A program made the translations under genes and the position numbers. 64,000 nt of DNA from Sycobia sp. Sy_11 (lineage: Eukaryota; Arthropoda; Insecta; Hymenoptera; Epichrysomallidae): the NCBI GenBank assembly GCA_018907035.1, contig JACCIC010000135.1, forward strand, positions 1,171,001 to 1,235,000. The letters are read 5' to 3'. Positions 1-64,000 of the stretch are shown piece after piece. Numbering within the stretch: position 1 is the stretch's first letter; every line of letters starts with the position of its first letter. Below the pieces are notes generated by a model. The model saw only the letters and a program-made list of their open reading frames with translations. It was not told the DNA's origin and did not search any database.

Positions 1-500
1 TTAAATATAATTAAAATACGCAAATCTAATTCAATAAATACTAAAAATTAATTAAATTCCATCCAAAACAAGTATTTCAATTTGAAAAAAAAATTTAACC
101 TTCATATATTGCTTCGATTGCTTTCTTTTGTAAAGAACTTTTGAAGTCATCATAACCAAATTTACTTATTAATGTATTTAGTAGTATATCATTATTCATT
201 TTTAAATAACAGAAATTAATCTAAAAACTATAATATACATGCAAATATTTATATTTTATAAATGTAATAGAGAGGATCCAAGACAATACTGTTAAAGTAG
301 TCATGTGTAGAAGCTGGTAGAAGAATGTTTAATTGCAATCTTTCTAAACAGTTAGCAATTCTCTCCCTGGACGGCGTACTGTTTTCCCCTAAAATACCTC
401 TAGGAATTGCTCTAATAAAAATCTCTAGATATAATATAAAAACATTCTATATAGAAATCCCAATATTGAAATTCAAATGAATTTTAAAATAATAAATTTA
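1..500. other. AT-rich intergenic DNA
   Basis: No open frame, RNA gene or recognisable repeat could be supported here. The stretch is A/T rich with short homopolymers. Confidence 0.5.
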
Positions 501-548
501 GTTATACCAACGAAGATAGACGGTTATAGAAGCGCAAAGCCCATAGGC
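501..548 (+). repeat. Dispersed repeat, copy 1 (other copy at 8848-8894, inverted)
   Basis: About 48 bp, including GATAGACGGTTATAGAAGCG, recur almost exactly in reverse orientation at 8848-8894. The sequence around the two copies differs, so they are pieces of an unidentified dispersed element. Confidence 0.6.
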
Positions 549-550
549 AC

Positions 551-698
551 GCGAGTAACTACTGTCGGGGAACATTGATAATTAGTAATGTTTCCCGAAA
601 TCCAGATGGCGCTCATACAAGTACGCGGGTAACTACTGTCGGGGAACATTGATAATTAGTAATGTTCCCCGAAATCCAGGTGGCGCTCATACAAGTAC
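551..698 (+). repeat. Two tandem 74-bp units, each with a hairpin
   Basis: Two head-to-tail copies, 551-624 and 625-698, differ at only a few positions. Each contains an inverted repeat: GGGGAACATT, a short AT loop, then AATGTTCCCC. The second copy pairs perfectly and the first has one mismatch. Both end in a shared GGCGCTCATACAAGTA segment. Function is unknown. Confidence 0.75.
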
Positions 699-1460
699 CC
701 CAGTTCCCCGGCCGTAACCGCCATTTATGAAATTTATATGCAGGATGTGCAATTCTAATAATGAATAAATTCTGCAAAAATAGCTCCTGTATAGCCCAAC
801 CAATATTGAATAAAAAAAATTATTTAATTATTAAAATGTGAATGTATTATCTTCACTGTTATTAATATCTACTTTGTAAATAATAAAATACATGTCCCTG
901 ATGAAAATGGGTTGTTAACATTAATTCAAATTCTTTGAAAATTTTTTTATTTCCCTTGACGCTTTTCATTCCGAAATTTTATATTAAAGTTTATCCAAAA
1001 ATAATTGAAATAATGAACTTTAATTTTTTTAATTAATTTTTGTTTTCATAAACTCGCAAGAAAATTTTAACAGTCTATTAAAATAAAATTAATTACAGTC
1101 ACTCAAGTTTATTAATTTAAGTATGATTAAATAATTTTTAATTAAAAATTTTAGAATTATGATACGTTGTGGAGATGAAATAAATTTTCAATAAATTGGA
1201 ATTAACCTTATTAATACATTTTCAAAAGGTATGACATATAATCTTTCGTTTTATATATATATATATATATACATGTAATGCATATAAATCAGCTGTTAAT
1301 AAAAAAAGCGCGAACAGTATGTTAAATTATTAATGTATAGTGAAGTATCTATTGTAGCATTTGCATAGTATTTTAGAAAAGTATTTTATTTTAATTATTC
1401 GTAGCATATTATGTCTGATACGTAATTGATAAATTTATCCATATAATATAAGAATAAATC
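699..1460. other. AT-rich intergenic DNA
   Basis: No gene could be supported. A short (TA)n tract lies at about 1251-1271. Confidence 0.5.
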
Positions 1461-1560
1461 ATGCCTGTCCGTCAACTCTGTGCTTATTATAATTGCCAAA
1501 ACTCAAAAAAAAAAAGGATCCATTTTTATTGTTTCATCGATTCCCGAAAAATACCGAAAG
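1461..1560 (+). pseudogene. THAP-type zinc finger exon relic
   Basis: An ATG opens MPVRQLCAYYNCQNS, matching the start of THAP DNA-binding domains (Cys-x4-Cys near the N-terminus). After an 11-A run the family hallmark FHRFPKN appears, but in another frame, so a single-base indel in the A run separates the two parts. The segment ends at a good splice donor (AG/GTTAGT at 1561). A possible second exon at about 1754-1809, between TTCTAG and GTTTAA, reads partly like a THAP middle region but out of phase. THAP domains occur in host transcription factors and in P-element and hAT-like transposases; which one this was cannot be told. Probably broken, although the indel could be an assembly error in the homopolymer. 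Confidence 0.5.
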
Positions 1561-2033
1561 GTTAGTTTTGTTTTATAATGTTAAAAGAATTACGTATTGT
1601 TTCGAATATCACTAGAATTCGCTCAAAGTTTATCTGGATAAAATATTTCCAACGTTTCTCCTATATTTTTTCTACGATTTTAAGTTCAGGCAAATTAGGT
1701 AAAACATGTGCGAATTGCCATTGAAATATCAATTTTTTTTCATAAAATTCTAGATCAGGAAGCGTGTAATAAAAGCATAAATTGTCGGGTTCATAATAAA
1801 CCGGGAACAGGTTTAATTATTACATAATATTAAGAAAAGCCTTTTTTTCTATTTTATTAATAGTTTGCAAACTATGAATTGTATCAAAAACTGTTAACCG
1901 TTTTCTATAAGTTGTGCAGGTCATAATTCTGAACATATGCAAGTACTTTAATTTAATTAATTAAATTACTTTATTTAATTAATTTATTTAATGTTAATAA
2001 ATTAATTTATTCAATTAATTAAATTATTTCATT

Positions 2034-2037
<4 letters not shown>

Positions 2038-2088
<51 letters not shown>
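2038..2088. repeat. (CT)n microsatellite
   Basis: An uninterrupted CT dinucleotide run of about 50 bp followed by a short (ATGT)n stretch. Confidence 0.95.
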
Positions 2089-2089
<1 letters not shown>

Positions 2090-2221
2090 GTATGTATGTA
2101 TATATATTCTGCGTAATCTCTCGATGTAATCTCGGGATTACGTTATCACATATATTATTATGAATTATTCCTGTTTATTATAAAATAATTTTATTTTGCT
2201 TAAAAAAAATAACATTCAACC

Positions 2222-2300
2222 AACCGGAATCGAACCTACGATCAGCTACGACCTTCTGCTATACAAGCTAATGCATTATCCACTACGCTATAGATTATAC
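2222..2300 (-). repeat. tRNA-derived element (SINE head or tRNA relic)
   Basis: On the minus strand a polymerase III A box (TAGCGTAGTGGA) is followed by a B box (GGTTCGATTCC) at roughly tRNA spacing. A TTGTATA segment between them could form a Tyr-like anticodon loop with GTA. The acceptor arms do not pair and the region between anticodon and T arm is too long, so this is not a working tRNA gene. The downstream body of a SINE was not delimited. Confidence 0.5.
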
Positions 2301-2587
2301 ATACCAAAATTATGTAACTAATGTACTAGTATAGGGTTTGTAATAAAATACACGAATTGAGTATAGCGCTTCATAAGTTGCGTTTAAATATTTGGTTGAC
2401 AGTACGATACTTTTTAAATGCTTTATAGTAATCATAATCAATCAAAATCATTCATAAAATCAACAATCCAGTAAAATATGTAGTAGAAACGATTTGACCC
2501 ATACGTTGGCTCTGCGCGTGCTCGTGTAAGTTGTGTGTGTAAATAGAACATTACATATACAGTAATTGAACAATAATAGATCATTCC

Positions 2588-2588
<1 letters not shown>

Positions 2589-2622
<34 letters not shown>
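2589..2622. repeat. (TA)n microsatellite
   Basis: Pure TA run of about 34 bp. Confidence 0.95.
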
Positions 2623-2626
<4 letters not shown>

Positions 2627-2747
2627 CTATCTTTAAGAAAAAATAGCAAAGTATTGTAATTTGTACATTGTCAACATATAGGCCCAATCATTTCTACAAC
2701 ATTTTTAATGAATTGTTAGTTTTATTAATGATTTTTATTCATGATGC

Positions 2748-2750
<3 letters not shown>

Positions 2751-2793
<43 letters not shown>
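2751..2793. repeat. (TA)n microsatellite
   Basis: Pure TA run of about 43 bp. Confidence 0.95.
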
Positions 2794-2797
<4 letters not shown>

Positions 2798-2856
2798 GCA
2801 TAATTTAATATTATCTCTCCCCGAAGAATCGAAAGTAATCTTCAATAAATATTATC

Positions 2857-4139
2857 AGGTATGTGAATAAGTCTTTCCCGTTTTTTTTCAAATTTTGAGC
2901 CTTTATTGTGAAAAAATGGTTACAAATGAATTATTGAAAGTATTGGCCATCGCTAGCTACAACTTTTTCCCATCTTTCTGGCAACATACGAATGCCGTTG
3001 CGAAAAAATTCGACCGGTTTGGCCTCTATCCAGTCATCCACCCATTTTTTGGCTTCCTCGTAGGAATGGAAGTGCTGGTCAGCCAGGCCATGCGTCATCG
3101 ATCTGAAGAGATGGTAATCAGACGGAGCAACGTCTGGACTATACGGCGGGTGGGGTAGGACTTCCCATTTGAGCGTTTCTAAGTATGTTTTCACCGGCGG
3201 TGCAACATGTGGGCAAGCATTGTCATGTTGCAAAATAACTTTGTCGTGCCTGTCGGAGTATTGTTGCCGTTATTCTCGCAGTGCGCGGCTCAAACGCATC
3301 AATTGTCGTCGATAGACCTCGCCTGTGATCCTTTCATTCGGTTTCAAAAGCTCATAGTAAACCACACCTAGCTGGTCCCACCATATACAGAGCATGAGCT
3401 TGGCGCCATGAATATTTGGCTTGGCCGTCGATGATGATGCATGGCCGGGTAGTCCCCATGATTTTCTTCGCTTCGGATTATCGTAACGTATCCACTTTTC
3501 ATCGCCAGTCACGATACGATGCAGAAAACCCTTTCTTTTATGTCGCTGAAGCAGCTGTTCGCAAGTGAAAAAACGCCGTTCGACGTCTCTCAGCTTCAGT
3601 TCGTACGGCACCCAATTTCCTTGCTTTTGGATCATTCCCATGGCTTTCAAACGCTTGGAAATGGTTGTTCGGTCAACTCCCAATGCTTCAGCAAGTTCTT
3701 CTTGCGTTTGACAAGAATCTTCATCAAGCAAAGTCGCCAATTCTCGATCTTCAAAGATTTGCGGCCGCCCGGAACGCTCCTTGTCTTCCACGTCGAAATC
3801 ACCGCTTTTGAAGCGTCGAAACCATCCGCGAACACTTGAATCATCGACACAACCTTCTCCATAAGCCTCCTGAAGCAATCGATGCGTCTCAGCAGCAGAT
3901 TTCTTCAAATTGAACCAATAAAGTGAAACTTCCCGCAAATGACGTCGACTCGGCTCAAATTTCGACATTTTCACGATATCAAAAATTTATGATGCGAAAA
4001 AATTTTAACTAATGTGTTAGTATGGAATTGTTGACATATGAATAAGCTTTGATTATGACATATGTAACCATTGAATACACGCACAGTATTGGTGGCGCCA
4101 TCTCTTACAAAAAACGGGAAAGACTTATTCACACTCCTA
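2857..4139 (-). mobile_element. Full-length mariner (DD34D) transposon, about 1.28 kb
   Basis: Inverted terminal repeats of about 26 bp frame the element: TGTGAATAAGTCTTTCCCG near 2862 and its complement ending near 4133. They extend a few bases outward with mismatches. The length is normal for mariner and both ends are present. The transposase is on the minus strand and nearly intact. A TA duplication is clear only on the right. This is the youngest-looking mariner in the window. Confidence 0.9.
2931..3974 (-). pseudogene. mariner transposase with one in-frame stop
   Basis: This encodes a cut-and-paste transposase that binds the terminal repeats and inserts at TA. An N-terminal helix-turn-helix part (residues ~1-110, including VRGWFRRFKSGDFDVED) is followed by the DDE/D core. 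The three catalytic Asp lie in VTGDEKW, LQHDNACPHV and SPDVAPSDYHLF. The C-terminal MLPERWEK motif is present. The reading frame runs without a shift from 3974 to 2931 except for one TAA at about 3267-3269, following LSRALRE. That codon is one base from a Lys codon, so the gene is probably inactive through a single substitution. Length without the stop would be near 345 residues, as usual for mariner. Confidence 0.9.
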
Positions 4140-4459
4140 ATAAATTTGTAGATCAGAATAAAAAGTAAAGAATTATTTAGACTATTTAATCGAAAATTTA
4201 AATTTAATTATTACGTCGCTATAAAAATGCCCTATCTATGGTTTCAGAATAGCGTTTTATGATGATTCCATAAAATGCTAAAAAGATATATGTATATATA
4301 AGTAAGCTTTAATTATACATGCAGTATAAATACAGGAAAGTATTTTCTGATATAATGCTATTGTAATTTTTCACACACTTATTATTTTATTTAATATTAA
4401 TAATGATTCGTTCACATTGAAAAAGAACTTTCATTGTACATATTAAAATAATTATAATA

Positions 4460-4522
<63 letters not shown>

Positions 4523-4578
4523 TGGTCGAATTGAGTAATGGTCTGCTTATTAAATCCTTCAAAGAGTTAGACAAAGAA
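4140..4578. other. AT-rich spacer with (TA)n tract at 4464-4520
   Basis: No gene is seen. The only structure is a TA run of about 57 bp directly upstream of the next foldback repeat. Confidence 0.6.
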
Positions 4579-5820
4579 TATCTCTCCTCGCGCAGACATC
4601 GCGGTGCCGTCTACTGAGCATGCGCACATTCGCGCACTGCGTCACAGACAGCTCCAGCTACGTCGCTCTCGATTTTAGTTGTAAAATAGAATATCTAAAC
4701 TATAAAAGCAGCTATTTTGATGATTTTTTTTTAATTTAACTTTATTTTTTTTAACCTTCATAGTGCTCTTGGTTCTAATACAGTAATTCTATTATATCCA
4801 ATGTATAATAACGTTATTTAATTATTTTCAATTTTATATTGGTTTATTTAATAATTTAAAATTACTTTTACTTCATTTTTTGTCTTTCTGTTATAAGATT
4901 AACGTAATTCGATATTAGTTTTCCTTTTTTTCTGATAACCAATTTTTATTATTGATACATATTTACGCTTTTTTTTGTCGGTGATGCACTCAGCGCTGAA
5001 AATTATTATTTTTAATAGCTTAAACCAGGTTTGTCTTTATAAATCATTTACACGATCGATATAAATATATAGTACTTAATATCTACACACAATGACGAAT
5101 ATTACAAGAATTGAAACAAATAAAAATAGTTCGAAATACAAGAGAGAATTTCTCTCCAATGAATAGAATTGGAAGCTTATATACATTAATAATGTATAAA
5201 CACTGAAAATAGAACATGTTAATGTAATTGATGTTAAGCAATTATAAATACGAATTATTTATTGTTGTTATTTTGAAAATTTTATTGTAATTTATCACGT
5301 ACTGCTTAACAAATATGTAGAAATTATGCACTATCTATTTATATCGATCGTGTAAATGATTTATAAAGACAAACCTGGTTTAAGCTATTAAAAATAATAA
5401 TTTTCAGCGCTGAGTGCATCACAGACAAAAAACAGCGTAAATATGTATCAATAATAAAAATTGGTTATCAGAAAAGAGAAAAACTAATATCAAATTACGT
5501 TAATCTTATAACAGAAAGGCAAAAAATGAAATAAAAATAATTTATATTATTAAATAAACCAATATAAAATTGAAAAGAATTAATTAACGTTATTATACAT
5601 TGGATATAATAGAATTACTGTATTAGAATCAAGAGCACTATGAAAGTTAGAAAAAATAAAGTTAAATTAAAAAAAATCATCAAAATAGCTGCTTTTATAG
5701 TTTAGATATTCTATTTTACAACTAAAATCGAGAGCGATGTAGCTGGAGCTGTCTGTGATGCAGTGCGCGAGTGTGCGCATGCTCAGTAGACGGCGCCGCG
5801 ATGTCTGCGCGACGAGAGAT
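4579..5820. repeat. Large foldback element with ~505-bp arms
   Basis: Left arm 4579-5087 and right arm 5317-5820 are near-perfect reverse complements around a 229-bp spacer. The arm ends are GC-rich (for example TACTGAGCATGCGCAC) while the inner parts are AT-rich. No transposase is encoded. This is a non-autonomous foldback or MITE-like element. High arm identity suggests a recent origin or gene conversion between the arms. Confidence 0.85.
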
Positions 5821-5849
5821 AAGCTGCCGCCAGCCGTCGCTGATGCCAC

Positions 5850-6130
5850 GCGTAAAAACTTTTTATAAATGTTACATTTCAACATAATTACTAATAATTT
5901 AGAATGTATTAATAAATGCAAAGATAGGTTAACCTTTATACTTGCACCTTGCCAAATTTCAAGTTAAAATGTTAATTAAATGACAAGTAATAAATAATAG
6001 TTTAAACAAAAATTTTCTCAACTTCTATTTGTCGTATGAAAATGTACAAGGGCTCAAAATTTTTCTTTTTTTAAGCGCAATAAAATGCACTTTGTTTCAA
6101 TATTTTAGCGTTAAAAACTTCCGAGATATT
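5850..6130 (+). repeat. Dispersed repeat, copy A (copy B at 6855-7130)
   Basis: The two segments share a run of similar blocks: AAAACTTTTTAT, AAAATGTTAATTAAAT, TAGTTTAAACAAAAAT and AAGGGCTCAAA, in the same order and orientation. Each copy follows a GC-richer piece containing GTAGACGGC or GTAGGCGGC. Identity is only moderate. This is an unidentified, non-coding repeat family adjoining the foldback element. Confidence 0.6.
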
Positions 6131-6854
6131 GTCCCTTGTAATGGCGTTTTTGACTTTAAACAATATAAAAATTTAATTTAAAAATCTGGACTTTTCAGCT
6201 TTGATTACTATTAATATCCTCTAATGATTGCATTTAACTGCATTAAAAAATTCCCAGCCGTTGGCGAACTTCGCAATGGTTAAGTTGCAATATAAATAAT
6301 TTTGCAACTGGTCGCCATTTTGAAAGTACACTTTGTAATTTGAAACGTAGTTTAAGTAGATGAAAAAACATCTGTTTGCGCCATTTTTATTGAATTTTAA
6401 TTGTTTAAACAAATTGTATAGTTCTTTGAATATCGAAAATTTTTCCATTCTCATTGTTTATTTAACAATAGAAAAATCGACTTTTTAAGTTTGTAATGTA
6501 CGTATTTTTGTTCACAATTATCTCCTGCAGAACTTTTATACGAAACATTTTTCGATTAGAGCAATATTATTTAAACTATTAATGAAAAACTAAAAAAAGA
6601 GCTTTTTTTTCTATTTTGCAATAAATAAATACGTCGCCGATGGGGTGCAATCCCGAGAATTTAGGGTCTTAGTGTACACATCCTCATCTATCATTTAATG
6701 AAAAAAAAGGCGTTGGAGAAATTGTTGAATCAAAACCCTAATTCGCCTGGACTAAGCTGTTTTTGCATGAGTACGCAAGTGAATGCATGTGCAGTAGGCG
6801 GCACTACGACGTCGGCGTGTGGATAGATAAACCGGCCGACCGCAGTAGACGGCA

Positions 6855-7130
6855 CATGAAAAAACTTTTTATGAACACTAGTTTTTTAAAAATTAATAAC
6901 CACTCGGAATGCAGTAACAATATTAAGATAGATGAAACTTTCTACCTTCATCTTACCAGTTACGATGTTAAAATGTTAATTAAATCGCTATTAATGAACA
7001 AAAGTTTAAACAAAAATTGTTTCTCCTTCTATTGGTAGTATTAAAATGTGTAAGGGCTCAAAAATTTTTTTTGCATATGTAATAACAAGCATTTGCTTTT
7101 ATCACATAAAGTTCAAAACGTTCGAGCTAT
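6855..7130 (+). repeat. Dispersed repeat, copy B
   Basis: Diverged direct copy of 5850-6130 in the same orientation. The short open frame across it is fortuitous, because it is not conserved in copy A. Confidence 0.6.
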
Positions 7131-7174
7131 CACCACTGGAAATATGAGTTTCTAACTTTCAACAATATAACAAT

Positions 7175-7847
7175 TTAATTAATAAATATTTTTATCGGTT
7201 TTACAGTCCTTATAATATAATGTATTAATTAAAATAATCGCAGTCAGCCTGTCCTTCTTTATAATCACCCTGTTTATAATCATCTGAAATAAAACTTATT
7301 ACTAAGATTAAAACTAATAAATTAAAATAATAATAAAATAATAATAAAATTAAATTAATAAAATAAATAAATTATATCCTATGTTAGCAAAGGCCAATCT
7401 GACTGCTCCCATCACCTTATTATATCCTTTGGAGTTCTACGTTTCGAACCACTACGGTTCACCCTCCGGAACTAAATTCTTAGTTTAGTTTAGTTTTAAA
7501 TAAAACTTGTTTATATTTAATTTACATTTCAATAGTTTAGTTCCTGAGGATGAACCGTAGGGGTTCGAAACGTCGAACTCCAAAGGATATAATAAGGTAG
7601 TGGGGGCAGTCAGATTGTCCTTTGCTAACATAGGATATAGTTTATTAATTTTATTAATTTAATTTAGTAATTTAATTTTATTTTATTATATTTTATTATT
7701 ATTTTAATTTATTATTTTTAATTTTATTAATAAGTTTTATTTCAGATTCTTCGGGGTTATTATAAATAAGTACCGTCTGACTGTCATTATTTTAATTAAT
7801 ATATTATATTATATGGACTGTAAGACAGATAAAAATATTTATTAATT
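7175..7847. repeat. Foldback element with a CTGANGA/CGAAACGT motif
   Basis: Arms 7175-7477 and 7534-7847 are imperfect reverse complements. Each outer end reads TTTTACAGTCC/GGACTGTAAGAC and each arm carries a CAGTCAG-type block. Near the centre of each arm (7431-7469 minus, 7543-7581 plus) is CTGAGGATGAACC, a short loop, then GGTTCGAAACGTC. The foldback at 61651-62614 carries a related set of modules, so both belong to one family. Confidence 0.8.
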
Positions 7848-8847
7848 TCATTCAAAATAGTCGACATAAGTACCATTTTTAACTAATATTTAATTATAAA
7901 TATGACCTTTTTGTGATTTAATCAAATTTTTTATTTTCTACACATTGCATTTTAATTCATTAAAAACGTCCTATCTATTGACGAACATCACAAGAGTTAA
8001 TTTTTAATAGAAACAATTTTGAAACAGATCACCATATTAAAATCACACTTTTTAATGTTAGACACATTATTACTATATTATCGAATTTGAATTGTTAAAA
8101 AATTGTGAAAAGTTATAAAACTATTTTATAGTTCTTAAATATCATTGAATTTCTGTATTACATTGTTTATTTAATTATAGCAAATTTGGTTTTGTAAGTT
8201 CTGAAGATACTTATTATTGATAATGATTTATTCACATTGAAAAAAAACTTTCATTGTGAATATTAAAATAATTCAAATAAATTTCAATAGTTCTAGATGC
8301 AAGAGAAAAATAATAATGTATATAAATAAAATAATAAAAATACATAATTACATCGCACAACCTCAAAATCACAACTTTTGGATGAATTTTAGATGTGTGA
8401 TGTAAAGTATCGTGTAAACTAGCGAAGAAATTAATTATTTCCCTCTTGAGACTTACCTCTTTCGCTTTGCAGGAGTGCGATATGTCTCACAAGGTAAATA
8501 ATCAATTTCCAGACTAGGAATAAAATTTTCTCCCACATTAATTTAAGAACATTTTTATTTAAGACGACGCTGTATCTTTTATATACATATTAAAGACAAC
8601 ACGCATACATTCATTCTAACGAGTGTGTAGGACACACTGCTCCATACATACACGTGACATCAATTCATACGAGTGCTGAAAAAAACTAGTGACTGCCCTG
8701 TAACCTTTTCTGCTTTTACGCAAGAACGACGGATCATATGCTGATGCAGGCTGATGTGCGCTGTATAATGATAATAATGATGTGTTGTAGACCATAGTGC
8801 TACCATCTGACGGACTTCTTGGTACTACGATTTTTTGTTACCTATTA
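7848..8847. other. AT-rich intergenic DNA
   Basis: No gene could be supported. It contains short degenerate repeats only. Confidence 0.5.
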
Positions 8848-8894
8848 GCCTATAGGCTTTGCGCTTCTATAACCGTCTATCTTCGTTGGTTATA
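8848..8894 (-). repeat. Dispersed repeat, copy 2 (inverted copy of 501-548)
   Basis: Reverse complement of 501-548 with one extra base. The short open frame spanning it is not considered coding. Confidence 0.6.
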
Positions 8895-9133
8895 CGAACA
8901 AATTCTTCAGATTATTCTTCAAGTGGGAAAACAGAGATATGTATTAATCTATTTTTCTAACGTACGGGCATACGGTATTTTCGCCATTTTTAGTAAATTT
9001 TCTGATAATAAATGTTAATATTCATAGAGTAACTCTTTAACTGATACATATTACCAATATACACACATGCGCGCGCGCGATGGTGCAAGTATTGAATATT
9101 GCTAAATGTTGTTATACAGAAGCATGAAGCATA

Positions 9134-9138
<5 letters not shown>

Positions 9139-9189
<51 letters not shown>
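9139..9189. repeat. (TA)n microsatellite
   Basis: Pure TA run of about 51 bp. Confidence 0.95.
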
Positions 9190-9193
<4 letters not shown>

Positions 9194-9293
9194 ATCTATC
9201 AAATAATTTTTGGAAACAATTTTTTTTATAATTATCTACTTTTTCTACATCTATTCAAATCATAAAAATAGATCAATTGCTGACAATGGTGAT

Positions 9294-9947
9294 TATATGA
9301 GGAGCTACTCCGATTGAGAGTCAAGTTCTCCAAAAGTTCTCTTTCGGCTCTCGCTGAGCTCTCTTGCGTCTCTTCTGTAATAAAACACCAAGTAAATAGT
9401 ACATCAAAGTTCATCTATAAGATTGCGTGGGCTATAAGAACGAGAGTCGGTAATTTTTACGTAATTTTTAGATATTCGCGATATAATAGCTAATTGTTCT
9501 TTCTTGAAATAAATATTTTTTAATAAATTCTATTACGCGCAGGTGATGATTGCGGGAAGGTTGATTAAAATTTACTTTTTCATAAAAATTTAATTTTTTT
9601 TATTTAAATTCTATATGACATTATAACGGTCAACGCTGCGTCTTTACCAAGCTTAATTTATTAACCTAAGGGTTTCCCCGCTATTGCAAAATATACATTA
9701 TGAGATTTCGACAGAAATCTAACATTACCTTAAAATATATAATGAGATTAGACGTTCTCTGGTTTTCTTTAGCTCTCTCCAGTTATTTTCAACTCTCGTT
9801 CTTATAGCCCACGCAATCTTATAGATGAACTTTGATGTACTGTTTATTTGGCGTTGTATTACAGAAGAGAAGCAAGAGAGCTCGGCGAGAGCCGAAAGAG
9901 AACTTTTTGAAAACTTGACTCTCAATCAGAGTAGCCCCTCATCTATA
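9294..9947. repeat. Foldback element with ~158-bp arms
   Basis: Arm 9294-9451 is an imperfect reverse complement of 9791-9947. Both contain GTGGGCTATAAGAACGAGAG or its complement and a CTCTCGC/GCGAGAG block. The 340-bp spacer is AT-rich. The sequence just left of the element (about 9191-9293) is also similar to 49341-49450, so the family has further partial copies. Open frames in both arms mirror each other and are not genes. Confidence 0.75.
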
Positions 9948-10513
9948 AATGTATAAATATATGAATTGCATTTATTCGGTATTGTAAATGGCTTCCGATT
10001 TATAGGTGTGAAACGATGTTTGCACAAAAATGAGCAAAGACAAAGAACAATTATAATCAGCAACATATCTTTAGAAGTATCAAAAATAAGGAAATAATAT
10101 AAATATCAAGTTTTGATATTTTAGAGAATATTTTATTTATTACAATTATTGAAAATATAATGCATTCCATTAATAATTATTATTAAATTACTAATAATAT
10201 TAAACTAAATTAAATTGTATAACATTGTATCAAGATGATATGGCAGTAGTATTAAATTAAAATTTTATAAAAGAAAAATAATCCCGATAAAAAATTATTT
10301 ATTCAATTTAATAAGATTTAATTTAACTACATAAATTTATTCTGTGTTGATATATTTATTTATATAAAAATGTGGATTTCTAATCAGCATTTTTAACACT
10401 CATTCCATTTGGTTTAAATTAATTTGACTGATTTTTGATTATAAAAAAACCCTAATTAATTTACATTACGATATGATTGGCAAATACATTTTTTTGAACC
10501 TCTATTAATTTTG

Positions 10514-10518
<5 letters not shown>
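9948..10518. other. AT-rich intergenic DNA
   Basis: No gene or clear repeat is seen. Confidence 0.5.

Positions 10519-10573
<55 letters not shown>
10519..10573. repeat. (TA)n microsatellite
   Basis: Nearly pure TA run. It abuts the first base of the solo LTR that follows, and another TA run starts at the LTR's last base. Confidence 0.9.
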
Positions 10574-11897
10574 TGTAACGGGTACTAAGTATTGGTGCTC
10601 GTTTTGAACTAGAGAGAGACAGACGACGTGTTATAGCCACTGTCGAACTCTAGCTGGAGGTAAGGGAGTGGGGGAAAAAAAGTTAGTAGAATTTTTGTCG
10701 AAGCATAGAGAGGCACGAGATTCATTTTCAATTTTATTGAATTGTTTTATTACATTATTATTGTTATTTTGAAGATTGTTTTCGTTGTACATTTATTGTT
10801 GATCGTGCCTGTGATTGTTATCCCTGGTTTTGAATATCGGAAGATTAGAAAGAAGGAAAAAGAGGGGTAATAGCAACAACCGAAGAATAACGGGCCCGCA
10901 ATGTGAGCTGCAATCCAAATATCACCGAATCGTGACAAGTATCCGAAATTCAATTTGAGCTATTTCGTTCTCGCTTATATGTGCGTCGACGGTCGTTCGT
11001 GCGGGAACTATCTGTTAATATAGATTCATTATATTTAGTTATATTCGATTTATTTTCGATACGCGTCAACATATACTACTCTAATTTATATACGTTAATT
11101 AACTGATTATAATAAATAATTATAAATCGGAGTGATCACGATAAATGATCAATTAACTTGTGTGCGTTTGTGAGAAATTCGAGCGGGATATATATACGCA
11201 CACAAGCATAACGATAGAGCATGATTAACTTGTACGTGTGTGTGTGTGTGCGATGGTGTATTCCGCCCGCGCGTACAAGTGGTTGAGAGAGAAAATCGCG
11301 CAATTATAATAGAATGAGATACGGTGGCGGCTCCTAGCGCATGAAGACCGCATTATAACAACATAAAACGCGCGAAATTTAAATTTCAAAAGAATTTAAA
11401 TCATTTTTATTCTCGACCAAATTACACTCTATAAAAGAGTAGGATCGCGGATGTACTGAGGAATTTAAATCATAATTTATAATATTATTTGCAATTAAAT
11501 AAATATATTTAAATTGTTACAATAGATTATTTACATCTTATTAATTCTAACCAATAAATTCTGATATTTGCGATTCAGGACCCTGCCGCCTCCGCGGTGA
11601 ATTACGGCATTTGTTATATTTAATATTAATAATTTTAATGTTATTTATTGTTTAATAATAAACAATTACCGTATTTCTAACTGATAGCCATGTGATTTAT
11701 TTTTAATCAATTTCCTTTAAGAATATTTTTATTAATAATTAATTATTTAAATAATTCAATAATTGTTTCTAGCTAAGGTAGACGAAACCTTGGCAATGAT
11801 AAATAATTAATTAAAGGTAAGTCCTATAATAATTGTAACGGCCTATAGCAGTAAAATAAGATACCAGGACCGTACCTATCCCTAATAGGGCCCCGTT

Positions 11898-11900
<3 letters not shown>
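10574..11900. mobile_element. Solo LTR, 1327 bp
   Basis: The segment starts TGTAACGGG and ends CCCCGTTACA, a perfect inverted pair of at least eight bases with TG/CA termini as in gypsy and BEL LTRs. It is more GC-rich than its surroundings and has no internal coding sequence. It lies inside a (TA)n tract with ATAT on both sides, compatible with a 4-bp target duplication. Recombination between two LTRs explains the absence of an internal region. Transcription direction is not certain. Confidence 0.75.
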
Positions 11901-11948
<48 letters not shown>

Positions 11949-12995
11949 GTACAATTTCATGATTTTGATTTCTTTGAAGAATACATTGAAAACTATTTTT
12001 TACCTAATCGGTTCTCAAAGAGTCAATCCAAAGGTTGCGCTCTGATTCGCAGTCAAAAGCGTTAGCTACTAATGTACTATATATTGTACGTGATATAGCT
12101 CTACTTCCTTCTTAATCATTGGTAACAATAATTGTTAAACCTATAAGCTTCAATGTTATGCTGACTTTTAACTTTCTCTATCAATTCGTTTTGGACATTA
12201 CAATTGTATTTTTTTGAACGAATGTATAAACGAATGAATTTTTGAATAATTTTTTGATTATTATTATATGAATACAATTTTCAAAATAATACACATATAT
12301 GCTCAGTCGTTCCTTACAAATACGACACAAAAAACTTGCGGTACGAAGAATTTAATCACGAAAACCATGAAGGATTCGTATCTTTTTTTTGTTTTTAACA
12401 GAACATATTAAATAAATATTGTAGATTTTACTAATGTTCGTTGTAAAATTTGTCTACTTTTATTATTACACATACTTTATTTATTGCACATTTTTCTATG
12501 AAAATTGTATTTCCCGATGCTAAGTGATAAATAAGAAAAATGATTTTTTCTACTGCGATAAGATTACTGGTTTATATTCAGATTTTATAAGCTCCGAATA
12601 GATATTCTAAGTTCTAAATATTCTTACAGAATGTTTTAGAAATTAATGGGTTAGTGTATAACATATATATATATATATATATATATTTATTAAAGAATAA
12701 TTTTTAATTATCTTTACCATATTAGTAATATGTATCGTCTTGAATATTAATATTTGTTATCAGAAAAGTTATTATAAAAGACGTTTTATATTTATAAAAG
12801 TTATTATAAAAAAATGCATTTCAATATTGCCATATGTACGTACTGGCAACTTATTATCGAACTTTGAGATGCTACATTTTACTCGCAACTACTCGCGACA
12901 GAGCAAGGCAATGAAATATGATACTGAAATAAAAAGCTTTGATAAGAAACGTTCTTTCGTGTATAACATCGAGCGCTACATAGACGTAGTATATA

Positions 12996-13047
<52 letters not shown>

Positions 13048-13197
13048 TGGGAGCTATTCGTACAATTTTCACTGTGGATACGTTCCTGAAATGTCGGTAG
13101 TGCAGAACATTGATTTTAGTTCTCTAACTTGACGCAAAATTTTTCTCTATGAGGCACATCGCGATCGATCACTTCCTGTAATTGTGAGGAATACTCT
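11901..13197. other. AT-rich spacer with (TA)n tracts
   Basis: TA runs occur at 11901-11944, 12661-12687 and about 12991-13044. A fragment near 12808-12860 (GCATTTCAATATTGCCATAT) recurs in diverged form near 25663-25710, an unidentified dispersed repeat. No gene is supported. Confidence 0.6.
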
Positions 13198-13351
13198 TAA
13201 GAATATTTAATCTGACAACATTGTTTCGGTTATGATATCATTATCAAGGATCGATACAAAGTGTGATTAATTTGTAAAACACTTTGTATCGATCTTTGAT
13301 AATGGCATCATAGCCGAAATAATTAAACATTGTCAGAATAAATATTCTTAA
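13198..13351. repeat. Hairpin MITE, 154 bp
   Basis: Arms 13198-13264 and 13280-13351 are imperfect reverse complements. The best matched part is the inner TCGATACAAAGTGT/ACACTTTGTATCGA. The loop is about 15 bp. No coding capacity. Confidence 0.8.
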
Positions 13352-14440
13352 CATTGTGAAACAATCCAAGTGTTTGAATTTATAATTTACCTTATATTAT
13401 GAACACCTTCATCTTCTAAATAAAAAATTTAAAAGTCTCTAAACCCTCTCATGTAAATTACACCTATAAAAGCACGTTATAAAAACTGTAATACTCTCTC
13501 ACGCGTCAATTAACATTCTCAGTCGATATCCTACTTATGATGGAGTTATATGGAGGATAGAGCAGTGGTGAGGGGGAGATAAATAACCCCCGTGTACTAC
13601 GCGCGCACGCCTTTGAAGCGCTGGTTTGACTCTAAGCTTTCAAAAAGCCAATCGCCAGATGTTGCTTTTTGAGATCGAACGACTAGATCAGCAATACAGT
13701 TAAGAACCCTTGTAGGCGAAGAAAAAAATTGTACACTTACCGCGCAGCGCACGACCGTGATCCAAACCGCTTCAGTTTAACTTAATTGTAGTTTTATTAC
13801 CCTTACCCGTGGGCAGTATCGCAGTTTTTTGCCGTACTTTTTATTGTTCTTTCATTCACTCTTTGTTCAGTTTTCGCCTCAGTTTTATTTTACTGAGGTA
13901 AGAAAATTGAAAATGCTGCTTTTTTAAAAGTGTACAGTCACTTATCAATAAATTCTTTAGAAAAGCTCTGCATGTCTTGTAATAAATCTGCCAAACTATT
14001 TCATTACTGCCGTTATACATTTCCAATTTTTAATATTTTTTTTAATTTTAATTTTATCTATTTGCAAATAAAATTTTTTTAAATAAAACCGGATAATCTA
14101 TTATTATAAAATTGCCTTTGCTGAAAAAGATAAAATGAAATTTTTTCTTAGTTAAAACAATTACAAGTTTATTGAATAATTTTTGAATAATTTTTCTAAA
14201 TTATTAATTATTTCAAAAATTCATGAAAGAATATAAATCATCGTTCTATTTGATTTTTTCCGAGTTAATTAATTATTGCTATTTTACATTGATCAAAATT
14301 AAAATATAACAATGATAATTGTTTATTTTTTAATAAATTACAGTTGTCATAATTATAACATATAAACTGCATAAGTTATTGAATTTTTGTTCTATTCGTA
14401 CAAAATCATATCATATGATATGATACCATATCATATCATA
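13352..14440. other. Intergenic DNA
   Basis: A GC-richer patch at about 13560-13760 sits in AT-rich DNA. No reading frame or RNA gene could be supported. Confidence 0.45.
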
Positions 14441-14445
14441 TCATA

Positions 14446-14492
<47 letters not shown>
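14441..14492. repeat. (TA)n microsatellite
   Basis: TA run of about 45 bp preceded by ATATC/CATAT repeats. Confidence 0.9.
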
Positions 14493-14493
<1 letters not shown>

Positions 14494-14720
14494 TAATTTA
14501 TAAAGACAAAGCGTCTTTTTGTTTGTACACGATAACCGAGAAAACTACTGAACCGATTGTTCTAAAACTCGATATATAGATTCTATATTATCTTGGGAAG
14601 AACATAGGCTATATTTTTTAATTAAAAATCATTTTACTTTCATCAATAGGCTATGTTTTTTTATTGAAAATCATTTTACTTTCATCAATAAATTAAGTTA
14701 AAGGTTTTAACAATCAATTT
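14493..14720 (+). repeat. Probable interspersed repeat with an internal ~50-bp duplication
   Basis: The text AAACTACTGAACCGATT followed by a TATATAGATTCTATATTATC block resembles a motif that is very common in arthropod interspersed repeats. Attribution to a class is inference from memory. A segment of about 50 bp (AGGCTATRTTTTTT to ACTTTCATCAATA) is then tandemly repeated. No coding sequence. Confidence 0.4.
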
Positions 14721-14959
14721 CACCAGCGGTCACTACGTGACATCTTAAATCACGAACATGAACTCAAAGTAGTTCGCTTAGAGTATTAATATCAGGACAG
14801 CTCAAACCAATGTTCATATCCAACTTTGGGATTCGTTTTCTAAAGAAGGTGTGACGTTAGTCGATATTACTTTTTTTGTTCTTCAGATTCATCTGGCACT
14901 ACTCTCACACCTTATGGACATCTTTTGATTTTTGTAAATTTTATTTTCTCTTACGTGGG

Positions 14960-14965
<6 letters not shown>

Positions 14966-15004
<39 letters not shown>
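14966..15004. repeat. (CT)n microsatellite
   Basis: CT run of about 38 bp. Confidence 0.95.
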
Positions 15005-15008
<4 letters not shown>

Positions 15009-15201
15009 CTCTGTTTTTCTTTCTCCTTCTCTTATAAAATGGTTTTGTATGCCAAATCATACTGAATATAGTTTATGACGGCAAATTATTTTTTTATTTT
15101 TACACATAATATTACTTTGAAAATTGTGACAATAGACTGTTTTTTTAGTTTGAACAAAAGGAATGGTGGCAAAATAGGGTTCTACTACCAACACCTCGAA
15201 A

Positions 15202-15204
<3 letters not shown>

Positions 15205-15269
<65 letters not shown>
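15205..15269. repeat. (TA)n microsatellite
   Basis: Pure TA run of about 65 bp, among the longest in the window. It produces artificial Tyr-Ile open frames on both strands. Confidence 0.95.
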
Positions 15270-15272
<3 letters not shown>

Positions 15273-15404
15273 CACTTCTGCATAAAAAGGCAATATCTAT
15301 GGTCTACTTAAAAAATATACTATTCGCATACCATTTTGTTGGAATTTCAGTTGGCATCACTACTAAAATATTCACGGTATTTAATTGAAAAAATGGAAAT
15401 ATAC

Positions 15405-15405
<1 letters not shown>

Positions 15406-15442
<37 letters not shown>
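15406..15442. repeat. (TA)n microsatellite
   Basis: Pure TA run of about 36 bp. Confidence 0.95.
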
Positions 15443-15445
<3 letters not shown>

Positions 15446-15519
15446 ATGTATATTATATTATACATATTATATATACACATTTTAAATACGGTTTCTATTG
15501 AGAAATATTGTATTGGTGT

Positions 15520-15967
15520 GTACAGGTGGTTGATTAAGATATCACGTTACCTCAAGATGATTTCTATAGGCAGTTGTGTGTTCGAATGATAGAATGCGAT
15601 GTCCATGTGTCTTTGGGAAATTTCTATGGGGAATATTGTATTTAGTTGATAGAAAACGACGTCCAGGTATGAGGAAATCAACTCCTATGGGAAGATTCGT
15701 CTTGGGACGGTAAAATACGATATCTAGGGCTTTCCGAACGACTTCTACGAAGAGTATTGTGTTTAGTCGTTAGGAAGCAATGCTAGCTTTCTCGGGGTGT
15801 CTTCTATTGGGACTATCGTGTTTAGTTAGTAGGAAACGATGTTCAGGTATATTGGGACAACTTCAACGGGGAGTTTCGTGTTCGAATGATAGAATGCGAT
15901 ATCCAGGTGTTTTGCAACGACTTATACGGGGAATTTCGTTAGTTCGGGCGGTAGAAGACGATGTCTA

Positions 15968-15968
<1 letters not shown>
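15520..15968 (+). repeat. Minisatellite array, ~62-bp unit, about 7 copies
   Basis: Degenerate tandem units recur about every 62 bp. Recognisable cores are ACTTCTACGGGGA, GTTTAGT and GATAGAATGCGATGTCCAGG, seen near 15583, 15645, 15708, 15770, 15831, 15893 and 15952. Units are strongly diverged from each other, so the array is old. The same unit family occurs in reverse orientation at 19030-19490. Confidence 0.75.
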
Positions 15969-15969
<1 letters not shown>

Positions 15970-16006
<37 letters not shown>

Positions 16007-16030
16007 ATATATAAATATATATATATATAT
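15970..16030. repeat. (TA)n microsatellite
   Basis: TA run with a few interruptions. It directly abuts the first base of the TIR element at 16031. Confidence 0.9.
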
Positions 16031-16354
16031 CGGATGTTCCAAAATTAATTAGGTAGATTACCATGACAGTACAGATTGCGGGAATGTAAACACAATAATA
16101 AAATTAACTTCAAGTAACTTGTTGTTAGTTTTCGAGTTATTAACTAATGCTTAATAGCCAATAAAAAACGCAGAACTAGGATTTTCGACCGATAGGCTGG
16201 AACTAGAAAATGAAGACTTTAACTCTCGCGGACTTCGAAAGAAATGGGCAGATAAGAGCACTGATTTTTTTTTGATAACAAGATAGCTTGTCGTGGTTCA
16301 GTCATTGGTCCACCTTCTCGCAGTAATGGGAGAGATCATGAGAGAGAAAGACAG

Positions 16355-16388
16355 AGAGAGAACGAGAGAGAGAAAGAGACAGAGAGAG

Positions 16389-16422
<34 letters not shown>
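16355..16422. repeat. (GA)n microsatellite inside TIR element
   Basis: GA-rich run, pure in its second half. Copy 2 of the element carries a similar run at the corresponding place. Confidence 0.9.
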
Positions 16423-16424
<2 letters not shown>

Positions 16425-16888
16425 AACATCTTTTTATCGCACATTTTTTTGTACGCTCGCTGTGGTGGGTGTATAAAAATTATACGAAGTAAAACTGATT
16501 TTTATTTTCCTAGGCAGACCTGGACGTATAATTCGATATACGGAACATGATACCGGATATCGGAAATCCAGAACGCGAACGCATGATTCACATGTTTAAA
16601 CATTGTTGGACAAACCGAAGCTAAGTTTATCACCGAAACCAGACGCGACGAAGGACCGAATGTACGCCTTTCCCGACCCCTCTCACTTTTTCACCATGAT
16701 CAGTTTTCTCGCTATAGAAAAAAATACAATCAATACTCATTGCTGCCGATTTCTTTCAGAGTCCGTGAGAATCTCCGCTTGCATTATTTGGTTCCAGATT
16801 CTTGAGCGAAAATCCAAATACTGCGTTCTTAACTGGCCGTTGAACATTGGTTAATAACTCGAAAACTAACAACTAGTTACTTAAAGTT

Positions 16889-17096
16889 GAGGCCTACGAA
16901 GGCTCGATTGCTAGAGCGAAGGACTAGTAACTTGGTGATCCGATTTCAAATCGCGGTTTCGGCCGATTGACACAAGCACCGCTGTAATAATTTACATGTG
17001 CTTTGTCTACAAACACATCGTAGACCTGATGTCGCTGATTAGTATCGATATTTTGAAGCATAAATAAAGCGACGTTAAATAACATAATAAAAAAAA
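16889..17096 (+). mobile_element. tRNA-derived SINE, 208 bp, with 14-bp target duplication
   Basis: The 5' part has a tRNA-like A box (GGCTCGATTGCTAGAGCG) and B box (GATTTCAAATC) at proper spacing. An unrelated body follows and the element ends in an A-rich tail (AATAATAAAAAAAA). The flanks AGTTACTTAAAGTT at 16875-16888 and 17097-17110 are identical, a clear target-site duplication made by LINE-type retrotransposition. The 3' end shares a GTCGCT...GCGAC hairpin and a TTAAATAA tail with the I-clade LINE of this window. Confidence 0.85.
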
Positions 17097-17468
17097 AGTT
17101 ACTTAAAGTTAATTTTCTTATTGTATTATATTTCCACAATCTATATAATCATGGTAATCTGTCTAATTAATTTTAGGACACTCGGTATATCCCAACTGGC
17201 ATGTTATATGTATTACAAATTTTCGGATATGATAGATAAATTATTCTATATTATTATAAATGTTATTATTATACGCAGTATTTAGATAATAGTACATTTA
17301 AGAATTTATATGAGTATTGCGACAGTAACAATTACATTCCTATCTCGTCAAGTTTCCTTGACAAGCACTTCAAATGAAATTTGTTTGAACATTAAATTTG
17401 AAATATTAAAAATACAATGTGTTATGTGCGTTTACTAATGAATTACGAAAAGTAATTACTATTCATAT

Positions 17469-18530
17469 TAGGAGGCGAACTTAGTTTCCGATCTTTTTTA
17501 ACAGGAAAAGGACATTAATGATAGAAAATGGATACACGTTAGCTTAATCAAAATGTTTTCCGTCATTTTATACTACTTTTTCCCATTTTGAAATATGTCG
17601 ATAGCGTGGCGAAAGAACGATGGCAGTTTCGAGGCGATCCAATCATCCACAAATTTTCGCACTTCTTGAACATATCAAAAGTGCATATCTACGAGGTCAT
17701 GCTACATCGATCTGAATAGGTCGTAATCAGAAGACACTATGTCTGGAGAGTTCGCTGGGTATGGAAACACTTCCCATTTGAGCTTCAACAGAATATCTTT
17801 GACGGCTTGCGCAACATATAACCGAGAGTTCTCATGTAAGAGAATGACATTACGCCAATAACTCGCGATTGATGATCTATGTTCGATCAATTTCTGTTGC
17901 AAATCAATCAGTTGGCGTTTGTATATCTCTGCAGTGACAGATTTATTCGGTTTTAACAGCTCGTAGTACAGCACATCCTGTTGGATCCACCAAATGCATA
18001 ACAGTACCTTTTGGCTGTGGATGTTCCATTTTGGTGACGATGTGGATGGTTGGCCTGAGTTCAGCCATGACTTTTTGCACTTAAGATTGGCATAGTATAC
18101 CCACTTTTTATCACCAGTCACAATACGCCACAGAAAACTCTTCTTGTTTGCATGGCAAGCAAAGACTGTGCGATCTTGTATCGATTCATAATGGCACTTT
18201 CGGTCAAATCGTTGACATTCATTTTCTGCCGCATGATTTTACCACTTCTCTGTCAATAACTCCTAGCTTATTAACGATTTTTTTCTGCGTTCGAGCTGAG
18301 TTTTCGTCCAATAATGTTTGCAATTCTCTATCTTCAAACTTTTTCGGTTGTCCAGAACGTTCTATATCATTAACATCAGTATCTCCACTTCTAAACCGCT
18401 GAAGCCACTCTTTACATATTTTTACATGTTGTAGGCGATGGAACTTGTCCGCCATAACATTCTTGAAACAATCGATAATTTTCTACTAAACTTTATTTCA
18501 AATCAAAATAGTACATCAATAGTGTTGTTT
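17469..18530 (-). pseudogene. Degenerate mariner, copy A of a second family
   Basis: Transposase pieces lie on the minus strand in the order 18455-18219 (helix-turn-helix part, WLQRFRSGDTDVND and DRELQTLLDE) and 18121-17702 (catalytic part, MTGDKKWVYY, LLHENSRLYV and SPDIVSSDYDLF). Stops and shifts separate them, and the second catalytic motif has Glu in place of Asp (HEN for HDN). The 3' terminal repeat begins near 17469 with TAGGAGGCGAACTTAG. The 5' terminal repeat is not recognisable; the element abuts the sequence described at 18520-18704. Confidence 0.8.
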
Positions 18531-18704
18531 TACTTTTATTATATTATTAATACTCAACGATAAATTTAGAAAGATATGAGATTTCATTATTTTTTATTTA
18601 GCATGTATTAAAAATAATTAATGTAATTCATATGAATAAATTTATCTAATAAGTAATATTGAACTTCAAGAAAATGTATCAACTATCATTTTAAAGAAAG
18701 AAAT
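18520..18704 (-). repeat. Segment shared with 43013-43205
   Basis: About 185 bp match the reverse complement of 43013-43205, for example ACGATAAATTTAGAAAG and TCATATGAATNAAT. In both places the segment directly follows the 3' end of a mariner of the same family (copies B and C). Mariner and neighbour were therefore copied together, or mariner sits in a larger repeat. Confidence 0.7.
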
Positions 18705-19015
18705 ATTCGGAGACTCGCTTAATATCCGAACTTTTTTAACGGACAACGGACATTTATGATGGGCAATGCGTACACGTTAGCTTAATCAAATTATTTTCCG
18801 TTATTTTCTACTATTTTTTCTCATGTTTCTGGCAATATGGCGATACCATGGCGAATGAACGATGTGGGTTTCGAGGCAATCCAATCATCCACAAATTTTC
18901 GCACTTCTTGAACAAGTCGGAAATGCGTATCAACGAGGTTGTGCTGCATCGATCTGAATAGCTGATAATCAGAAGACGCTACGAGATCAAACAATGAAGT
19001 AATGCGACCCATTTT
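18705..19015 (-). pseudogene. mariner copy B, 3' fragment
   Basis: The terminal repeat CGGAGACTCGCTTAATATCC starts near 18705, followed on the minus strand by the C-terminal part of a transposase (19012-18824: SSDYQLFRSMQHNLVDTHF and HGIAILPET). The rest of the element is missing and the minisatellite array begins just beyond. Confidence 0.75.
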
Positions 19016-19029
19016 ATTACCGATTTTGA

Positions 19030-19490
19030 AAAATCGTCCTGACGCACTTTTTTATCGTATTCTATTGTCCGGAACCAATTCTGTGGAAGCCATCTGGGCA
19101 CACCTATTTAAGTAGTTCGGAGAAATCTGGACATCGGATTTTACCATCCAAATAGGAAGGTTCCCGCTGAAAACGTCCGGACACACCTCAAGATCGTATT
19201 TTAAAGTCCGAAGACAAACATTACGTAAAAGTCGTTTGGAGATAGCGGGGTATCGTATTCTAATATTTAAACATGAAACTGCCCTCAGAAGTCTTCCCGA
19301 AAACCTATTAATCGTTTTCTAACGTTCGATCACGATCTCCCTATAGAAGTCGTCTTGACACACATCGTCATAGTATTCTATCTTACGTAGTCAGTTCCGC
19401 AGAAGCCGTCTCGGACATACCTCAATATTGTATTATACCGCCCAAACACGAAACAACAATATTTTCGCGTAGAAGTCGTATGTAAGATGT
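19030..19490 (-). repeat. Minisatellite array, ~60-bp unit, about 7 copies, inverted
   Basis: Read on the minus strand, the units show GACTTCT, GTTTAAATATTAGAATACGAT and similar blocks at a period of about 60 bp. They are the same family as 15520-15968 but oriented the opposite way. The two arrays bracket 3 kb of transposons. Confidence 0.7.
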
Positions 19491-20799
19491 ATAGAGGAAC
19501 CAGGGGCGGTATGAGTATGAGAATGTTTTTTATGTTTTATATAAGTTTTCACAAGGCTGTGAATGGGCTAAATAGTTAGAATAATGCTTCAACAAGTAAA
19601 TGAACACAAATGACATAGTAAAAATAAATTATTTTGAATAGATAAAAGCAGTGTTTGAAACAGTTTCAGAAAATCCATTCTGCCTCAACTATGTTGTGGT
19701 ATGGGTTGGGCATTGTGGCGGTATGGGCTCTACCTTTTGTAATGGGTTTGAGCTGCGGAATAAAGGAAGTTTAAGATGTCAAAAATTTAATAAATTATTA
19801 GTACATTACAATTGAATAATAAAATACAATTACAACAGTTAATAAAATATTAAACAATTATTAATAAATTAAAAAATTACTTTAGTTAGTTACTTTGGAT
19901 AAATATTTCGTAGCCAAGAGAAAGAAGAATATTTTATTTTAATAACCATTAATTTTTTAAAATTAAATTTTAAAAAGTTTTAATCTGATTTTGAATAAAA
20001 TAATTATTAATATAAAACAGAAGAAATATGGTATGAATGCAGAATTTTTTCTTTTTAATTTATAAAATACATGGATAATTTTTTACATTAATAACAATAA
20101 ATTTTATTCAATGATGTTGTATTGCAAATAATCTTCATTTTAACAACAACAACAATAACATCTCTTCAGGGAGATAAAAAACAGGTATAAAACAGGCATG
20201 TTTTTAAGAAAAATTTCTCGCGACACGGATACAGCTGGATCACCTAGTCAATTGGCATATAATAATGTATCATTTGAACAATATTTTCTTAAATTTTCAT
20301 TGAAAAATATTGAAAATTAAGAGAATGACAGTGAATCTCCGGCGGCTCCTCAAGAAAAAGTGGTTTTGCGGTGTACACGATTACGCACCACAGAATCATC
20401 GGAATCTCAAAATCCAGAGTGCATTCTTCAAAGAAGATGTTTCCTCAGGTAACGCTGTCGAGTTTTTTTTTAATTTTAGAATTATTGGTAGCCCTAAGAT
20501 GCTAAAAATCCGATTTTTGCTATAAAAGATTAAGAATTAAAAAAAACAACCTATTGTAAAATTAAGAATTAATAAAAATAACCAAAAAACTCGATAGTGT
20601 TACATGATGAATTATGTACTGTACAAAATTTCAAACCGACCGGTTCAGTAAATTTTGTGTGAGGATGTACATCGACTTCAAAAATGGCAGTTTTCCAGAA
20701 ACGGCTTAAAAATTTTGTAAACTAAAAAATTCACAATAAAATTTTATAATTCTTTCAAGCTCATATAGACTTATCAATACCAGATCGATATAGCAAAAT
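19491..20799. other. AT-rich intergenic DNA
   Basis: No gene could be firmly supported. A GC-richer segment at about 20310-20460 ends at a possible splice donor (TCAG/GTAACG) and could be a stray exon, but nothing else backs it. Confidence 0.4.
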
Positions 20800-21520
20800 G
20801 CTTTCATCTACATGGTCTAAAGCATCTTTTTGTATTTGTCTACGTAAAACTCTTCCTTCTTTACTGTCGTGTGACGCTTGTTCCTCTGCTCTATTTATTC
20901 GTAACTCGTCAATTTATCGCGCCCATTCGTGGGAACTTGACCCTGTACTGATTTGGATCTTTTTCATAATGGCTAATTGAGAAAAAGAACCTTCATTGAA
21001 AGTGCATGCCGCTATATTAACTGCAATTTCAACAATTGTAGAGGTACCACTCACTGACTTTGGAGAGATTTTCCAAATTAGCTGATTGAGGCTTTTATTA
21101 TTATTTTGCGTAAAACCTCCAAGACATCGCTGCAAGAGTTCGTCTTTACTCAAGTCCTCATAAATGGTTTTAATAGCTCTAAGAACTTCAGTAGGAAGTG
21201 TGGTATAGCTGTGTTTAAAGGAGTTTAGAGCATTTGAAACTGCATTTTTTTGCCATTCGCACCAACAGTCTACGCCATTTGGGCATTTGTTGTGCTGTGG
21301 GTTTTCGTTGGTAGAGCTATAATGATAATAAGTAGTCCAAATTGCATTTTTCATCTTCTCAATTGAATCATGATTACGTCGAATAGCCAGTGCATAGTAA
21401 ATCGTCAATTTATCATTTTCGTACTAAGCTTCCCTTTGCCAAAAAGGCTTTTTCTTTTTACGACTTTTCCTGTCTTAGTTTTTGTGTCAACTATGCTTTT
21501 ATGTACGTATGTACTGGCTG
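20800..21520 (-). pseudogene. Mutator-like transposase C-terminal fragment
   Basis: From about 21500 down to 20914 the minus strand encodes a protein with GKGKLSTKM, ALAIRRNHDSIEKMK, a His/Cys cluster (HNKCPNGVDCWCEW), LSKDELLQRCLGGFTQNNN and a C-terminal part running on past 20914. This order matches proteins annotated in insects as Mutator-like transposases; the assignment rests on remembered motifs. There is a one-base shift near 21410 between the first two motifs. The catalytic N-terminal region is absent, so this is a relic. Confidence 0.55.
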
Positions 21521-22199
21521 TATGGCTCAAATAGATAAGAAATGTCCAAAAAGATGCTTTCAATAAGAAATGAATGTAGGATTTATAAATCAAAACAATC
21601 GCTCTTCAAGTAAGCGCGCCGCACAATTGTCAAGCAGAATTACGTATATGTAAAAATCCTACTTGGAGCAAGGAATGTTCAAATACTCACAACTTTTTCA
21701 ATTTTACTCCGATTAACTTGAAATTTCGACACAATATTCTTAAGATATAAAGCATTTGTTTAAAAAAATTTTAAAAAATGGCCAAAGACGTTTAAATACT
21801 TTATCTCCTTATTATATATTTATCGAGTTAAATAAAAACATTGTTAAACAGTTTCGAGAGAGAGGGAGGGAATAGCAGAAGAAAATTTGTAACATAAATG
21901 CGACTCACGATGGAGAAGTAAAGCTAAAACTGGCCATGCGCATTGTTTCATACAGAGCGCACAACCGAAATACAGCGCTGAAATTTAAAATCGGACACAT
22001 AAACATGGATATCTGAAATTACAAGTAATCGGGGATATTCACCCCAACAAGGAAACTATGGGATATGAAAAGAAATGAGCACACAGGCTCAAAGTAAAGT
22101 AAATATAAGATGCCCTTGAATTGTAATAAACTAGTAGAGAAGGAATAAATTAAATCAGTAAGTACTTGACCAGCAAGAGTAATGAAGAAGATCGCACAG
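21521..22199. other. Intergenic DNA
   Basis: No gene could be supported. It is mostly AT-rich with a mixed-composition patch near 21900-22000. Confidence 0.4.
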
Positions 22200-22783
22200 A
22201 TGTCGGCTGCGGACCTCTATAAGGAACTTGAAGCCTGGCTAGACAGCCAGGATACTATTATTTCGAAGCCACGGAGGACGAGATAGGGGACACATACTTT
22301 CTCCAACCTAAACAAGGAGCCGAAATAACAGAGAACCTCAATTATCAGCCGACGGACAAGATAATTCTAGAGGTACGGAAGCCGATAGTCCGCGCATTGA
22401 GATTCCCACCGACTCTTATCACGCTGTCAGCGATCGTATACCAGCAGCGGGACACTTCTTTTCAAGTGTCGCCAAATCCCGTTGTAGCCTTCCAATTTAT
22501 TAAAATTGAAGCGGAGACTCGGTTGAAAACCATAGAAATTCCCAACGGCCCAGAAGTCCAAGTCCCGTCTGATGTAGGGATGTTCTGCGTGAGAGATGGC
22601 GGGCAGCAGCGGAGGATTCAAATGGATAAGGAAGGACGTGTCCGACACATTGGGAAGCCAAAGCGTGAGAGTTTTAAAAAAAAATTTTATTTGTTTTTAT
22701 TTTTTCATTTTTCTCTCGCCTTCTCTTACGATACTATACGTAGGCGTAGTGATTTTGTGTTTATCAGTGTAAAGTTAAAATAA
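22200..22783 (+). pseudogene. Accessory ORF upstream of an LTR, one frameshift
   Basis: An ATG at 22200 opens MSAADLYKELEAWLDSQD. A shift near 22257 is needed to continue through FEATEDEIGDTYF to the main open part (22397-22783: RFPPTLITLSAIVYQQRD, VPSDVGMFCVRDGGQQRR and MDKEGRVRHIG). A hydrophobic C-terminal stretch (FYLFLFFHFSLAFSY) follows a basic patch and might be a membrane segment. I do not recognise the family. It ends about 45 bases before a polypurine tract and LTR, the same place that ORF4 holds in the young gypsy-like element. The two share a weak MDxxxRxVR-type motif near their ends. Confidence 0.45.
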
Positions 22784-22827
22784 AATAATTATATGTTTTT
22801 TCATTTCTTATCCGCGTTTCACTCTCC

Positions 22828-22844
22828 GGGAAGGGAGCGGGAGA
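22828..22844 (+). promoter_or_regulatory. Polypurine tract
   Basis: GGGAAGGGAGCGGGAGA immediately precedes an LTR-like TGTGACG end. Such tracts prime plus-strand DNA synthesis of LTR elements and mark the start of a 3' LTR. The tract at 37003-37017 ends in the same GGGAGA and is also followed by TG. Confidence 0.7.
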
Positions 22845-23540
22845 TGTGACGAGCCATAAGCTCTCACATATTTATTAATTAATAATAATAATTTGTGAAA
22901 TATAAATAATAATAATTCTTAAACAATTTATAATAATAAATTGCGTAAAGTAATGGAATTATATATTATATTATAATACAATATATAATTCCTATAAAGT
23001 CATCGACCGCGCGAGAAGAATGGCGCTGAAAAGCAAAAAGATTAGAGAGAGAAACAAAAACCGGGCGCGCTCGAAGACGCTCGAATAAACGTTTTTTCTC
23101 TACGGGACGGCGTGAACTCCGCGGGCAGTAGACGGTGCGGCGAGCGCGGCGCGGTAAGGGGCAAGCACCACGTGCTTCGTGATGTGGACCGGTGAGAGGG
23201 GAACAGTCGTGGAGTGGGAGCTCTCTCTCTCTCGCTCTCTTTCGCTCTCTCTCAAAACTTAAATAGCAACGAACTGGATGTAAAATTCAGTGTACCGGTG
23301 GCCTCGAAATCGGCTAATCGAGGGGGAACCTGTCGTCAGCGCGATAGCGGACGGCACGTTCTCATACACTCGGCGCGAGATTCGGAAACGCGACGCAAAC
23401 ATCTAATAAATTTAGATATCTCGCTTAATTTAAATATTTCGTAAAGCCATGCGGGGATAAATATTTAAAAAATATAATTTATATTAGATTTTATATGATT
23501 ATAATTAAAAATTAAAATTGTATTACAGCGGATCGTGACA
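22845..23540 (+). mobile_element. Gypsy-type LTR, about 696 bp
   Basis: It starts TGTGACGAGCC after a polypurine tract and probably ends GGATCGTGACA at 23540. It contains GC-rich segments and (CT)n. A leader-like motif shared with the young gypsy-like element follows directly. An alternative right end is CCCCGTCACA at 24975, which pairs perfectly with TGTGACG; in that case the copia relic lies inside. The exact boundaries are open. Confidence 0.6.
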
Positions 23541-23590
23541 GTGGGTTGAACGGTCAGGTGCCGACGTGGATTGAACCAGAGCACGAAGTA
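23541..23590 (+). other. Leader motif shared with the young gypsy-like element
   Basis: GGGTTGAACG, CAGGTGC and AGCACGAAGTA occur here in the same order and spacing as at 30597-30645. About 34 of 48 positions agree, and all but one of the differences are transitions. Confidence 0.65.
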
Positions 23591-23609
23591 GCTCACACGG
23601 GGAATGAAA

Positions 23610-24930
23610 TGTTACCAACTATATAATAGAAAATTACACTTATGACTTAATCGAAAGTCCCAAAGATAATAAAGATTTGAAGGTAAGATAGATATACTCG
23701 AAAAATGCAAATGGAATTTATAAAGCTAGAGTTATAGTACTAGGTTATCAACAAACCGAAATTATCGATGATTTATATTCACCTGCTGCAAAAACAGAAA
23801 CTTTAAAAATATTGTTGTCATTTAGCAATCATAATGTATGTACACCAAACTGATGTTGAGACAGAATTTCTGAAAGGAAATATCATTTCAGAAGTCTATG
23901 TTGAATAGCCAGAAGGCTATAATGATGAATCAAGTAGAATGTGGAAATTGAAAAAGGCTTTGTATGGATTGCGAGAGAGCCCAAGGACTTGGAATGATTG
24001 TTTAGACAAATATTTACAAGATTTGGGTTTTAAATGTAATGAAAATGAATACTATCTATACTACATGAATAATGATAATCCTTAGTATATTTAGTTTTTG
24101 TAGATGATCTCATATTTTATTGCAAAAACTAAATCATTTTAATAAATTATTGTCTAATAAATTCAAAATGAAAGATTTAGGCGACAAAAATAACTATTTA
24201 TGTATAAATATAGAATATTAAAACAACAAAAATATTATGATTCTTGATTAAACAATTGGCTCATAAATATAATATTCGAAATACTCGCTTATATGATACT
24301 CCTATGGAGCAAAACCTTAACTGTGAACATCAATCAACATCGAATAATATATAATTTAGAAACCTAATAGGTACTCTTTTAGGTACCTAATAGGTACTCT
24401 TTTATAGCTATATAAGCCTTTTTATAGGCTTGGGTAAGCTCAAAAAAAAAAAAGGTACTTTTTTATATATAAGTTCTGCAACAGGACGAGACATAAGGTT
24501 TAGTGTAAATTACATGAGTAGATTTCAAAATTGTTATAATTCTACGCACTATAATTACGCTTTAAGAATCTTAAAGTACTTGTATAAAACAAAAAATTTA
24601 AAACTGACGATTATGAAAAATGTTCGAGCGAAATCACTAGATTGCTTTGTTGATGGAGATTGGGCCGGTGACATCATTGATCGTAAATCAACAACTGGTT
24701 ATTTTATTAAAATGTGCGACAATGTAGTATTTTGAAAATCGAAAAAGCAGGGTAGTGTAACTAAATCATCTACAGCAGCATAATATGTTGCATTCTCTGA
24801 TTGTGTAAGCGAATTAAAATGGATCCGTGATGTTTTAAGAGATTTAAAAATTAATGTACACAATTCCATTAAAATATATGCGGATAACTCAGGTGCCATA
24901 AACATTGCAAAGTATGGTGATTAGCATAAG
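23610..24930 (+). pseudogene. Ty1/copia pol relic (reverse transcriptase and RNase H)
   Basis: Frames on the plus strand carry copia hallmarks in order: EFLKGNI, EGYNDESSRMWKLKKALYGL near 23900-23970, RESPRTWN, a VDDLIFYC polymerase motif near 24100, and the RNase H region with YMSRFQNC, DGDWAGD, DRKSTTGYF, SELKWIRDVL and YADNSGAINIAK up to about 24915. Several stops and shifts break the frame. gag, protease and integrase are missing. Confidence 0.85.
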
Positions 24931-24939
24931 GACGTGGGA

Positions 24940-24972
24940 TAGTAACAGCAAGAGGCGCTTGCGATCCCCGTC

Positions 24973-24975
<3 letters not shown>
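24940..24975 (+). other. Possible LTR 3' end
   Basis: The sequence ends GCGATCCCCGTCACA and then enters a (TA)n tract. CGTCACA is the exact inverse of the TGTGACG start at 22845, so it may be the far end of the same LTR element. Confidence 0.35.

Positions 24976-25024
<49 letters not shown>
24976..25024. repeat. (TA)n microsatellite
   Basis: Pure TA run of about 49 bp. Confidence 0.95.
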
Positions 25025-25028
<4 letters not shown>

Positions 25029-25785
25029 TGTAATACGACCAATTTTATTTATTGGCTTATGGTAACACTGCGAATATGTAACTCCGCCACCGTAATAGTA
25101 GATCTCTACTCTCTCGATTGAGACCGTGGTGACCCTTGTACGATCATTTCTTCGCCAGATGTTTAATGTTTTGTAACAACACGCGAGTAGTGCATTTTAC
25201 GAAAACGAACAGTGCACACCAAATGAACATCGCTCAAGATTGTCTCGAACAGGTTGAAACTGATCCTACTCTTCTCAATCAAGTTATTACGATTGATGTA
25301 AGTTGGTGTTTTTAATATGACCCCGAAACTAAACGATAAAACCAACAGTAGCTATCCCCTGGAGCGGGATGTCTTGTCGATAATAAAAACTATTATAATT
25401 CGATTTGAAACCTTAAAAAAGTTTTATTTTAATTAAAATGTGAAATATACATGCAAACGTTCACACTAATACTTGCTTATACACATATATGTACATGGAC
25501 GTGATCTGTTTATTGAAATAAATTCAACAGAACAATTTTTCAGTAAGTCACTAGTAAGTCAAAATACCATATTTGATCGTTTCTTTCCTCTGAATACGTC
25601 AACGGCAGAAAACTTGCAGTTTCATAACCGTTCATGACATTTACATAGGATGTATACGAGAATGCATTTCAGTATTGTCATATCTACTTACTGGCAACTT
25701 ACTAGAGGCCTTTCGGAACAGATCTCCGATTTATATATTCCAATAACTGGTCAATAATTTTTTTTGTTTTGACTCGCGACAAAAA
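25025..25785. other. Intergenic DNA
   Basis: No gene could be supported. A segment near 25663-25710 is a diverged copy of one at 12808-12860. Confidence 0.45.
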
Positions 25786-28700
25786 TTTTTTTTTTTAATT
25801 TATTTATTTAATGTCGCATCGAGTGGTTTCATTAGCGACCACATAAGATATTTACATATTATTGTATATATTAAAAACTACATATTTAAGTATTGTTTAC
25901 ACTGTTGATGTACATTTCTTTTGTATACAGTTGGTTCTTAAATTTATTATGTTTCTAGACCTAATTTAATATTGCAGTACTGTTTTTTCTATTGTCGTTT
26001 TTCTTCATTTATATTCATTCTCGGGATTTTCTTCACATATTATCTTTTATATCTGTATTTTTAATGAACTGAAGGACTTTTGCTATTTCTTTTGTGGTGT
26101 TTAAGCAAGATTCTATTGTCGTGGGCAATTTGTATTTATTTCTAAGCTCTTGATAATTTTTGCATTCTATGAGTATATGCTGAACCGTTAGTTTTTGTTC
26201 ACAATTATTACATATTGGAGAGTTGGTTTCTTCCATTATATACTTTAGTATGTCCTATTCTTAATCTAGTAATAATTATTTGTTCTTGTCTGCTTAATTC
26301 CTCAGCTGGATTTTTTCCATATGTGTCATTTCTGATCAATCGTGTTAGGGTTGGTCGTGAATCTCTCCATTCCTTGTTCCAGTCTTCCATTATTTTACTT
26401 GCTAAATGTTTCTGAGCATCTTCATAAGGTATATTGAAATCTTGTTTATAGTGGGATCAGCGTGTACTTCTTTTTGGCGTGTACTTTTACTAGTTGAAGT
26501 GGATTTTGTAAGAAGATAAACTGTATATATTTTTTTCCTGATTAACTTTACAATCATATTTGGAACTTTTAAGATAATTGAGAATCTTGAGTAAGGATTA
26601 GTTATTTCTTGCAAAATGGTTTTCGAGCTGGTAGATATAATATAGTTGCCATATGGTTTATCTTTTAATTTTTCCAGAGCTTTGATCACTGCAATTACGT
26701 TACACATAAATGGTGGCAGGATATTTCAAAGATCGAAAATATATTTTTTTCTGTTGTCATAAAGAGTTATTTTATGCTTATGTTGCTTGTTTGGTCCAAA
26801 TGTGTATATATTGTTACTTTTTTCTTGATAGCCGGTGTCTTCCTCTATTACTTTTTTTAAAACGATTTGTTGAGGCAGAGCTGGATAACTATTGGTGAGG
26901 ATTTGAGGGATTGCTCCTTTAAAATAGTTTAGGAAATCCTTAAGTTTTAAAGCTGTAGGCTTAGGAAGCTTCGGTTTTTTATTGTAATATTTTTCATTTA
27001 TTGTTCCAAATAGAGCGCTGAACGCAGGATTATTTTGAGAAGCTTTGATTTTACAGACATAGTTAAGCATAATTTTCAGTCTTCTATATTTTAGGGGAGG
27101 AAGTCCGCTTTCAGCTAGCATGCTGTTAATAGGACTTGTTCTATAAGGTCCCAGTGCAATTCGGATCGCCGAATGATGGAAAATGATTCAAAGTGTTGGA
27201 GTATTCATTTGAGCTATATAAAATGGATCCGTAGTCAAGTTTTGAAAGCGTAGTTGCTTTGTATGTATTTGTTAGTATTTTTAAATCGACACCCCAGTTT
27301 TTTGCAGACAAGATTTTTAAAATATTTATTATCTTGTTACATTCATTTTTTAATATATTTATATGTTCTTTCCATTTTAATTTTCTGTCAAAGGTCATGC
27401 CTAAGATTTGTAGTTTGGTAACTTGTGATATTGAAATATTGTCAATTCTAAGATTTATTTTCTTTTTATAATCTTGATTTCTTGAAAATATTAGAAATGT
27501 TGTTTTGTTTGGAGAAAATTTGAAATCAGTAGATTTTGTCCAATCAGAAAATTCATTTAGGGTATCTTGCATTATTTGTTCTGTAGTTTGTGTATTCTTA
27601 CCGGCGCAATATATCGTTAAATCATCAGCGAAAAGACAACCTTTAACAGGGGGTGTAATTTTATCTAATATGCTATTTATGGCAACCAGAAAAAGTGATA
27701 CACTTATGACTGAGCCTTGTGGTACTCCATTAGAGATTATCCATTATACTTATCCATCTTTCATTTAAAAGATTTTTCATGAAAATGAAAAGTCTGCCCT
27801 TAATATTCATTTCATGTAGTTTTTCTAATACTCTCTCTCTCTCTCGCCATATCATTTCATATGCTTTTTCGAGGTCTAGGCTAACAGTAATAATATGATG
27901 ATTATTAATAAAGGACTCAGTAATGCATTTTTCCAAGACAACCAAGTGGTCTAATGTAGATCTCTTTTGACGGAATCCACTTTGATATGGGTTAAGTAAT
28001 TTTTTTCCTTCTAATTCTGATTTTAATCTTTTATTTAATATTTTTTCTAATAGTTTACAAAGAGTGCATGTTAGAGATATAGGTCTGTAATTTTTTACTA
28101 TAGACTTATCGCTCCTTGGTTTAGATATAGGGATGATGATAGACTCAGTCCAGATTTTTGGAAAAAGGCCCTTTTTCCATATTTTTTCGAACGATTTCCT
28201 TATAAATTCTATAGCTTTTTGCGGTAGTTTTTTTTAATAATATACTGGGGATTCCATCTGGTCCTGCACATGAGTTTTTACATTGTTTTAGGGTAATATT
28301 GATTTCTTTATACGTTATATCATCATTGTAGTTAGCCTCTATAGCTTTATTTAAGCTGTAATTGCTCTTTTTCTGTTTTGATTTATGTATCCGGAATTCT
28401 TCTTGGTAGTTGTTATCGTCAGAGTTTGCAGCAAATGGAGTTGTTAGGTTTTTATTTTCTCTGCATAAATTTATAATTCTGTTAAACTTTTTTATTTCCG
28501 TTAATCTGTCATATTTTATTATATATTATTGCTAATGGTGTATTTTGATTTAGTTCTGCTGCGTAATCTTGCCAGGATTTGCGTTTATTTTCTAAAAATA
28601 CTTTTTGGCGTATAGCTTTTATTTTGTTATATTCTAATTTATTTGAGAACGTCTTATGTTTTTTATAAATATTGAATGCATGTTTTGTATTCTCTTGCAC

Positions 28701-28954
28701 CATTTTACATTCATTGTTCCACCATGGAACTTGCTTTTTATTGTTTTTAATTTTTATTTTAGGAATGTTTTTATTTGCGCTGTTTTTAATAATTTTTGTG
28801 AATTCGGTTATTATTATTTCGATAGTTTGTTCGTGAATGTTTTCAATTTCTAAATTCTCTATATCATTTTCTATTTTATTTTAATAAACTACCCAATCTG
28901 CTTTTTTAAAATTCCAAGGTAAAAAATCTGATTTAGGATGTACGTTGTGGCTAT
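25786..28954 (-). mobile_element. I-clade-like LINE, 3' part (interrupted)
   Basis: This is the 3' two-thirds of a non-LTR retrotransposon read right to left. It runs from just after the endonuclease domain (KSDFLPWNFKKADW at about 28930) through reverse transcriptase, an RNase H-like region and a C-terminal zinc finger to an A-rich tail at about 25786-25805 preceded by TTAAATAAATAAATT. The 5' part lies at 38761-40440, across the inserted gypsy-like element. An RNase H region plus the Cys-His motif points to the I clade or a relative. Confidence 0.8.
26033..28920 (-). pseudogene. LINE ORF2 pieces: reverse transcriptase, RNase H remains, zinc finger
   Basis: Pieces in order on the minus strand are VPWWNNECKM (about 28700), SLDLEKAYEMIW (reverse transcriptase block A, about 27865), GVPQGSV and FADDLTIYCAG (catalytic FADD, about 27620), FLIFSRN and ILGMTFDRKLKWKEHI (27480-27350), a region at 27121-26726, an RNase H-like segment at 26707-26402, and a C-terminal CNNC-x7-H-x4-C finger at 26200-26140. 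Many stops and shifts occur and the RNase H region seems partly deleted. The protein would copy LINE RNA at a nicked target. This copy is dead. Confidence 0.85.
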
Positions 28955-29548
28955 ACTACTGAAGAAGGTAGTCGTCGCAACTGCCGAAACTCGAACAAGT
29001 AGAGAGAGAACGCGATATCTAGTCTCTCTCTCTCTCTACCACTAAGTTAAGTACAGCGTATGCCGTAGAGGGGATACACTGCGCGCGGCAAGAGAACGCG
29101 CGTTCAATGTATTAGACCGGCGGCCGCTATCCCCTCTAATACATGTCGCACGCACACTATTATACGCTCTCACTGAGCAGCCTGAGCCGCAACCAATGTA
29201 GCGAACGCGCGAATACCAGCATATACAACGGGTGTCCAAAAACGAATGCACCCGCTGTATTTAATTAAATTATCTAAAACAAATAATTTAATGTACACAT
29301 AATGTATAAATATAAGTATATAAATATTTAAGCTTGTGTATATGTGTATTATTATTGTGCGCAGGACACAGGCTGCTAATAATAACGAAATACAAAATAA
29401 TAATTGTTATAATTATTATTGAATATTATAATTATTATTAATTATTATTGTTATTATTATAATTATTGTTATTATTAATATAATTATTATAATTCGGCGC
29501 CTCGTCCGAAATTAAACGAGCGGCGACGGAATTATCCGATTATTTTGC

Positions 29549-29558
29549 TATAAAAAGG
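29549..29558 (+). promoter_or_regulatory. LTR TATA box
   Basis: TATAAAAAGG in a GC-richer context. A start about 30 bases downstream (near the ACAGTTC at 29578-29584) would place the five hairpins inside the R region of the RNA. The same box occurs at 37871-37880 in the 3' LTR. Confidence 0.7.
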
Positions 29559-29684
29559 CCCGCAAAAGGCAAAATCGACAGTTCGCCCGGTGAACCAACT
29601 GCCCCGAAGTTGTTTCACACGAACTCCTCCCGGAGCTAATACCTTTTCCAGAGCTCGATTTAATCCTGACTTTTTTCCTTTCCG

Positions 29685-30032
29685 AAATTATTAACTTGAT
29701 CTCTGTTGCGAGGCGCTCCTCAAAAGACAGACGGTTAATAATTTACCTTTCCGAAGTAAACGTGATCCTGGTTGCGAGGCGCTCCTCAAAAGACCAGCAG
29801 TTTACTTATCCTTACATTTACCAATTTCTCCGAAGTTATTAGCTTGATCTCTGTTGCGAGGCGCTCCTCAAAAGACAGACGGCTAATAACTTTACCTATC
29901 CTTAAGTAAACGTGATCCTGGTTGCGAGGCGCTCCTCAAAAGACCAGCAGTTTACTTATCCAGACCAGAAATTCTCCCCTTAACTCTTGATCCTGGTTGC
30001 GAGGCGCTCCTCAAAAGACCAGCGGAGTTAAG
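29685..30032 (+). ncRNA. Five tandem covarying RNA hairpins in the 5' LTR
   Basis: Units lie at 29685-29744, 29754-29807, 29833-29892, 29903-29958 and 29979-30032. Each has an outer stem, an inner five-pair stem and an apical GAGG-CGCT-CCTC hairpin with AAAAG on its 3' side. Outer stems pair perfectly over 8-11 bp but differ in sequence: AAATTATTAAC/GTTAATAATTT, AAGTAAAC/GTTTACTT (units 2 and 4), AAGTTATTAGC/GCTAATAACTT and CTTAACTC/GAGTTAAG. The inner stem is CTGGT/ACCAG in units 2, 4 and 5 and TCTGT/ACAGA in units 1 and 3. Conserved core plus compensating changes is strong evidence for selected RNA structure. The function (packaging, export, translation or dimerisation) is unknown. Confidence 0.85.
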
Positions 30033-30438
30033 TTTGTTCCTTATTTTTTTACCTTTCAAATCAACCTGTCTCGATTCATTAAATCCCCGCGTGGAAAATA
30101 ACACCGGGTATTCGTGCGGAAACTAGCGCCGAATATTAGAGGCATTGCGGAAAATAGCGCAAAATTTATACAAATAAATATATAGATCTAGCTATAGTTT
30201 ACCTTTATTAATTATTTTTTGTGTTTATATTGATTTGTTTCAGAATCCTGTAGATAGAGGAGCTAATTTATTTTTTCGTAAATAAATTTATATTTTTGTT
30301 ATAAGAAAATTATATACTGTGTTCGTGTAATATTATTTTCCTGAAACCGCCGTCCAATCCTGAAAAACTTCCTCCCCTCTCAAAACTACCCTGGGAAGAT
30401 ACCGCGTAGGCTATCCCGAGGGGGATAGGAACGTTACA

Positions 30439-30456
30439 TGGCGCCCGAACAGGGAC
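30439..30456 (+). promoter_or_regulatory. Primer binding site, tRNA-Lys type
   Basis: The 18 bases TGGCGCCCGAACAGGGAC follow the LTR end without a gap and complement the 3' end of an animal tRNA-Lys of the kind used by lentiviruses. Minus-strand DNA synthesis of the element would start here. Confidence 0.9.
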
Positions 30457-30816
30457 TAGTATAAATCCGAAAAAAAAAAATTTAATTTGAATAAAGTTTA
30501 TTATTTCTGAAATTACTGAATAATTTCTTTAAGCGGAATTTTTTTTAATTGTTTATAAAAAACCGTATTTCGATTTGTGTGAAAAGAGCCTAGTGGCGGG
30601 TTGAGCGACTAGGTGCTAAGGCGGGCTGAGCCGAAGCACGAAGTAATACAAATCGAAATTTATTTAAAAATTTTATCGTTTTGAAAATAGAAAACTAAGA
30701 TAATAGTTTTCTTATAAATAAAATAAAAAGGAATTATTTTTTCCATCTCAGAAAGAATTAAAATATTACACAGTATATTTTTTTTTACAAATATATAAAT
30801 TTCAAATCTTGCTAAA
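30457..30816 (+). other. Leader of the gypsy-like element
   Basis: Untranslated region between primer site and gag. It contains the motif at 30597-30645 shared with 23541-23590. The gag ATG at 30817 follows CTTGCTAAA, an acceptable start context. Confidence 0.7.
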
Positions 30817-31983
30817 ATGGCAAAACCACGCGTAAGCTGGATCTATAAACTAACGAAAGAGCAAATTGAAAGAGAACTCGTTAAAAACAATTTACCAATA
30901 GAAGGTACAAAAGCGTATTTGCGACAAAATTTAATTTCATATGTACGAGCTCACCCGGAGCTCTTTTTCGACAAACCAGAAGACGAAAAAGACTTCAACG
31001 AAGATGTAAATCGAACTCAAGATCTTGAAGAAATTGAGGAAGAATTTCGTCAATTACGTATACAACTATTAAACCAACAAGCAGCTGCATCAACGTCCAG
31101 TCCAGTCGTGGCACACCAAGCTGCGAACACACCTTTTAGCACTCCGCCTGCTACTGTATACGTACAACAACCGTCGGCTGCACAAGAAAACGCCAAAGTG
31201 ATGGACCAAATGAGAAAGTGGAATTGTCACTTTGATGGCAAAAACCTACACTCTTTCCTCGAAAGGATCCATGAGTTGAAAAGAGCATATAATTTATCCG
31301 AACAACAAATTTTGAATGGATTCCCGGAACTATTGCGAGGTGATGCACAATTATGGCATAGAAATTATGCCTCAAATTTTAAAACGTTCTCGGAATTAGA
31401 AGAAGGGTTGAGAAAATTCTACTTGTCACCTAGCGAACGTCGAAATCTTGATCGACAGATCCATAATCGTGTACAAGAACCTAATGAAAACATCCGTGCA
31501 TTCGATAATTCATTAATTACACTAATGAGACGTCGAGGAGGTTTTTCGGAGGAACAGAAAACCGAAACAATGTACTACAATATGCTCGCCGAATATAGAT
31601 TACATATTCGTCGTGATGACGTCAAAACAACGTCAGATATCGTTCAACAAGTAGAAGAGTATCTGGAAATCAAAAAACAGTATGAAAGACAGAAAATTAC
31701 GAAAAATCACACCTCCACACCTGAATATAAAACAAGAAAACCGGAGATCCGAGTAAATAATTTTAACAATAAAATTGCTTCAGTATACGACCGAACTAAG
31801 TGTTGCTGGAAGTGCAAACAAACGGGCCACGATCGTTTTAAGTGCACAAACCAGCAAAAGATCTTTTGTTCATATTGTGGTCGTGATAATGTATACACTC
31901 GTGATTGCAAGTGTCACCCGTCGGGAAACGCCAGGAGGGCCGAGCCCACACCGAACCTAGCTCGGCCCAACAACAACAACTAG
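30817..31983 (+). CDS. gag: Gag polyprotein of gypsy-like element
   Basis: A structural protein of 388 residues that would assemble the virus-like particle and bind element RNA. The N-terminal part (about 10-50: KLTKEQIERELVKNNLPIEG) resembles the SAP-like helix pair seen at the start of many insect gypsy Gags. The middle (about 130-280) is the capsid-like region with ELLRGDAQLW and FYLSPSERRN. Near the C-terminus is one complete zinc knuckle (C330, C333, H338, C343), then a second with Val at the His position (C351, C354, V359, C364). Other gypsy Gags may share that Val, so it need not be damage. The frame is fully open. The last 60 bases carry the -1 frameshift signal into pol. Confidence 0.92.
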   Translation: MAKPRVSWIYKLTKEQIERELVKNNLPIEGTKAYLRQNLISYVRAHPELFFDKPEDEKDFNEDVNRTQDLEEIEEEFRQLRIQLLNQQAAASTSSPVVAHQAANTPFSTPPATVYVQQPSAAQENAKVMDQMRKWNCHFDGKNLHSFLERIHELKRAYNLSEQQILNGFPELLRGDAQLWHRNYASNFKTFSELEEGLRKFYLSPSERRNLDRQIHNRVQEPNENIRAFDNSLITLMRRRGGFSEEQKTETMYYNMLAEYRLHIRRDDVKTTSDIVQQVEEYLEIKKQYERQKITKNHTSTPEYKTRKPEIRVNNFNNKIASVYDRTKCCWKCKQTGHDRFKCTNQQKIFCSYCGRDNVYTRDCKCHPSGNARRAEPTPNLARPNNNN

Positions 31984-34900
31984 AAATAGAAACTGACAAC
32001 AGACATTTTGTAAGAGTAATGATTGGCGATTACGAAGTGTCAGCCCTTTTGGATACGGGATCTGTAAGTTCCTATGTGAGTGAACAATTGAGTGAAATCT
32101 GTATGAAATTCGGATGGCATACTGAGCCAAGTAATCGAATTGCAGTCTTGGCAAATGGCTCAGAAATAAGCCTTGGAAGAAATATTTATGGACCAATATA
32201 TGTACAAGGAAAAAGATTCCAACAAAAATTTTTAGTAATGAATGGATTGAGCCATCCTATGCTCTTAGGTATGGATACTCTAAAAAAACTTGAAATCCGT
32301 ATAATATTAAACAACTGTGAAATAAATAAATCAGTAAACAATCAAATACATCAGGTATGTACAATTGATACACCGTACGGACTACAGAATTTAAATCCCA
32401 CCGAACGTCAGAGATTAGAAAAATTTTTAAAAACAGAGATGGATAAATTTAACTTTATCAAAGGTCCTACTCCGCTCCTGCAACACGAAATCGTCGTGGA
32501 AGAAAAAACACCTATTAAACAGAAATATCGGCCAAGAAATCCGGCCATGCAAGAAATCATCAATCAGGAAGTTGATAAAATGCTAAACGAAAACGTAATT
32601 CAACCGTCAAACAGTCCGTGGAGTTCACCAGTCGTTATTGTAAAAAAGAAGGACGGAAAAGCACGATTCTGTGTGGATTTCAGAAAAGTAAATAAAGTTA
32701 CAAAGAAAGACGCTTATCCTCTTCCACAAATTAATGCGACACTAGACAAGCTAAGAGGAGCCCGATATCTATCCACATTAGATTTGAAAAATGGATATTG
32801 GCAAGTAGCTCTAACACCGGAAAGCCGTCCTGTCACTGCCTTCACCGTCGCCGGAAAAGGCCTATATGAATTCAATGTAATGCCGTTTGGCTTACACTCA
32901 GCACCGGCTACCTTCCAACGACTCTTAGACAGAGTGATTACTCCAGAAATGGCTCCGTATGCTTTCGCATATCTAGACGACATCGTAGTAGTCTCGTCTA
33001 CGTTTGAGGAACATCTACAAAAATTAAAAGAAGTTTTCAACCGATTAAGAATAGCGAAATTAAAACCTAATCCGGATAAATGCCATTTCGCCCGCTCAAG
33101 TCTAAAATATTTAGGACATATTGTAGACAAAAACGGTCTACAAACCGATCCGGAAAAGGTGGCTGCTGTACTAAATTTAGCACCACCGAAAAACATGAAA
33201 GAAATTCAGCGATTTATGGGTCTAATATCATGGTACAGACGATTTCTTAAAGATATCTCGAATGTTGCCGCACCACTACATCGACTTACTAGAAAAAAAG
33301 CTAAGTGGACCTGGGGAGAAACCGAGCAAGATGCATTTGACAAAATCAAGCAGCTTCTCACAAACGCACCCATCCTTTCCTGTCCAGACTGGAGCCGTCC
33401 GTTTATCCTGCAAACGGATGCCAGTAAAGAAGGATTGGGAGCTGCGCTTACTCAAGCATATGAGAACAACGAACGAGTCATCGCCTTTGCAAGTCGAACA
33501 CTCTCCCCAGCCGAAAAAAACTATTCCGCCACTGAGCTAGAATGTCTAGCAATTAAATGGGGTGTGTGGAAATTTCGAGATTATCTTGAAGGATATCATT
33601 TTATTGTACTCACCGACCATCAATCGCTGAAATGGCTTAATAACATAGAGAATCCTTCCGGTCGATTAGCCCGCTGGGCACTTGAATTAAGCCAGTACGA
33701 TTTCGAAATTAAATATCGTCCTGGTAAAGATAATTTATTAGCCGATACTTTATCTCGACAGCCGCTAGCCGTCGAAGCAACTACAATTAAAATAGCAGAT
33801 TGGTACGAAAAAATATACAAAAATGTGGAGAGTGATCCTGAAAACTACCCCGATTTTTGTATCATTAATGGCAGATTATATAAGCATATTTTACACACAT
33901 TAGACTTCAATGATACGAGTGAAAATTTGCAATGGATGATCTGTGTACCGAAATCCGAGCAACATAGAGTACTAAACGAAGTACATAACGATCCTACTGC
34001 CGGTCATCTAGGAATTTCGAAAACTCTGGTGAAGATATCCAAAAGTTATTACTGGCCTGGAATGCTCCGGATGACTACAAACTATGTAAGAAACTGCGAG
34101 AATTGTCATCAATTTAAATCTCAACAACAATCACCGGCTGGAAAATTGCATGCGACGTTAGTCGAACAGCCTTGGGATATCGTGGCCGTTGATCTTATAG
34201 GACCACTCCCAAGATCGTCAAGATTGAACACCTGGCTGTTAGTCATGCAGGATAAATTAACAAAATGGGTAGAATTAAAACCCTTACGAAAAGCGACTGC
34301 CGAAGCTATAACGCTGGCAGTTAAACAGCAAGTCATTCTACGTTTTGGATGCCCGAAAATTATAATTTCCGATAATGGACGACAATTCGTGTCAAAAGAA
34401 TTTACGGAAATGCTATCAAAATCTGGAATAACTCATAGAAAAACACCACCGTATACGCCGCAGTGTAATCCAGTAGAGCGAGCAAATAAAGTAATAAAAA
34501 CCATGATTTCTCAATACATAGAGAAAAATCATCGAACATGGGATTGCTATTTACTCGAGCTACAATTCGCATATAATACCGCTACATCCGAAACAACGGG
34601 ATTTACACCCGCTTACATAAATTTTGGAAGAGAATTAAGAGCACCCGGGTCTCTTGTCCAAAAATTTGGTCAAACTTGTAATATTACAGCCGAGAATCGG
34701 ATTAATAAAATACAAGAGACAATAGAACTTGTACAAAGTCAATTAGCTCGGAGCTTCCAAAAACAAAAACATTACTATGATCAAAACCGTCGAAAATGGA
34801 ACCCGGAAATCGGCGATTATGTATATAAACGCTCACACGAATTATCTAATAAATTAGACGCGTTTAACGCAAAATTAGCTCCAAAATATCTGGGTCCGTA

Positions 34901-35027
34901 TACTATTTTCAGGAAGGTATCGCCAGTTATATACGACCTGAAAGATAATAAAGGTCAAATTATTAAACATATTCATATTAAGGATCTTCGTAAAAGATAT
35001 AACAATCTAGATAAGATACCACCGTGA
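31905..35027 (+). CDS. pol: Pol polyprotein (protease, RT, RNase H, integrase) of gypsy-like element
   Basis: Expressed as a -1 frameshift fusion with Gag, entering the frame at 31923; the ATG at 31905 is probably not used. Residues counted from that ATG: aspartic protease with LLDTGS (Asp50), reverse transcriptase with LSTLDLKNGYWQV and YLDD (356-359), RNase H with QTDAS (Asp505), and integrase with zinc residues H694, H701, C731 and C734 and triad Asp763, Asp823 and Glu858, the last two 35 apart. A GPY/F-type C-terminal module ends the protein (YLGPYTIFRKV). All catalytic residues are present and the 1040 codons are unbroken, so the enzyme set may be active. Domain order with integrase last places it in Ty3/gypsy (Metaviridae). 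Confidence 0.95.
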   Translation: MQVSPVGKRQEGRAHTEPSSAQQQQLEIETDNRHFVRVMIGDYEVSALLDTGSVSSYVSEQLSEICMKFGWHTEPSNRIAVLANGSEISLGRNIYGPIYVQGKRFQQKFLVMNGLSHPMLLGMDTLKKLEIRIILNNCEINKSVNNQIHQVCTIDTPYGLQNLNPTERQRLEKFLKTEMDKFNFIKGPTPLLQHEIVVEEKTPIKQKYRPRNPAMQEIINQEVDKMLNENVIQPSNSPWSSPVVIVKKKDGKARFCVDFRKVNKVTKKDAYPLPQINATLDKLRGARYLSTLDLKNGYWQVALTPESRPVTAFTVAGKGLYEFNVMPFGLHSAPATFQRLLDRVITPEMAPYAFAYLDDIVVVSSTFEEHLQKLKEVFNRLRIAKLKPNPDKCHFARSSLKYLGHIVDKNGLQTDPEKVAAVLNLAPPKNMKEIQRFMGLISWYRRFLKDISNVAAPLHRLTRKKAKWTWGETEQDAFDKIKQLLTNAPILSCPDWSRPFILQTDASKEGLGAALTQAYENNERVIAFASRTLSPAEKNYSATELECLAIKWGVWKFRDYLEGYHFIVLTDHQSLKWLNNIENPSGRLARWALELSQYDFEIKYRPGKDNLLADTLSRQPLAVEATTIKIADWYEKIYKNVESDPENYPDFCIINGRLYKHILHTLDFNDTSENLQWMICVPKSEQHRVLNEVHNDPTAGHLGISKTLVKISKSYYWPGMLRMTTNYVRNCENCHQFKSQQQSPAGKLHATLVEQPWDIVAVDLIGPLPRSSRLNTWLLVMQDKLTKWVELKPLRKATAEAITLAVKQQVILRFGCPKIIISDNGRQFVSKEFTEMLSKSGITHRKTPPYTPQCNPVERANKVIKTMISQYIEKNHRTWDCYLLELQFAYNTATSETTGFTPAYINFGRELRAPGSLVQKFGQTCNITAENRINKIQETIELVQSQLARSFQKQKHYYDQNRRKWNPEIGDYVYKRSHELSNKLDAFNAKLAPKYLGPYTIFRKVSPVIYDLKDNKGQIIKHIHIKDLRKRYNNLDKIPP
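31923..31968 (+). promoter_or_regulatory. -1 ribosomal frameshift signal
   Basis: The slippery heptamer GGGAAAC (31923-31929) is in the correct phase (G GGA AAC in gag). After 7 bases comes a perfect 9-bp hairpin: GGGCCGAGC at 31937-31945 and GCTCGGCCC at 31960-31968, with a 14-base loop. Heptamer, spacer and stem fit known retroviral -1 signals. Gag and pol overlap in exactly this phase. Confidence 0.93.
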
Positions 35028-35072
35028 ACTCACTATATAAGGGCCGACCAGAGGCCCAAGAGTATAGTCAAA
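35028..35072 (+). other. Open in-frame linker behind pol TGA; TATA-like box and small hairpin
   Basis: The 15 codons between the pol stop TGA (35025-35027) and the ORF3 ATG contain no stop and are in the same frame. The stretch holds TATATAA (35034-35040) and GGGCC/GGCCC (35041-35057). ORF3 might therefore be made by readthrough, by reinitiation or from an internal promoter. The sequence alone cannot decide. Confidence 0.6.
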
Positions 35073-35591
35073 ATGCAGCACCCCGTCGAACAAGAACTCT
35101 GCCGTCAATTCCTGGAACTCAGTGTTCCTATCAAGTGTTATGGACTGCCATTCCATGCACTAATTAACACTGGGACACTGATGACCACGGCGTCAGCAGA
35201 AATCGGCAGGATACTTGAGCGACGTGGTGCTCGGCGTGTATACGGGGAAGCGGTTCTCCATCTTAACCGGGACCCGTTATACACCATTGATCCTGTCAAC
35301 ATTGTGTCCACATATACACTGGAGGTGGAATACACCTGCAAAGAGAAAACCAGAATAAGTAATTTCGCCATAGTCCCAGACCAGCCCGTGGACATCATTT
35401 TTGGTATGGCGGAAATCAACAAGATTGGATTTCGCGTTCTATGGAACCAAAGAAGTCCAGCAGCCCAGGAACGTCGCCGAGAAAACAGGCGACTGCATCG
35501 TAGAGCAGCCAGAAGAGTCGCCGCTAGATTGGAAGACGAAGGAATCTACACCGCCACCGACTCCGAAAATCCTAGCATCGACAGCGAGTAA
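35073..35591 (+). CDS. ORF3: protease-fold-like protein lacking the catalytic Asp
   Basis: 172 residues. An N-terminal part reads FHALINTGT, matching the flap-and-catalytic loop pattern hydrophobic-hydrophobic-D-T-G with Asn for Asp. After about 75 residues comes VDIIFGMAEINKIGFRV, matching the second conserved segment of retropepsins (hydrophobic-G-x2). The C-terminal 50 residues are Arg-rich then acidic. It therefore looks like a duplicated or captured retropepsin-type domain that cannot cut by the normal mechanism and could bind a partner, RNA or substrate. It is in frame with pol behind one TGA. The 3' side runs into a 36-base A tract at 35715-35750. The assignment rests on motif reading only. 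Confidence 0.6.
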   Translation: MQHPVEQELCRQFLELSVPIKCYGLPFHALINTGTLMTTASAEIGRILERRGARRVYGEAVLHLNRDPLYTIDPVNIVSTYTLEVEYTCKEKTRISNFAIVPDQPVDIIFGMAEINKIGFRVLWNQRSPAAQERRRENRRLHRRAARRVAARLEDEGIYTATDSENPSIDSE

Positions 35592-35714
35592 AACTGTAAG
35601 GAAAGAAATGTATAAATATTTTATTAAATTTATAGATTATATCATTTAAGTTTAAATTTTAATGTTCGAAAATGATGCTACGTGTGGAGTATTTAATATA
35701 AAGGATTAAATTTG

Positions 35715-35755
<41 letters not shown>

Positions 35756-36081
35756 CTTTTTCAAAAAAAAAAAAAAAATAAATAAATAAATAAATTTTTA
35801 TATTTTTGTTTCAATAAATTTTTTTTATTTTTTTTTTTATTTTATTAATATTATATTTTATGTTACCAAAAGAAATTTAATCATTTATATTTGCGATAAT
35901 GACATTGTAAAACCACCCAAATATTTATATATTAAGTACGAACAAGGGTTGATGCCCTCTCGAGAAAAATAAAATTTAACCCGGGGAAGGTTAAATAAAA
36001 ATTTTTTGAATAATAATTTTAAATTTAAAGTTAAATTCAAAATTATTATTCAGTACTCGTTAATACTTACTAGCGAACACT
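35592..36081 (+). other. Spacer with long poly(A) tract
   Basis: AT-rich. It carries 36 consecutive A at 35715-35750 followed by (AAAT)n, then a segment with CCCGGGGAAGG before ORF4. Nothing else is recognised. Confidence 0.6.
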
Positions 36082-36645
36082 ATGGCAAAATATGTACTTA
36101 CCCGGGCGCAGCGCGACCTGCTCGTCGCCGAGCAGGAGTTAAATAATAGGTTAAGAATTCCGGTACGTCCGCGTTTGGTCGTACCGCCAGCACGACCGCC
36201 TCGTCTGCAGGTGGAAGGCCGATGCTCTTCCATCATAAAACACGTCGGCCCGAAACCTACAGCCGTCCCGACGACACCACGGGTCAGCGAGGCGGACGTG
36301 CCTCCAGCCGACGGCGAGCAGCCCGCCCTACCGAGTAATGCACAAACGCCTGGGCCACCACGACCTGCGCCACCACTACTGCCAGCTGAGCAGACCGTTC
36401 CGCTGGGGATGCCGTCGTTACCGGCTCCCGAGTATAAGCCTCACGGTTCGGCCCCGACGGACGACACGCGTCCTTGGCATGCGTTCATCTACGATGAGGA
36501 GGCCACGTTGTTTTTCCGTCTGGGAGCCGTACGGCATCGTCAGCGCATCGGGAACCGGAGGTTCCACATGCGGATGGACGCAAAAACGAGGCATGTGAGA
36601 TGTGTCACATGCTCCGAGAAAAAGATTTGTATGTTTTACACTTTT

Positions 36646-36651
<6 letters not shown>
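36082..36651 (+). CDS. ORF4: proline-rich accessory protein with Cys-rich C-terminus
   Basis: 189 residues, GC-rich compared with its surroundings. The N-terminus is helical and charged (LTRAQRDLLVAEQELNNRL), the middle (about 25-130) is Pro/Ala-rich and likely disordered, and the C-terminal third is compact (WHAFIYDEEATLFFRLGAV, then HMRMDAKTRHVRCVTC and a final Cys) and could bind a metal. I do not recognise a family. It has no signal peptide or membrane segment, so it is not an envelope protein of the usual kind. The stop codon lies inside the start of a 29-base A run (36650-36678). An ORF in the same position exists upstream of the LTR at 22845. Confidence 0.55.
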
Positions 36652-36678
<27 letters not shown>

Positions 36679-36679
36679 C

Positions 36680-36800
36680 ACACACACATTATTTTTTATT
36701 TTTTTTAGACACATTTTTCATACACACATACCATGATTACGAACACTACAAACTTATAAATAACTAGTTCGATATCCCACACTTCAATATATATATATGC

Positions 36801-36848
<48 letters not shown>

Positions 36849-37002
36849 ATGTATATATATTACATTGTAACACTATCAAGGAAATTCGCACACCGTGTAT
36901 TTGCGAAACTATAATGATATTTTTTCTTGTTGTAAAGAGATCCTGCTCTTCTATGTTTTACAAGATAAAAAATTATACACTACGCACACGCGCCGCGCTC
37001 CC
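36680..37002. other. Low-complexity spacer, (CA)n and (TA)n
   Basis: Short (CA)n next to the A run, a (TA)n/(TATG)n tract at about 36787-36864, then mixed sequence up to the polypurine tract. No gene. Confidence 0.6.
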
Positions 37003-37017
37003 GAAAAAAGAGGGAGA
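37003..37017 (+). promoter_or_regulatory. Polypurine tract of gypsy-like element
   Basis: GAAAAAAGAGGGAGA directly before TGCGACGG. It sets the true left end of the 3' LTR at 37018, not at 37277 where similarity to the 5' LTR begins. Confidence 0.75.
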
Positions 37018-38760
37018 TGCGACGGCCAAAAACATGGCCGCGCAAATTTACTTCGAACAAAGGACTCATGTTACACGTTAAAATTTGAGATAGTATTACA
37101 TCTAATTCAGTGGATGTATTTTACAATACATACACGGAATTAGATGTATAAATTTACAAGAAAGAATATCGAATATTATTAGAAATAATATATTAAACAT
37201 ATTATTTCTATAATGATTAAATTAAGACTCGCATATATACCAAATAAACACCGAAAACCGGGCAAAGGTCGCGACGACTACTGAAGAAGGTAGTCGTCGC
37301 AACTGCCGAAACTCGAACAAGTAGAGAGAGAACGCGATATCTAGTCTCTCTCTCTCTCTACCACTAAGTTAAGTACAGCGTATGCCGTAGAGGGGATACA
37401 CTGCGCGCGGCAAGAGAACGCGCGTTCAATGTATTAGACCGGCGGCCGCTATCCCCTCTAATACATGTCGCACGCACACTATTATACGCTCTCACTGAGC
37501 AGCCTGAGCCGCAACCAATGTAGCGAACGCGCGAATACCAGCATATACAACGGGTGTCCAAAAACGAATGCACCCGCTGTATTTAATTAAATTATCTAAA
37601 ACAAATAATTTAATGTACACATAATGTATAAATATAAGTATATAAATATTTAAGCTTGTGTATATGTGTATTATTATTGTGCGCAGGACACAGGCTGCTA
37701 ATAATAACGAAATACAAAATAATAATTGTTATAATTATTATTGAATATTATAATTATTATTAATTATTATTGTTATTATTATAATTATTGTTATTATTAA
37801 TATAATTATTATAATTCGGCGCCTCGTCCGAAATTAAACGAGCGGCGACGGAATTATCCGATTATTTTGCTATAAAAAGGCCCGCAAAAGGCAAAATCGA
37901 CAGTTCGCCCGGTGAACCAACTGCCCCGAAGTTGTTTCACACGAACTCCTCCCGGAGCTAATACCTTTTCCAGAGCTCGATTTAATCCTGACTTTTTTCC
38001 TTTCCGAAATTATTAACTTGATCTCTGTTGCGAGGCGCTCCTCAAAAGACAGACGGTTAATAATTTACCTTTCCGAAGTAAACGTGATCCTGGTTGCGAG
38101 GCGCTCCTCAAAAGACCAGCAGTTTACTTATCCTTACATTTACCAATTTCTCCGAAGTTATTAGCTTGATCTCTGTTGCGAGGCGCTCCTCAAAAGACAG
38201 ACGGCTAATAACTTTACCTATCCTTAAGTAAACGTGATCCTGGTTGCGAGGCGCTCCTCAAAAGACCAGCAGTTTACTTATCCAGACCAGAAATTCTCCC
38301 CTTAACTCTTGATCCTGGTTGCGAGGCGCTCCTCAAAAGACCAGCGGAGTTAAGTTTGTTCCTTATTTTTTTACCTTTCAAATCAACCTGTCTCGATTCA
38401 TTAAATCCCCGCGTGGAAAATAACACCGGGTATTCGTGCGGAAACTAGCGCCGAATATTAGAGGCATTGCGGAAAATAGCGCAAAATTTATACAAATAAA
38501 TATATAGATCTAACTATAGTTTACCTTTATTAATTATTTTTTGTGTTTATATTGATTTGTTTCAGAATCCTGTAGATAGAGGAGCTAATTTATTTTTTCG
38601 TAAATAAATTTATATTTTTGTTATAAGAAAATTATATACTGTGTTCGTGTAATATTATTTTCCTGAAACCGCCGTCCAATCCTGAAAAACTTCCTCCCCT
38701 CTCAAAACTACCCTGGGAAGATACCGCGTAGGCTATCCCGAGGGGGATAGGAACGTTACA
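37018..38760 (+). mobile_element. 3' LTR of gypsy-like element, 1743 bp, complete
   Basis: It starts TGCGACGGCC after the polypurine tract and ends AACGTTACA. From 37277 it is the same as the 5' LTR except at one base. The first 259 bp, missing in the 5' copy, hold two inverted repeats: 37098-37147 (ACATCTAATTC/GAATTAGATGT with paired inner part) and about 37180-37210. A further pair, GCGACGACTAC at 37271-37281 and GTAGTCGTCGC at 37290-37300, straddles the point where the 5' LTR begins. TATA box at 37871. Confidence 0.85.
38007..38354 (+). ncRNA. Five tandem covarying RNA hairpins in the 3' LTR
   Basis: Exact copies of the units at 29685-30032, displaced by 8322 bases. In genomic RNA the array would be present at both ends if it lies in R as the TATA position suggests. 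Confidence 0.85.
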
Positions 38761-39013
38761 TGGTGTTAATATGTACGTAATTGTAATTAATATTATCTTT
38801 AATGTATATGGCTACTCCACCACTTGCTTTGTTTCTATCTGTTCTATTTTTATAAATTGAATTATATCCTTTTATTTTTATACAGATACCTTCTTTGAAG
38901 TGAGTCTCCTGTAGGCATATCTTTTTTGGGACTTGCTCTTTTATCAACATGTCTAAATATAGTTTTCGCTTATAGAAACCATTTAAGTTCCATTGTATTA
39001 TTTTAGTGTGCAT
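38761..39013 (-). pseudogene. LINE ORF2 start, endonuclease N-terminus
   Basis: From an ATG at 39013 the frame reads MHTKIIQWNLNGF, then LQETHFK and GGVAIYIKDNINYNYV, the typical first third of an apurinic-endonuclease-like domain (Asn of WNLNG and Glu of QETH are catalytic in the family). It stops at the gypsy-like element. ORF2 begins about 107 bases after the end of ORF1. Confidence 0.85.
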
Positions 39014-39119
39014 AATGTTTGATATTCTGAATTTGGTGTTTATTCTGAACTTGGTATTGATACATTTATATTAGCCTTCGTAGCGTGTTCTTAAAAGTTT
39101 AAATGTTCTAATTTTTTTA

Positions 39120-40407
39120 TTAATCTCGTGAATTGATTTTTTGTACTACGGTCCAGTAGATTCCAATACATTCCAGTAGAGGGTAAAGTTCTCTCACCAT
39201 TGAAGCTACTGCTTCATATTCATTCGTATATTCATCTATTGTATATTTTGTTATTTGATTTCCGTATGATTTATCAAATAAATTTACAAAACCATTATAG
39301 TTCAAGGGAAAATCGTTCTGTTTTTCAGTTATTATTTTTTGTAGTGGCATCAATAAAGTGTAGAAATCTTTTTTGGATTTGTTTTTGTTTTTGCTTTGTA
39401 CCTCTAGATTCAATTTTTTCTTTTTTATTGTAGGGGGTTTAAATTTATATTTTGCTATTTTTTCTTCATTATCTATTTGAGATAGAGAACATATACTTGA
39501 TTCTGAGTCAGAAATTTCACTTTCGTTTGTATGTGCTTGCGACGATGATGAAGTTGATAATACACGTTTCGGTGTAAATTTCGTAGAATTCTTAACTATT
39601 ATAAGATCGTTAATATCGTGTTGATTATGCGTATATATATTTATAGGTTCTTCTGTCCTCTTTGGGATTTCGTATTCTGTTTCTGTTTGTGTTTGGATTT
39701 CTGTGTTGATGTTATTTTCATTGATCATTGTTGGGCAAAATTTTTGAACGTGTCCTTCTTTTTTGCAGATAAAACATCTGACGCCTTCTGTAAGAAATAC
39801 CTAATACGTCATATTTTCGTAGTTAATTGCAATTGATCCCGGAATTTTTGTTACATCGTCTGGGTGTATATATATTTGCCTCCGGAAACTCCAGGTCTGA
39901 GTTAAACCTAGTTCGTGCATTTCGGCTCTAATGAAAGACATTTTAGATTCAAGACGATCTTTAAATTCTTTTTGTTTATTTTCAATTATATCGTTTGGTA
40001 TTTTAGGGTATACATTTGACAGTGTTATTTTTTTTTGCACAAGACGATAGAGGGATAATATCTGTATAATTTTCGTCTAATTTTATAACTTTATGATTTT
40101 CAATTAGGTTATCCGCAATTTTTTTTGACGCTAGATACATGCATATACGACTAGATGCAATTCTAGAAATGAATCTGATATTCGCTGGTTGAGTTAATTT
40201 TATTATTTCACTTACATATTGCTTAATCGAGTATCCTTCTAGTGCTTGCATGACTATTGTTTGGTCTCGTTTCATAAATGTTACACTTTGCGTTGCTTTT
40301 GCGTAATTTATTTTTTGCTGGTTGATTCCTCTGTATTCAGAAGAACTCTTCCCTTGTAGATTTGGAGGCTGTCTCCCTCCATGAGAGGAGGGGCTCATTT
40401 CCCTCAC
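39120..40407 (-). pseudogene. LINE ORF1 (nucleic-acid-binding, CCHC knuckle), broken
   Basis: Three open pieces follow one another on the minus strand: 40407-40003 (starting MREMSPSSHGGRQPP), 40040-39801 (KEFKDRLESKMSFIRAEMHELG) and 39728-39120. Just before the last piece, near 39785-39735, the frame encodes CFICKKEGHVQKFC, a single CCHC zinc knuckle. ORF1 proteins of this clade bind LINE RNA in the ribonucleoprotein. Frameshifts near 40020 and 39790 disable it. Confidence 0.75.
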
Positions 40408-40440
40408 TTAACTCACTTAATAGCTTTTAAACTTTTTCCC

Positions 40441-40866
40441 AGATTGATTTTGAATTTACCAAATTTATATAAACATACTCACTCGTAAGTGGGAGTGTTT
40501 ACTAATACGTCTGAACGCTTAGCCGGTTTGGAAAAGACTGATTATATTATTAATAATAAGAAGAATTAAAAATTATGTTAGGAAAAATAATTATTTAAGT
40601 AACTTTTAGATAATAGAAATAATTTTATTTTTAGTTTACATATTTATTTGCTTTCTTATATTATATACAAAATATATATTTTAAAATTTGTCATTGTTTT
40701 ATTTGCTTTTTTTAATAATAATTTTAATTCTTCATGAATTTTTTTGGCTTTTTCAGCTGCATTTTTTTAGCTATTTTCTTTTCTTGTTGAAATTTTTTTA
40801 ATTTTATCATTTTTTCTTTTTATTTGTCTTTTTAATTTCTCTCTCCTTTTTTCTTTCTCTTCCTTC
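40441..40866 (-). other. A/K-codon-rich stretch, possible frameshifted coiled coil
   Basis: The minus strand shows Lys/Glu-rich words in changing frames (KKEEKEKRREIKK, KFQQEKKIAKK, AEKAKKIHEELKLLLKKA). They could be the broken continuation of the small frame at 40867-41070 or just AT-rich chance. Confidence 0.25.
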
Positions 40867-41070
40867 TTACTTAGGTATGCGAACTTCAGACGGCAGTATT
40901 GCTGAATCTTTTTTCGCATTTCTTTTCTGTTCTTTAATAATTTTTGATGACCAATTTAAATTGATTTTAAAAGGAGTGTGAATTTTTGGAGCAATATCTT
41001 TATTCTCATTATTACAAACAGTTTCAACTAGAATATATACATTTAAGAGTGTAATAAGCATTTTCATCAT
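40867..41070 (-). CDS. Small hypothetical protein with a signal-like N-terminus
   Basis: 67 residues. MMKMLITLLNVYILVETVC looks like a cleavable signal peptide, followed by a polar, Lys-rich part (SSKIIKEQKRNAKKDS). The stop lies in CCTAAGTAAGAA, which also reads as a splice donor (AA/GTAAGA), so the frame may be a first exon. No family is recognised. It may belong with the exons at 41253-41311 and 41788-41864, although these lie upstream of it. Confidence 0.3.
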   Translation of the reverse strand: MMKMLITLLNVYILVETVCNNENKDIAPKIHTPFKINLNWSSKIIKEQKRNAKKDSAILPSEVRIPK

Positions 41071-41252
41071 GTATTTAAATAGATAAAAAGGAAATCAATA
41101 AAGTCAATACTTTTATTTTCATTCATTACTATTGCAACAAATGAAATGCAATTAGATTGTTGTATAATTATTGTACATATATTTTGGATATCTTTCAGTT
41201 CTATATGGTTATTATTTGTTAAAATATAATCTGAAAATAAAATCTCTGTAGT

Positions 41253-41311
41253 TTAAGTGTCTTTAGATTTTTTAGTCGGACTATCATAATCATGACTACC
41301 ATCTTTACTTT
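41253..41311 (-). CDS. Possible terminal exon of an unknown gene
   Basis: On the minus strand a good acceptor (TTCTATTACAG) is followed by a frame reading SKDGSHDYDSPTKKSKDT and a TAA. The acidic and Lys-rich tail is plausible protein sequence. A candidate upstream exon lies at 41788-41864 but its phase does not fit directly. Confidence 0.3.
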
Positions 41312-41386
41312 CTGTAATAGAAATATATACTGTAAATAATTATTTATTTGTTATACTGTCTTTTTATTATATATAATAATAAATAT

Positions 41387-41388
<2 letters not shown>

Positions 41389-41426
<38 letters not shown>
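41389..41426. repeat. (TA)n microsatellite
   Basis: Pure TA run of about 37 bp. Confidence 0.95.
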
Positions 41427-41429
<3 letters not shown>

Positions 41430-41787
41430 GAAAATTATGTATTACTATATATTTCTTATTATCAAAATCTTTTTTTCATTTATATTCATTTTATTTTAGT
41501 ATATTATAAGAGTCAACTGATGTTCTGACAAAATTTCTTTTTGACTAACTATAATTTTCTACGCAGGGGTTATCTTTTCTATTTTTGCAATAAACGCGCT
41601 TTTTTATGGAATATTTTCTTTTATATGCATTGTTTGGTATCGAGATTATTTATTAAATAAATATTTAGTGTTTATTAGGTATTTTAATTAAGACATATGT
41701 TCATGAGTGAGTCAATTATTTTAAATAAACGTATACAGATAGATATGAGAAGAGATCAATAATAATACCTGTTATCAATAGTATTAC

Positions 41788-41864
41788 CTTCATTTCGTTG
41801 CTTTCTTTTTCATCCATTACAGTTGAATTATTTATTACATGCCCAATATCTTCATTTTGGATCT
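41788..41864 (-). CDS. Possible internal exon of an unknown gene
   Basis: Minus strand, between TTCTCTTAATCAG (acceptor) and AAG/GTAATA (donor), with one open frame reading IQNEDIGHVINNSTVMDEKESNEMK. Composition and splice signals resemble a real exon. No homology is recognised. mariner copy C lies just upstream and may have separated it from the rest of the gene. Confidence 0.3.
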
Positions 41865-41950
41865 CTGATTAAGAGAATATTATTTGATCTGTAAGGATAA
41901 TTCCTTGTCCTTCATTAATGAAGCTTATTATTGGTACAATTATAAGTAGG

Positions 41951-43012
41951 TGAACTTTGTTTCCGAGCTTCACGTTTAGATGGCGATATAAATAGTACGA
42001 AAAGTCAGATGTGTCGGATCTAGTACTTATTTTTTAGTTTTGACATTTACAAATAAAATTCAATTAACAGGCGCCATCATTTGTGTAAATATTATAATTT
42101 TTTGATCAGTCAAAAATAAATTGTGATAAATCGTTTTCTCGACATGCTATTGTCGAGAAAACGATACTACCTCTTGCACTATTTTGATTTGAAAAACCTC
42201 CATCATTGACAACATGTAAAGAGTGGTTTCAGCGGTTTAGAAGTGGAGATACTGAGGTTAATGATAAAGAATGTTCTGTACAACTGAAAAATTTTGAAGA
42301 TAGTGAATTGCAATATTCTTGGAAGAAAACTCAGCTCAAAAGCAGAAAGAACTCATTAATAAATGAGAAGTCATTAACAGAGTAGTTCGCAGACGTTTAC
42401 ATGTATTGGAAAATATTCATAAAGAAATGGATGAAACGATCGACACTACATCGACACCAAAACGAAACATCCATCGCCAAAAGGTATTGGTGTGCATTTG
42501 GCGAGATCAACAGGATGTGCTATACTACGAGCTGTTAAAACCGAATAAAACTATCACTGCAGAGATACAAACGCCAACTGATTGATTTGCAACAGAGATT
42601 GATTGAACATAGATTAACAATCGCAAGCAATAGGAGTAAAGCTATTCTCTTGCATGATATCGCCCGATAACATGTTGCGAAAGCCATGAAAAACATCCTG
42701 TTGGAGCTCGAATGGAAAGGATTACCGCCAGACATAGCGCCTTCTGATTACCAGCTTTTCAGATCGACGCAGCACGATCTCGTTGATATGCGCTTCCGAC
42801 ATGTTCAAAGAAGTGCGAAAATTAGTGGATCATTGGATCGCATCGAAACCGCAATCGTTCTTTCCCCACGGTATCGCCATATCACCAGAAAGATGAGAAA
42901 AAGTAGTATAAAATGACGAAAAATATTTTGATTAAGCTAACGTGTATCCATTTTCCATCATAAATGTCCGTTTTCCGTTAAAAAAGGTTGGATATTAAGT
43001 GAGTCTCCTAAT
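41951..43012 (+). pseudogene. Degenerate mariner, copy C of second family
   Basis: The left end TAGGTGAACTTTGTTTCCGAG is near 41951 and the right end (AAGGTTGGATATTAAGTGAGTCTCC) near 43012. Transposase pieces on the plus strand are TCKEWFQRFRSGDTEV (about 42220), LLKPNKT (about 42535) and LLELEWKGLPPDIAPSDYQLFRSTQHD (42700-42780). Multiple stops and a deletion around the first catalytic motif make it inactive. Same family as 17469-18530 and 18705-19015. Confidence 0.8.
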
Positions 43013-43205
43013 ATTTCTTTCCTTGAAATGATAGTTAATACATTTGCTTGAATTTCAATATTGCTTATTGGATCAATTGATTCATATGAATTACATTCAT
43101 CATTTTTAATACCTACTAAATAAACAATAAAGAAATCTCACATCTTTCTAAATTTATCGTTGAATATTAATAATTTAATAAAAATAAAACAATAATATCT
43201 TTTTA
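43013..43205 (+). repeat. Segment shared with 18520-18704
   Basis: Inverted match to 18520-18704, adjoining the 3' end of mariner copy C just as that segment adjoins copy B. Confidence 0.7.
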
Positions 43206-43440
43206 ATTAAATCAAGGAGGGCGGCCGCGCTCCGGTGGCAAGTATAGATACTATAACTTTCGGACGACAGTCTATTATACATTCATATTGGGATTCGAGA
43301 TTTGCAAGTAATTAGTGCGTCAATATTAAACCATGATATTACTTCTAATTATGCTTAAAAGGAAGCTAGTCCATTATACTACAAATCAAAAAAAGTTTTA
43401 TTTAAAAAACTTTTATTATACTAAAGTTATTAGGCAGTAA
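43206..43440. other. Intergenic DNA
   Basis: A short GC-rich patch (GGCGGCCGCGCTCCGG) is followed by AT-rich DNA. No gene is seen. Confidence 0.5.
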
Positions 43441-43570
43441 ATTTTTTTTTTAATTTTTTTATTTATTATGACAACAAGACATTATGATCTATAGCTGAGT
43501 TACATTATTTTATTACAAACATTATAGTATTGTACTAATAAATACAGCTACATATAGTATGTACATATAG
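43441..43570 (-). repeat. Possible LINE 3' end fragment
   Basis: On the minus strand it ends GTCATAATAAATAAAAAAATT and an A run, resembling the tail of the LINE at 25786. No coding part remains. Confidence 0.3.
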
Positions 43571-43573
43571 TAA

Positions 43574-43576
<3 letters not shown>

Positions 43577-43612
<36 letters not shown>
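43577..43612. repeat. (TA)n microsatellite
   Basis: TA run directly abutting the TIR element start at 43613. Confidence 0.95.
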
Positions 43613-43614
<2 letters not shown>

Positions 43615-43929
43615 GATGTTCCAAAATTCATTAGATAGATTACCATGACAGTGTAGATTGGGGGTATGTAAATACAATAATAAAATTAACTTCAAGTAGT
43701 TTGTTATTAGTTTTCGAGTTTTTAACTAAAGCTTAGTAGACAATCAAAAACGCAGAACTAGGATTTTCGACCGAGAGACTGGAACTACAAAATGAAGACG
43801 TTGGCTCTCGCGGACTTCGAAAGAAATGGGCAGAAAAGAGCACTGATTGTTTTTTTTTTTTTGATAGCCGGATAGCTTGTCGTGGTGCTGTCATAGGACT
43901 GCCTTTTCGCAGTAATGGGAGAGACCATG

Positions 43930-43975
<46 letters not shown>

Positions 43976-44170
43976 AACACCTTTTTATTGTACATTTGTT
44001 TGTATGCTCGCTGTGCTGGGTGTATTTATTGTCTTAGGCAGACCTTGACGTATAATTTGATATACGGAACATGATTCCCAATATCGGATATCCAGAGCGC
44101 GAACACATGATTTACATGTTTAAATATTGTTATACAAACCGAACCCAAGTTTATTACCGAAACCAAACCG
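43613..44170 (+). mobile_element. TIR element copy 2, right-truncated
   Basis: It follows copy 1 (16031 onward) from CGGATGTTCCAAAATTCATT through the inner (GA)n at about 43930-43972 to about 44170, where similarity stops. The right inverted repeat is absent. Like copy 1 it begins at the last base of a (TA)n tract. Confidence 0.75.
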
Positions 44171-44419
44171 ATGTTGGAATAAAGGACGTTTGCGCGACGT
44201 ACTTCGTGAAATGACTGCTCTTGTAAGTATGCGTATATGTGAAAGCGTGCCGCTCGACAGCGCTACGTAGCCTGGTACCGGGTCAGTTCGATATAAAGAC
44301 TTGTATAGTACAGATGTATTTAATACAGGTCCGTCAATTTAATGTATATATTATACTCTGCTATTTTATTCTTGACAATGTCAAACAGGTTATTGAGCGC
44401 AGCACGCGTCGACTGCTGA

Positions 44420-44430
44420 ATATATATATA

Positions 44431-44491
<61 letters not shown>
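44420..44491. repeat. (TA)n microsatellite
   Basis: TA run of about 70 bp, immediately followed by a mariner end. Confidence 0.95.
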
Positions 44492-44492
44492 T

Positions 44493-44720
44493 AGTGTGGT
44501 TTGATAAGTCCGTGACTTTTAAATGAAAAAACGATTTATTTAAACAATTTTTTTTATTTTTCAATGTAGTCTCCTCCCAACTCGATACATTTATTCCAGC
44601 GGTATTCAATCTTTTTTAAGCCTTCCAAAAAGTAACTTTTATCGAAATCCTCAAAATAATCATTTGTGGAAGTCATAATCTCTTCAGTCGATGAAAATCT
44701 TCAGTCGGTGAAAATTTAGA
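44493..44720 (-). pseudogene. mariner-like 3' fragment (third family)
   Basis: The terminal repeat AGTGTGGTTTGATAAGTCCG is followed on the minus strand by the C-terminal words YFEDFDKSYFLEGLKKIEYR and WNKCIELGGDYIEK, typical of the end of mariner-type transposases. The remainder is lost. Confidence 0.7.
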
Positions 44721-44869
44721 AAATTCATTAGTAGGCTGGTTTGGATTTTTTCTATGATGTTTTCTCGTAAACACATTGTAACATGTGTAAAGCATACCCT
44801 GTAGTTTGTCCCAACCGATAGAGGTGCCAAAACTACCCCTAGCGAGGTGGTGATTTTTTTAACGAACGT

Positions 44870-46120
44870 TCTGGAAGACTAAAATATTCCACAAATTTGT
44901 TTACAATGTGCAAGAAATTTATTAGCAATATCTATATTTTACATATCTAAAACACTTTCCTTCTGCTAGACCCAGAGCTAACGACGTGGACGTAGAAAGT
45001 GATGTAGCTCCATTTTTTTTATTTTAAAATTTTTTTTATATGTTTTTTATTTTTTTTTATTTTTTATTTTTATTTTTAGTTTTATATAATTTTAGTCTAG
45101 AATATTTCTTTTGAATTAAATTCTTCAAAACAAGATTCAATACAAATAGCAACATCACAAGTTGAACATATAAAAAACTCTGAGATCTGTTTTGTTTCAG
45201 AGAACATAAATAACATCTTCTTCTTTTATCGATTTTTTTTTGGAAAATGCCGACCTACTACTATACTTAATCGAGAAGGAGTTACAACATTTCGGGCTTC
45301 TTCATGTACATCAAGATTCAGTAATTCTCTTATAACTCGTATACGAAAAGTTGGAAATGATATTTTGCCATTTTTTATTTTATAGAGAGCATGAGCGTTG
45401 CATAAAGCTAAATTGATCAATTGTAAAAATAATTTTTTATACCATTTCATAGATTTCCTCATTGTTTCAGTCAAAGCGAATTGCTTATCGATAAGATCTA
45501 TGCCACCCATATGTTTATTGTAGTCAATAACACAAGTTGGTTTGATTTTTTCATCCCCTGTAAGATAATGACTTTTACCTGTTGAAGCAAATTCAAGCTC
45601 ATGGATACTTGTGATTATGTGGACATCCTTTTTATCTTTCCACTTTATCGCAAGCCAGGTCTCAGTATGGGCAACTTGTACTTCATTTTTTTCTAACTTT
45701 TCGTTTAGAACAGGCATTCCTTTTCTATTTGACTTTACTGTACCGCATACTCCTGTATCACGATCGTGCAAAAAATTCAGCTAACTGATGAGATGAATAC
45801 CAATTATCTATCCACATCACGTGACCTTTGAAAAACAAGGGTTGCAAAAAATGAGCAACAATATCTCCTGTTATACCCAAGCCCAGCTTATCATAATCCG
45901 TATCTGCTCCAGTATAAATAACAAAATCTATGATATATCCAGATTGACAGTGAACTATTTCAAACAGTTTTATACCGAAACAGTGCCTTTTCATCGGTAA
46001 ATATTGTTTGAATTTGAGTCTTCCTTTCCACAGCATCAAACTCTCATCAATGCACAAATTTTTTCCAGGATTTAAACTTTTTCTAAACATATCTTTCAGA
46101 TAATCTGCAACGTCTACGTA
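44870..46120 (-). pseudogene. piggyBac-like transposase, truncated and shifted
   Basis: From about 46120 the minus strand encodes DMFRKSLNPG, LCIDESLMLWKGRL, KRHCFGIKLFE, VMWIDNWYSS (about 45810), then, after a break near 45765, DRDTGVCGTVKSNRKGMP, a CVIDYNKHMGGIDLIDKQ motif (about 45520) and a Cys-rich tail (RCYLC near 45210, then ICSTCDVAICIESCF in another frame). These are the DDE_Tnp_1_7 core and the C-terminal zinc finger of piggyBac transposases, which insert at TTAA. Catalytic Asp residues of the visible motifs are kept. The N-terminus is missing and no TTAA-flanked ends were identified. Confidence 0.85.
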
Positions 46121-46974
46121 CGTCGAGAGTGGGAGTCGCGCAATAGCTCAGCGGTATATGTGATTGCAGGAATAGATGTATATAGGTGTCTGTGATCGCG
46201 GCGCTGCGGAAATAAATTCGTTATTACGAGATTTCGTATTCTTTTTTTCGTAGGTTCTTATCCTTAATATTCCATTGTTTCAGTGTTTTGTCATGTTCTT
46301 TCTTTTTTCTCTTGTAGAATGGCGGAGCCCCCCCCCCCCAAGTGAGATCACGGAGGTGAGTAGGTAAGAGGCTTTATTAATAAATTTTCTGTTTGTGCGT
46401 GCGAAGTGATAGTGTGTATCGAGCTAAGCATTTTCTTGCATCACAATATATATATATATTGACTGTATCAGGCTTCATAATTCTTCATTTGATTTTTTAC
46501 GGTATTGAATATTTTTCTCATCACCACCTATTTAAAAAATTAGAAATTAAAATTCTCACTTTTTTATCTACAGAATTGACAACTTGCATTATAATCGTAA
46601 TAAAATCGTAGATTTCGATTACTCACTCAATTCCATGAATAGAAAGATAAAGCAAAGGTCATTCGATTAATTATTCAATTCTACATTCGGGCTGACCTAA
46701 TATTTGTTGTTATTTGGTGTTACTACAAAGTGGCAATTTCTATAGTACAGATGACAGTTAGATACAAATTTTCTTATTTTGTTGAACTAACTTTGAAAAA
46801 TATTATGAAAGCAGTAAGATTCATTCCAGTTGTAGAATTTATAAAAGTTTAGATAAAATTTGTTTCAACATTATAAAATGTTAAATGAGGACGCAAAACG
46901 AAATCTACGATTTAAACATATTTATTTCCGTTTTAATAGTTCATCGTGGTGCTGGGATCGCAGTATGGAGCACG
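46121..46974. other. Intergenic DNA
   Basis: A fragment near 46135-46175 resembles a tRNA A box (ATAGCTCAGCGGTA) without a B box. A poly(C) run occurs at about 46330. No gene could be supported. Confidence 0.45.
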
Positions 46975-47450
46975 TTTAACTATTCCCTCTCTCGACGCTC
47001 ACTGCATCCCCTCACTCTCTTTTCTTCAAATACATACATTTGAACAAGCAACCTCACAAGGTGTCGTCGCCCTGTGGCAAATTCTGGCCCAAAGTCCTCT
47101 CGTGTAATTTGACACAATTTTAGCCGAATGGTAGTTCAGATTTGTCCAGTAGACGTCGCTGTCTTAGAAATTCCTCGATGGTTCTGCGTGCAACAAGGAG
47201 AGAGAGAGCAAGAGAGAGAGAGAGAGAGAGAGAGAGAAAACAAATGCCAAAGCGAGAAAGGGGAAGAAAAGAAGCAAAAGTAGGAGCGCAGAGATTTAAC
47301 TTTCCCGTCTCTCCGAGCTCACTGCATACTTCCGCTCTCTTTTCTTCAAATTATGCATTTGAACTAGCAACCTCATAGGGTACCGCCGCATTACGGCCAA
47401 TTCTGTCCCGAAGTCCTGCCGTGTAATTTGACAGGATTTTAGCGGAGTTT
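46975..47450 (+). repeat. Imperfect tandem duplication, two copies
   Basis: Segments at about 46975-47140 and 47304-47445 share CTCACTGCAT, CTCTCTTTTCTTCAAAT, ATTTGAAC, AGCAACCTCA and GTGTAATTTGACA in the same order. A (GA)n run at about 47198-47236 lies between them. Confidence 0.65.
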
Positions 47451-47504
47451 CCACTCCTTCTCTCTACCCTCCATAGTCGGCGTGCTCATATATTTTACGA
47501 TTAT

Positions 47505-47690
47505 ATACCACCAGATGCCACCAGAGATAATAAGGGGATATCGCCGATGCCCATGTTAGACATTGCAGTAAAATTTTGATACTCAGCGCTACGGCGGTGA
47601 ACGTCGGTACTTCGTTCGTGCGATATTTCAGATGTTGGTTTTCGAGCTGGTGCGATCGAGGAAGAGACGGCATTCAGTAGGGGGCGCCGA
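47505..47690 (+). repeat. Dispersed repeat (inverted copy at 49735-49940)
   Basis: Shares AGAGATAATAAGGGGA, ATCGCCGA, CGTGCGATATT, CAGATGTT and TTCGAGCT in order with the reverse complement of 49735-49940. Open frames here are not conserved between copies. Confidence 0.65.
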
Positions 47691-47945
47691 AACAATAGAT
47701 GCAATAAAAGAGATTAAATGGTGTCGAAATTCTTCAAGTGCGTATAGATTTTCTTGTCTGCGTGTGTAAGTGTGTATGTATTTTTATACACATACATATT
47801 TTCATAAAATTTTAAATTCGCTGCATGGCGATGATCGAGGCTACGAAAAGGTATACCGTATGGGTATACGAAATTAAAGAATTTCTTCGTCAACATCAAT
47901 GAATCCCATTTACTATACCCCGCTGTCAAATTTTTAAGAAAATAA

Positions 47946-47948
<3 letters not shown>

Positions 47949-47987
<39 letters not shown>
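47949..47987. repeat. (TA)n microsatellite
   Basis: Pure TA run of about 38 bp. Confidence 0.95.
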
Positions 47988-48010
47988 TGAAAAAAATCAT
48001 TTCTAATATC

Positions 48011-48179
48011 AAGCTTATTTTTTCTCAACAGCAGAACACAAATATTGGAAATTAAATGAATATTTATTTTCCTGATTTTAAATTTGAAATTATTGGTTCA
48101 AGATAATATTTCCTTTAGATAAGAAAATATTCATTTAATTTCCAATATTTGTGTTCTGCTGTTGAGAAAATATAAGCTT
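48011..48179. repeat. Hairpin MITE, 169 bp
   Basis: Arms 48011-48066 and 48124-48179 are almost perfect reverse complements (CAGCAGAACACAAATATTGG and its complement) around a 57-bp spacer. A second, weaker inverted pair (TTATGCGATTACTTGGTTAA) follows at about 48200-48300. Confidence 0.8.
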
Positions 48180-48560
48180 TATTTTAGTAACTACTTACTT
48201 GGTTAAAGTTTATGCGATTACTTGGTTAAAGAAAATATTTACTTAATACAGAACAATCGCATAAATTTCTTGAATCAAGTAATATTTACTTTATATTAGA
48301 ATTTTTGTAGTATATAATTTTAATGAATTATTTCGAAAAATCTATTTCTAAAACTGAGAATATTTTTATTTAATTAATTCGATAATATTGTTCTTTTGAT
48401 AGTATTAGAAAAATCTTTGACCACAGATTTGATCAATCTATAATTTAAGTATTTTGATCATTTGCAATTCTAGCTATTAGATTTTCTGAATTCGATGCAT
48501 TACTTTTTTGTTGTAACGTAATAATCTTCTGATTCAAAATTTTGTTTTCTTAGATTAGCA

Positions 48561-48591
<31 letters not shown>

Positions 48592-49340
48592 GCGTAATTC
48601 TGTTCTATTTATACTGTATAAAAACAATTAAATACTAATTTCTAGAAAATATTAATTTGATTCTGTAAAGTCTTTTTTAGAGAATCAAAAGTATTGAATT
48701 TAGATATATGATTACTAAATTTAAGAAACGTTTACTAGAAAATGAAAATGCTTATTTTCAGATTATGATGAGCTAAATTTAAGTAATTAGAACATTATAA
48801 TTAAATAAATAGTTACTTGACTGGGTTTTCCTTGTTAAGAAAATCTATTCTCTTGGTTTAAGAAAATCATGTTTTAATTCTTAGAAATTTTTCCTGAATG
48901 TAAGTTAATATTTCGATCGCCTTCAAATTTTGAATACGTATTCTATACGGTCAGGATCAGATGGTAGGATATTTTTTACTGCAAATTTCACAAAAAAAAA
49001 AAAAATAAAATGATGTCAAAATTTGTTGCATGTATATCGTTAAACTGCCTGCTAGACCTCGTACAACATGCGTGCAGATGGGCAGGTAATAAACAGTGAG
49101 AGCAGGTGAGAGAAAGAGACGAAACAGTATAGAGGAAACTCGTGGGTACATGCAGGTACATGATATTTCAACACCCACTACATCGAGTAATTCATGTTAA
49201 TCCCCTTGAATGATTGTTTTCTTCCCCCCTCTCACTCTCTCATTCTCTCTCTCTACCTCTCTCTCTCTCTCTCTTTCTCTGTCTTCTCCATACAAGATAG
49301 TTATGTGTCAAATATGACTATATAGGATTCTGATATGATA
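48180..49340. other. AT-rich intergenic DNA
   Basis: (TA)n at about 48563-48591 and a CT-rich tract near 49220-49275. No gene could be supported. Confidence 0.5.
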
Positions 49341-49480
49341 CTCCAAAAATATAAAAAACAATCAAATAATTTTTGGCAAAGTTTATAATCTATAATTAGC
49401 AGCTTTTTCGAGATCTATTGCATTCGTAAACATAAATCAATTGTTGACAATGGCCATGAATTTTGTCTCAATGTTAAGTT
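49341..49480 (+). repeat. Dispersed repeat fragment, related to 9191-9293
   Basis: Shares ATCAAATAATTTTTGG, TCAATTGYTGACAATGG and intervening order with 9191-9293. Confidence 0.5.
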
Positions 49481-49734
49481 AATTTTTTTAAAGCTTACAT
49501 ATTATATAGACTAATTGAAAAATTTGGTAGCTCTTTGCTATAAGAGATTTTCTCAGCTTTGATGTTTGCCAGTTTTCTTTAAATTTGCCGTAGGTTTCAA
49601 ACTTCGAGCTGCTTGCTAGCTGCTGCGAGAATATATATATATATATATATACATGTAGCAATAAAATTTCTTTTTGGTCAGTATAAGCTACCCATCTTTT
49701 ATTGCACCCCCGCTGCCAGCCTATTATCTTGACA

Positions 49735-49940
49735 AGCTTTTCGTCTGCACGCGCCGAAGACAGTCGTTTTCCCCCTCGATCGTACCATCGCACGAGCTCG
49801 AAAAACATCTGGAATATCGCACGAAACGGCCAGTACCTCGCTTTGGCCGCCAGAGGCCCTCGTTTTCAGTCGAAAATTTTTACTTCAGTCTGGCCCATAA
49901 GCGTCGGCGATCTCCCCTTATTATCTCTGATGCCACGTAA
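49735..49940 (-). repeat. Dispersed repeat, inverted copy of 47505-47690
   Basis: Reverse-complement counterpart of 47505-47690. The pair encloses 2 kb of AT-rich DNA. It ends about 250 bases before the TMEM214 start codon and so could overlap that gene's promoter. Confidence 0.65.
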
Positions 49941-50194
49941 ATCCGTCATTCGCTTATAGGAAAACATATTTCCTGTAGCTCGCTGTCTGGCTGATGTGGG
50001 CTGTGTAGTACGAAGTATTATATGTGAAGTCTTGGAGTATGAATAACGTATAGATTATAAGTGCGATTTAAAGTGTCGGCATAACCTATATATTTGGATT
50101 TTTTAGTTCTGACGCTTCCTTTATCTTATTTTAGATTATCCAGTAAAACAAAAATCATTTTTTCATTATTCTTCACAACGTATTTTCTTTTACC

Positions 50195-52031
50195 ATGTAT
50201 ACCGGCGGCTGGGAAGTTGTTGGAAAAAATAAAAAAGATAAAACTATTACCAAAAATAGTAAGTTTAGCAAAGCTGAAAAAAAAAAATTTATAGAAAATG
50301 CGCCCAAAGTTGAAGATTTTTGTAAGTTTTGTAAAGAATTTTAGAACTAATTTTATATTCAATTTTAAGCATATGTTATCTAATTATGAATTTAGTTACT
50401 GCTCTTAAATAATATTAATACTATGATGTATTTAAAAAGTAGTTACATCATTTTTTTCTATATACATATTATATATTATATTTATTATAAAGAAATATCA
50501 AAATATGTAATAGTACATCGGATATATATTATTAATCAATTTAATAATCTAATTTTTAATAGTACCATTAGATCAAGTTAAGTCTTTATACGATAATTTG
50601 GATGGTAATAAAGAAAATAAAAAGCCTGCAAAAGAAAAAGAAAATAAAACTAAAGAGAATGAAGAGAAAAAAAAACAACAAAAATCACAGCAAAATGAAA
50701 AAAAGAAGGAATCTCTCAAGGAAAAGTTACCAAAGTCAATTGAAGAAGCATTAAATTTAGTTAGTTCATTTTTAACTACCTCTAAATTTCATTTTACTGA
50801 CAAATTTTTTTTATTTGTAGATTAATATTGCTGAGATTCAAAGTCTGATATTAACGAACCAGTCTCATTTTCCAGATGCACCTTTAGTCTGGTTAAAAAA
50901 TCTTGTGAGTTTTTTTAATGCAAAGATTTCTGTAGAAAAAGATGATTCTGTATTTAGCGAACGATCTGCTGGGTATCCATTAAATATTGTACCAAAGAAT
51001 TTATGTCTTCTTTTGGAAAAAGCAATTGAGAGTGCTGGTGCTCCAAATGTTCGACTTTTTTTTGAATTTATTCTTACAGCTATGGCGATGGAAATGGCAA
51101 AGGGGGTGCCTGTTGTGGGATATAAAATATTTGTTCAGATTTTAGCTAAATATGATCCTAAACTCACTATTAGTAACATACCAAAACTTATTAATATGAG
51201 AAATTCTTATCAAAATAGAAAGTCAATAGGCTTGTCATTATTATGGTCATTCAATCAAGGTGGAAGAGAAAATTTGATGATAGGTTTAAAAGTTTGGCAT
51301 GAAGTAATGGCTTTAATGCTTGAATCAAAAAATTATTCTACCTATATAATGCGAATATTAAATGAACTTCTTACATGTCACAGTGAAGATGAGAGTCTTA
51401 ATTGTGAGATTTACTTAAACATTTTTGATGACTTATTCTCTGGAAAGTTCAATATTTCCCAAACAATGATAGATGAAGAAGTCTCAATTTTCCAAAAATT
51501 AACGGTTTGTAACACAATTTTAAATAGTTTATTAAATATTTTAATCTTTTTTTTATATAAACTAAAGAAAAACAAATTTTATTGTTAGATTTTACTGTTT
51601 CAAAATAAAAATATAAATTATAAAAAACTTTTTGAAAATATACTTTCTAAAGTAACAACGAAAATGCCTGAAAATTTAAGAAATGAAGTCTTAACTGCTC
51701 TTGTAGGCTGCCTTAGATCTGATGACCGCTGTTTTGCTGTATGGAAATCACTTTATTTAAAGCATTTATATGTTTCTAGTATGCTTTTGTCATATATTGG
51801 TTGGTGTCTGAAATTTATTTGGTTTATAAATATATAAATAAGAATCAATCTTTATTAATAAATATTTATCAAATTTTGTAAACAGATTCTAATTGGTATA
51901 AACTACAATCATCTCTAAATACAACATTTTTGTTAGATATCTTATTAACTTTCCAACTATTACATGAAAAGTCAAAAAAGGGTAAGGGCAAAGATGACAA
52001 ATATCTTGATATTTGCAGTAATGTCTGTAAG
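50195..52031 (+). CDS. Tmem214: TMEM214 homologue, five exons, 3' part not seen
   Basis: Exons 50195-50321, 50563-50759, 50821-51504, 51589-51799 and 51886-52031 join in phase with GT/AG sites and encode about 455 residues. The start MYTGGWEVVGKNKKDK matches the GxWEVV beginning of TMEM214. A SLYDNLD motif, a Lys/Glu-rich linker, SIEEALNL, LVWLKNLVSFFNAKI, and the helical repeat region with LLWSFNQGG and GLKVWHEVMALML follow. TMEM214 is an ER membrane protein; in mammals it is reported to anchor procaspase-4 during ER stress. The C-terminal membrane part should follow the last donor (AAG/GTAAGC at 52032) but no further exon is recognisable before the window ends. The visible coding part has no stop or shift, so the gene may be live with a transposon-filled intron, or it may be truncated. 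Confidence 0.88.
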
Positions 52032-52450
52032 GTAAGCTATGACTTATGAAATATAGTTGAATAATTCATAAATTCTATAGTTCAGCACTTTGCCATTAGT
52101 GATAGTTTAAAATTGTTATATTGTTAACTCAAATTATTATTATATTATCAAATCAAAACAATTTAAATAATATTTTGCCAAAAAATGGAATACTCTATAA
52201 AAAGATTTTATAGGACAGAAAAAAATTTTAAATTAGTAAAGAAATGGGACCTTTTTCAGATTAAAAAAAATATCCAATTCCAAAAATTTAAGATGATTCC
52301 AAAAATCCTGCAAACATATTTTTTGTATAATTTTACTCAGTTTTTGATTTATTGCATTTTTTTTAAAGATAATCTTTTCTAAGTAAAAATTATTTTTCCC
52401 GCACTCGGGGCTCAAAATACGATTTTCTACAGCTGTGTAGAGGAAGCAAA
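52032..52450. other. AT-rich DNA after TMEM214 exon 5
   Basis: Starts with a consensus splice donor. No convincing exon follows; a 65-codon frame at 52185-52382 has no recognisable similarity. Confidence 0.5.
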
Positions 52451-52560
52451 ATACTACTTTTCCTCCCTAGGGAGGAAAAGTGTTTATGGCCGATTCCCGA
52501 CCAATCAGAAAGCAGAATTTTACTTTTCCTCCCTTGGGAGGAAAAGAGAATGAACGGAAC
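52450..52560. repeat. Pair of GGAGGAAAAG palindromes
   Basis: ACTTTTCCTCCC followed by its exact complement forms a 26-bp perfect palindrome at 52457-52482. A second, nearly perfect one lies about 60 bases on (about 52520-52546). Probably part of an unidentified repeat that extends to about 52670. Confidence 0.75.
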
Positions 52561-52910
52561 CGTGTAGTCCGGTAGAATTCTCAGTTTTCCGTGCCTGCGT
52601 AACATCTGGCATTTACGATGTTTAGACTTACAAGTATATGCATCAGTCGACCGCGGGTTCGACATTTTTTTTGCACTTTGAGTTAGGTATTCAAGATTTT
52701 AAAATGAAATAAGATTTTTATTCTATCTAAAATTTATTATAAAAATTTTTATGTTTTTTAAGTATTAAAAATTATTGATATCCTTTTTTTAATTAGTTTT
52801 AATTTAAAATTCTATTTATTATGCTATTAAATATTTAAAAATTTTAATTTGAGCGTAGATTATTAACAAACTTATAATCTTAAATTGATTAGTCTTATTT
52901 ATTTATAGAA

Positions 52911-52970
52911 AAGGGGGGGCTCCGCCCCCCAACCCCCGGCGGGGGTTTCGCCCCCTGCACCCCTACCACC
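52911..52970. repeat. GC-rich double hairpin in AT-rich DNA
   Basis: GGGGGGCTCCGCCCCCC is followed by a second inverted pair, CGGGGGTTTCGCCCCC. G+C exceeds 75 percent inside DNA near 25 percent. The origin is not recognised. Confidence 0.75.
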
Positions 52971-53296
52971 CAATCCTACATCTCTTTTTAACATACTTTA
53001 TTAATTTCCAAATAAGAGGAAATTATTTAATTTAATTTTATTCAATTCAAGTAAATTGGACCTATAATCTTAAGAGAAAACCGATAATATTATATTTGTT
53101 GAAACCCAACGAATTACATTTTATGTTAGGGCAACTTATTTCAGAGCGAGTATCTATCTATATTTGGACCTTTAGATTTTATACCTGCTTGCTCTATCTA
53201 AGCATGGCTAACACATGGAGGGGAGGGGTTTGACATTCTTTAATTCTGTGAGTTTGCCGTTCAATTTTTTGTGCATTTCTTTGAGACAGAAAAAGC

Positions 53297-53460
53297 GCCC
53301 TCGTATGGGAAAATAGTATGTGACACACGGGAGCAAAGGCGTTTTCGGACTCGGGTATGTTTGCCGCCCCAGCGAAGCGAGGAAAAAGGAAAAAAGAAAA
53401 GAAGAAAAAAAACCCCTATTTTGCTCCCTTGTGTCACATTGTACTATTTCCAACTTCCGA
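53297..53460. repeat. Foldback repeat with ~32-bp arms
   Basis: GAAAATAGTATGTGACACAC plus GGGAGCAAA at the left is mirrored by TTTGCTCCC and GTGTCACATTGTACTATTTC at the right. The purine-rich spacer contains GGAAAAAGGAAAAAAG. Confidence 0.7.
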
Positions 53461-54559
53461 TCATCATATTGATTTTTTATATTTATTTGGTTATTTTGTT
53501 TATCGTTTTCAGTAGTGAAACAGTTTGTTGCATTTTTTTTAGATTCCTGAATGATTCAAATCTACTGCTGAAAGGCTGCTTTTATAATATTTTCGTTTTT
53601 TAAAAAGGCGTAAAAACCTATGAAATAGATAATTATTAATTAAGAAATGTTTGCATGAGTTAAATTAATTTTGTTAAATTCACAATGTTTTAGCGAATAT
53701 GACTTTTCTTCAGGTTGTACAATTTTATTATAAAGAAAGTCATATTAACACATGAATTTGATTTATAAATAATATTGCATTGTATTTATAATTATTTGTA
53801 TCTATTTTGTTGAGATAATTATACCAATGCCAGAATGAAATGTAGATGTCAATTTTAACACATTCTTTAAAAATTACATGAGTTATTAAATATGATAAGA
53901 AAAACAAACAACTTGATTAATAATTACAAATATTTAGTATTATATGTTTACCTGTAATTTGAATATAATTTTTTTTTTCATGATACATCTTCGTCAATAT
54001 TTTATGAATAATAGAAGTTTTATACAGCACTTTAGTAAATTTGTAACAAAGAATATTTATATTTTAAATTTTCACCACAATATTACAGTATAGAGGTTGG
54101 CTAAATACTAAATAATGTAAGATTCTATATCTTTCATTATATATTTTTTCATTTATATCTCATATCATTCATATTCATCTATATATTTTTTTAATTTTAC
54201 TTATCAAGGGATTGTATTTAGACTTTTATTTCAAATAGATTCTCTATTAAGATTTGTGTTATTTTCATATATTAATAAAGTTATTGTTTTTGGTTTAGAA
54301 GCATCTTTAAGACCTATCTTTCTTATAGTAATACTCATATATATTGTTTATCATGGATAATTAATAATATACTCAGACAATGTTTACCAAAATTGAAATC
54401 CTATGTACAAAATAGTTTACATATGAGTACTATAAAAATGTAACTATTTTTTACAATAATTTTTGATTAAGTCTTGACTGAAAATCATTATTTTCGAAAA
54501 GATAGTATGAATTAACTATATTAGGTAATTAAGAATAATCTTATTATAAAACGTTATTG
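53461..54559. other. AT-rich intergenic DNA
   Basis: No gene or repeat could be supported. Confidence 0.45.
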
Positions 54560-55580
54560 TATATCTTTAGACAAATTATTATATGCAGTAAAATGTCTAT
54601 TTAAGAATGTTTCTTTTCAATTTAATCAACGGTTTTATCAGCACATATATGGTACACCTATGGATAGTTCTTATTCACCTTTATTTGCATATATTGTGAT
54701 GATTAATCTTGAGGAAAAATTGCTTAACTAAATTAAGTTATACACCTATAACTTATAAGAGATATGTTGATGATACTTCTTTATCTATATCAAGTAAAAT
54801 CTTGATGAAACGACTGACGTTTTTAATTTATTTCATGTAAAACTTAAATTTCCTCATGAATGTAAACATGAAATTTGATTAAATTTGTTATGATTAACAA
54901 TAATCAAAAAATCAAATAAAATGACAACAGATTGATATCAAAAAACTTTATTTTCTAGCAGTATTTTAAATTTTCATTCAAATCATACTATAACTCAACA
55001 TTTTATAATATGACTTTCACTTTAGTACGAACTGCGTTAAAACATAATATTTATTTTAAAGAATTTATAAAATACAATATTAATAAGCAGTTGCACAAAC
55101 ATATTAGTAATAGTGACGATACAAATAACCATGATTTAAATAACAACAATAAATATATACTCTTAATTATAACATACTTTAAAGAGTTTTCCAAAAATTC
55201 TTAAAAAAATTAAAGTATTAAATTATTATTTAAATATTAATATGTTCACAAAATATATACATTAAAAAAATTTGTAAAAAGGAGGATAGGTAAGACAGGC
55301 CAGAGATGAAATGAATGTTGTATATAAAATAAATTGTAAAAAATTTACAGCATGCTATGTAGAAAAACAAAAAGACAAGTTGAAAAACAAGTTAACGAAC
55401 ATTATACAAAATTTGAAAAATTAATAAGAATGCTTCTGTAATTAATAACTACATCAAACGTATGGGACATAAATTGGAATTGGAAAAGTTTTAAATTCTT
55501 AAAAGAGAGCGTAATTGTAATAAGCATTGTTATACATATTAATATACGAAAAAGATACTGTAGAATCTGTTTTTTAAACA
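54560..55580 (+). pseudogene. Penelope-like element relic (RT and GIY-YIG remains)
   Basis: Degenerate frames give FYQHIYGTPMDSSYSPLFA, MINLEEK and YKRYVDDTSLSIS (about 54640-54790), which are the reverse transcriptase motifs of Penelope-like elements including the catalytic YVDD. Further on, VYKINCKKFTACYVEKQKDK (about 55320-55380) resembles the start of their GIY-YIG endonuclease, and a GHKLELEKF word near 55470 fits the domain end. Stops and shifts are frequent. No terminal structure was found. Confidence 0.7.
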
Positions 55581-55716
55581 GCATACAGTTTTTACCAGGT
55601 GTACCAGTATGAAGTGAGCGTCAAGATACAAAAGGCCTCGATAAAAAACACTTTTGAATGAGCCTTAATTTTTTTTTGTTTGGTTGCTATGACAACTTTC
55701 CAGCATATTTAGTGTA

Positions 55717-56799
55717 TTAGGTTGTCAAATATCTCCCTTCCGCTTTTTTGCTCTTCATTCAATGTTTTATAAAAAGTGTTACAGTGGTCGGATTTACTTC
55801 AAATATGTGCCGTTTTGTTCGATAATGTGTTTCCATCTAGACGGCAACTTCATAGTACTCCTTTCGTAGAAACCCCTTTCCTTATTTGCGAAGAACTCGG
55901 ACAGCCACTTTTCACAAGCCTCTTTTGAGTCCAACTTTGTATCACCAAGGGCGTTCGACATGGACAGTAACAGGTGGTAATCAGTTGGCGCTATGTCCCG
56001 GTCTATATGGTGGATGCGATAAACCCTCCCATCCGAACTCCCGTAGCTTCTGACGAGTCATCAACGAAATGTGTGGTCTGGCGTTGTCCTGGTGGAACAC
56101 TACACCCTTCCTTTTGGCTAATTGTGGATGCTTATGGTCGATAGCCTGTTCCAAGCGGTCCAGTTGTTCATAGTAGATGGTAGAATTAAGCGTCTGGCCA
56201 TATGGGAGCAGCTCATAGTGGATGACTCCCTTCCAATCCCACCAAATACACAGCAAAATCTTCCTGGCCGTAAATTCGGGCTTGGCCACTATTTGGGACG
56301 GTCCACCGGCCTTGGAACACGACCGTTTTCGCTTGATATTATCGTATGTGATCCATTTTTCGTCGCCAGTCACTATCCGCTTCAAATATGGGTCGAGTTC
56401 GTTCCGTTTCAGCAGCACATCAACGCAGCAGGCGTTGATTTATCTAACTCGATAAATTCCATGATTTGATCGGTATTCGTCGTCACAGGTTTTCGACCGG
56501 CTGGCTTATCTGGATAGCGTGCCATCCCCCAATACACTATTAATCTCACGCAACGTTTCTCTAGCAAATTTGCCTTTGACGAAGGAAAACTTTAAAATAG
56601 CGCGAATTTCGGCGTGTTGACACGTCTATAACTGTTGAATGCAATATCCAAACGAATCATGCATAGCGTCGTTTTGTACGTTATGTCAAGACCTTTCAAA
56701 TGATGTATAATATTGCCAGATAGAAGCTCTGTAGCGCTTTGTACATAGACGCGAAATTCATAAGACAAAAAGGCGGAAGGGAGATATTTGACAACCTAA
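55717..56799 (-). mobile_element. Inner mariner with 28-bp perfect ITRs, inserted in outer mariner
   Basis: TTAGGTTGTCAAATATCTCC at 55717 and its complement ending at 56799 are flanked by TA on both sides (55715-55716 and 56800-56801). It is about 200 bp shorter than usual. Its transposase relic is on the minus strand. Confidence 0.9.
55800..56466 (-). pseudogene. mariner transposase relic (inner element)
   Basis: Minus-strand frame 56418-55981 has RIVTGDEKWITYDN, LLCIWWDWKGVIHYELL and VVFHQDNARPHIS, that is the first two catalytic Asp. Near 55985 the frame shifts; the words DYHLL, then KEACEKWLSEFF and SRWKHI of the C-terminal part lie in another frame to about 55800. The N-terminal DNA-binding part is largely lost. 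Inactive. Confidence 0.85.
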
Positions 56800-56849
56800 T
56801 ACATTAAGTCATTAAACAAACATCATATGTTTTCATCGTGTTAAAAATG

Positions 56850-57781
56850 TCGGAATTTTGTACGAGCAAGTGATAATTTGCTGAAAGAAGCAACATATAA
56901 AAATGGTTTCAACGCTTTAGAAATAATAATTTTGTCGTGAGAAATGAAAAACGTGGAAGAACATCAAAAAAGTTTGAGGACGCTGAATTACAAACGATAT
57001 TGAACGAAAATGACACTTCGAGTCAAAAACAAATGCCAGAAATGTTAACTGTTGCACAACAAACAATTTTTGATTGATTAAAAGCTATGGGAGAGATACA
57101 AAAGTATGGATAATGGGTGGGGCATCAATTGAATGAAAGGCAGATGGAAAACCGTGAAAGTACTTGTAGAAATTTTCTTCGAAGACACAAAAAAATCAGT
57201 TTTTTATCAGTTAGTTACTTGTGATGAAAACTATTTCTATTTCAAGAATCTTAAACGGAAAATCGTGGGTTAATCTTCGTGAGATAAACTTCAACATCGA
57301 TTGCCAAACCAGATCGATTCGGCAAGAGACAATGTTGTGTGTTGGGTGGGGCCAGAGTGGCGTAATGTATTACGAGTTGTTAAAATCGGTGAAACAGTTA
57401 ATACTGATTGCTATCGATAACAAATGATCAATTTGAATCGAAAGACGACCCGATGGGACCAGAAGACACGGCAAGGTAATTTTTCTCCATTACAATGCAT
57501 CTGCACACAAAGCAAAACTGGTTGAAAATATAACCAAAGCACTTGGCTGAAAGCTGCCAGTTAACGCGCCGTAGTAACTAGACTTGTCTGCTTCCGACTA
57601 CTATTTATTTATATCGACTGGACACGCATTGGCTGAGCAGCATTTTGATTTCTACGAAGTCAAAAATTGGGTGATTCATTGGTTTACTTTAGGAGATAAA
57701 CAATTCTATTACCGTTGCGTTCACAAATTGCCAGAAAGGTGGTCAAATTGTAGAGAGAACAATTGCCAATACTTCGAATAA
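56850..57781 (+). pseudogene. mariner transposase relic (outer element)
   Basis: Plus-strand words KKFEDAELQTIL (about 56965), LNERQMENRESTCRNFL (57130-57180), LCVGWGQSGVMYYELLK (57335-57390), LSASDYYLFISTGHALAEQHFDFYE (57584-57660) and KLPERW (57725) form a complete but broken mariner transposase. Many stops and shifts. Confidence 0.85.
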
Positions 57782-57858
57782 AATATTTTTCACTTTTCCA
57801 TTAAAATTAGTTTTTTATTTCCACAAGAAAACTTCACTTCATACTGGTACATCTGGTA

Positions 57859-58379
57859 TTTAAATTTTTTTTAATATGGTCAGCAAGATCAGCTATTTTT
57901 AGATAATATTTTAATATGATATTCTTTTGTATATACGATTTGCTATATGATGACAAAGTCTTTATATTCACAAATACAAACAAAATGCGCGTAGGAACTG
58001 AGAAATATTAAGCAAGAACCATGCGTCAATTACGCACGTTATTTGTCTCCTAAGCGGCTTATCCCTTGGAGTGAATTCACGCCTCTAATATACAAATAAG
58101 TTAATAACACATTTATTTCGGGCAAGTAATATAAATTATAATTTTTCAAACTATCACAGTAAGTTAGGTCAAAATTAACTGGGTCTACAATTTCGTTCAC
58201 CACTATCCCTTCTAACAGATGTGCATTTGTTGACGCATTATCATCCAAAGAATTGGCAAACTATTGTTGGAATTTGTCGTCGTAATAATAATTTGAAAAG
58301 GATTCCAATACAAGCTGATTATGTTCCCCCTGTCTATCACCGTTTCCAATCAACTCGGGAAAGAGGGGTAAATTTCATA
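57859..58379. other. Intergenic DNA
   Basis: No gene could be supported. It may include 3' sequence of the gypsy relic to the right. Confidence 0.4.
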
Positions 58380-59130
58380 TCTCATCAGGCGACTGTGATT
58401 CAGTTGGTTTAATATGTTTGATTGAATCCGCTATTACAGGACCTTTAAGGTCAATTATGCAAGTTTTGAGGCATGTAGGTTGCTCGAGCACGCGGGTAAG
58501 GTCCCGAATAAGACCTGTGTAATGGCGGATGGTTGGAGATTGTTTGTAGAAAACGTGCGTGCATCCATTCATCTCTGCAAACATAAGTAGTTTCCTGGAG
58601 CTTTCGTAATTTACTTTTTTAGGTTGCACTTGGGACATCCATATTTTAAGATCGTGTAGGAATACATTGTCGTCTATTTCAATGAATTTATCTAGATAAA
58701 ATGCGTCTGGAATTATTAAGGTAGTTCCGTAAAAATATTCTGCAGGACGAAAATTCATGCCTGCAGGTACGGGCGTATGCAGACCGAGTAGCACAATCGG
58801 TAGACTTTTTCGCCAGTCTGAATTATGAACCTCGCACATAATTGCAGCTTTAAGGTTGGGGCGCCATCGCTCGATCATATCTTATGTTGTAGAGTGAAAC
58901 ACGGTAGTACGGATACTGCTATAACCGGTGAATTTAAGTAGCTCTTCGAACAAACGCGACCAATCATAGATGACTGAGTTGATTGTGGTTTGTACAGCAA
59001 TCTGAGCAATAGGAATTGCTTCTGGACATTTAGAATATCGATCGATTATGGTCAGTAGGTACTGATCATTGTTGCGCACCGGTAAATGACGTATACTATC
59101 AATATATACGTGTTGAAACTACGTCGGGTG
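58380..59130 (-). pseudogene. Gypsy integrase relic
   Basis: From about 59130 the minus strand reads YIDSIRHLPVRNN and YLLTIIDRYSKCPEAIPI (first catalytic Asp in YID), then, after a deletion around the second catalytic motif, MIERWRPNLKAAIMCEVHNS, SLPIVLLGLHTPV and YFYGTTLIIPDAF down to about 58380. This is the core and C-terminal part of a Ty3/gypsy integrase of a family different from the young element. No LTRs were identified. Confidence 0.8.
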
Positions 59131-60744
59131 CGATGAAATGATCGGCGATTTACTTGTTATGCTAGCGGATGAGTCTGTTGGTTACTTTACCATTCAGTTG
59201 GAAGTAGTTATAGAAAAAATTAAACAAATTTCGCGCATCGATTTCGGAATATGTGAGCGAATAGTATGCGACGAGATTTACTCGCACGAAGAAAAACGAA
59301 AAATTTAAGCGCATAGAAGAAACTATATTCTAATATCTTCTACGCGAGCATGAGTCTGAAAAGCAACTGCGAAGATCGTAGAGAGAGAAGGCAGAACTGA
59401 GCAGGCGCGAAAACGTTAGAGTGCGCTCTATTTGTACGAGCCGATACAGACTTGGCGTGGCAGTGAAGACGTCGTGCGACAAGAGCGTGGTGCGGTGTAG
59501 TAGGAGGAGAATAGCTGCAATATGGATCACGTGACGAAGACACGCGACGCGGTTAGGCGCAGTGTCGGAAGTGCAGTCCGAAGACGAAAAAAGAGGCCGA
59601 TTCTGTCGCTACTAGAAATAGAGCCACTCTGGTTACAAGACCTCAATGTACCGGTTTCTGCTATTTTCCTTAAATTAGGCTTCACAAGGAGAATTTACAA
59701 TTCGAGAATTAGCGAATAGTAAATATCTGGTACATTCTGCACACGCGAAAATAAATACAACATTTGTAAGTCTACGGCATGAACAATTTAAATAAATTAG
59801 GCATGTCTATAATGATCAGAACCCCAAGCGTGGATTGCGAATTATTATTATTATGTAAAAATTCAATTTATTATGATAATTAAATAATAAAATTATGTTG
59901 ATTATTTATGTGTTCGCAGTGAACTTATACGAAAGAACTGACGTCAGCAGTCGGGCAGCAGCCAGTGAAGTATCAGCGCTACCATGTTTCAATTTTATAA
60001 TTCTTATTATTATTTGACTAGTTTTCTTTATTCACTTAATTTGTACACTATAGAAATAAATTTAGAGTACTTTTATTAAATATAAAAGCATAATTATTTA
60101 TGTAAACGGATTCCAAATCCTACGTACTTAAAAACATAAAAAGGGAAAATGATTTAAATTCAAGCTCTGGCAGGCTGAGAGATGCAGACTGATTAGACAA
60201 AAGAATATAATTGGTATGCACGTTTACTGTATAAATTGCACAGGTGTAGCAGGCGCCAAAGACTACCAAGAGTTGTAGAAGTAGTCTAGACTGTTTATGT
60301 ATAAAAATATGTTATGAGCATACCAATTGGGTGATTGTGTTCGATTATTATTTATATATCCGGCTTACGCCAAAAATTAGTGGCTCGCTTTATACATGCG
60401 AACTATTTGTTTAAGCGTAGTGGCTTGACAAGCATATCAAATTATGTTATATTTTTTCCAGGATAGGTAAAAAGGCGACATGTGCACATGTGTTATTTGT
60501 TGGTACAAGGAACTAAAACGACAAAAGAAAAAAAGAATTTTTCAAAAATACGAACAATTTGATTTTGTTAATAATAGTTGTTATTTATTATTAATAATAA
60601 AGTGCGTAATTTTAATTAAAGTAATTTAAAAAATTAAATTAATTTTATTTAAAGTAATTCTTTACCACTATGTTGTTTACTTATGGACGAGCAGTTTTAT
60701 AAGCTTAACTGTTTAGTTATAAAAATTAGTTATATTTATGAGAA
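59131..60744. other. Intergenic DNA, GC-richer near 59290-59640
   Basis: The 59290-59640 part has mixed open frames on both strands and could be an LTR or leader of the gypsy relic, but no TG/CA ends or primer site were found. The rest is AT-rich. No gene could be supported. Confidence 0.35.
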
Positions 60745-61440
60745 ACATTCAAAAAGTAAGTTTCCCTTACTTGGTGTTTCTCTGAAGCGTCACCTAGTGG
60801 ATTTGAGCTGATTATAGTTTCAGTTTAGATTTAAGCCAAAAAACGGAATTGGTTTTGTTGACCAATAATATTTTTTCAGCATTATGACCTCGATAATTAT
60901 GGTACTACCAGTGGAAGGTAGGTCCGATTGTGAATTACGTCAGTTTATCCGTTTTTGATGAAGGTTAAATTTCAATCAGATTTACAATGAATTTGTGATT
61001 ATTTATGGTAAAGAATGTACAAGAATGTAGATGATACGAAGATGGTGCACAAATTTTTTCGAAGGACACGCGCAGAAGTGCGCGATGAGCAACTGAAAAA
61101 GCACCATTGTCAATGCGATTCAGCGGTTGGTAAAATTATTCAGGAGAGTAGGTGGTGCACTATTGATGATATTTTGAAAATGATGCCTTCTAAATATCAA
61201 ATTCACCGAACTTTAATTTATACAATATTGTCGAAGAAGTATGCTTGCAGTAAAGTTTGTGCAAGATGGGCCATACGCTTGCTTTCTAATAACCATAAAA
61301 AAACGATTACATGATACAAAAGTTTTTTGAAATACTTGGGAAAGAAAGCAATAAACTTTATTTGTGTATTGTGAAAGGAGATGAAACGTACGTCACCATA
61401 TAAATCCCGAAATAAAGAGTCAAAGCTTGCTTAAGCGTCA
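60745..61440 (+). pseudogene. mariner-like 5' fragment (fourth family)
   Basis: An end-like segment (AGTAAGTTTCCCTTACTTGG) near 60755 is followed by plus-strand words of a transposase N-terminus: FFRRTRAEVRDEQLKK, ESRWCTIDDILKM and HRTLIYTILSKKY (61060-61240), KVCARW, then KEMKRT corresponding to the first catalytic motif region (about 61380). The 3' half is missing. Confidence 0.7.
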
Positions 61441-61650
61441 AACTCCTGTCTCGAACACGTAGTCACCACGTCAGCAACTACATGGTAATTAGAACCACGA
61501 AAAGAAAGCAACCATACAACAAGGCAGACTGACGCGGGCGCGTTGTGTTAATTCCCCCTCCTCTCTCCACCTCACTTATCTCGCCGTCTCCTTATATCGC
61601 TGGCCTGTAATTAATATATTATTTTTATATATAAATTAATAAATATTTAT
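61441..61650. other. Intergenic DNA
   Basis: No feature recognised. Confidence 0.4.
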
Positions 61651-61782
61651 ATTGGTCTTACAGTGCAATTAAATAAATTAAAATTAATACATAATAATTG
61701 AATTGTACTTTTGTCGACTGCCCATATACAAATTAATAAATATTTTTCTATTGGTCTTACAGTCCAATCAATTCAATCCAAA

Positions 61783-61815
<33 letters not shown>

Positions 61816-62389
61816 AAAAATAAAAATAAAAAATAAAAATAAAAATAAAAAAAATAAACAAAATAAAAAAAAATAAAAAAAAATAAAAAAAAAATAAAAA
61901 ATAAAAAAAAATAAATAAAAAATAAAAAAAATAAATAAAAATAATAAAATAAAATAAAAATAAAATTAAAATAAAAATTAAAAATAAAAAATAAAAATTA
62001 AATTAAAAATTAAATTAAAATTATAATGACAGTCAGACTGTCCTTGTTTACATTCACCCCCGTAGACTAATCTGAAAATAAAATATTAGCTGAAAAAATT
62101 CTTTGTTAGTAAAGTGCAGTCTGACTATCCCCAACACCCTTACCTAATTGAAGACTCGTCCAACGTTTCGAGCTCGCTACGGCTCCTCATCAGAGACTCA
62201 TCAGTCCGTTTTTCAGCTAATATTTTATTTTCAGATTAGTCTACGGGGGTGAATGTAAACAAGGACAGTCTGACTGTCATTATAATTTTAATTTAATTTT
62301 TAATTTAATTTTTATTTTTTATTTTTAATTTTTATTTTATTTTTATTTTATTTTATTTTTTTTATTTTTTTTTTTTATTTTTTATTTAT

Positions 62390-62422
<33 letters not shown>

Positions 62423-62614
62423 TTTGGATTGAATTGATTGGACTGTAAGACCAATAAAAAAATATTTATCAATACATAATAATATCAATATATATTTATA
62501 TCAATATTAATATATGTCAATATATAATTAATTGAATATGTATTAATATTGATATAAATATGTATTGATATTATGTATTAGTTTTAATTTATTTAATTGC
62601 ACTGTAAGGCCAAT
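61651..62614. repeat. Foldback element, 964 bp, same family as 7175-7847
   Basis: Nested arms pair from ATTGGTCTTACAGTGCAATT at the left end to its complement at the right end, through (AAAAT)n arms, to an inner block GACAGTCAGACTGTCC with ACATTCACCCCCGTAGAC and its complement. The unpaired centre (62100-62209) holds, on the minus strand, CTGATGAGGAGCC, a short loop, GAGCTCGAAACGTT. The CAGTCAG and CGAAACGT modules are shared with 7175-7847. Confidence 0.85.
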
Positions 62615-63149
62615 GCAATAGGGCTATAGTTTTTGACCTTGAACGTGCATTTGAAGGTTATTTCAAGGTTAAAAAGATTTTTTAAATTGGGAACACCTTT
62701 TTTGACCTCGGATTCGGAAAGAGCGGGAAATTTTAAAATCAAATTGAGAACTTTGTCAAGGTCATTTCAAGGTCAAATCAGGCAGGTTAACCAAACTTAA
62801 TATTGAGTACCGCATACCCACATACCTTTACAAACCTTATACAAATATTGCTTGCTTGGGGGTATCTTTATAAGGTTTGTAAGGGTATGTAGAGATGCGG
62901 TACATTAGTTTTAAGGTTGGTTAGCCTGTCTGTAATTAAAGTATCAATGATTTTTAATCCCGAGTTTGACCTTGATTTGACCCTGAAATGACCTTGAATT
63001 TTTTTTCTCAATTTTATTTTAAACGTAAAATTTCCCGCTGTTTCCGAATCCGGGGTCAAAAATAGGTATTTCCATTTTAAAAAATCACTTTGACCTTGAA
63101 ATAACCTTGAAGGGAAAGTTCAAGAACAAAAACTTTAGCCCTATTGTGT
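62615..63149. repeat. Foldback MITE with six TCAAGGTCA sites
   Basis: Arms of about 240 and 280 bp pair from CAATAGGGCTA at the left to its complement ending near 63149. TCAAGGTCA or its complement occurs at 62634-62642, 62756-62764, 62767-62775, 62967-62975, 62989-62997 and 63091-63099. That nonamer is the monomer site of FTZ-F1 and ERR type nuclear receptors. No coding capacity. Confidence 0.8.
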
Positions 63150-63261
63150 TGTCCCCTTTGCCTTCTACAACTTTTGTCAGAAACACTTTGCCCTATCTGG
63201 CTTAGGTTGCGAGTAATCTAGCTGCGCCGATAAAAATGGGTCACCCTGTACGTATATACAT

Positions 63262-64000
63262 ATATATACGCGGATCATTTGACAAGTACCTAACCTCACC
63301 GCCAGATGGCGCCACTATCACACCAGAAATAGACTACAGTCCAGTATCTTTTTGCAAACGGTTATAGACAAAATTTTATCCGATCGTAGTTGTAGTTTAT
63401 TTTTGAGAGCGTATGAAATAAGTGAAAGCAAAGGTGGGTGCCTCGTTTGCTGACTGCAGACAACAAGCGCATCCATGTGACTAGTTCAGAGCAGTGTTTG
63501 GAGCTCTTTAATCGCAATCCAAAAGAATTTTTGTATCGTTACGTGACCGTTGACGCAACATGGATTCACTATTACACTCTATTGTTTCTGGGATTCGAAG
63601 GTGTGATTTTTCTTGACTATCGGAAGAAGGGCAAAACGGTCACAGGACAGTACTACGCCGAACTATTGAGCCGCTTTGACGCCGTGTTAAAAGAAAAACG
63701 ATCCCATTTGTCTAAAAAGAAAGTGCTTTTCCACCACGATAACCCACCGGCTGACACTTCTGCACTCGCCACAGCTAAATTGATAAATCGGTATCAACTG
63801 CTACTCCATCTACTGGATTCTCCAGATTTGGCTCCGTGCGACTTTTTTTCGTTTCCGAATCCAAAAAATTCGTTCGCGAGGAAGAGATTCCACTCCAATA
63901 ACGAAATAATGATCGCCTCGGAGGCCTATTTTACAGACCAAGAAAAATCATTTTTTTCAATAGGGTTAAAAAAAATTTGGAAAACCGCTGGACCAAGTGT
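63262..64000 (+). pseudogene. mariner-like element with internal deletion, runs off the window
   Basis: A terminal part (CGGATCATTTGACAAGTACC, then CAGATGGCGCCAC) near 63270 is followed by a transposase lacking its N-terminal half. Plus-strand words are SEQCLELFNRNPKEFL, VTVDATWIHYY (first Asp kept, next Glu changed to Ala), GQYYAELLSRFDAV, VLFHHDNPP and SPDLAPCDFF, all three catalytic Asp present. The frame then continues to the window end. The deletion joins leader sequence directly to the middle of the gene. Confidence 0.8.

What the first reader, a model, noticed from the sequence alone, without database searches (positions are those of the whole stretch)
29685..30032. Five tandem RNA hairpins with identical core and covarying stems in an LTR
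Seen directly: five units with the same GAGG-CGCT-CCTC apex and flanking bases. Outer stems of 8-11 bp are all perfectly paired but use four different sequences, and the inner stem alternates between CTGGT/ACCAG and TCTGT/ACAGA. Such compensation is hard to explain except by selection on RNA structure. The array lies downstream of the LTR TATA box, so it is probably in R and present at both RNA ends. A role in packaging, dimerisation, nuclear export or translation is inference. I know no named element with this core.
Basis: partly seen in the sequence, partly recalled or inferred. Interest (0 to 1): 0.88.

Follow-up and report, generated by a model that had tools for sequence, protein, structure and literature searches.

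The report
Hairpin arrays tag retrotransposon RNA
A virus-like jumping gene carries, in the repeats predicted to form both ends of its RNA, a row of predicted small hairpins whose tips stay the same while their stems change in matching pairs, and related jumping genes in the same genome carry hairpins with the same kinds of tips, so they are likely tags by which the element's shell protein would pick out its own RNA.

Summary
Window 29685-30032 holds five units with one core and three unrelated, fully paired outer stems. They lie in the LTR of a Ty3/Gypsy element whose Gag resembles solved Arc capsids, about 105 nt downstream of a predicted start, so predicted to be in R. The source genome holds 2454 matches to the core pattern (reversed control 0). 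In a sample of LTRs, stem positions changed on both sides in all three unit types; 11 of 90 distinct units were classed as chimeras, and single uncompensated changes also occur.

The array is one of three hairpin families in this leader. Other gag families reuse two of the tips on other stems: up to four GG-CGC[T/A]-CC hairpins in one, a run of GNGYTGA-loop hairpins in another. F2 was seen only in the window's family. I read these as genomic-RNA recognition signals (packaging/dimerisation), akin to the GACG hairpin pair of murine leukaemia virus. Pairing and reuse are shown by sequence; Gag binding and dimerisation are inferred.

The parts
29685..30032 (+). F1 array: five tandem hairpins with apical GG-CGCT-CC (units 29685-29744, 29754-29807, 29832-29893, 29903-29958, 29979-30032)
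38007..38354 (+). F1 array in the 3' LTR
   Evidence: cores at 38032-38323
29549..29583 (+). TATAAAA (29549) and Inr-like CAGTT (29579), predicted transcription start near 29580
   Evidence: TATAAAA in 26 of 37 sampled LTRs
30086..30108 (+). F2a hairpin, loop GAAAATAA, bulged C
30109..30135 (+). F2b hairpin, loop GAAACTAG, bulged T; one stem pair changes C-G/T-A between LTR copies
30145..30162 (+). F2c hairpin, loop GAAAATAG
30173..30178 (+). AATAAA, likely poly(A) signal (a second at 30281)
30439..30456 (+). primer-binding site TGGCGCCCGAACAGGGAC (lysine-tRNA type by recall)
30567..30659 (+). post-PBS leader domain: 14-pair closing stem around two F3 hairpins (predicted fold)
30589..30613 (+). 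F3a hairpin, loop GGGTTGA
30614..30638 (+). F3b hairpin, loop GGGCTGA
28955..30438 (+). 5' LTR copy, first 259 bp missing
37018..38760 (+). 3' LTR, complete (TG...CA), purine run (likely PPT) 37003-37017
30817..31983 (+). gag, Arc-type capsid, CCHC knuckle
31905..35027 (+). protease, reverse transcriptase, RNase H, integrase frame
35073..35591 (+). ORF3 with conserved arginine-rich C-terminal stretch; candidate RNA-binding partner (inference)

Best explanation
The array is a set of RNA hairpins predicted to lie in R at both ends of the genomic RNA of a Ty3/Gypsy retrotransposon, and it likely works, with two further hairpin families in the same leader, as the signal by which Gag would select and pair genomic RNA for packaging. 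Shown by sequence: units with fixed tips and internal loops, stems that change in matching pairs, and reuse of two of the tips on other stems in other gag families of the genome. Inferred: the tips are what is read; the Arc-type Gag nucleocapsid reads them, several per RNA; and the CGCN tips, with their self-complementary CG step, may also touch the tips of a second RNA, as GACG tetraloops do in murine leukaemia virus. F1 and F2 would be present at both RNA ends, while F3 sits between primer-binding site and gag, where retroviral packaging signals usually lie (recalled).
For: Pairing and covariation of F1. F3: 91.1% of cells paired, 35 of 112 cells changed on both sides, 0 of 500 shuffles. F2: one stem pair exchanged C-G/T-A between copies (no shuffle control run). 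Core pattern 2454 times in the genome, reversed control 0. Tips reused across gag families: exact GGCGC[T/A]CC in 4 of the 8 loci scanned, beyond the F1 cores of one more; four with stems of 4 or more in L111 against a mean of 0.0025 and a largest of 1 in 2000 shuffles; F3 tips upstream of the primer-binding sites of L110 and L112. Gag has a CCHC knuckle and matches Arc2 and Arc1 capsids, E 6e-18 and 4.4e-16. A fly study suggests that dArc1 mRNA lacking its 3' UTR is not efficiently loaded (PMC10289811, passages); in murine leukaemia virus two hairpins with one tetraloop contribute to dimer stability (PMC5874298, passages).
Against: No binding, packaging, dimerisation or transcript data. F1 and F2 lie upstream of the primer-binding site, so any spliced RNA from the LTR promoter would carry them too. 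Arrays range from one to seven units, and units classed as chimeric, most with broken outer stems, exist (11 of 90). The families with CGC[T/A] tips showed no F2 or F3 motif, those with F3 runs showed no F1 or F2 motif, and L081 showed none of the three. Two of the five covariation measures did not exceed shuffles.
Confidence: 0.45

Rival explanations
1. Rev/Rex-like or Tat/TAR-like regulation: ORF3, with its arginine-rich helix, likely binds the R hairpins to export or activate full-length RNA.
For: ORF3 has one relative, at 58% identity, with R134-R136, R139-R140, R143, R147-R148 and R152 unchanged; a helix is predicted at 129-155; HTLV-1 Rex binds an element in the 3' U3/R region of HTLV-1 mRNAs (PMC8877913, passages). 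Hairpins with asymmetric internal loops are typical targets of such helices (recalled).
Against: The ORF3 model is poor (mean pLDDT 43.9); only one relative was found; no splicing evidence; the gag families with related hairpins were not checked for ORF3.
Confidence: 0.2
2. Host-factor or ribosome element: the hairpins recruit a host RNA-binding protein for nuclear export, stability or internal initiation on a long structured 5' UTR.
For: Five hairpins lie between the predicted start and the gag ATG 1.2 kb downstream. Other retroelements and a hepatitis virus use multi-stem-loop transport elements (PMC11379458, passages).
Against: No Rfam match at threshold. The tips differ between related gag families, which fits a partner that evolves with the element better than a host factor (inference).
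Confidence: 0.15
3. DNA-level sites: the core is a binding site for a host zinc-finger or insulator protein, as with the Su(Hw) sites in gypsy (recalled).
For: A long invariant core in each of the five window units, in the 5' transcribed region of an LTR.
Against: DNA sites need no pairing of flanks, yet outer stems covary. The U.G pair at the inner-stem end is kept in 75 of 76 units; on the other strand it would be A.C. The sense strand folds better by 0.7-2.0 kcal/mol in 5 of 5 units.
Confidence: 0.08
4. Mutational artefact: template switching at hairpins during replication or reverse transcription makes arms complementary without selection.
For: It can create double changes in one step and would explain perfect Watson-Crick arms (general knowledge).
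Against: It should also erase the asymmetric internal loops (GC/AAAA; TGATC/C), which stay; tips recur on unrelated stems in other families. One-sided intermediates are not decisive: type A pair 8-49 shows AU 12, GC 12, GU 3, other 3.
Confidence: 0.08

Closest known systems
GACG hairpin pair (SL-C/SL-D) of murine leukaemia virus and RD-114
   Same: Hairpins in the 5' leader with one fixed tetraloop; loop-loop contacts reported (PMC5874298, passages). A CG step is present in both GACG and CGCN tips.
   Different: Tips CGC[T/A], GNGYTGA or GWAAMTAR instead of GACG; one to seven F1 units; F1 and F2 in the predicted R, so at both RNA ends; found in Ty3/Gypsy elements; contacts untested.
Rex-responsive element in U3/R of HTLV-1
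   Same: Structured RNA in the LTR R region (PMC8877913, passages); a candidate arginine-rich partner is encoded here.
   Different: Repeated short hairpins; no evidence for export.
Ty3 5' end dimerisation sequence and gRNA structure in yeast
   Same: Ty3/Gypsy element with structured 5' RNA end; dimer through short palindromes (PMC11381356, abstract, outline and one section).
   Different: No tandem repeated hairpins are described in the parts read.
Insect Arc1 (domesticated Ty3/Gypsy Gag) and its 3' UTR
   Same: Homologous capsid (that the chains are from Drosophila is recalled); RNA loading suggested to depend on the 3' UTR (PMC10289811, passages); a printed 3' UTR probe primer shares TGATCCTGGT with units 2, 4, 5.
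   Different: Whether the Arc1 3' UTR has such hairpins could not be tested; the 10-nt match may be chance (529 of 200,000 shuffles of this one primer; four primers looked at).

Membership tests
Ty3/Gypsy LTR retrotransposon | gag, then protease-RT-RNase H-integrase in this order, between LTRs with PBS and PPT | tested here: met
Ty3/Gypsy LTR retrotransposon | target-site duplication | tested here: not met
   none seen by eye at the window copy; its 5' LTR is truncated, which would explain this
MLV-type packaging/dimerisation hairpins | repeated hairpins with an invariant tetraloop and variable stems in the 5' leader | tested here: met
MLV-type packaging/dimerisation hairpins | GACG loop | tested here: not met
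   loops are CGCT in most F1 units and CGCT or CGCA in the other family
MLV-type packaging/dimerisation hairpins | position between PBS and gag | tested here: inconclusive
   met by F3 in the window, not by F1/F2, which lie in the LTR
MLV-type packaging/dimerisation hairpins | Gag binding, loop-loop contact, effect on packaging | not testable with these tools
   needs biochemistry
Rex/RxRE-type export system | structured element in R of the LTR | tested here: inconclusive
   structured and in the LTR; R is predicted from TATA and AATAAA only
Rex/RxRE-type export system | element-encoded arginine-rich RNA-binding protein | tested here: inconclusive
   ORF3 has a conserved arginine-rich stretch; binding untested
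any Rfam family | score above the family's gathering threshold | tested here: not met
   over 28900-30700: seven weak matches, none at threshold, none on the sense strand of the array
DNA-binding site array (Su(Hw)-type insulator) | flanks of the site free of pairing constraint | tested here: not met
   outer stems covary

The most novel reading that the evidence does not exclude
Ty3/Gypsy elements with Arc-type Gag carry a portable alphabet of at least three hairpin words (tips CGCN, GNGYUGA and GWAAMUAR), dealt out in different numbers and places to different families, that Gag reads to tell its own RNA from all other RNA; the domesticated Arc1 gene of insects kept one of these words in its 3' UTR.
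Probability: 0.12. Interest if true: 0.95.

Novelty: new variant of a known kind. Interest (0 to 1): 0.8.

Why it matters
How Ty3/Gypsy Gag and its domesticated relatives (Arc; [quoted passage not shown] Here are short, repeated, conserved hairpins that can be synthesised and tested one by one. The reuse of tips across families gives a ready comparison, and the possible echo in the Arc1 3' UTR can be checked at once by anyone with the fly transcript.

Tried and rejected
Exact and loop-relaxed core patterns in viral contigs: 0 and 0 matches. RT piece in viral contigs: no pattern match; gag alignment there: 36 pattern matches, none confirmed. RT piece in bacterial and archaeal genomes: one eukaryote-like contig in a bacterial bin, 41% identical, not used. 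Rfam: nothing at threshold. Covariance model R1 in the window: the ten known units and one weak match at E 2.6; in 17 loci 51 matches. Frame at 36082-36651: no homologue, no Pfam. ORF3 as a duplicated protease domain: colinear hhalign match at probability 3%, too weak to claim. A search for the L081 form of the TGATCCTGG motif used a spacing two bases too long and found none; not repeated. Counting family-specific patterns genome-wide got no answer. The 28 nearest LTR pieces (L002-L029: 25 places, two of them the window's own) were 99.0-100% identical and carried little information.

Dropped rows: of 90 distinct 56-mers, 11 classed as chimeric (by arm likeness; L045 may be a decayed B unit) and 3 unassigned were left out. 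For F3, 4 of 18 motif hits were left out as stray matches not in an element leader; the L110 hairpin near 1114 and the decayed one near 1223 were not caught by the filter, and repeats in L112 of sequences already seen in L110 were not listed. Only 50 loci (37 LTRs after removing overlaps) out of 2454 matches were read, and they were the first in contig order (C1-C3). They were found by the exact core, so core conservation in that sample is partly by construction; stem letters are not.

In some searches two of five measures (pairs with a change on both sides; further pair types) did not exceed the shuffles; percentage paired, cells changed on both sides and the covariation score did in each. 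Relatedness of copies can inflate the latter. No shuffle control was run for F2; its outermost F2b pair is unpaired in 8 of 25 sequences. The unguided shared-loop test caught F3a-F3b and paired F2a and F2b with a hairpin at 30682, not with F2c; 2 of 200 shuffles did as well, and AT-rich tiles elsewhere in the window gave many more pairs, though 1 of 76 tiles matched it on loops with two or more G/C.

Full report
What is there. The window lies in a 621-Mb, 472-contig assembly without a name. Of 43 gag relatives the five that carry an organism name are hymenopteran (Lasioglossum, Nasonia, Odontomachus twice, Trichogramma), so an ant or other hymenopteran is likely but was not established. The element is a Ty3/Gypsy retrotransposon: Gag, then protease, RT, RNase H and integrase. 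The two LTRs in the window match over 1487 positions with one difference. In five other loci (L005-L009) the LTR match begins 259 bp further upstream, at window 37018, just after a purine run; so the complete LTR is taken as 37018-38760 (1743 bp, TG...CA), and the 5' copy in the window is truncated. That would explain why no target-site duplication was seen.

The array (F1). Five units, 29685-30032, each with outer stem, TGATC/C junction, six-pair inner stem ending in U.G, GC/AAAA internal loop, and GAGG-CGCT-CCTC. Three outer-stem types (A, B, C) are unlike each other; arms pair 8 of 8 with their own partner and 2-5 of 8 with the arms of other types. Units 1-2 and 3-4 are duplicates; between unit 1 and unit 3 the hairpin differs only at two stem pairs, both still paired. 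Energy z-scores do not single the array out; the case rests on pairing and covariation.

Test on related LTRs. The core pattern (loop left free) occurs 2454 times in the genome, against 0 for the reversed pattern. From 50 loci I took 90 distinct 56-nt units: 30 A, 27 B, 19 C, 11 classed as chimeric and 3 unassigned. Type A shows C-G/U-A, A-U/G-C and U-A/C-G exchanges (20 double-changed cells of 570), type B A-U/G-C and U-A/A-U among others (12 of 513), type C C-G/U-A and C-G/A-U (6 of 361). In each, 0 of 500 shuffles reached the observed percentage paired, cell count or covariation score, and slid registers gave at most 4 such cells; the number of pairs with double changes (89, 260 and 158 of 500) and of further pair types (409, 294 and 415 of 500) did not beat the shuffles. 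Single uncompensated changes also occur. The chimeras join the 5' arm of one unit type to the 3' arm of another through the shared core, so recombination in the core likely adds and removes units: 37 LTRs hold one to seven. Of 127 units, 80 have all 8 outer pairs, 26 have 7, 5 have 6, and 16 have 5 or fewer; the tip GGCGCTCC is unchanged in 99.

Position in the RNA. TATAAAA at 29549 and CAGTT at 29579 predict a start near 29580; AATAAA lies at 30173 and 30281. In 26 of 37 sampled LTRs TATAAAA lies 142-163 nt upstream of the first core (my count of its list). So the array is predicted to be in R and thus at both ends of the RNA.

Two more hairpin families. F2: three hairpins at 30086-30162 with loops GAAAATAA, GAAACTAG and GAAAATAG and different stems; between LTR copies one F2b pair is C-G in 13, T-A in 6, T.G in 4 and unpaired in 2 of 25 distinct sequences, and F2c changes TTGCG/CGCAA to TCGCG/CGCGA. 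No shuffle control was run for F2. F3: two hairpins at 30589-30638 with loop GGGYTGA inside a predicted 14-pair stem, between primer-binding site and gag. An unguided test for shared loops in 30037-30816 found 3 pairs (F3a-F3b, and F2a and F2b each with a hairpin at 30682); 2 of 200 shuffles did as well.

Other gag families in the genome. A search with P0007, a gag 45% identical to the window's, gave 112 places. Of eight loci scanned, L094, L106, L111 and L114 have 3, 3, 4 and 1 exact GGCGC[T/A]CC upstream of gag, L113 has three F1 cores, and L081, L110 and L112 have none. The stems (CGGG/CCCG, GAAAAGG/CCTTTTC, CGAGG/CCTCG, CTAAGG/CCTTAG in L111) differ from F1 and from each other; in L094 one of the three closes with two pairs only. 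A TATAAA lies upstream of them (L111 at 211), but TATAAA is frequent in these AT-rich stretches. In L111, 4 such hairpins compare with a shuffle mean of 0.0025 and a maximum of 1 in 2000 (L111 was picked because it had most). L110 and L112 instead carry a run of F3-type hairpins just upstream of the primer-binding site: by eye seven in L110, one of them decayed; the filter listed five in L110 and two further distinct ones in L112. On 14 F3 sequences (window family, L110, L112) 91.1% of cells pair and 35 of 112 are changed on both sides, 0 of 500 shuffles; two of five measures did not beat the shuffles. L081 shows none of the three motifs, only a TGATCCTGG.

How it likely works. The parts that stay fixed are the tips and internal loops; the stems only need to pair; two of the tips are shared by elements with related Gag. 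That is what a set of protein- or RNA-contacting hairpins looks like (inference). The most likely reader is the element's own Gag, whose capsid matches the solved Arc2 and Arc1 capsids (E 6e-18 and 4.4e-16; their fly origin is recalled) and which has a CCHC knuckle. In murine leukaemia virus two GACG-tipped hairpins in the leader make loop-loop contacts that add to dimer stability (PMC5874298, passages). A fly study suggests that Arc1 mRNA without its own 3' UTR is not efficiently loaded into capsids that travel (PMC10289811, passages). Packaging or dimerisation is therefore my best reading (0.45). The main rival is a Rex-like pair with ORF3.

A lead, not a result: the forward primer printed for the fly Arc1 3' UTR probe contains TGATCCTGGT, identical to the junction and inner stem of units 2, 4 and 5. 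For that primer 529 of 200,000 shuffles match as well, and four primers were looked at.

Print. Ten paper searches showed no description of such arrays in the titles and abstract starts listed; the last found no paper holding four of its six terms, and one core string occurs in one paper, on rice (listing). Most subscription papers are not held.

Noticed in passing
   Followed up: yes
window 30567-30659: Post-PBS leader domain: two F3 hairpins with shared GGGYTGA loop inside a long stem; F3-type hairpins recur, seven by eye, in another family's LTR (L110:923-1245).
   Followed up: yes
L094, L106, L111, L114 (upstream of gag): Different gag family with up to four GG-CGC[T/A]-CC hairpins on unrelated stems.
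   Followed up: partly
window 35073-35591: ORF3, 172 aa, one relative at 58% identity, conserved arginine-rich C-terminus; weak colinear likeness to the protease domain with NTG in place of DTG. A TATATAAG lies 39 nt upstream of its ATG.
   Followed up: partly
window 36082-36651: Open frame of 189 aa with no Pfam domain and no homologue at E 0.001 or better among 5.8 billion proteins (369 candidates scored).
   Followed up: partly
window 28955 and 37018-37276: The 5' LTR lacks the first 259 bp that the 3' LTR has, though the two otherwise differ at one of 1487 positions: a truncation after or during a recent insertion.
   Followed up: partly
L062, L063: LTRs with seven F1 units, and others with one: arrays likely grow and shrink through the shared core, leaving chimeric units.
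   Followed up: partly
L081, minus strand near 709: TGATCCTGG...GACCAGC in a further gag family, without the F1 tip.
   Followed up: partly
window 30677-30694: A further predicted hairpin with loop GAAAATAG, as in F2c, in the post-PBS leader; its stem is A/T only.
   Followed up: no
L001: Ty3/Gypsy-like gag-pol contig in a bin labelled Erysipelotrichaceae: probable eukaryotic contamination of a metagenome bin.
   Followed up: no
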